Assembly: GCA_017432385.1 (NCBI GenBank)
Contig: JAFRJH010000211.1
Location: 1 to 32,670 of the forward strand
Direction: 5' to 3'
Origin: Kiritimatiellia bacterium
GTDB taxonomy: Bacteria > Verrucomicrobiota > Kiritimatiellia > RFP12 > UBA1067
DNA length: 32,670 nucleotides
Numbering within the stretch: the first letter of the stretch is position 1; every line of letters starts with the position of its first letter. Shown one piece after another: positions 1 to 32,670 of this stretch. Made by a program: the position numbers and the translations under genes. The notes beneath the pieces are model-generated. The model did no database searches, was not told the DNA's origin, and saw only the letters and a list, made by a program, of their open reading frames with translations.

Positions 1-2661
<2,661 letters not shown>

Positions 2662-2711
2662 CTGGCCTTCGGGGAATCCGCGGCCGCCGCCGAATCAGAA
2701 GGAGAACGCAC

Positions 2712-3494
2712 ATGGACATCGGTTTTTTCGGAGCAGGGAAGATGGCGGAGGGGATTCTCTCCGCGATAGCGGACAGGAAGGGCGTGATCATGGCCGAGAA
2801 GGTCGAGTCGCGCGCCGTGGAGCTCGCGAAGCGATACGGCGTCGTGACGACCGACGACGTGAAGACGGTGGCCGCGACCGCGAAGCTCATATTCCTCGCC
2901 GTGCGTCCGCAGGACGTGGACGCCGTCGCCGCGGAGGTTAGGCCTCTCCTCGGCGCGCGGCAGACCCTTGTCTCGATCGTCGCCGGCAAGACGCTCGCGA
3001 AGCTCAGGAAGGCCTTCGGCGCGAAGGTCAACCTCATCCGCGTCATGCCCAACCTCGCGCTGCGCTCCAAGGCCGGGATGTGCGCGATCTGCGCTGCCCC
3101 GAAGACTCCGGCCAGGGACGTCAAGGCCGTGGAGCGCATCCTCGGCGGTGCGGGCGCCACGGTCGTTCTCGGGGAGAAGGACTTCGACGCGGTGACCGCG
3201 CTGTCCGGATCGGGTCCCGCCTACTTCGCCTACATGGAGCAGGCGATGGCCGAGGGCGGCGTCGCGCTGGGGCTGAAGCCGGCGGTGGCGCGGCTTCTCG
3301 CCGAGCAGACGATGTACGGCACGGCGAAGTTCCTGCGGGAGAGCGGGATGGACCTCGGCGAGTTCATCGCCGGAGTCTGCACGAAGGGCGGCACGACCGC
3401 CGCTGGCATGGAGAGCCTTTCGAACCCGCAGTTCAAGAAGATCGTCGCGGCGACGTTGAAGGGGGCCGCGCGGCGCTCGAAAGAGCTGGCCTGA
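2712..3494 (+). CDS. proC: Pyrroline-5-carboxylate reductase
   Basis: Cytoplasmic enzyme of the last step of proline synthesis, reducing 1-pyrroline-5-carboxylate with NAD(P)H. The product is 260 residues, normal for ProC. An N-terminal Rossmann motif GFFGAGKMAEG starts near residue 4. The conserved VRPQD and RVMPN segments follow, and the C-terminal signature ALSGSGPAYFAYMEQAMAEG lies around residues 160-179. The start is fixed by AAGGAG at 2699-2704, seven bases before the ATG. It lies 50 bp after leuS and 14 bp before the nadD-like gene, so co-transcription is likely. Confidence 0.95.
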   Translation: MDIGFFGAGKMAEGILSAIADRKGVIMAEKVESRAVELAKRYGVVTTDDVKTVAATAKLIFLAVRPQDVDAVAAEVRPLLGARQTLVSIVAGKTLAKLRKAFGAKVNLIRVMPNLALRSKAGMCAICAAPKTPARDVKAVERILGGAGATVVLGEKDFDAVTALSGSGPAYFAYMEQAMAEGGVALGLKPAVARLLAEQTMYGTAKFLRESGMDLGEFIAGVCTKGGTTAAGMESLSNPQFKKIVAATLKGAARRSKELA

Positions 3495-3508
3495 GCGGAG
3501 GCGGTTCC

Positions 3509-4144
3509 ATGCGCGTCGGCATATACGGCGGAAGCTTCAATCCCGTCCACCTCGGGCATGTCGGCATCGCGAGGCGGGCGATTGGGGATCTCGGACTCGA
3601 CAGGCTCGTCGTCGTGCCGGCGAACGCGAGTCCGTTCAAGGCCGGCGAGGCCGCCTCGCCGCTCTGGAACCGACTTGAACTTGTCCGCGCCGCGTTCGCG
3701 GGACTGGACAGGGTCGTGGTCGACGACCGCGAGATGCGCCGCGGCGGCGTCTCGTACACGATTGACACGGTGAGGGAGCTTGTCTCCGAGAATCCCCCCG
3801 GGACGGAGTTTTTCTTCATCACCGGCGAGGACTGCGTCGCGGACCTTCCCAAGTGGAGGAGCTACGACGAACTCTCCAGGCTCGTGACGTTCAAGGCGTA
3901 TCCGCGCACCAGGGAGTCCTCTACGGAGATACGGCGTCTCTTCGGGGATAACCGCGTCACGCTCAATCCCGACGCGCGGATCGTCGCGACGGTGAGGGCC
4001 GGCGTCGTCAGGAAGAACGGGTACTGCCCCTGCCGGATTCCGAAGCTTCCGGAGTTCTTCTGCCCCTGCGACGAGTTCAAGGCGCAGCTCGCGGACCCGG
4101 AATTCCACGGGCTATGCCATTGCCGCCTCTACCTCAAGCCATGA
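3509..4144 (+). CDS. nadD: NadD-like nucleotidyltransferase with ferredoxin-thioredoxin-reductase-like tail
   Basis: The N-terminal part (residues 1-132) is a nicotinate-mononucleotide adenylyltransferase fold: GGSFNPVHLGH at 7-17, the PANASPFK substrate loop at 37-44 and FFFITGEDCVADLPKW at 101-116. This family makes deamido-NAD in NAD synthesis. The usual 40 or so residues between the FKAYPR strand and the SSTEIR motif are absent: residues 128-142 read FKAYPRTRESSTEIR. From residue 169 the protein becomes NGYCPCR...FFCPCDEF...GLCHCRLYLK, a three-pair CxC pattern matching the catalytic chain of ferredoxin-thioredoxin reductase, which binds a 4Fe-4S cluster. The fusion is read directly; whether the shortened NadD part is active is unknown. 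Its stop overlaps the next gene's ATG (ATGA at 4141-4144). Confidence 0.82.
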   Translation: MRVGIYGGSFNPVHLGHVGIARRAIGDLGLDRLVVVPANASPFKAGEAASPLWNRLELVRAAFAGLDRVVVDDREMRRGGVSYTIDTVRELVSENPPGTEFFFITGEDCVADLPKWRSYDELSRLVTFKAYPRTRESSTEIRRLFGDNRVTLNPDARIVATVRAGVVRKNGYCPCRIPKLPEFFCPCDEFKAQLADPEFHGLCHCRLYLKP

Positions 4145-5475
4145 AGGGGAACGCGTCAGGCGGCGGATGCGGCGGAGTGCCCGATGAGGTGAAGTCCACC
4201 AGCGTCGTCACGATCGGCGGCATGGCCGTCAACATCGTTCTCGCGGCGCTGAAGACCGCAGTCGGCCTGATCGCGGGGTCCCAGGCGCTTGTCGCGGACG
4301 CCGTCCACTCTCTCTCCGACCTCGTGACCGACCTCGCCGTGCTTGTCGGCGTCAGGTACTGGACTGCGCCGGCCGACGCCGGGCATCCATACGGACACGG
4401 CAAGATACAGGCGCTGGTGACGCTCTCGATCGGGCTTGCGCTCGCTGGAGTGTCGTTCGGGATCGCGCGCTCCTCGTCGCTGGACTTCCTCGCGGCGATC
4501 CGTGGCGAGGCGCTGCCCGTCCCGAGGTCCTTCGCATTCTGGATCGCGGTGGCGTCCGTTGTCTCGAAAGAGGCCGTCTACCGGTGGACCCGCGCCGTCG
4601 CGCTGCGTCTCCGCTCCCCCGCGCTGGAGGCGAACGCCTGGCATCACCGCAGCGACGCCATAAGCTCGATTCCCGTCGCGATCGCGCTTGCGCTGTCGTA
4701 CTTCGCGCCGTCGCTCGCGTGGGCCGACCCGGCGGGCGCGCTCGTCGTCGCCGTCTTCATCTTCAACACCGCGTGGGGAATCGTGAAGCCCGCCCTCCAG
4801 GAGCTCACCGACGCCGAGATGTCCGGCAAGTCGGCCGAGGTGGCGAAGGTCGCGCTTGGAGTGGCCGGCGTGTCGAGCTGCCACAACGTCCGCACCCGGC
4901 GCTACGGCGGTGCGTTCCAGTCGGATCTCCACGTGCGGGTCTCCCGCGCGCTCACGGTCGGCGAGGGGCATGCGCTTGGGCACGAGGTGCGCGACGCCGT
5001 GCGCGCGGCCGGAATAGGCGTCACCGACGCGGTGGTGCACGTCGAGCCGCAGGACGTCCGCGTCGTCCTTTCCCTCGGTTCCAACGTCGAGCCGCGCAGG
5101 GAATACCTCGCAAAGGCCCTGGACGCCGTCTCTCGCTTCCCGTCCACGCACCTCGTCGCGTCCAGCGGGATCGAGGAGACGGAGCCGGTCGACGTACCCG
5201 AGGAGTTCCGCGGACTAAAGTTCCTGAACCAGATCGTCATTGTCGAGACGGCGCTGGATCCGCACGACTTCTCCGCGCGGATGCACCGCGTGGAGGACGA
5301 TCTGGGCCGCGTGCGCACCGTGAAGAACGGCCCCCGGACGATCGACATCGACATGATCGACTACGGTGGGCTCGTCCTCGACACGCCGGACCTCGTCCTT
5401 CCGCATCCGCGCGCCGGGGAACGCGACTTCGTCATGCGCCCGTGGAAGGAGCTCGAATCGGCGTCGGGGCGGTGA
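4141..5475 (+). CDS. Fusion: cation diffusion facilitator transporter + HPPK (FolK)
   Basis: One uninterrupted frame joins two unrelated families. Residues about 20-300 are a CDF-type divalent metal/proton antiporter of the inner membrane. They contain ADAVHSLSDL (52-61), GHPYGHGK (81-88) and WHHRSD (167-172), which supply the metal-binding His/Asp residues, plus a cytoplasmic C-terminal domain. Residues about 307-444 are 6-hydroxymethyl-7,8-dihydropterin pyrophosphokinase of folate synthesis, with SLGSN (311-315), the signature GPRTIDIDMI (397-406) and LPHPRAGERDFV (420-431). The kinase would sit on the cytoplasmic side. The start at 4141 is chosen for its ATGA overlap with the upstream gene; an in-frame ATG at 4114 would add nine residues. 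The junction at VHVEPQDVRVVLSLGSN shows no linker. Confidence 0.88.
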   Translation: MKGNASGGGCGGVPDEVKSTSVVTIGGMAVNIVLAALKTAVGLIAGSQALVADAVHSLSDLVTDLAVLVGVRYWTAPADAGHPYGHGKIQALVTLSIGLALAGVSFGIARSSSLDFLAAIRGEALPVPRSFAFWIAVASVVSKEAVYRWTRAVALRLRSPALEANAWHHRSDAISSIPVAIALALSYFAPSLAWADPAGALVVAVFIFNTAWGIVKPALQELTDAEMSGKSAEVAKVALGVAGVSSCHNVRTRRYGGAFQSDLHVRVSRALTVGEGHALGHEVRDAVRAAGIGVTDAVVHVEPQDVRVVLSLGSNVEPRREYLAKALDAVSRFPSTHLVASSGIEETEPVDVPEEFRGLKFLNQIVIVETALDPHDFSARMHRVEDDLGRVRTVKNGPRTIDIDMIDYGGLVLDTPDLVLPHPRAGERDFVMRPWKELESASGR

Positions 5476-5513
5476 AGACCGCCGGTGGGCCTTCTACTTC
5501 CTTCTCGCCGCTC

Positions 5514-5543
5514 TTGCTTTCCGGGGGCCAAATTTGGTAAAAT
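5514..5543 (+). promoter_or_regulatory. Sigma-70-type promoter of the nusA-infB operon
   Basis: The -35-like TTGCTT (5514-5519) is followed by an 18-bp spacer and -10 TAAAAT (5538-5543), in an AT-rich dip between the CDF/HPPK gene and nusA. It implies a leader of about 70 bases. Read by eye. Confidence 0.55.
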
Positions 5544-5619
5544 ATACGCGTTTTTCGGCGATCCGGGAGGGTCGAACCGGGGGACGTGTTTTGATTTTTG
5601 ACAGGAAGGAGCGAGAAGG

Positions 5620-6912
5620 ATGGCGATGAACAACCAGCTGCTGGCTGTTGTCCAGCAAATAGAGAGCGAGCGCGGCGTCAACCGCGAAATCGTCCTTACG
5701 GCTATCGAGCAGGCCATTGAACAGGCCGCGAAGAAGAACCGCGACGTGACGAACGACCTGCGCGTCTCCATCGACAGGAAGGACCTCTCGCTCCACGTGT
5801 ACGACACGCTGGTCTGTTCCGACGAGGACACCGGCCCCGGTTTCATCCCGCTTGCGCGGGCCGTACGCTACAACCACGGCAATCCGGTCAAGGAGGGCGA
5901 CACGATCGAGGTCGAGATGCCCGCGTCGCGCCTTGGGCGCATCGCCGCGCAGACGTCGCGCCAGATGATCATGACGAAGATACGCGAGGCGGAGCGCTCC
6001 AATACGTTCTCCGAGTACCGCGACCGCGTCGGCGACATCGTGAGCGGCACGGTTTCGGCCATATCCCACCGCGACATGTACGTGACGGTCGGCAAGACCG
6101 AAATGGTGCTGCCCGGCAAGGAGCGCATACCGACGGAGGACTTCCAGGTCGGCGACCCGATCCGCGCCATAATCCTCCGGGTCGACAATCCCGACAAGGA
6201 CGGCGGTGGACGCTCCCCGAGCGTCACCCTCTCGCGTGCCAGCGGCAAGTTCGTCGAAGCGCTCTTCAGGCTCGAGGTGAGCGAAATCGCCGACGGCGTC
6301 GTCGAGATCATGGGCGTGAGCCGCGATCCCGGCTACAGGGCCAAGCTCGCCGTCAGGACCTCCAACGAGAACGTCGATCCCGTCGGCGCCTGCGTCGGCC
6401 AGCGCGGCAGCCGCGTGAGGGCGATCGTGAGCGAGCTCCACGGCGAGAAGATCGACATCGTGAGGTGGAACGAGGACATCCGCCAGTACGTCGCCCAGGC
6501 GCTCGCGCCGGCGAAGCTCGAGTCCATCGAGGTCGATCCGGTGCTGCCGAACACGGTGCACGTCGTGGCGGCGGCCGACCAGTATTCGCTCGCGATAGGC
6601 AAGCGCGGGCAGAACGTGCGCCTCACGACGAAGCTCACGGGGTGGCACGTGGAGATCAGAAAGTCCATGGCGACGGCGAGCTTCGAGGATCAGAAGGCCG
6701 AGGCGATCAAGGAACTCGCGGACACTTTCTCCGTGTCGACGGCCGTCGCCACGCAGATGGCGGACGCCGGCTATCTGTCGATCGACGGCATCGTCGAGGA
6801 GGACGAGGCCAGCTTTATCGCCGCGACCGGGCTCGACGAGGTCACGGCCAAGGGAATCTATGCGGCCGCGAAGGCCGTGGCGGAACTGACGAACGGAGCT
6901 GACGCTGAATGA
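5620..6912 (+). CDS. nusA: Transcription termination/antitermination factor NusA
   Basis: RNA-polymerase-binding factor acting in pausing, termination and rRNA antitermination. It is 430 residues long. The N-terminal polymerase-binding domain spans about 1-125. An S1 domain follows (GDIVSGTVSAISHRDMYVTVGK, near 137-158, in two parts), then two KH domains (GACVGQRGSRVRAI near 257-270 and LAIGKRGQNVRL near 325-336). A short helix-hairpin-helix region lies at about 345-425. AAGGAG at 5606-5611 sets the ATG at 5620. It heads a nusA-infB-rbfA-truB-ribF order that is widely conserved in bacteria. The usual rimP is not upstream. The stop overlaps infB by ATGA. Confidence 0.96.
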   Translation: MAMNNQLLAVVQQIESERGVNREIVLTAIEQAIEQAAKKNRDVTNDLRVSIDRKDLSLHVYDTLVCSDEDTGPGFIPLARAVRYNHGNPVKEGDTIEVEMPASRLGRIAAQTSRQMIMTKIREAERSNTFSEYRDRVGDIVSGTVSAISHRDMYVTVGKTEMVLPGKERIPTEDFQVGDPIRAIILRVDNPDKDGGGRSPSVTLSRASGKFVEALFRLEVSEIADGVVEIMGVSRDPGYRAKLAVRTSNENVDPVGACVGQRGSRVRAIVSELHGEKIDIVRWNEDIRQYVAQALAPAKLESIEVDPVLPNTVHVVAAADQYSLAIGKRGQNVRLTTKLTGWHVEIRKSMATASFEDQKAEAIKELADTFSVSTAVATQMADAGYLSIDGIVEEDEASFIAATGLDEVTAKGIYAAAKAVAELTNGADAE

Positions 6913-9443
6913 GAGTCTACGAACTAGCTAGAGAGGCCGGGGTCACAAGCTCCGCCGTACTTAAGGCCGCGGAGGGATGCGGCGCCCAGGTCTCCAGTGC
7001 GATAAGCACAATAGACAACTGCGATCTCGCTCCGCTGAGGAACGCCGTCGCGCGGCTTGAGAAGGGCGACCTGGAGTCGGTCCGCGCCGCGAAGCGGGCG
7101 AAGTCGGCCGGGAGGATGCGCGATCGCGCCGCTTCGCAGAAGGACGCGCTCGACCGCCACCTCGCAGCCGCGAGATCCGCCGCGGACAGCGCCCCGGCGC
7201 GTGTCCTGCCTCCGTCGCGCAGGCCTGCCCCCGCAGCCTCGCCCGCTCCAAGGAGCGCCGCGGCTGGTTCCGTCCCGTCGTCCGCCGCCTCGTCCGCGCC
7301 GGCCCCGGTTCCGCCTCCCGCGGCCCCGGCTCCCGCTCCGCAGAAGCCCGCGATCAGGATGGCGCCTGGCGTGAAGCCGAAGGCCCAGCCGATCCGCCCC
7401 GTTGCGGACGTCAAGGTCGGGCTCACGTCGCACGCCGGCTTCAAGCCGCTCGCGCATGCCGCTCCCGTTCCGTCCATCAAGATCACGGTCGCGGCGCAGC
7501 CCAAGGTGCGCCCTCCGAAGGTCGAGGAGTTCGACGACGACGAGCGCGGCAGCCGCAAGTCCAAGAAGGGGCGCGAGGGTCAGAAGTCGTTCGACAAGCG
7601 CGCTCCGCGCGTCGCCCCGGCCGTTCCCCAGCAGGGGAGCCGCATTTCCGTCAACGAGGAGGCGAAGGAGATACCGATTCGCGGCGCTGTGATCGTGAAG
7701 GATCTCGCCGCGAAGCTCAACATCAAGCCCAACCGCCTCATCGCGGACCTCATGGGGCTCAAGGTGCTGGCGTCGATCAACCAGCGCGTAGAGCCCGACG
7801 TCGCGACGAAGGTCGCGGAGAAGTACGGCTTCAAGGTCACGATCGAGCACGCGCGCGACAAGGCCGCCGCGAAGCCGGTCCTCAAGGCGATCGACGCCGA
7901 CGACCTCATACCAGAGGACGCGCCCGAGACGCTGAGGCCCCGTGCCCCGGTCGTCACGTTCCTCGGCCACGTCGACCACGGCAAGACGACGCTCATGGAC
8001 TGGATCCGCAAGGAGCACGTCGCCGCCGGCGAGGCGGGCGGCATCACCCAGCAGATCAGCGCCTACCAGGTCGAGATCGCCGGCAAGAAAATCACCTTCC
8101 TCGACACCCCCGGCCACGCCGCGTTCAGCGCGATGCGCGCCCGCGGCGCCCAGCTCACCGACATCGCGGTCCTCATCATCGCCGCGGACGACGGCATCAT
8201 GCCGCAGACCGAGGAGTGCATAAAGGTCGCGCGGCAGGCAGGCGTCCAGATCATGGTCGCGGTCACCAAGTGCGACAAGCCGACGGCGAACGTCGACCGC
8301 GTCAAGCAGCAGCTCCAGAAGCGCGGCCTCACGCCGGAGGACTGGGGCGGCGACATCATCTGCTGCCCGGTCTCCGGCGTCACGGGGCAGGGCGTGGACG
8401 CACTCCTCGAGAACATCCTCGTGCAGGCCGAGGTCCTCGAGCTCATGGCGAACCCCTCCCGCCGCGCGAACGGCTACGTCATCGAGGCGGAGCTCCAGCA
8501 GGGCCTCGGGCCGTGCGCGACGCTGCTCGTCACGGGCGGCACGCTCAAGGTCGGGGACGCGATCCTCATCGGCGAGCACTTCGGCAAGGTCCGCGCGCTC
8601 ATCGACGACCACGGCCGCCGCATCAAGGAGGCGCCGCCTTCGACGCCCGTCAAGGCGACGGGTCTGTCGGGCGTTCCCGAGGCGGGCGCGGAGTTCCGCG
8701 TCATGCTCGACGAGAAGCGCGCCCGCACGCTCGCCGAGGAGACGGCGCGCGAGCGAAAGGAGCAGGAGCTGTCGACCTCGAAGGCCGCGACGCTCGACGC
8801 TCTCATGAGCCGCATGGCGGCCGAGGGCAGGCGCGAGCTCAACGTCATAGTGAAGAGCGAGAACCAGGGCACGCTCGAGGCCGTGGTCGAGGCGCTCAAC
8901 CAGATCAAGTCCGAGAAGGTGGCGCTGAACGTCATCGGGACCGGAACTGGCAACGTGTCGCTTACGGACGTCAAGTCGGCGGCCGCGGGCAAGGCGATCA
9001 TCGTCGGCTTCGACATCGGCAACGACTCCGGTGTCCAGCAGCAGGCGCGCCACGACGGCGTCAGGATCAGCTCTTTCCGCATCATCTACGAGCTCATCGA
9101 CCATGTCAAGCAGTCCATGCTCGACCTGCTTCCGCCCGAGTACAAGGAGGTCGTCCTCGGCCACGCCGAGATCAAGGCGATCTACGACATCGGCAAGCTC
9201 GGCAGGATCGCCGGCTCGCAGATGCTCGACGGCAAGCTCGTCGCGAAGGAGAAGTACCGCATCCTCCGCGCGAAGTCGCAGATATGGGACGGCAAGGTCC
9301 AGACGCTCCGCCACTTCAAGGACGAGGTCAAGGAGGTCACGGGCCAGCAGGAGTGCGGCGTCTGCTTCGCGAACTACGAGGAGTTCCAGGTCGGCGACGT
9401 CATCGAGTGCTATATGCTCGAGGAGCTGCCGCGCAGCCTGTGA
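6909..9443 (+). CDS. infB: Translation initiation factor IF-2
   Basis: GTPase that places initiator tRNA on the 30S subunit. It is 844 residues long. An IF2-N-like helical motif ([20 protein letters not shown]) opens the protein. A long Ala/Pro-rich, then basic, linker runs to about residue 240, followed by a second IF2-N module ([20 protein letters not shown], near 254-273). The G domain has GHVDHGKT (G1), DTPGH (G3) and TKCDK at the G4 position, where most IF-2 proteins have NKxD. Domains II, III and IV follow to the end, with [17 protein letters not shown] near the C-terminus. The ATG at 6909 overlaps the nusA stop. Confidence 0.97.
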
Positions 9444-9461
9444 CGTACGGAGGGTCGTGAC

Positions 9462-9845
9462 ATGTCCGTAGACAGGCTGGAAAGGGTGAACAGCCTCCTG
9501 AAGCGTGTCATCGCCGAGGCGATGTTCACGGTTATGCAGGGCGACACAGTCGCGCCGGGCCTCATCACGGTGACCGGCGTGCACTGCGGCAAGGACCTCA
9601 GGGACGCCACGGTTTCGGTGTCGGTGTTCGGCGACGACGCGCTGAAGGAGACCGCCCTCCAGCACCTTCGCCACAACGCGAGGCGCTTCCAGGCGGTCGT
9701 CAACCGCGAGGTGCGCCTCAAGTTCACCCCGCGGCTCACCTTCAAGCTGGACCTTTCGCTCGAGAAGGGCGACGAGGTTCTGGCGATTCTCGACAAACTC
9801 CCCCCGATTGCAGATGGCCAACCTGACCCAGCTAAGGATGCTTGA
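9462..9845 (+). CDS. rbfA: Ribosome-binding factor A
   Basis: KH-type protein of 127 residues that assists late 30S maturation and 16S rRNA 5'-end processing. It shows the family's RVNSLLKRVIAEAM helix, the GLITVTGVHCGKDLRDATVSVSVFG strand-turn region (two stretches) and the LKFTPRLTFKLDLSLEKGDEV C-terminal strand. A GGAGGG ribosome-binding site ends six to seven bases before the ATG. Its position between infB and the truB-like gene is the usual one. Confidence 0.92.
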   Translation: MSVDRLERVNSLLKRVIAEAMFTVMQGDTVAPGLITVTGVHCGKDLRDATVSVSVFGDDALKETALQHLRHNARRFQAVVNREVRLKFTPRLTFKLDLSLEKGDEVLAILDKLPPIADGQPDPAKDA

Positions 9846-10479
9846 GGACCTGGACGGGTTCCTGCTCGTCGACAAGCCCGCCGGGATCGCCTTCTCGACG
9901 GTGGTGAAGACGGTCAAGCGCAAGTTCAACCTCGTAAAGGTCGGGCACGGCGGCTCGCTGGAGGCGATGGCGTCCGGTCTGTTCGTGATCCTGGTAAACG
10001 ACGCCAACAAGTTCGTCGCCGACGTGATGGGCGCCGACCGCGCCTACGAGGGCCGTCTCCGCCTCGGCTTCACGACCGACACCGGTGATGTGCACGGGCG
10101 CCCCGTCCCGCCGCCCGCCAGCGTCCCCGACGTATCGGAGTTCAGGGGCGACATCTTCCAGACCGAGCCGCGCTTCTGCTCGGTCCGGAAGGAGGGCTCC
10201 GCCGCCTACGAGGTCGTAGACACCGGCGAGCACAGCCAGTTCCTCGCGCATGTCTACAGGCTTACGCTCGACGGGGCCGACTTCTCGCTCGTCGCCTCCA
10301 AGAACCTGATCGTGCGCGCCCTGGCCAGCGACATGGGCGCGTCGGTCGAGACCCTTCGCCGCACCCGGGTCGGAAAGTTCAGGGTCGAGGACGCCGTTCC
10401 CTTCGACAAGCTGCTCGAGATGGACATACGCGACTTCCCGTCCGTCGTCACCCCTCTCTCAGAGGCGCTTGCCAGATGA
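9838..10479 (+). CDS. truB: TruB-family pseudouridine synthase homolog with altered catalytic residue
   Basis: Homolog of the enzyme that makes pseudouridine 55 in tRNA. It is 213 residues from the chosen start, against about 300 in E. coli, because the C-terminal PUA-like region is missing. The opening DGFLLVDKPAGI (6-17) is typical. The catalytic loop normally reads VGHxGxLDPxAxG; here it is VGHGGSLEAMASG (35-47), so Glu42 stands where the catalytic Asp should be. The Tyr of DRAYEG and the Arg of LIVRALASDMG are retained. The ATG at 9838 (overlapping the rbfA stop by 8 bp) gives the canonical N-terminus; a TTG at 9808 or ATG at 9814 in the same frame would add residues. Catalytic competence is doubtful. 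Confidence 0.85.
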   Translation: MLEDLDGFLLVDKPAGIAFSTVVKTVKRKFNLVKVGHGGSLEAMASGLFVILVNDANKFVADVMGADRAYEGRLRLGFTTDTGDVHGRPVPPPASVPDVSEFRGDIFQTEPRFCSVRKEGSAAYEVVDTGEHSQFLAHVYRLTLDGADFSLVASKNLIVRALASDMGASVETLRRTRVGKFRVEDAVPFDKLLEMDIRDFPSVVTPLSEALAR

Positions 10480-11300
10480 CTCTCGCGGTCGGCTTCTTCG
10501 ACGGGGTGCACCTCGGCCACCAGCGCATCCTCGCCGGGGCCGACGCTGTCCTCACTTTCCGCAACCATCCGCTCTCCCTGCTCGCGCCCGAGCGTGCGCC
10601 GCGCCTGATCATGACGCCCGGGCGGCGCGTCGAGGCAATCCGCGCGTGCGGCGTCCGCGAAGTCTTCGCCGTCGACTTCACCGCCGAGGTGGCCGCGACG
10701 CCGCCGGAGGACTTCATCGAGCGCTTCGCCCCGCGCACCGGCGGCTCCCCGCTTTCCGTCAGGTGCGGGGAGAACTGGCGGTTCGGGCGCGGCGGTTCCG
10801 GCGACGCCGCTTTCCTGCGCGCGCGCGGCGTCCCCGTCGAGGTCGTGCCATACGCCGAGTACCGCGGCGGGCGAATCTCCTCCTCGCGCATCCGCGCCGC
10901 GCTTGAGTCCGGCGCCGTCGAGGACGCCAACGCCATGCTCGGGCGCCCCTTCGAGGTCGAGGGCGAGGTGTTCGTCGGCAAGGGCGAGGGTTCGAAGCTT
11001 GGCTTCCCGACGCTCAATGTCCGCCCGGCGGCGCTTTCGCTCAGGATCCCGCTCGGCGTCTACGCGGTCGAATGCTGCGGGATGAAGGCGGTCGCGAACT
11101 TCGGCGTCGCGCCTACGTTCGGCGCCGACGCCTGGAGGGCCCCTGTCCTGGAGGTGCATTTCGCCGGGACGGACGCCCACGTCGCCGACGGGTCCGTCGT
11201 CGTGCGATTGCTGCGCTTTCTGCGCCCGGAGCGCACTTTCGCCTCCCTGGACGAGCTCAAGGCCCAGATCGCGAAGGACTGCGCGGAGGCGCTGGCATGA
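10476..11300 (+). CDS. ribF: Bifunctional riboflavin kinase / FAD synthetase
   Basis: Cytoplasmic enzyme converting riboflavin to FMN and FAD. It is 274 residues long, slightly short for RibF because the N-terminus begins almost at the FAD-synthetase nucleotide-binding motif GFFDGVHLGHQ (6-16). The SSSRIR motif is near 132-137. The riboflavin-kinase domain has GKGEGSKLGFPTLNV (168-182), GVYAV and the ANFGVAPTF segment. The ATG overlaps the upstream stop by ATGA and the gene's own stop overlaps the next ATG, so translation of the cluster is probably coupled. Confidence 0.93.
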   Translation: MTLAVGFFDGVHLGHQRILAGADAVLTFRNHPLSLLAPERAPRLIMTPGRRVEAIRACGVREVFAVDFTAEVAATPPEDFIERFAPRTGGSPLSVRCGENWRFGRGGSGDAAFLRARGVPVEVVPYAEYRGGRISSSRIRAALESGAVEDANAMLGRPFEVEGEVFVGKGEGSKLGFPTLNVRPAALSLRIPLGVYAVECCGMKAVANFGVAPTFGADAWRAPVLEVHFAGTDAHVADGSVVVRLLRFLRPERTFASLDELKAQIAKDCAEALA

Positions 11301-12670
11301 GCACGGCCGCGATTCTCCTTGCCGTGATGACCCAGCTCGACTGGTCGTCGAAGCCGCTCGGCATCGCGCCCGAGATGTACCGGACGGCGAAATCCGGACG
11401 GCGCGCGGTCGAGTGGTTCCGGCACGCTGGCGACCCGGCGTGGGGCGATCCGGTGACGAACTACGTCGACCGCTTCTCCGTCGTGAAGCCCGTCGAGGGC
11501 GACCGCGCTGGAGCGCCGCTCCTCGTCGTCCTGCACTGGCGCGGCGCGGGCTGGCCGGGGAAGGGCGTCGACATGCAGACCGGACTTTCGGACGACAAGG
11601 ACCGCGTCTTCTCCGCCCCAGACGGATTCTACATCCTGAACCTTGACGACATACGCAGCTACCACGTCCTGTTCAACCGCCGGCACTCGCAGTACTGGTG
11701 GGGAGGGACGGACGAGTACCGGGGGCCGGTCGCGGCGGATGTGCCGCGCCTCATGAAGGGCGAGACGCCGTGCGAGCGGCGCGTCCTGGATTCGGTCGAG
11801 TGGACCGTCCGCCGCTACGGGATCGACCGCGACCGCGTCTACCTGTGCGGGAACTCGATGGGCGGGCAGGCGGCGTACGCCATCGGCCTAGCGCACGGCG
11901 AGGTGTTCGCCGCGGTCAACGCAAACGTTCCCGCGACCGTGTGGTTCGCCGCCGCCCGGCTCGGCTTCGTGAACGGCGCGGGGAGGGACGTCGAGCACTG
12001 GTCTGTGGCGCGCTTCGCCGAGCCCCCGGTCTGCGTCGAGTGGAGCGGCGTAGACGACATGTGGAGCCGCGAGCGTGAGGTGATTGTCCGCAATCTCGTG
12101 AAGCGCAAGTGGCCCCACATGGTCCTCTGGGGCGACTATGGACACTGCGGAATCGTCTCGGAGGCGCGCAGGAGGAACGACCTCGTCGAAAGGTTCGACT
12201 GGCTGTCCGTCCGCCGGAACGAGGCGTATCCGGCGTTCACAGGGGCGGACTGCGACGACGCGCTGCCTTGGCCGTTCAGGACATGGAAGCCGAGGTACGG
12301 ATGGTTCTCGGGATGGAAGGGAGACGTCACGTCCGCCGAAATGGAGATAGCCGAGGGGGCGAAGCCGTCCGGTCAGATCAACGCGTACTTCCGCTGGCGG
12401 AATCTCCGGGACGACGACGGCGGGTTCGAGATGGAGCTCCGCGTCGCCACGGCGGAGGAGCTCGGGACAAGGATGTTCTCCCCGCCTGAAGGCGCCGTCG
12501 CCGACGTCACCGTGCGCCGCATCCAGTCTCCATGCCTTGCCGCCGCGGAACGGGTCCGCTGGACCTTCGGCTGCAGGTCCGGCGAGGCGGTCCGGGACGA
12601 ACACGGGGCGCTCACGATTCCGCGCCTTCGCATTTCACGGACGCCCGAGACGCTGAAAATCGCGCGCTGA
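11297..12670 (+). CDS. Alpha/beta-hydrolase (esterase-like) of unknown substrate
   Basis: Protein of 457 residues with an alpha/beta-hydrolase core. LLVVLHWRGAG (75-85) resembles the oxyanion strand, GNSMGG (185-190) is the nucleophile elbow with Ser187, an Asp lies near 253-254, and YGHCG (281-285) offers the catalytic His283. Residues about 310-457 form an extra beta-rich domain that I do not recognise. A short hydrophobic N-terminus (AAILLAVM) is too weak to call a signal peptide. It overlaps ribF by ATGA and is followed by a terminator-like hairpin, so it is the last gene of the nusA operon. The family resembles secreted esterases or putative peptidases; the substrate cannot be named. Confidence 0.7.
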   Translation: MSTAAILLAVMTQLDWSSKPLGIAPEMYRTAKSGRRAVEWFRHAGDPAWGDPVTNYVDRFSVVKPVEGDRAGAPLLVVLHWRGAGWPGKGVDMQTGLSDDKDRVFSAPDGFYILNLDDIRSYHVLFNRRHSQYWWGGTDEYRGPVAADVPRLMKGETPCERRVLDSVEWTVRRYGIDRDRVYLCGNSMGGQAAYAIGLAHGEVFAAVNANVPATVWFAAARLGFVNGAGRDVEHWSVARFAEPPVCVEWSGVDDMWSREREVIVRNLVKRKWPHMVLWGDYGHCGIVSEARRRNDLVERFDWLSVRRNEAYPAFTGADCDDALPWPFRTWKPRYGWFSGWKGDVTSAEMEIAEGAKPSGQINAYFRWRNLRDDDGGFEMELRVATAEELGTRMFSPPEGAVADVTVRRIQSPCLAAAERVRWTFGCRSGEAVRDEHGALTIPRLRISRTPETLKIAR

Positions 12671-12678
12671 CCGATCCG

Positions 12679-12703
12679 CGGAATCGCCGTTCTTCCGTTT
12701 TTT
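12679..12703 (+). terminator. Possible Rho-independent terminator after the nusA operon
   Basis: The stem CGGAA (12679-12683) / TTCCG (12693-12697) has a nine-base loop and is directly followed by six T residues (12698-12703), nine bases after the hydrolase stop. The stem is short, so the call is moderate. A new promoter starts just downstream. Confidence 0.45.
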
Positions 12704-12725
12704 ACAGGCGGCGGGCGGAGCAATA

Positions 12726-12734
12726 TGGTATAAT
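12726..12734 (+). promoter_or_regulatory. Extended -10 promoter
   Basis: A perfect TATAAT (12729-12734) is preceded by TGG, an extended -10 pattern. No good -35 is seen at 17 bp. It would start a transcript about 22 bases before the ATG at 12763. Confidence 0.6.
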
Positions 12735-12762
12735 CTTGTCCGTCTACAGGAGATACGAAACC

Positions 12763-13041
12763 ATGATGACGAGAGAAGAGGAAGCGAACGAGTTCTGGCT
12801 GCTCACGCAGGCGATACTCCACGACTCCAAGGTCGACATCGAAGAGGCCAGGGTCATCAGACGCTGGCTCCAGGAGCATCAGAAGGACGGCGAGTTTGAA
12901 ACACAGCTCGGCAAGCTCGACAAGTTTATGCAGGACCGGTACATCGACAGGTTCGAGTCCCGTGATCTGATCACGTCGATCGGATCGGTGCTGCGCTCGC
13001 TGCGTGAGTCGGCCAAGGCCGAATCCGCCCAAAGGGCTTGA
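12763..13041 (+). CDS. Small helical protein, TerB-like (weak)
   Basis: A 92-residue acidic, all-helical protein, supported by its own promoter, AGGAG at 12748-12752 and its ATG. The pattern WLLTQAILHDSKVDIEEARVIRRWL, seen as two helices with an Asp-containing turn, recalls TerB-like or BRCT-adjacent helical domains; this is a weak resemblance only. The stop overlaps the transporter's start (TTGA), which suggests translational coupling and a functional link with it. No known function is claimed. Confidence 0.6.
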   Translation: MMTREEEANEFWLLTQAILHDSKVDIEEARVIRRWLQEHQKDGEFETQLGKLDKFMQDRYIDRFESRDLITSIGSVLRSLRESAKAESAQRA

Positions 13042-14744
13042 GAAGCCGTCTTTTCGGAGTCGAGAAGTTCAAGGGGCTGCTTCTTGCGGGCAGCTTCTCG
13101 ACGCTCATGGAGTTCCTCATGGGGCTCTCCGACTCCGTCGTCGCCGGCAACATTCTCGGCGAGAGCGCGCTCGCGGGCGTGAACCTCGTTTCGCCCGTGA
13201 TGTCGGCGGTCACGTTCTTCGCGGGGCTCGTCGGCGTCGGAATGGGCGTGAACTACTCGTACGAGTCGGGGCGGTGCGACCTTGCGCGCGCGCGGCAGTT
13301 CTTCAGCCAGGGCCTCTGGACGGTGCTTGCCGTCGGAGCGGCGCTTGTCGCGGCGCTGATGTTGGGGCGCGATGCGTTCATCGGGTTCATGGACCCGTCG
13401 CCTGAGATCGCCGCCCACGCCGCCAGCTACTGGCGGTGGTACGTCCCGACGGGCGCAATGGAGCCGGCCGTGGTCCTGCTCGTCAACGTCGCCATGGCCG
13501 ACGGCGACGTCAGGCTCTGCTTCCTGTGCTACGTCGTCCATCTTGTCGTGACCATCGGATTCTCGTTCGACGCGGTCAAGTACCTGGGCATTGGCGTAGG
13601 CGGGTGTTCGTTCGGGACGTTTGTCACGTACGCGGTCGCCGTTGCGCTTCTCAGCTGCCATTTCCTGAAAAAATCAAACACGTTCCGGCTTGCGGCGCAC
13701 TTCAGCCTGCGCGACACGGTGAAGATCGTCAAGTCGTCTTTCGGCGACGCGAGCTCCTTCCTGTGCACCGCGGTGCTGTTCTTCTTCCTCAACAAGTTCG
13801 TGATTGCAAACTACGGGAGCGGGGTCCTTCCGGTGCTTTCCGCCGTGATTGCGACGATCGGCTTCCTGGAGGTGTTCAACGGCGTCGGCGCCGCGGTCGC
13901 GCCGATCGTGATCGTCTACGTGGGCGAGAGGAACACGAAGGCGGTGCGGGCGATGATGAGGGTTGCGGACCGCTGGGCGGTGGCGGAGGGGCTGTCCCTC
14001 GCGGCGCTGCTGGCGGCGTTTCCTCAGCTCGTCGTCAGGCTCGTCGGCATTGTCGACCCGGCGCTCGCGTCGGCCGCGGCGGCGGCGGTGAGGTTCGTCT
14101 CGGTCGGCCTCGTCTTCTACTCGATCGTCTACCTCTACAACTCCTACTATATCTTCATATCGCACGAGATGCTTGCCGTCGCCGTGACGGTGCTGAACGG
14201 ACTCGTCATGCCGGTTGCGCTTGTCTCGCTCCTCGGCAGGTTCGGGCTTTCCTGGGTCTGGGCCTCGCTCGCCGCCGCGCCCGTAGCCGCGATGGCGCTC
14301 TGCGCCGGATACCTCGTCCTCCGCTACGGGCCGCGCCGTTTCCCGCTTCTTCTGCCGCTCGGTCGCGATGCGAACATAACGGTTTTCAACCTCAATCTCA
14401 GCGAGCGCGAGATCGCCGAAACCGCCGCGAAGGTCGCGGAGCGGCTGAAGGAGGCCCGCGTCGACGCGCTGAAGGCGATGCGGGCGTCGCTCATGACGGA
14501 GGAGGTCCTGATGGCGGTCAAGGACCGCAACGCGGGGCGCGACGTGATAGCCGAGGTGACGCTCGACCTGAACGAAGGCGTGCAGCTCACGCTCCGCGAC
14601 AGCGGCGAGATATTCGACATCACCGACACCGACGCCCACATATCGTCGCTCCGTACATTCCTCGTCGCGTCCGTTATGGAGCGCCAGGCCGTGCGCAAGA
14701 ACCTCGTCACGACAGGCTTCAACCGCAACATCTTCCGGTTCTGA
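13038..14744 (+). CDS. MATE-type transporter with C-terminal ATPase-like domain
   Basis: Inner-membrane protein of 568 residues. Residues about 10-440 are a MATE/multi-antimicrobial-extrusion domain with roughly twelve hydrophobic segments; MEFLMGLSDSVVAGNILGES near 24-43 matches the family's first helix and loop. Residues about 445-568 are soluble. They contain TEEVLMAVKDRN, a beta-strand run VIAEVTLDLNEGVQLTLRDSGEIFD (in two parts) and a final helix, the layout of a GHKL/RsbW-type ATPase domain, though the N-box Asn is not obvious. The TTG start at 13038 is chosen because the next ATG (13107) would cut into the first helix. The substrate is unknown. Confidence 0.78.
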   Translation: MRSRLFGVEKFKGLLLAGSFSTLMEFLMGLSDSVVAGNILGESALAGVNLVSPVMSAVTFFAGLVGVGMGVNYSYESGRCDLARARQFFSQGLWTVLAVGAALVAALMLGRDAFIGFMDPSPEIAAHAASYWRWYVPTGAMEPAVVLLVNVAMADGDVRLCFLCYVVHLVVTIGFSFDAVKYLGIGVGGCSFGTFVTYAVAVALLSCHFLKKSNTFRLAAHFSLRDTVKIVKSSFGDASSFLCTAVLFFFLNKFVIANYGSGVLPVLSAVIATIGFLEVFNGVGAAVAPIVIVYVGERNTKAVRAMMRVADRWAVAEGLSLAALLAAFPQLVVRLVGIVDPALASAAAAAVRFVSVGLVFYSIVYLYNSYYIFISHEMLAVAVTVLNGLVMPVALVSLLGRFGLSWVWASLAAAPVAAMALCAGYLVLRYGPRRFPLLLPLGRDANITVFNLNLSEREIAETAAKVAERLKEARVDALKAMRASLMTEEVLMAVKDRNAGRDVIAEVTLDLNEGVQLTLRDSGEIFDITDTDAHISSLRTFLVASVMERQAVRKNLVTTGFNRNIFRF

Positions 14745-14776
14745 CGTCCAGGCGCAGCCACCGTGCTGCGGCGGAG

Positions 14777-14827
14777 GACAATTATACTTCCGTATAATTG
14801 TCTGTAACGGACTTTGTCTGCTACAAT
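14777..14827 (+). promoter_or_regulatory. Palindromic operator and promoter, site A
   Basis: A perfect 11-bp inverted repeat GACAATTATAC (14777-14787) / GTATAATTGTC (14792-14802) with a 4-bp centre contains the core ATACTTCCGTAT (14784-14795). TTGTCT (14798-14803) serves as -35, followed by an 18-bp spacer and -10 TACAAT (14822-14827) preceded by TGC. It drives the gene at 14861. Confidence 0.75.
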
Positions 14828-14860
14828 AAGTCCGAATTGCGAGCGAGGACAGACGACGCC

Positions 14861-17056
14861 ATGAAAACATATTTCAACAGCAGACGGTTACTCGTCGCCG
14901 CGTTGGCGGCGGCCTGGGGTGCAGTGGCTTTCGGCGGCGAGGACGCGCGGATCGCGTCCGATACGCCCGAAAAGACGCTGACAGTCGGGGAAATCGTCTC
15001 CGCGCCTCGGCGGAAGACCTCCAAGACGGCAGTGCCGGATGATGCGCGGATCTATATCGGCTCCGGCGTCTACGCGAACCGGGGCGTCATGAGGATGGGC
15101 GGCTTCTGCTTCACGTACTGGGAACCAGAGAAGCTGGACTACGAGGGGATCATCGAGCTGTGCGCCAGGGAGGGCGTGGGCAACACGCTCCAGTTCTGGC
15201 AGAACAACGAGAGCCTTCTCGACCTCGCCCGCCGTGCCAAGGAGCGCGGGCTCTATTCGACATGCATCTACTCGTCGGCCACGAACGGACTCGCGCGCGA
15301 GATTGCGTCGGGCCTCGGAAGCTCCTGGATCGGGTACGACTTCGGCGAGCGGTTCACATTCTCCCTCTATACGGACTGGGGCAACCGCGGTGCCTCGCTG
15401 AGCGCGCTCGTCGAGGAGTACATGAACCGCGTCCACAAGCACGTCGGCGACCTCCACGCGGCGGGCTGGGGTGACGTGATGGCGACCTCGTCGAACTTCT
15501 CGCTCGACTACGAGGTGGCGGCGGGGGCCGAGATACCGTGTACCGAGGACTTTCCTTTCGGCGACCTGACGCTCGCTTCCGCGCTAAACCGCGGGCTCTA
15601 CAGGCAGTATGACCTGCCGATGTGGGGTTCGCACCTTGCGCACGAGTGGTACAGCTGGATACCGCACAAGAATCCGTACAAGATGAAGACGCTCGAGACT
15701 GCGTTTCTGCTCAAGTACATGACCGGCGCCAAGGTGATCATCAACGAGAGCGGCAACTGGCAGCTTCAGAGTTCGCTCTGCGAGGATTCGCCGATGTCCC
15801 AGATGCCGACGCCCGTCCGCCGGCTCGATTCGGGGCTGACGCCGGAGGAGCTCAAGGCAGCCGAGAGGTCTGTCTACGCCGAGGCGAAGAAGAAGTTCGC
15901 CTGCATCGACTACCGCTCTCCCGTGGCGAAGAAGTACCGGAAGGCCATCTGCGACTTCACGTCGTTCTGCAGGGAGCACCCGGCGCCTAAAGGCCAGCCC
16001 GAGGCGACCTGGGCGATCGCGAAGGGCAACCTCGACCTCGGCGGACCGGGCTATGTGCCGGGCAGCGCGATCTGCGGAGCCTTCGATCTCGCGAAGACCA
16101 ATCCCGGCTGGATGTGCGGAGTGCCGGAGATGAGCTGGGACGTCGTCCGCAAGGCCGTCATGCCGATGCCGCCGATGCTCGCGCCGAACAAGAACATCCA
16201 TTTCTCCGCCTCACCTTATGGCCTCTGCGACATAGTTTCGTTCGCGTGCGACAACGTGACTGCCGAGCATCTCCTCAGGAACTACAAGGTCATCATGTTC
16301 GCTGGCTGGAACACATGCACGCCGAAGCAGTACAAGGTGCTCTGCGACTACGTGAAGGGCGGCGGCAGGCTTGTGATCGGGCTTGCGCACCTCTCGACGG
16401 ACGACAGGCGCGAATACACCGCCCTCTCTGTCGAAAAGCTCGTCAACGGCGGCGATTTCACGGATCTGTGCGGGTTCAAGGTCACCGGCGAGACCTCGCG
16501 CAAGTACTGGGCGACCGGCCCGACCACGGAGAAGAACTGCCTCGGTTTCGTCGCCCGCCGCCGCTTTGGCTACATGTGCCTGCCGCTCGGCAGGATCGAG
16601 TTCACCGCCCCGAAGGAGAATTTCGAGGAGCTCGCGGTGGACGACGAGGACGCGGAACCGTTCATCCTGCGCTGCAGGAACGGGAAAGGCGAGGTCTTCT
16701 TCATGAACTGGTGGGCCTATCCCGCCGCCGCCAACATGGATGTCGGCTGCGGGTCGGAGATCAAGGACGTCGGCATGGTCGGCTACCTGTACAGGTACTG
16801 CGCGAAGCTCGCCCGCGGGAACGTCTTCATCACCGGCCCCGACTTCGAGAATCCGGACGAGGACTGCGACTGGATACTCCACTCGTACTTCCCCGACGAA
16901 GGCAAGGTCTATCTCCTGAACCTCGACTACGGACACGAGCGCAAATGCGTCCTCCAGCAGTTCGGGGACAAGGATTTCATAACCCTGAAGCCCGGCGAGT
17001 TCCGCATCATCGAGTCGGTCCGGCTCGATCCTGACGAGAAGCTGAACGCGGAATGA
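14861..17056 (+). CDS. Exported glycoside-hydrolase-like protein
   Basis: Protein of 731 residues with a signal peptide (MKTYFNSRRLLVAALAAAWG, cleaved near AFG-GED). The main part (about 75-390) looks like a TIM-barrel glycosidase: GGFCFTYWEPEKLDYEG, many aromatic residues and WGSHLAHEWYSWIP. About 450-590 resembles the GATase-like trimerisation domain of GH42-type enzymes (YKVIMFAGWNTCTPKQYKVL, CDYVKGGGRLVIG). A beta-sandwich tail follows. Family and substrate are not certain. The ATG at 14861 is preferred over an upstream in-frame TTG at 14798, which lies inside the promoter. A paired gene follows 22 bp downstream, probably in the same transcript. Confidence 0.68.
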   Translation: MKTYFNSRRLLVAALAAAWGAVAFGGEDARIASDTPEKTLTVGEIVSAPRRKTSKTAVPDDARIYIGSGVYANRGVMRMGGFCFTYWEPEKLDYEGIIELCAREGVGNTLQFWQNNESLLDLARRAKERGLYSTCIYSSATNGLAREIASGLGSSWIGYDFGERFTFSLYTDWGNRGASLSALVEEYMNRVHKHVGDLHAAGWGDVMATSSNFSLDYEVAAGAEIPCTEDFPFGDLTLASALNRGLYRQYDLPMWGSHLAHEWYSWIPHKNPYKMKTLETAFLLKYMTGAKVIINESGNWQLQSSLCEDSPMSQMPTPVRRLDSGLTPEELKAAERSVYAEAKKKFACIDYRSPVAKKYRKAICDFTSFCREHPAPKGQPEATWAIAKGNLDLGGPGYVPGSAICGAFDLAKTNPGWMCGVPEMSWDVVRKAVMPMPPMLAPNKNIHFSASPYGLCDIVSFACDNVTAEHLLRNYKVIMFAGWNTCTPKQYKVLCDYVKGGGRLVIGLAHLSTDDRREYTALSVEKLVNGGDFTDLCGFKVTGETSRKYWATGPTTEKNCLGFVARRRFGYMCLPLGRIEFTAPKENFEELAVDDEDAEPFILRCRNGKGEVFFMNWWAYPAAANMDVGCGSEIKDVGMVGYLYRYCAKLARGNVFITGPDFENPDEDCDWILHSYFPDEGKVYLLNLDYGHERKCVLQQFGDKDFITLKPGEFRIIESVRLDPDEKLNAE

Positions 17057-17078
17057 CGGCAGTTTTGGGGGCATAGCC

Positions 17079-20000
17079 ATGAAAGCCAAGATTTTCCGCG
17101 TTTTCCTCTGGTGTCTTTTGTCCGTGTCCGCCATGCCGCCGTCGGCCGCCCTTGCCGACGACCCGGATTACGCGTATGAATTCGCTCCGGAGGCGCTGGA
17201 GCCGCATTTGCGGAACGCGAGCCAGTCGAAGCTGTTCTGGGCCGCGGACGGCGTCGTGTCCAACGGTGCCGTCGCGTATTTCAGGTACAAGTTCGAGCTG
17301 CCCTCCGTGCCCGTCGACGCGTCGCTCTACTACTACTTCGACGACAAGGGAACGGTCTATCTGAACGGACACCCGCTCCTGCGTCCGGGCTCCTATGCCT
17401 ACCAGTTTCTCGTCGCGGGCACCAACACGATCGCCATCGCGATGACCAATACGGTCTCCAGCACCGCGGCGCTCTTCACGCTCAAGTGCTTCGATTCGAG
17501 GGACGAGAGCACCCGGCAGGCGATCGCGTACGTCCACAGCGACGCATCCGGCAAAGGAACGGTCGACACTCCGGCGAGCGGATGGGAGCAGCCGGACTTC
17601 GACGATTCGGCATGGCCGGGCGTCAAGATCCTGGGCGATGCCTTCACGGATCCCTGGTACGGACATTTCGACATCAACTACCACACGACCCCGGAGGAGC
17701 GGGAACGCTTCGCGAACGGGGACTATGCCGATCCCTCGCTGCCGCCCGGGCTCGAGCAGGAGCCCGATCCCGTCGCGCGCATCGTGTACCGCGGGAACTC
17801 GCCGTTCGTCGAACTCAACGGCCGGCTCCACGCGCCCGATTTCAACATCTGCCAGACCGGCGACCCATACAACGAAAGCGCGATCGTCCGGCTGGCGCGG
17901 CAGGGGTTCGATATCGTCCAGCTCAACTTCCTCGCCGAGAACTTCTGCCGAGGCGACGGGTCGTACGACTTCTCGAGCGTCGACAAGATGGTGCGGCGGC
18001 TGCTTGAGATCAACCCGGACGCATATGTGGCCATCTCGCCGCGCTTCATGATGCAGTTCTGGATCCAGACCAACATGACCGAGCGCGTCGGCTACGAGAC
18101 CGGCGAACCGGACGTGAACGCCGGCGACGAGTTCCGGATGCGCGTGCTGCGTCCCTCGCCCGCAAGCGACAGCTTCCGCGCGCTGGTGGTCGACATGATC
18201 AAGAAGCTCGGCGAATACGTCGAGACGAAGCCGTGGCGGAAGCGGCTCGTCTGCTTCCGCCTGAGCTACGGCACCTATACCGAATGGTGCTATTTCGGGA
18301 TGTACGAAGGACCCGACAACGGGCCGCGGATGCAGGAGAAGTTCCGCGCCTATATGAAGGCGAAGAGAAACGTCGACAACGCGGCTATTCCGCCGCTCGC
18401 GGCGCGGAAGCACGAGGACCCAGGCGGACACGACAACAGCAACGGCGACCTGCTGGACCCGGCCGAGGACCGGCTCGTGCTGGACTACTACGACTGCCTG
18501 ATCAACACGATGGCCGACTTCCTGCTCGCGATGGCGGATGCGGCGAAGCAGGCCTTCCCGGGACGCCTTGTCGGCGCCTACTACGGCTATCTCTACGACG
18601 ACCATCCGCCGGAGGGCGCGACGTCGCTTCTCGACAAGGTCCTCTCGAGCCCGAACGTCGACATCCTTTCCTGCCCGGCGTACTACAGCAAGGACGGACG
18701 CCGCGCGGGCGGCAGCTATGTGACGCGCACCATTCCGTCGCTCTTCCGCCGCTACGGCAAGCTCGCGCTCCTCGAGGACGACAGTCGTTTCCACCACATC
18801 CGCGACTGGCTTCAGAGCCAGAACGACGGGCAGGGCATGTGCACCGAGACGCCGCGCGAGACGGAGATGTGCATGCGCCGCAATATGCTCAATCCATTCT
18901 TCGACGGCGGCGGCATACAGCTCAACGACCCGATCACGCAGTCCGGCTCGCGTCCGCACGCCTTCGACGACCCGGCCGTGTTTCGAGCGGTCGAGGACAC
19001 GCGCGCCGCGCTCGCGAAGGCGGGGGTCGCGGCGTCGGAGTCCGGCAACGAGGTCGCGGTCGTGTTCAGTACGCGCGAGGCCATTCGCCGCGACGGCGGC
19101 AAGTGCTCGTACTTCACGTGGAACCTCTACCAGACCTCGCTTCTCTACTTGAACCGCTCGGGCATTCCGTTCGACCTCCTGTCCCTCGAGGACTACATAG
19201 ACAATCCACGCGGCTACAAGGTCGTCATGTTCCTCAACGCGTTTTATCTCACGCCAGACGAACGTACGGCGCTCGTCCAGCGGACGCGCAGGCCTGGCAT
19301 GACGGCGATCTGGATCGGTCCCGCCGGCGGAGTGACGGACAACGGCTTCGACGACGCGGCGATGTCCGCGCTCACGGGCGTGACCGCGACGGGCGTCTCG
19401 CGCCGTTCGAACATCGTCTGCAGCGACGTAGATGCGAGCATGAAGTACACGACCAACAGCGTCTACTATGTGAAGACGCTCGCCGACGGGGTGCGCAGCA
19501 TCATCGTGCCCGAGATGCCTGCGGGCACCGGCGGAGTCGGGCCTTACGTCTACGCGGCGCTTCTGAAGGCGGGCGGGGCCGGGCAGTATGTGGAGCCCGG
19601 AAACTACATTCGCCGACATGGCGACATCTATATGTTCCACACGGGAACGAACGTCGTGCACACGACGATCACGTTGCCAGAAAACGTCGTGAAAGTCCGC
19701 GAGCTTTTCACCGGCGCAGAGTACAACTCGAACGTGATTCCAATCGAGTCCGACGGACCGAACACGTGGCTATTCCGCACGGCGAGCGCAGGCATCTGGT
19801 CTGTCGGGGATTCGGTGGTCGCCGCACTGAACACGGACGGAACGCTTTCCATCGACGGAACGGGAGCGATGGATGATTTCGCGGCCGCGGCGGATCTGCC
19901 GTGGGATCCCTCGGCGGTCAAGAGCGTGACGATTGGCGACGGCGTGGTTGTCGGAGAGAATGCGCTGGCGGGGCTTTCCGACACGGCGACGGTGAATGGC

Positions 20001-20309
20001 ATGAACGTAGGACAGTACAGAAAGCTTTTCGGCGGACTCGGGATGTCCGGTGTTCCCGAAGGATCGTTTGTCGTCTCGCGCACCGAGCTCGAGGCCGCGC
20101 AGGCGGCGACGCTTGAAATCGCCGACGGAACGGCGCTTCTTGGCATCAGCGTCTGCACAAACGGCGATCTCACCGCGGCGACTTCCAGGTGGAGCCCCGT
20201 CACGTACCGCAAGTCCGATCTCGAAGTCAGCCCCGATGGCACGAAGATCATCGCGCCCGTTCCTGCAAATGCGGAGAGGGGCTTCATGGTTCTGCGGTCG
20301 GGAAACTGA
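17079..20309 (+). CDS. Large exported glycosidase-like protein with BspA-like and GFMxLRSG tail (paralog 1)
   Basis: Protein of 1076 residues with a signal peptide ending near ALA-DDP (residue 26). An N-terminal beta-sandwich (30-140) is followed by a second linker domain with DFDDSAWPG (173-181). A TIM-barrel-like region spans about 235-700. FRLSYGTYTEWCYFGM (393-408) and KLALLEDDSRFHH carry candidate catalytic acids, as in GH42-like enzymes. A GATase-like segment follows (YKVVMFLNAFYLTPDERTAL). From about 909 the chain reads GDSVVAALNTDGTLSIDGTG and then IGDGVV, like the start of BspA-type leucine-rich repeats. It closes with SVCTNGDLTAATSRW...ERGFMVLRSGN. The same order recurs in the gene at 23260. 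It is probably co-transcribed with the gene at 14861. Confidence 0.68.
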   Translation: MKAKIFRVFLWCLLSVSAMPPSAALADDPDYAYEFAPEALEPHLRNASQSKLFWAADGVVSNGAVAYFRYKFELPSVPVDASLYYYFDDKGTVYLNGHPLLRPGSYAYQFLVAGTNTIAIAMTNTVSSTAALFTLKCFDSRDESTRQAIAYVHSDASGKGTVDTPASGWEQPDFDDSAWPGVKILGDAFTDPWYGHFDINYHTTPEERERFANGDYADPSLPPGLEQEPDPVARIVYRGNSPFVELNGRLHAPDFNICQTGDPYNESAIVRLARQGFDIVQLNFLAENFCRGDGSYDFSSVDKMVRRLLEINPDAYVAISPRFMMQFWIQTNMTERVGYETGEPDVNAGDEFRMRVLRPSPASDSFRALVVDMIKKLGEYVETKPWRKRLVCFRLSYGTYTEWCYFGMYEGPDNGPRMQEKFRAYMKAKRNVDNAAIPPLAARKHEDPGGHDNSNGDLLDPAEDRLVLDYYDCLINTMADFLLAMADAAKQAFPGRLVGAYYGYLYDDHPPEGATSLLDKVLSSPNVDILSCPAYYSKDGRRAGGSYVTRTIPSLFRRYGKLALLEDDSRFHHIRDWLQSQNDGQGMCTETPRETEMCMRRNMLNPFFDGGGIQLNDPITQSGSRPHAFDDPAVFRAVEDTRAALAKAGVAASESGNEVAVVFSTREAIRRDGGKCSYFTWNLYQTSLLYLNRSGIPFDLLSLEDYIDNPRGYKVVMFLNAFYLTPDERTALVQRTRRPGMTAIWIGPAGGVTDNGFDDAAMSALTGVTATGVSRRSNIVCSDVDASMKYTTNSVYYVKTLADGVRSIIVPEMPAGTGGVGPYVYAALLKAGGAGQYVEPGNYIRRHGDIYMFHTGTNVVHTTITLPENVVKVRELFTGAEYNSNVIPIESDGPNTWLFRTASAGIWSVGDSVVAALNTDGTLSIDGTGAMDDFAAAADLPWDPSAVKSVTIGDGVVVGENALAGLSDTATVNGMNVGQYRKLFGGLGMSGVPEGSFVVSRTELEAAQAATLEIADGTALLGISVCTNGDLTAATSRWSPVTYRKSDLEVSPDGTKIIAPVPANAERGFMVLRSGN

Positions 20310-20348
20310 TTTTCGGATGGTTGTCGGCGCGTTCGTATCTGCGGCGGT

Positions 20349-20391
20349 ATACTTTAGTATAATTGTTTGAAGGCGCGGGTTTTGCTAATAT
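20349..20391 (+). promoter_or_regulatory. Palindromic operator and promoter, site B
   Basis: The core ATACTTTAGTAT (20349-20360) is followed by AATTGT, -35 TTGTTT (20363-20368), a 17-bp spacer and -10 TAATAT (20386-20391) with an upstream TGC. It lies 33 bp before the beta-helix gene at 20424. Confidence 0.72.
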
Positions 20392-20423
20392 TCCAATGTC
20401 GTCACGGTTAAAAGGAGAATCCC

Positions 20424-23069
20424 ATGAACAGAGCCATGTTTTTCGTGTTTGCCGTCGCGGGTTTGTCTGCAGCGACTGCGCTGTCGGCAACGGTGTCTCC
20501 GACCGGCAACGCCACGAACGACACTCAGAACATCCAGAGTGCGATTGATGCCGCGCAGGGCGGTGTTGTGACACTTGCTGTGGGTACATATTCCATAAAC
20601 AAGACGATTGAGATTACCAACGGCGCGTCGCTCATAGGCGACGGTTCAAACCGTGGCGCGGTCGTCCTTTCCCTTGCGACAACGCCGACGGACCTTGACA
20701 GACAGAGTGTCCTCAGCATAAGCGGCTCGACTGGTACGGTCGTCTCCAACCTGACGGTGACGGGGAAAAACGCCTCGAACGGCGGCACCAATTATGGGCC
20801 AGCCGCCGCCGTCATAATGAATTCCGGGATTCTCGTGGACTGCTCTGTCGAGGACAACAAGACGAAAAACGGCGTGTGGGAGGGCGGCGGCATCAGGTTG
20901 TCCGGCGACGGCACGGTGCGCAACTGCACCATCACAAGGTGCGAGGCGTTTAACTCTGCAGGAAACTGGGGTCCCGGCGAGGCGATATACATGACAGGCG
21001 GGCTTGTCGAGAACTGCATAATCGTATCCAATGCCGTCACCTATGCCTGCAATGCTCTAGCAGGCGTGGCTCAAGACAAGTCCGGCGGAACGGTTTACAT
21101 TTCCGGCGGCACGCTTCGCGGATGTCTCATTGCGGACAACGTCGCTCACCGCAACGGCTCCGGAGTGTCCGCTGTTGGCGGCGTCGTCGAGAGCTGCACG
21201 ATAGCCGGAAACCGCAATTACAGCGGTGATTCCGACGCCAGCGGTCTATGGGTAAAGGGGACTGGCGTCGTGCTCCGCAACAACATCATCTGGGGGAATA
21301 CGGCTTTTGACGGTAGGGTCGCCAACTTCGAATTCGTGGATGGCTCGCTGAATTCGGCGAGTCTGGAGAACAACGACACGAAGCCCGCCTTCCCCGCCGG
21401 CATGGGGGGAAACACCTCCGTCGATCCGATGTTCGTGGACGCCGGCAGCTGCGACTACCGCTGCAGATACTCCTACTGCGTCGACGCCGGGGCCAACCAG
21501 TCTTGGATGGCGGATGCCGTGGACCTTGACGGCAACGCGCGCATAATCAACGGCTACGTCGACATGGGCTGCTATGAACGCGAGGCCCCGAGCGGATTTG
21601 TCTGCAGGATGAGCGTGGTCTCCGACGAGGCTCCGGATCGATCCACCGTTGCGCTTGGCTGCGAATACTCGGGGTGCCCATCCGGAACCGCCGAGGGAGC
21701 CTATTGGGTCTTCACGCGAAAGGAAGACGGGGCCGTGGTCGAGGCGACCGGGTTCGCCGCGTCGGTAGAGCTCACGGCCGGCACATGGGATGCGGCGCTC
21801 ACCGTCCGCGGGGGAGGACAAGCCGCGAGCTTCGAATGCGAAAAAGCTGTCTTTGTCAAGCTTGGTAGGGTTTATGCAAATGTGAATGGACTTGGCGAAT
21901 ATCCCTACGACACGGTCGAGAAGGGATTCCCTTCCATCAAAGCCGCATTAGGCTGGGTTGGCACCGGTGGAACGCTCTATCTCGCGCGGGGGAGCTATGT
22001 GATATCCTCAAGCATCAGGCTCGTCGACGGCGGCTGCACGCGCATCGTGTCGCTGGACGGCCCTGAGAACACGATTGTCCGCATGTCCAATGACGTGACG
22101 TTCAAAAGCGACAGCGGAACCTACGGGCTGCAGCTGCTCAGCGGCTCCGCCTATGTCAGCGGGCTGACGCTTGTCGGCGGACGTCCGGGCGACTACTATA
22201 CCGGTGAATCATACAAGACCCGCGGACTCGTCAAGGTCGAAGCGGACGGAGCGATGGTCACTAACTGCGTGTTCCGCGACCAGGTGTCTCGCGACCGCAT
22301 CTATGAATCCGGGCTTTCGCTGTCCGCTGGAACCGTCGTGGACTGCCTCTTTACGAGGTTGGAGAGCTTTTCATCAGGCGCCGCGATGCCTCAGGCAGGT
22401 GTCATCTGCGTTAAAGGCGGACTCGCCGATCGCATTCGTGTGGAGGACTGCATTGCCACCGCCTCTAACACCGGTGCCGGTGGCCGGGGCGACGTAATAG
22501 GCGTTTGGGGTAATGGTGTTATGCGCAATTCGCTCGTCACGCGCTGTTCGAGCGAGCACGACACCCCTGTATACGTCGGTGCGGCGGCCGGCGCGTCGAA
22601 AGGCGGATTCATTGAGAACTGCACGATCGTTGCCAACACGAATCTTCTTGACACTGCGAAAGACGGTTTCTGGTATGCGGCGGGTGTTGTCGTGGTAGGC
22701 GGCAGCGTTACGAACTGCATCATTGCTGACAACTGGTCTGTATTCCCCGGCGCCGTGTCCAACGTATACAACAGCGCCGGCGCTGCCGGAATCGGCTACA
22801 CCCTCGTCGACGACAGGCAGGGCGACGCGGAGTTCGCCACGGCCGGGAACCACAATGTAGTCGTCTCCCGGGATGCGAACGTCTTCCGCAAGCCCGACGC
22901 CGGCAACTACACGCTCGCGACCGGCTCGCCCGCGCTGAATTCCGGACTCCTCCTTGACTGGATGGAGGCTGCCCGCGATCTGTCCGGCGGTCCTCGCGTC
23001 GTCAACCGCGTCCCCGACCTTGGATGCTACGAGGGGCGTGCGGCTTCGTTCTCGGTCCGTATGCGGTAG
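20424..23069 (+). CDS. Exported double beta-helix protein (choice-of-anchor Q type)
   Basis: Protein of 881 residues with a signal peptide ending near ALS-ATV (residue 21) and an excellent AAGGAG site. Residues 35-44 (QNIQSAIDAA) and GGVVTLAVGTYSI begin a right-handed parallel beta-helix of the pectate-lyase-like superfamily, with turns such as VENCIIVSN and VESCTIAGN. It closes with DLDGNARIINGYVDMGCYE (366-384), the closing motif of choice-of-anchor Q proteins. A PKD-like beta-sandwich (about 393-480) leads to a second beta-helix from about 482, which closes with GSPALNSGLLLDWMEAARDL and GPRVVNRVPDLGCYE. The architecture is thus duplicated. It could be a lyase, an adhesin or a structural surface protein; no catalytic residues were identified. 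Confidence 0.75.
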   Translation: MNRAMFFVFAVAGLSAATALSATVSPTGNATNDTQNIQSAIDAAQGGVVTLAVGTYSINKTIEITNGASLIGDGSNRGAVVLSLATTPTDLDRQSVLSISGSTGTVVSNLTVTGKNASNGGTNYGPAAAVIMNSGILVDCSVEDNKTKNGVWEGGGIRLSGDGTVRNCTITRCEAFNSAGNWGPGEAIYMTGGLVENCIIVSNAVTYACNALAGVAQDKSGGTVYISGGTLRGCLIADNVAHRNGSGVSAVGGVVESCTIAGNRNYSGDSDASGLWVKGTGVVLRNNIIWGNTAFDGRVANFEFVDGSLNSASLENNDTKPAFPAGMGGNTSVDPMFVDAGSCDYRCRYSYCVDAGANQSWMADAVDLDGNARIINGYVDMGCYEREAPSGFVCRMSVVSDEAPDRSTVALGCEYSGCPSGTAEGAYWVFTRKEDGAVVEATGFAASVELTAGTWDAALTVRGGGQAASFECEKAVFVKLGRVYANVNGLGEYPYDTVEKGFPSIKAALGWVGTGGTLYLARGSYVISSSIRLVDGGCTRIVSLDGPENTIVRMSNDVTFKSDSGTYGLQLLSGSAYVSGLTLVGGRPGDYYTGESYKTRGLVKVEADGAMVTNCVFRDQVSRDRIYESGLSLSAGTVVDCLFTRLESFSSGAAMPQAGVICVKGGLADRIRVEDCIATASNTGAGGRGDVIGVWGNGVMRNSLVTRCSSEHDTPVYVGAAAGASKGGFIENCTIVANTNLLDTAKDGFWYAAGVVVVGGSVTNCIIADNWSVFPGAVSNVYNSAGAAGIGYTLVDDRQGDAEFATAGNHNVVVSRDANVFRKPDAGNYTLATGSPALNSGLLLDWMEAARDLSGGPRVVNRVPDLGCYEGRAASFSVRMR

Positions 23070-23090
23070 CCTGAACCGAGGGGCCCCCGC

Positions 23091-23140
23091 CGTCCGCAGC
23101 GCGGTCCCGGAGTGCTCTGCTCCGTCCGGAGCTGCGGACG
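23091..23140 (+). repeat. 10-bp inverted repeat after the beta-helix gene
   Basis: CGTCCGCAGC (23091-23100) and GCTGCGGACG (23131-23140) are perfect complements. The 30-base loop itself contains CGGAG/CTCCG. It lies 22 bp after the stop. No T-run follows, so it is only a possible terminator or mRNA 3'-end structure. Confidence 0.55.
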
Positions 23141-23150
23141 TCCATGCAGC

Positions 23151-23180
23151 GGCGCGCTATACATGAGTGTATGGCGCGCC
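23151..23180 (+). repeat. 13-bp hairpin just upstream of site C
   Basis: GGCGCGCTATACA (23151-23163) pairs with TGTATGGCGCGCC (23168-23180) around a TGAG loop, with one G-T pair and no other mismatch. The inner ATACA/TGTAT resembles the operator core. It ends two bases before the ATACTT box of site C. Confidence 0.6.
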
Positions 23181-23182
23181 GT

Positions 23183-23226
23183 ATACTTTCGCGTGATTGT
23201 CTTGAAGGGGTCATGTCTTGTAGAAT
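23183..23226 (+). promoter_or_regulatory. Palindromic operator and promoter, site C
   Basis: The core ATACTTTCGCGT (23183-23194) is weaker in its right half. It is followed by GATTGT, -35 TTGTCT (23197-23202), an 18-bp spacer and -10 TAGAAT (23221-23226). It drives the gene at 23260. Confidence 0.7.
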
Positions 23227-23259
23227 ATACCGCGTCCAAGGAAAGGATTGCAATTGAAA

Positions 23260-26193
23260 ATGAACAAGCTGCTTGTCTTTGCGTTGACCGTCGTCGCGGC
23301 GTACGTCGTCCGGGCCGGAGGTGAAGTGCAGTACGATTCCGCCGCGCGTTGGATCTGGGGCGCGGCGGAGGCGCATTCCCACGAGACCAATTCGTTCCGC
23401 GCCTCCTTCAACGTGCCGGGGGCCGTCCGCCGGGCGACTATCAAGGTTTACGTCGACGACGGCGCCCTGTACTGGATGAACGGAACGTCCTTCTCGCGCA
23501 ATCAGATCGTGGACGGCAACGGCGTGCGGCAGGGGCGCAACATCCTCGCGATCCTCGCGACGAACCACGTGAGCAAGGCGGGGGTCATCCTTCGCGGCGA
23601 CATCGAGCTGACGGACGGCAGCCACGTCATCGTCAGCAGCGACGCGGAGACGTTCAAGGTCGCGGACGGCGTCGCGGCGGGTGACTGGCAGAGTCCGTCC
23701 TTCGACGACTCCGGCTGGCGCGCGGCCACGGAGATCGGCGACGCGTGGACGGCCATCGCCGGGGACGTCACGCCCTACGTGAACAACTGCACCACCGAGG
23801 AGGAGCGAGCCGCCAGGGCCGCAAGGCTTGCGGGGGACACGCCCGACGCGAGGATCGTCTACACCAACGGCCTGCCGAAGATATCGATCGACGGGAATCT
23901 TGTCGACCCCGTGTTCAACCAGAGCGGCGTCGACAGCTCCTACTGCAGACAGGCAGTCGCGAAGATGGCCAATCTCGGAATCACGATCAACCAGCTGAAC
24001 CTCAGGCCCTCGGAATACGAGAAGGCCGCAGGCTCGTATCAGTTCACAGCGCTAGGCGACAAGGCCGCCGCGCTTCTCGCCGCCGCGCCGGACGCGCGGA
24101 TCCTGGTGCTGATCCGCATGGAGCTGCCGAAGTGGCTTGCGCAGAATCCCGATGAGCGGATTGGCTATGCGAAGGGCGATGTCGTCAGCGACGGCGACGA
24201 GCGCACGGACCGCGTAGCGCGGCCCTCGCCGGCTTCGGCCGCGTACTGCGCCGAGGCGAAGAGACTTCTGACGCAGCTCGCCGCGTACATCAAGTCGCAG
24301 TCGTGGGGGAATCGCGTCATAGGGGTGCGCCCCTGCTGGGGCATATACACCGAGTGGCACATGTACGGCATGGACGAGGGCCCTGACACGGGGCTTCGGA
24401 TGACCGATGCGTTCCGCCGCTGGAAGAACGGGAAGTACGCTGGACAGAACCCGCCGTCGATGGCGGAGCGCGTCAACGACAACGACCGGTTCTTCCTGGA
24501 CCGCGCGAGCAGCGCGACCGAGCAGAAGGTGATCGACTTCTACGAGTGCCAGGCCACCGAGATCGCGAACCTCATGACGAACGTCGCGCACACTGTCAAG
24601 ACCGAGCTGCCGGGCCGCCTCGTGGGCATGTACTACGGATACGTAATGACGACGCATCCGCCGGAGGGTGCGAATGTGATGCTTGACCGAGTGCTTTCCT
24701 CGCCGGACGTCGACTTCATGTCCAATCCCGCCGACTACACGGAAGAGTGCAGGCTTGCCGGAGACGCCTACTACCACCGGACGATTCCGTCGACGTTCCA
24801 CCGCTGCGGAAAGCTTGTGATGCTCGAGGACGACATGCGGCACTACCACATCTCAAACTACGTCCAGCTCCAGTACATCTGCACGCGAGACGCCCGCGAA
24901 GCGGAGATGACCACGCGCCGCAACTGGCTCAACCGCTACTTCGACGGGTGCGGACTCCAGATGCTGGACCCCGAGCACGACATCGACAAGCGCCCGTTCT
25001 CCATGGACACCCCGCCCGTCCTGCAGGCCATCGCCGATACGCAGCGGATCCTGGCGCAGATCGGCGCGCGTCCGGCGGACTCCGGCAACGAGGTCGCAGT
25101 CGTGGTCGACTGGCGCGAGCGCCTGAAGTGCTCGACAAAGGAGACCTTCACCCACGCCCTCGTCTACACGCACTCGCTGCCCGGCCTCTACGCCTCGGGC
25201 GTGCCGTTCGACTTCATGTCGCTCGACGACTTCCTCGCCCAGCCCGAGGGACGCTACCGCAAGGCCGTGTTCATCAACGTCTTCGCGCCGGAGGGCGACA
25301 TGAAGACCGCGCTGCAGCAGCGCGTCAGCGCGTCGAGCTTCAAGTCGGTCTGGCTCTTCCACTGCCCGTTCAGCCTCCCGTCTTCGCAGGCCACGGTCCG
25401 CGACATCAACAACATGCCGTACCACGTGGCCAATCCGACCGTGTGGCGCGACCTTCTCGTCGGGATGGGGGCGACCCCGCTGGCGCCGATCGGGCACTGC
25501 GTCCGCCGCCATGGCGACGTCGTCATGTTCCACACTGCGTCAAACGCGACGATTCGGGTGAGCCTGCCGGCTGGGATGGAAAGGGTGCGTGAGCTCTATA
25601 CCGGCCAGGTCTACGGCTCCCCGGAGCTGACTCTTCAGTCCGACGGGCCCAACACCTGGGTGTTCAAGGCGGTTTCGTCCGGATCCGAATCGTGGCAGGT
25701 CGGCGATTCCGTGACTGCCACGCTTTCGACGGACGGAGTCCTGACCCTGACGGGACCGGGGACGATGGACGACTTCGCGGACGCGTCCGACGCGCCGTGG
25801 GACCCTGCGGCGGTCTCCGCCGTGGCGATCGGCGACGGCGTGGTTCCCGGCGCGAACGCCTTCGCGTCGCTCCCCGACGCGGTGCCGGTGCGCCTGTCGC
25901 TGGGAGAGCTTCGCAGTGGCTTCGCGGCATCCGTGCCGGAGGGCATGACTCTCGTCTCGAGGACCGAGCTGGAGGCGCCCGGAATCACGGCGCTGGCGAT
26001 CGAGGACGGCACGGCTGTTCTCGGCATCAGCGTCTGCACCAACGCCGACCTGTCAGCCGCGACTTCGGAGTGGGCTCCGGTCGAGGTCAGAAAGTCCGAC
26101 CTCGGCGTAAGCGCGGACAGCAGGCGGATCCTCGTTCCTGTTCCCGTCGGCGCCGGGAAGGGCTTCATGATCCTCCGCTCGGGATCGCGATAG
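23260..26193 (+). CDS. Large exported glycosidase-like protein (paralog 2)
   Basis: Protein of 977 residues and a paralog of the product at 17079. A signal peptide (MNKLLVFALTVVAAYVVRAGG) is followed by a beta-sandwich with RWIWGAAEAHSHETNSFRASF and VYVDDGALYWMNG. Next come DDSGWRAATEIGD and a TIM-barrel-like region with GVRPCWGIYTEWHMYGMDEG, RLVGMYYGYVMTTHPPEGA and KLVMLEDDMRHYH, each matching paralog 1 nearly block for block. The tail again has GDSVTATLSTDGVLTLTGPG, IGDGVV, SVCTNADLSAATSEW and GFMILRSG. AAAGG (23242-23246) sits 13 bp before the ATG, but only 7 bp before an in-frame TTG at 23254, so a two-residue-longer start is possible. The substrate is unknown; a glycan is inferred. Confidence 0.68.
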   Translation: MNKLLVFALTVVAAYVVRAGGEVQYDSAARWIWGAAEAHSHETNSFRASFNVPGAVRRATIKVYVDDGALYWMNGTSFSRNQIVDGNGVRQGRNILAILATNHVSKAGVILRGDIELTDGSHVIVSSDAETFKVADGVAAGDWQSPSFDDSGWRAATEIGDAWTAIAGDVTPYVNNCTTEEERAARAARLAGDTPDARIVYTNGLPKISIDGNLVDPVFNQSGVDSSYCRQAVAKMANLGITINQLNLRPSEYEKAAGSYQFTALGDKAAALLAAAPDARILVLIRMELPKWLAQNPDERIGYAKGDVVSDGDERTDRVARPSPASAAYCAEAKRLLTQLAAYIKSQSWGNRVIGVRPCWGIYTEWHMYGMDEGPDTGLRMTDAFRRWKNGKYAGQNPPSMAERVNDNDRFFLDRASSATEQKVIDFYECQATEIANLMTNVAHTVKTELPGRLVGMYYGYVMTTHPPEGANVMLDRVLSSPDVDFMSNPADYTEECRLAGDAYYHRTIPSTFHRCGKLVMLEDDMRHYHISNYVQLQYICTRDAREAEMTTRRNWLNRYFDGCGLQMLDPEHDIDKRPFSMDTPPVLQAIADTQRILAQIGARPADSGNEVAVVVDWRERLKCSTKETFTHALVYTHSLPGLYASGVPFDFMSLDDFLAQPEGRYRKAVFINVFAPEGDMKTALQQRVSASSFKSVWLFHCPFSLPSSQATVRDINNMPYHVANPTVWRDLLVGMGATPLAPIGHCVRRHGDVVMFHTASNATIRVSLPAGMERVRELYTGQVYGSPELTLQSDGPNTWVFKAVSSGSESWQVGDSVTATLSTDGVLTLTGPGTMDDFADASDAPWDPAAVSAVAIGDGVVPGANAFASLPDAVPVRLSLGELRSGFAASVPEGMTLVSRTELEAPGITALAIEDGTAVLGISVCTNADLSAATSEWAPVEVRKSDLGVSADSRRILVPVPVGAGKGFMILRSGSR

Positions 26194-26258
26194 GCTGTCC
26201 GCACCCTCGCGTGGCGCCGTCGGCCGAGGCGAGCGCGTTCAAGTATATGTCGGGACGC

Positions 26259-26301
26259 ATACTTTGGTGTAGTTGTCGAAACGGGAGTTTATTTGTAGAA
26301 T
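26259..26301 (+). promoter_or_regulatory. Palindromic operator and promoter, site D
   Basis: The core ATACTTTGGTGT (26259-26270) is followed by AGTTGT, -35 TTGTCG (26273-26278), a 17-bp spacer and -10 TAGAAT (26296-26301). A further half-site-like AAGTATATG lies at 26241-26249. It drives the small gene at 26357. Confidence 0.68.
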
Positions 26302-26356
26302 GGTGGCGTATCGTATGTCTCCGCCAGTTCACGCCTACGAATGAAAGGGCCCTCTC

Positions 26357-26638
26357 ATGAGACTCAAACACGCGATTCTCGCCGCGCTCGCCTGTGCGAC
26401 CGGCTCCGCTCTCGCCGACACGGTCCAGCCAGGGGCGACTCCCGCCGGCACGCGGCAGGCGATCCAGGCCGCGATCGACGAGGCGGCCGCCCAGTCGCCC
26501 GGTTCGCCCGCCGTCGGGATGGGAATGCGGTACGAGGGGATGTCCGAGGACCTCGACCGGTCGGTCCGCTCCGCAAGGCCCGCCGCCGGATGCCATGAGT
26601 ATGGGACCAGGCCCGGCACGGTCATGATCATGCAGTAG
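26357..26638 (+). CDS. 93-residue exported protein, apparent internally deleted beta-helix protein
   Basis: A signal peptide (MRLKHAILAALACATGSALA) precedes 73 residues. QAIQAAIDEA (34-43) matches the entry segment of the beta-helix protein at 20424 (QNIQSAIDAA, 35-44). GSPAVGMGMRYEGMSEDLDR...AGCHEYG (49-83) matches that protein's closing motif GSPALNSGLLLDWMEAARDL...LGCYEG. Everything between, some 800 residues in the full-length relative, is absent, yet the frame is intact. AAAGGG (26344-26349) and regulon promoter D support expression. It could be a decayed remnant or a working mini-protein; an unrelated small protein is less likely. It ends 11 bp from the convergent response regulator gene. 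Confidence 0.6.
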   Translation: MRLKHAILAALACATGSALADTVQPGATPAGTRQAIQAAIDEAAAQSPGSPAVGMGMRYEGMSEDLDRSVRSARPAAGCHEYGTRPGTVMIMQ

Positions 26639-26649
26639 CCATCGCGCCC

Positions 26650-27270
26650 TCAGGCCTTCAGCATCTGCTTGCGGAGGGCGAGGGCCACGGCTTCGGAACG
26701 GTTGGCGACGCCGAGCCGCTCGAAGATCGCGGACAGGTGCTTCTTGACCGTGATTTCGGAGAGGCCGAACTGCTTCGCGATGTCGGCGTTGGACTGGCCG
26801 TCCGCCACGGACGCCAGGATCTCCAGCTGGCGGTCTGTCAGCGTCGAGAGGGCCTTGTCCTGTTCAATCTGCTCCAGCAGCCTGCTGGGGACGACCTGGT
26901 TTCCCGCCACGACGAAGCGGATGGTGCTGACGAGGTCCATGTCGACCTTGTCCTTCAGAAGCACGCCGACCGCTCCGTTGGTGACGGCCTTCGCCAGCTC
27001 CACCGAAGTGCCGTACGTGGTGAGGATGACGATCTTGATTTCCGGATGGGCCTCGTGGATGAGCTTCGTCGCCTCGCTGCCCAGCATCTCGGGCATCATC
27101 AGGTCCATGATGATGACGTCTGGCTTGAGCTTGACGGCAAGCTCAACGGCCTGGCGGCCGTTTTTGGCCTCGCCGACGATCTCCATGTCTCCGGTTGTTG
27201 TCAGAAGCGCCGATATGCCCATGCGCATCAGCATGTGGTCGTCGGCTACCAGGATGCGGATTTTGCTCAT
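26650..27270 (-). CDS. NarL/FixJ-family response regulator
   Basis: A 206-residue DNA-binding regulator. The receiver domain (4-120) has the acidic pair D10-D11, phosphoacceptor D56 in VIIMDLMMP, T84/T85 and K106 in LLKDK. A LuxR-type helix-turn-helix (about 141-200) has LTDRQLEILASVADGQSNAD and IAKQFGLSEITVKKHLSAIF, the standard GerE signature. The start at 27270 makes an ATGA overlap with the stop of the upstream histidine kinase gene, so the two are translationally coupled. A longer frame upstream of this ATG is only read-through within the kinase gene. Proteins of this family bind as dimers to inverted repeats, which makes it the best candidate for the ATACTTnnGTAT operators nearby; that link is inferred. 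Confidence 0.93.
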   Translation of the reverse strand: MSKIRILVADDHMLMRMGISALLTTTGDMEIVGEAKNGRQAVELAVKLKPDVIIMDLMMPEMLGSEATKLIHEAHPEIKIVILTTYGTSVELAKAVTNGAVGVLLKDKVDMDLVSTIRFVVAGNQVVPSRLLEQIEQDKALSTLTDRQLEILASVADGQSNADIAKQFGLSEITVKKHLSAIFERLGVANRSEAVALALRKQMLKA

Positions 27271-29393
27271 GATTTGCGTGCCTCCTGTGTCCGGGCTGCG
27301 GGAAGTGGTATGGTGACGGTGGCCTTGACGCCCGCGCCCGTGCTTGAGTCGATCGTGAATGTGCCGTTCAGCTTCTCGAGGCGGTTGCGTATTCCCTCGA
27401 GCCCGAAGTGCCCCTGGTCCGGGCCGTCGCAGTTGGCCGGGTCGAATCCGCCGCCGTTGTCCTTGACGGAGAAGAGTATCCGGCCGTGCTCGATGCATCC
27501 CGCGATCTTCACCTCAGTGGCGGAGCCGTGGCGGATGGCATTGCCCGTCAGCTCTCGGATTATGGCGAGTATCGCGTGCGCGGTCGTGTCCTTGAGCCTT
27601 CTGCGCGGGACGTTGAAGCGTATCGCGATCGCGGCGTCGCCGTCGAGCTGATTGAGCGTCTTCCTTATCGCAGCGGAGAAGTCCTGCTCCTCCAGAGTGT
27701 CGCTCCGGAGGTCGAAGAGGCACTGCCGGAGCTCTGTGCGGCAGGAGTTGAGCATCTTGCGCGCCGTGGCGAGGTAGTGCCTTGCGGTCGCTGGGTCCGT
27801 GTCGAAGGTGTCGGCTCCGACGGCCATGTGGCATGCGACGCCGGAAAGCGCCTGGGAGAGCGAGTCGTGAAGCTCCACGGCCAGGCGCGTGCGCTCGTCG
27901 GTCTTGAACTCCGCGATGGCGTGGGCCACCTGCTCGCGGTATAGCTCCCGTCCGCGGCGGTTGACGAGGTTCTGAAGGACGCGGTTCCAGATGTATACGC
28001 CTATCAGCGCGGCCAGCAGGGCGGAGATCACCGCCGTCAGCCTTACGGGCGTCCACCACGACGGGCGCCTGAGCACGACGATGTCGGCGGGAGAACGGAT
28101 GACCAGCGCGAGGCCCTTGATCTTCGCGGAGCTGTAGTACTGGCGCCCTGCGTCGGTCAGCAGGATGCACCGGCCCGTGACCTTGACTTCGCATCCGATC
28201 TGGAGGGCGTCGACGGCGGAGCGGTTGGACGTCGCGTCCACGGTGACCGACATGTCGTCGCACTCGAGGACGAAGCGTATGTTCCTGTCGTCGGCTGACG
28301 GCAGGGTCCGGACTATTCCCCGCGCGCAGATGAGGGCTCCGTGTATCTGGCTGTTGATGGATCTGCACCCGTTGTCGTTCCAGAACGCGGCCGCGAAGCC
28401 GACCGCCGTTTCGTCCGTCCCCGCCCGCGGCGTTTCCGCCGCGGTTTTCCACCTCGCCGCCGCCAGGTTGATCCGGAAAAGGTCCGTCTCCGGCTGCCCC
28501 GCAGCGATTATCGTCGCGCCGCAGGGCGGGAGCGCCTCTCCGTGCGCCAGGCGAAGGTTCACGATCCTTCCGTCCTCCGTGCGCAGCATCGCCCGGTCCC
28601 CGGACCAGGTCGCGAGCACCTCGCCGGTGACGGATCTTTTCGACATCTGCGCAATCTCGTCTGACGTCATGTACAGGCGCTTCTCGATCGGAGGGGCGGA
28701 GAACGGGTCCTTCGGCGGATGCTCGATGACCTCAATGTCGTCCGGCGTGCGCGGGGCGATGTTCGGCCACTCAAACTTCCTGAATCCCCCCACGGTGCGG
28801 CGGTAGATGCCGGTCACGCGGATTTTCGCGTCGATGAGGTCCTTGCGGTCCCCGAAGGCATCCCTTGAGAAGGTGACCGGCATGACGACGTTTCCGTCCT
28901 TGAGAAGCACGATCATGTACCTGAGGTCGATTTCATCGGGGAAGGCGTCTATCACCACGCCCTCGGTGCGGATGGTCAGCAGATGGTGCGTGCGCGCGTT
29001 CATCTCGGAAAGCCGGACGAAGACCGGTTCGGGACTCTTGCCATGGTCGAGCACCCTGAATTCGGTGATGAGCGTGTAGGGCTCGTGGTTTGTGCTTATT
29101 GTCGCGTTGCCTTCCACGGCGATCGTGTCGCCCGCCTGGGGCTGGGAGAGGTCGAGGGGCCGGTAGAACTGCATTCGCCCGCCCGCGCTGTCGGAAAGGA
29201 TTATCTCGCCAGTTCCCGGCATGGGGGAGGTGCTTAGGACCTTGCCCGTAAGCTCGAACGGAACCTTGCACGGCGCGTCGTTTTCGAGGAGTGCCTCTAT
29301 CTCGTCAATCGAACGAAGCGTCTGCCCGGCCGCGGGCAGGGCCGAGACGAGGGCGCACGCCAGGAAGAACGTTGTCGATTTCGCCAGTTTCAT
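27267..29393 (-). CDS. NarL-partner sensor histidine kinase (HisKA_3) with large exported sensor region
   Basis: Protein of 708 residues. A signal peptide (MKLAKSTTFFLACALVSALPAAG) is followed by an extracytoplasmic part of about 425 residues. It contains repeated OB-fold-like beta units (FELTGKVLSTSPMPGTGEII near 46-65; VTGEVLATWSGDRAMLRTED near 255-274; CEVKVTGRCILLTDAGRQYY near 401-420). One membrane helix spans 449-468. The cytoplasmic HisKA_3 domain has phospho-acceptor H509 in LAVELHDSLSQALSG. The ATPase domain has N618 in RELTGNAIRH, DNGGGF (645-650) and GHFGLEGIRNR (661-671). No Shine-Dalgarno is seen, and the -10 box ends nine bases before the ATG. It is co-transcribed with the response regulator. 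The ligand is unknown; a glycan cue is suggested by context. Confidence 0.92.
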   Translation of the reverse strand: MKLAKSTTFFLACALVSALPAAGQTLRSIDEIEALLENDAPCKVPFELTGKVLSTSPMPGTGEIILSDSAGGRMQFYRPLDLSQPQAGDTIAVEGNATISTNHEPYTLITEFRVLDHGKSPEPVFVRLSEMNARTHHLLTIRTEGVVIDAFPDEIDLRYMIVLLKDGNVVMPVTFSRDAFGDRKDLIDAKIRVTGIYRRTVGGFRKFEWPNIAPRTPDDIEVIEHPPKDPFSAPPIEKRLYMTSDEIAQMSKRSVTGEVLATWSGDRAMLRTEDGRIVNLRLAHGEALPPCGATIIAAGQPETDLFRINLAAARWKTAAETPRAGTDETAVGFAAAFWNDNGCRSINSQIHGALICARGIVRTLPSADDRNIRFVLECDDMSVTVDATSNRSAVDALQIGCEVKVTGRCILLTDAGRQYYSSAKIKGLALVIRSPADIVVLRRPSWWTPVRLTAVISALLAALIGVYIWNRVLQNLVNRRGRELYREQVAHAIAEFKTDERTRLAVELHDSLSQALSGVACHMAVGADTFDTDPATARHYLATARKMLNSCRTELRQCLFDLRSDTLEEQDFSAAIRKTLNQLDGDAAIAIRFNVPRRRLKDTTAHAILAIIRELTGNAIRHGSATEVKIAGCIEHGRILFSVKDNGGGFDPANCDGPDQGHFGLEGIRNRLEKLNGTFTIDSSTGAGVKATVTIPLPAARTQEARKS

Positions 29394-29402
29394 TCTGCGG
29401 AC

Positions 29403-29445
29403 ATTCTATCAAGTTTCAATGGACATTGCTACTATACTTAAGTAT
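29403..29445 (-). promoter_or_regulatory. Palindromic operator and promoter, site E, before the kinase gene
   Basis: The perfect palindrome ATACTTAAGTAT (29434-29445) has -10 TAGAAT (29408-29403, minus strand) 26 positions downstream, the same geometry as sites A-D. The -35 position (TAGCAA) is poor, which fits activator dependence. The operator lies inside the last codons of the upstream regulator gene. Confidence 0.68.
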
Positions 29446-30609
29446 GTGCTGGCAGTGCGCCGAGTCATGGCTCGCGCGCCATCTGCCGAGCGTCTGGCCG
29501 GTCTCCTTGAGGAAAAACTTGCGGAGCGAGTTCGGATGCCTGAAGCCGCAGAAGTCCGAGATCGCCTTCAGCTCCTGGTGCGGATTGAGCAGCATTTCCT
29601 TGGCGCGGTCCAGGCGGACGCTCTGGATTTCGTCTAGGATCGTCCGGCCGGTCGCCTGCCTGAAGCGCAGATCGGCCATGCGCCGCGAGCAGGGGAACGT
29701 CCGGGCCACATCGGCCGCCTTCAGCCCGTCGCAGGCCTTCCGCCTGATCAGGTCGAGCGCCTCCGAGACGACTGGATCTGCGCGGCGCAGCCTTTTCGTC
29801 GAAAGCCGCCTGACGACGTGCAGGTCGCCGAAGGTCCGCTTTCTCGGACCGCGGAAGGCGGCTCCGTCGCGCATCGCGGCGAGAAGCGTAAGCATCGCCA
29901 GGTTCCCGCCGCGCCTGAAATCCGGCTCGATGGAGCTCAGCGTCGGGTTCGTGTGCTCGCAGATGTCGGCGGCGTTGTCCACTCCGAGGACCGCCACCTC
30001 GTCCGGTATCGCGGTTCCGCAAAGCCTCGCCGCGGCGATCGCCTCTGCCGCGAGGGCGTCGTTCGCCGCGAATATCGCGCAGGGCTTCGGCACGTTCCTG
30101 ATGAATGCCCGCAGAAGCCTGACCCTCTCCGTGGCGCTCTCCGGGGTCTCCGGCCAGGCGAAGTGGATGCATTTCCTGCCGTTGAGCGCCAGCGCCTCGA
30201 CGAAGCCCTGCCTGCGCTCGCGGCTCCAGAACGGGTTCGCGGGTTCGGTAATGCAGGCGAAATGGTCCGCTCCCGAGAGGAGAAGCTCCCTCGCGGCAAG
30301 GGCCCCGGTGCTCTTCGAGTCGTGGCGGACGGCGAAGGTCCGCCGCGGCAGCGTCTCGAAGTCGTGGTTGAAGAACACGGCCGGAACGGCCCCGAACGCG
30401 CCGGGGTCGATGTCGCGTCCGCGGCCGCCGCATTCCACGATTGCGCCTCCGCACCTCCAGAACGACAGCAGCTTCCGGACACGTTCCCCCGCGGGCGCCT
30501 CGTCGACCACCTGCACGTGCACATGCGCCTTCTCGGCGATTTCACGCACGCCGGCGAGCTTCTCCGGATTGCTGCCCGGGAACGGCCTGAAATAGAGTAC
30601 GACCTGCAT
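29416..30609 (-). CDS. XylR-like transcription regulator (LacI-type sensor + AraC-type HTH)
   Basis: A 397-residue cytoplasmic regulator. Residues about 1-265 are a periplasmic-binding-protein-like sugar-sensing domain without the LacI DNA-binding headpiece: PAVFFNHDF, AARELLLSGADHFACITEP, CAIFAANDALAAEAI and IPDEVAVLGVDNAADICEHT. Residues about 280-380 are an AraC helix-turn-helix (LKAADVARTFPCSRRMADLRFRQ, then ILDEIQSVRLDRAKEMLLN, AISDFCGFRHPNSLRKFFLKETG), ending in the classic GFRHPNSLRKFFK-type signature. This fits E. coli XylR architecture. It is divergent from a symporter and a uronate-isomerase-like gene, so a pentose or uronate effector is plausible. Its last residues, ILKY of the tail, are encoded by operator E. 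Confidence 0.9.
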   Translation of the reverse strand: MQVVLYFRPFPGSNPEKLAGVREIAEKAHVHVQVVDEAPAGERVRKLLSFWRCGGAIVECGGRGRDIDPGAFGAVPAVFFNHDFETLPRRTFAVRHDSKSTGALAARELLLSGADHFACITEPANPFWSRERRQGFVEALALNGRKCIHFAWPETPESATERVRLLRAFIRNVPKPCAIFAANDALAAEAIAAARLCGTAIPDEVAVLGVDNAADICEHTNPTLSSIEPDFRRGGNLAMLTLLAAMRDGAAFRGPRKRTFGDLHVVRRLSTKRLRRADPVVSEALDLIRRKACDGLKAADVARTFPCSRRMADLRFRQATGRTILDEIQSVRLDRAKEMLLNPHQELKAISDFCGFRHPNSLRKFFLKETGQTLGRWRASHDSAHCQHILKYSSNVH

Positions 30610-30618
30610 CGCGGCGAC

Positions 30619-30627
30619 ATTATACCA
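30619..30627 (-). promoter_or_regulatory. Promoter of the XylR-like gene, near-leaderless
   Basis: TATAAT (30624-30619, minus strand) is preceded by TGG, an extended -10. The ATG begins nine bases after the -10 box, so the predicted leader is about three bases or fewer. No clear -35 and no Shine-Dalgarno are seen. Confidence 0.55.
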
Positions 30628-30630
30628 TAT

Positions 30631-30668
30631 TTCCAGAACGGGATGCTAATTTAGTTCCAAAAAGGGAT
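30631..30668. promoter_or_regulatory. Paired 14-bp direct repeats, probable XylR-type operator
   Basis: TTCCAGAACGGGAT (30631-30644) and TTCCAAAAAGGGAT (30655-30668) match at 12 of 14 bases and start 24 bp apart. One flanks the -10 of the regulator gene and the other abuts the -35 position of the symporter promoter. Tandem direct repeats are typical of AraC/XylR binding; the assignment is inferred from position. Confidence 0.6.
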
Positions 30669-30687
30669 ATTCCGCCTGTCGCATAAA

Positions 30688-30696
30688 TGATATACT
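30688..30696 (+). promoter_or_regulatory. Promoter of the symporter operon
   Basis: TATACT (30691-30696) with TGA directly upstream gives an extended -10. The -35 position is weak and abuts the direct repeat at 30655-30668, as expected for an activated promoter. The leader to the ATG at 30727 is about 24 bases. Confidence 0.5.
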
Positions 30697-30726
30697 GTCG
30701 GCGCAAGGGAAAAAACGGGTCGACAG

Positions 30727-32166
30727 ATGTCATTCGCAACGCCACTATCCGGACTGGACTTCGCCGTCATCGCCGCGTACTTCGCGGTGACGCTGTCGGC
30801 CGGCCTTTTCATGGGCAGGTTCGTGAAGAGCGGCAGGGACTTCTTCTCCGGCGGGAACAGGGTGCCGTGGTGGATGGGGGCCGTCTCGAGCTACATGGCG
30901 ATGATCAGCTCGTTCGTGTTCATCGCCCACGGCGGCATCGCCTACGAGGACGGAATCGTCGCCATAGTCGTCTTCTGGAGCTGCGCCTTCGCGGTGCTGG
31001 CCGGGACGTGGATGTTCGCATCGCGCTGGCGGCGTGCGAAGGTGGCGACGCCGATGGAGTACCTGGAGCGGCGGTACGGCGCCTGGGTGCGTCAGTTCAT
31101 AAGCTGGTGCGGCGTCGGCTTCCGCATCCTCGACAACATGGTGCGCCTCTACACGCTCGGGCTGATCGCGTCCGTGCTGCTCGGCGTTTCGGTGGAGAAG
31201 GGCATCTGGCTGGGAGTGGCCGTCGTCCTCGCCTACACGATGACGGGAGGGCTCTGGAGCGTCCTGGTCACGGACATGATCCAGTGCGCCGTGCTCCTGG
31301 GCGTCGCCGTCGCGGTACTTCCGGTCGCGCTTCACGCCGTCGGCGGGCTCGGTGCGCTTCGCGCCGCCCTGCCGGAGCACTTCGATCCCTTCAACGGGCG
31401 GCGCGGCGAGTTCTGGTTCCTCGCGGCCTACTATGCCATGACGTTCATAAAGTACAACGCGAACTGGGCGTTCATCCAGCGGCTCGCGAGCGTGCCGACG
31501 GAGAGGGACGCGAAAAAGATGAGCCTTCTTACGGCACTGCTGTTCTTCCTCTTCCCCGTGGTGGCGCTGCTGCCCGCCATCTGCGCCCGTCAGCTGATCC
31601 CCGGCGTGAATCCCGAGGAAAGCTATCTGCGGCTGTGCTGCCAGCTCCTGCCGGGCGGGGTCCTCGGGCTTCTCGTCTCGGCCATGCTGGCGGCGACGCT
31701 GTCGACCCTCGCCGGCGAGTTCAACGTGACGAGCTCCGTGCTGACGAAGGACGTCTACGAACGCCTGTGGCGTCCGGAAGCCTCGGCGCGCGAACAGCTC
31801 CTGGTGGCGCGTCTCACGACGCTGGGCGTGGCCGTGCTCGTTGCCGTCGGCGCGGCGTACGTCGAGGCGCTGGGCGGCGCCTTCGAGACTAACAAGCTTC
31901 TCATGGGGCTCGTCGGCGTGCCGATCGTGATACCCAGCGTGTTCGGCATCCTCTGGAAAGCCCCGAATACGAAGGGCGTCGTGCTCTGCATCGTCCTCGG
32001 GGTCGCATCCGGGCTCGTGGCGCTGAAGTCCCCCGCGCTGAAGTGGGAGTTCAAGACTCTTCTGCAGATCGGCGTCTGCTTCGCGGGGTATTTCGGCGGT
32101 GCGCTCCTGGGCACGTCCGGACGCGAAAGGAAGACAAGGGATGAACTGTTCAGGGAGCTGTCATGA
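30727..32166 (+). CDS. Sodium:solute symporter (SSS family)
   Basis: Inner-membrane transporter of 479 residues with 12 to 13 hydrophobic segments. It shows family features: DFFSGGNRVPWWMGAVSSYM after the first helix, TPMEYLERRYG, YTMTGGLWSVLVTDMIQCAV (the conserved sodium-binding region) and SAMLAATLSTLAGEFNVTSS with LTKDVYERL. Members carry sugars, uronates, amino acids and other small solutes with sodium. The XylR-like regulator beside it and the uronate-isomerase-family gene overlapping its stop by ATGA point to a sugar-acid substrate; that is inferred. Confidence 0.9.
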   Translation: MSFATPLSGLDFAVIAAYFAVTLSAGLFMGRFVKSGRDFFSGGNRVPWWMGAVSSYMAMISSFVFIAHGGIAYEDGIVAIVVFWSCAFAVLAGTWMFASRWRRAKVATPMEYLERRYGAWVRQFISWCGVGFRILDNMVRLYTLGLIASVLLGVSVEKGIWLGVAVVLAYTMTGGLWSVLVTDMIQCAVLLGVAVAVLPVALHAVGGLGALRAALPEHFDPFNGRRGEFWFLAAYYAMTFIKYNANWAFIQRLASVPTERDAKKMSLLTALLFFLFPVVALLPAICARQLIPGVNPEESYLRLCCQLLPGGVLGLLVSAMLAATLSTLAGEFNVTSSVLTKDVYERLWRPEASAREQLLVARLTTLGVAVLVAVGAAYVEALGGAFETNKLLMGLVGVPIVIPSVFGILWKAPNTKGVVLCIVLGVASGLVALKSPALKWEFKTLLQIGVCFAGYFGGALLGTSGRERKTRDELFRELS

Positions 32167-32670
32167 ACGGGTTTGAAGAACTCTACGCGTGGGTGAAGGA
32201 CCTTCCGGTAGTCGACTGGCACAACCACCTCGACATCGGCATGATCGCGCAGGACAGGCCGCTCGGCTCGCTCTACGAGGTCTGGGTGAAGTCCGACCCC
32301 TACAAGCACCGCGCGATGCGCATCTGCGGCGAGGCGGAGCGCGTCATAACCGGCGATGCGCCGGAGGGCGAGAAATGGGCGGCGTGGACGCGCACGCTCC
32401 CGAAACTCGTCGGAAATCCGCTGTTTGCATGGGCGAAGATGGAGCTGGAGTGGCTGTTCGGGAGCGGAATGTTCAAAGTGGAAGGCGGAAGGCTGGCGAT
32501 GGACAACGTCCAGCTCGCCGACTGGACTCCGTCCAAGGTGCTGAAGAAGTTCAACGTGGAGTACATAAGTCCGTGCGTCGGGGCGGGAGAGTCTTTGACA
32601 GGATTTACAAGATTTACAGGATTGAGAGATGAGAAGGGAATAAATCCTGTCAATCCTGTTAATCCTGTCC
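32163..32670 (+). CDS. Uronate-isomerase-family amidohydrolase, 3' end outside the window
   Basis: The first 169 residues are visible. PVVDWHNHLD (near residues 16-25) replaces the usual DYHCHL metal-binding motif of UxaC, keeping two His. EVWVKSDPYKHRAMRICGEAERVITG, seen in two parts, and the GNPLFAWAKMELEWLFG segment match glucuronate isomerase. The family's CTTDD position reads SPCVG, so this is a divergent member. Uronate isomerase converts glucuronate or galacturonate to fructuronate or tagaturonate. From about residue 145 the frame runs through a repeat (32597-32669), giving a tail LTGFTRFTGL...INPVNPVNPV. Whether the gene resumes or stops beyond the window cannot be seen. It overlaps the symporter stop by ATGA. 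Confidence 0.75.
   Translation, partial: MNGFEELYAWVKDLPVVDWHNHLDIGMIAQDRPLGSLYEVWVKSDPYKHRAMRICGEAERVITGDAPEGEKWAAWTRTLPKLVGNPLFAWAKMELEWLFGSGMFKVEGGRLAMDNVQLADWTPSKVLKKFNVEYISPCVGAGESLTGFTRFTGLRDEKGINPVNPVNPV
32597..32669 (+). repeat. GACAGGATT-type inverted repeat inside the isomerase gene
   Basis: The left arm (32597-32623) and the complement of the right arm (32643-32669) agree at 24 of 27 bases around a 19-base A/G-rich loop. Each arm is itself three copies of a 9-bp ACAGGATTN-like unit. The repeat is AT-richer than its surroundings and does not break the reading frame. I recall similar GACAGGATT repeats from other bacterial genomes, often near gene ends. The right arm may continue beyond the window. 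Confidence 0.75.

Follow-up and report, generated by a model that had tools for sequence, protein, structure and literature searches.

What does a cysteine-rich tail resembling a disulfide reductase do at the end of a core NAD-biosynthesis enzyme, and are the two truly one protein? The question is raised by an open reading frame at 3509-4144 (+) in a 32,670-nucleotide stretch of Kiritimatiellia DNA (the window).

A NadD domain and a short FTR domain in one chain

The reading frame is genuine: it runs from ATG to TGA and encodes 211 amino acids. The original prediction described it as NadD fused to a domain like the catalytic chain of ferredoxin-thioredoxin reductase (FTR), and family profiles bear out both parts. 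PF01467 (CTP_transf_like) matches residues 1-143 (3e-17), NCBIfam NadD models match residues 1-138 (down to 5e-34), and PF02943 (FeThRed_B) matches residues 150-210 (E=0.003). The features, with the supporting evidence in brackets, are as follows.

3509..3943 (+): NadD core, residues 1-145 (PF01467, NCBIfam NadD, Foldseek, invariant motif columns)
Within the NadD core (+): HxGH motif (GGSFNPVHLGH, residues 7-17), W116 and R133 (motif alignment)
3917..3934 (+): SSTEIR nucleotide-binding motif, residues 137-142 (21 residues after W116)
3956..4018 (+): junction and first FTR helix, residues 150-170 (alignment, AlphaFold2 model)
3965..4141 (+): short FTR catalytic domain, residues 153-211, ~59 residues (PF02943, profile link to 7pwe and 4tpu, invariant cysteines, omega)
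4025..4033 (+): C173/C175 (CPC), predicted cluster ligand and predicted active-site thiol, respectively (alignment position)
4061..4069 (+): C185/C187 (CPC; CMC or CIC in standalone relatives), both predicted cluster ligands (alignment position)
4115..4123 (+): C203/C205 (CHC), predicted cluster ligand and predicted active-site thiol, respectively (alignment position)
4141..4144 (+): ATGA overlap of the nadD-FTR stop with the start of a downstream cation efflux-HPPK gene (sequence)

The roles of the cysteines are assigned by analogy, and the ATGA overlap suggests co-translation with the downstream gene.

On its own the window protein scores 18 bits against PF02943, below the curated 22 bits. 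The whole-genome search gave 21.9 bits, or 23.1 when in-frame neighbours were included, which was counted as over the cut-off. A standalone homologue of the tail from Clostridia reaches 25.9 bits, above the cut-off, and we ascribe the weak score of the tail to its distance from the Pfam seed. With a profile built from 14 relatives of the tail (A1), the solved structure of FTR subunit B, 7pwe, is reached at 8e-4 and 4tpu, the rubredoxin-fused enzyme, at 3.4e-3. Tails of the genus were missed by PF02943 alone, and the census described below was therefore run with this profile. A single-sequence search of the PDB with the tail returned viral NS5A and gave only chance matches. The genome carrying the window (G000; 2.74 Mb, 83% complete) contains one FTR-like domain, the fused tail.

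The tail shares with the FTR catalytic (beta) chain (PF02943, 7pwe) the order CPC...CPC...CHC, the helix preceding the first pair and the final LY. The arrangement that had been proposed thus holds for the order of the pairs but not for their spacing: CPC-X9-CPC-X15-CHC is a variant, compared with CPC-X14-CPC-X12-CYC in 7pwe and 4tpu and with the spacing X16/X8 of plant and cyanobacterial chains. Unlike the FTR catalytic chain, the domain is short (~59-65 residues) and joined to NadD. To our knowledge, the variable (alpha) FTR subunit is not to be expected outside oxygenic phototrophs. Another parallel is the ferredoxin:disulfide reductase (FDR; 4tpu), an FTR catalytic fold of anaerobes that is likewise fused to another domain; its partner, however, is rubredoxin, a redox domain, whereas here the partner is a biosynthetic nucleotidyltransferase.

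Conservation of the fusion

The window belongs to a genus (g1) of uncultured Kiritimatiellae of the rumen and gut, with older labels 'Lentisphaerae' and 'Verrucomicrobia'. We looked for the same fusion in related genomes and found it in 37 of the 61 genomes of this genus. An assembly join at the junction, like a frameshift, is ruled out by this recurrence. We found no case in the genus in which the two parts are separate neighbouring genes; in sister genera NadD and FTR are encoded by separate, non-adjacent genes. Both contingencies under which the fusion was to be given up were thus set aside by the comparison.

In the fusions NadD and FTR share one open frame. Separate translation of the tail was considered and rejected: residues 127-161 offer no start codon, and the only nearby start, a GTG at residue 162, lies inside the FTR helix, which makes it unlikely. 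The six cysteines are identical in presence, order and spacing in all 37 distinct fused proteins, and the NadD motif columns are invariant in these 37 and in 43 unfused NadDs. In close pairs of fused genes omega is ~0.02-0.1 in both halves (~0.02-0.08 for the FTR domain), so both halves are in use and under purifying selection.

Across ~37 species of the genus, all FTRs found are joined to NadD; the one exception is an additional partial copy in G232. This copy (L076, C5:12073-12261) is a 139-aa ORF with a partial second NadD C-terminus and an FTR tail that keeps all six cysteines; it lies ~8.5 kb from the full fusion. Four unfused NadDs (G189, G247, G289 and G290), whose matches had run past the stop, were read in three frames for decayed FTR remnants, and nothing FTR-like was found behind them. 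By its sequence the protein is a new domain architecture made from two known families and widespread in one genus, and our literature search returned no paper naming both NadD and FTR.

NadD shortening and helix loss

The NadD part shares HxGH, W116, R133 and SSTxIR with known NadD (PRK00071/TIGR00482), and its structure matches. It differs in that the strand and loop before SSTxIR and the last helix are gone and the FTR domain has been added at the C-terminus. HxGH and SSTxIR are thus present in all fused proteins, while the window protein departs from the full-length NadD fold, which has both a strand before SSTxIR and a C-terminal helix. Its scores lie below all NCBIfam equivalog cut-offs except that of TIGR00482, which is barely reached (112.7 vs 112.45). 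The best Foldseek matches are all NadD structures, including those of B. subtilis, Enterococcus and Mycobacterium; the best 50 are all NadD or NadD-like, with no match to the tail among them.

The distance from the tryptophan to SST measures the shortening. It is 21 residues in the window protein and in genera g1, g14, g19, g23, g104 and g107, with one or two exceptions among the proteins measured, and 42 residues in the genus g16; other families of the order have 49-54. In B. subtilis NadD it is 39. The stretch before SSTEIR is therefore shorter by 18-33 residues: the shortening noted in the original prediction is real, but smaller than the roughly 40 residues given there. The shortened NadD stands alone and tail-free in g14, g19, g23, g104 and g107, and the shortened-NadD clade is supported at 99/98 on the NadD tree. 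Since genera with a separate FTR, or with none, share the shortened NadD, the shortening is older than the fusion.

The fusions are of two kinds. The long form (227-233 aa) retains the last NadD helix (VPxAVxxFI), and the short form (mostly 210-219 aa), to which the window protein belongs, is without it; the short fusions make up one clade on the NadD tree (99/92). Confident AlphaFold2 models of the short and long forms (pLDDT 96.6 and 96.3; pTM 0.91 and 0.92) place at the junction one helix, at residues 156-168, in the short form, as against helices at 159-166 and 175-187 in the long form. The high pTM of these models suggests a fixed arrangement of both domains.

A search for a second complete nadD in G000 (83% complete) found none: of its two remaining CTP_transf_like genes, one reads as coaD and one as a glycerol-3-phosphate-cytidylyltransferase-like gene. 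The fused protein is the only NadD alongside NadE in this 83% complete genome, and the presence of NAD synthetase gives it a pathway to serve. NadD-type domains are likewise combined with another enzyme in PRK07152, a 361-aa NadD-type model, and in NadR; in the window protein the match to the NCBIfam multidomain NAD enzyme is confined to residues 1-138. The partners in other multidomain NAD enzymes are an HD hydrolase, a kinase and a repressor, and we know of none that is a redox domain.

Distribution of FTR and TrxB across the family

Known thioredoxin reductases fall into NADPH flavoprotein, F420, ferredoxin-flavin and ferredoxin Fe-S classes (PMC7278568). We compared the occurrence of the short FTR with that of the NADPH-dependent flavoprotein TrxB, called by TIGR01292 at E <= 1e-30, in a census in which all genomes are draft, incomplete MAGs. 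Within the family (f1), 46 genomes have only FTR, 56 only TrxB, 2 both and 11 neither. In the same order the counts are 35, 17, 2 and 7 in g1, 7, 8, 0 and 1 in g14, and 4, 2, 0 and 0 in g23. In g14 and g23 the exclusion involves standalone FTRs with no link to NadD. When only genomes at least 90% complete are considered, 11 of 12 with FTR are without TrxB and 17 of 19 without FTR have TrxB (Fisher 1e-5, a value that ignores kinship).

On the NadD tree the FTR state changes at least 7 times, and the switch between FTR and TrxB recurs about five times. The supported branches provide 5 independent contrasts, of which on average 4.4 run opposite to TrxB and 0 the same way; a kinship-aware sign test on the five gives p 0.06-0.375 and is unable to reach 0.05.

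Exceptions occur. G024 and G254 have both systems, and G216 (100% complete) and G247 have neither TrxB nor a short FTR; in two small genomes, G207 and G240 (1.3 Mb, 82-88% complete), no NadD match was found. Outside the family, the FTR-bearing G039, G048 and G056 also encode a TrxB-like protein that is divergent and scores under the curated cut-off. These proteins keep CxxC and, judged by eye, seem to be without the HRR motif typical of the NADPH site, and for this reason they may not be NADPH enzymes. Such TrxB-like proteins of other families of the order (L213-L216), likewise scoring under that cut-off, keep CxxC and apparently miss the HRRxxxRA NADPH motif; they are possibly ferredoxin-linked flavin reductases.

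G000 yielded no TrxB. The best match (1e-19) is a 536-aa glutamate-synthase/NfnB-like protein that adjoins an NfnA-like ORF. The genome does have a WCGPC thioredoxin, which aligns with the thioredoxin adjoining TrxB in the TrxB-bearing G014. Because the presence of the tail tracks the absence of TrxB, a general thioredoxin-reductase role is indicated. At the genomic level the distribution strongly hints at a replacement of TrxB by the tail, and the simplest reading of it is that the FTR domain serves as the thioredoxin reductase of these cells.

Matches inspected outside Kiritimatiellae come from Clostridia and other Bacillota, with one labelled Coriobacteriaceae. There the short FTR is a standalone protein of ~65 aa, and 10 of the 44 loci have a WCGPC thioredoxin gene next to it on the same strand. 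Within g1 the FTR domain shows no linkage to a thioredoxin gene. Gut Clostridia are the probable donors of the FTR gene.

Function of the fused protein

Taken together, the comparisons make it probable that the protein combines the cell's sole, active NadD with a ferredoxin-dependent [4Fe-4S] thioredoxin reductase that stands in for TrxB. One polypeptide would comprise a compact, active NaMN adenylyltransferase and a C-terminal [4Fe-4S] FTR catalytic domain; the latter would take electrons from ferredoxin and pass them to thioredoxin, having replaced the NADPH-dependent flavoprotein. The FTR gene, putatively obtained from gut Clostridia, would have been fused to NadD in g1, giving rise to the long form and, by later loss of the helix, to the short form. 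If so, a core NAD-biosynthesis enzyme and a disulfide reductase are joined in one chain, the missing step is filled in genomes seemingly without thioredoxin reductase, and cellular thiol reduction has switched repeatedly from NADPH to ferredoxin. The ~65-aa FTR is frequent among gut anaerobes, and in g1 it mostly escapes the Pfam threshold; the present findings give evidence, open to test, that it acts in place of TrxB.

Why the two should be joined is a separate matter. Loss of a stop may simply have joined neighbouring genes, with no functional tie between the halves, the product being kept because both are needed. We give this account a little less than an even chance, and it is compatible with the preferred reading since it concerns only the reason for joining. 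Such genomes fuse genes readily, as the cation efflux-HPPK, NadD-HAD (G257, G297) and FTR-Sua5 (G243) proteins illustrate, and in several lineages nested within the long-form clade NadD is unfused and TrxB is present. Against it stands the invariable union with NadD of the FTRs of the genus (the partial copy in G232 aside), which suggests more than drift. Stable co-expression or co-folding is a possible benefit.

The original prediction proposed that a redox-sensing tail couples NAD synthesis to redox state. In such a scheme the Fe-S tail would sense redox state or ferredoxin level and tune NaMN adenylylation through a disulfide or a conformational change. Conservation of the fusion across the genus, the fixed domain contact suggested by the pTM values, and the loss, in the window's clade, of the NadD C-terminal helix at the junction are all in its favour. 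We nevertheless consider it unlikely: the NadD part of the fused proteins has no conserved cysteine (32 of 37 have Ser in place of the window protein's C109, and 18 of 37 have a Cys at position 126), which speaks against a thiol switch inside NadD. Shortened NadDs also exist without the tail, the same tail family stands alone beside thioredoxin in Clostridia, its presence goes with the loss of TrxB, and the standalone FTRs of g14 and g23 show the same exclusion. Allosteric coupling through the domain contact may still occur but is unsupported. A related proposal, to which we likewise assign a low probability, is that a ferredoxin-driven reductase was built into NadD so that the ferredoxin or thioredoxin state alters NAD synthesis, thiol reduction having moved from NADPH to ferredoxin; the fusion would then tie the supply of NAD(P) to the control of thiol redox state. 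Least probable is a tail that acts as a structural zinc or Fe-S knob stabilising the shortened NadD, with no reductase activity. A strand is indeed missing from NadD, and from the short form a helix as well, and the core left exposed could be covered by the tail. The five genera with a solitary shortened NadD argue otherwise, as do the invariance of all six cysteines (the four ligands and also the two expected active-site thiols), the existence of standalone FTR forms, and the exclusion of TrxB.

Other fusions in the window and in relatives

The overlapping downstream gene in the window, 4141-5475 (+), is a single ORF in which HPPK (FolK) is joined to a cation-efflux (CDF/ZT_dimer) transporter. 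No match spanning both parts was found among 57 relatives; seen in one genome only, it is either a very recent fusion or an assembly or sequence error. In G243 (g23; L084:2-748) a standalone-type FTR is joined to the N-terminus of Sua5/YrdC (PF01300, 1e-38), which gives the same short FTR a second partner, distinct from NadD. In two further g23 genomes, G297 (L060) and G257 (L069), the shortened NadD carries a C-terminal HAD-family hydrolase; the L069 protein is 358 aa long and matches PF00702 at 1e-10.
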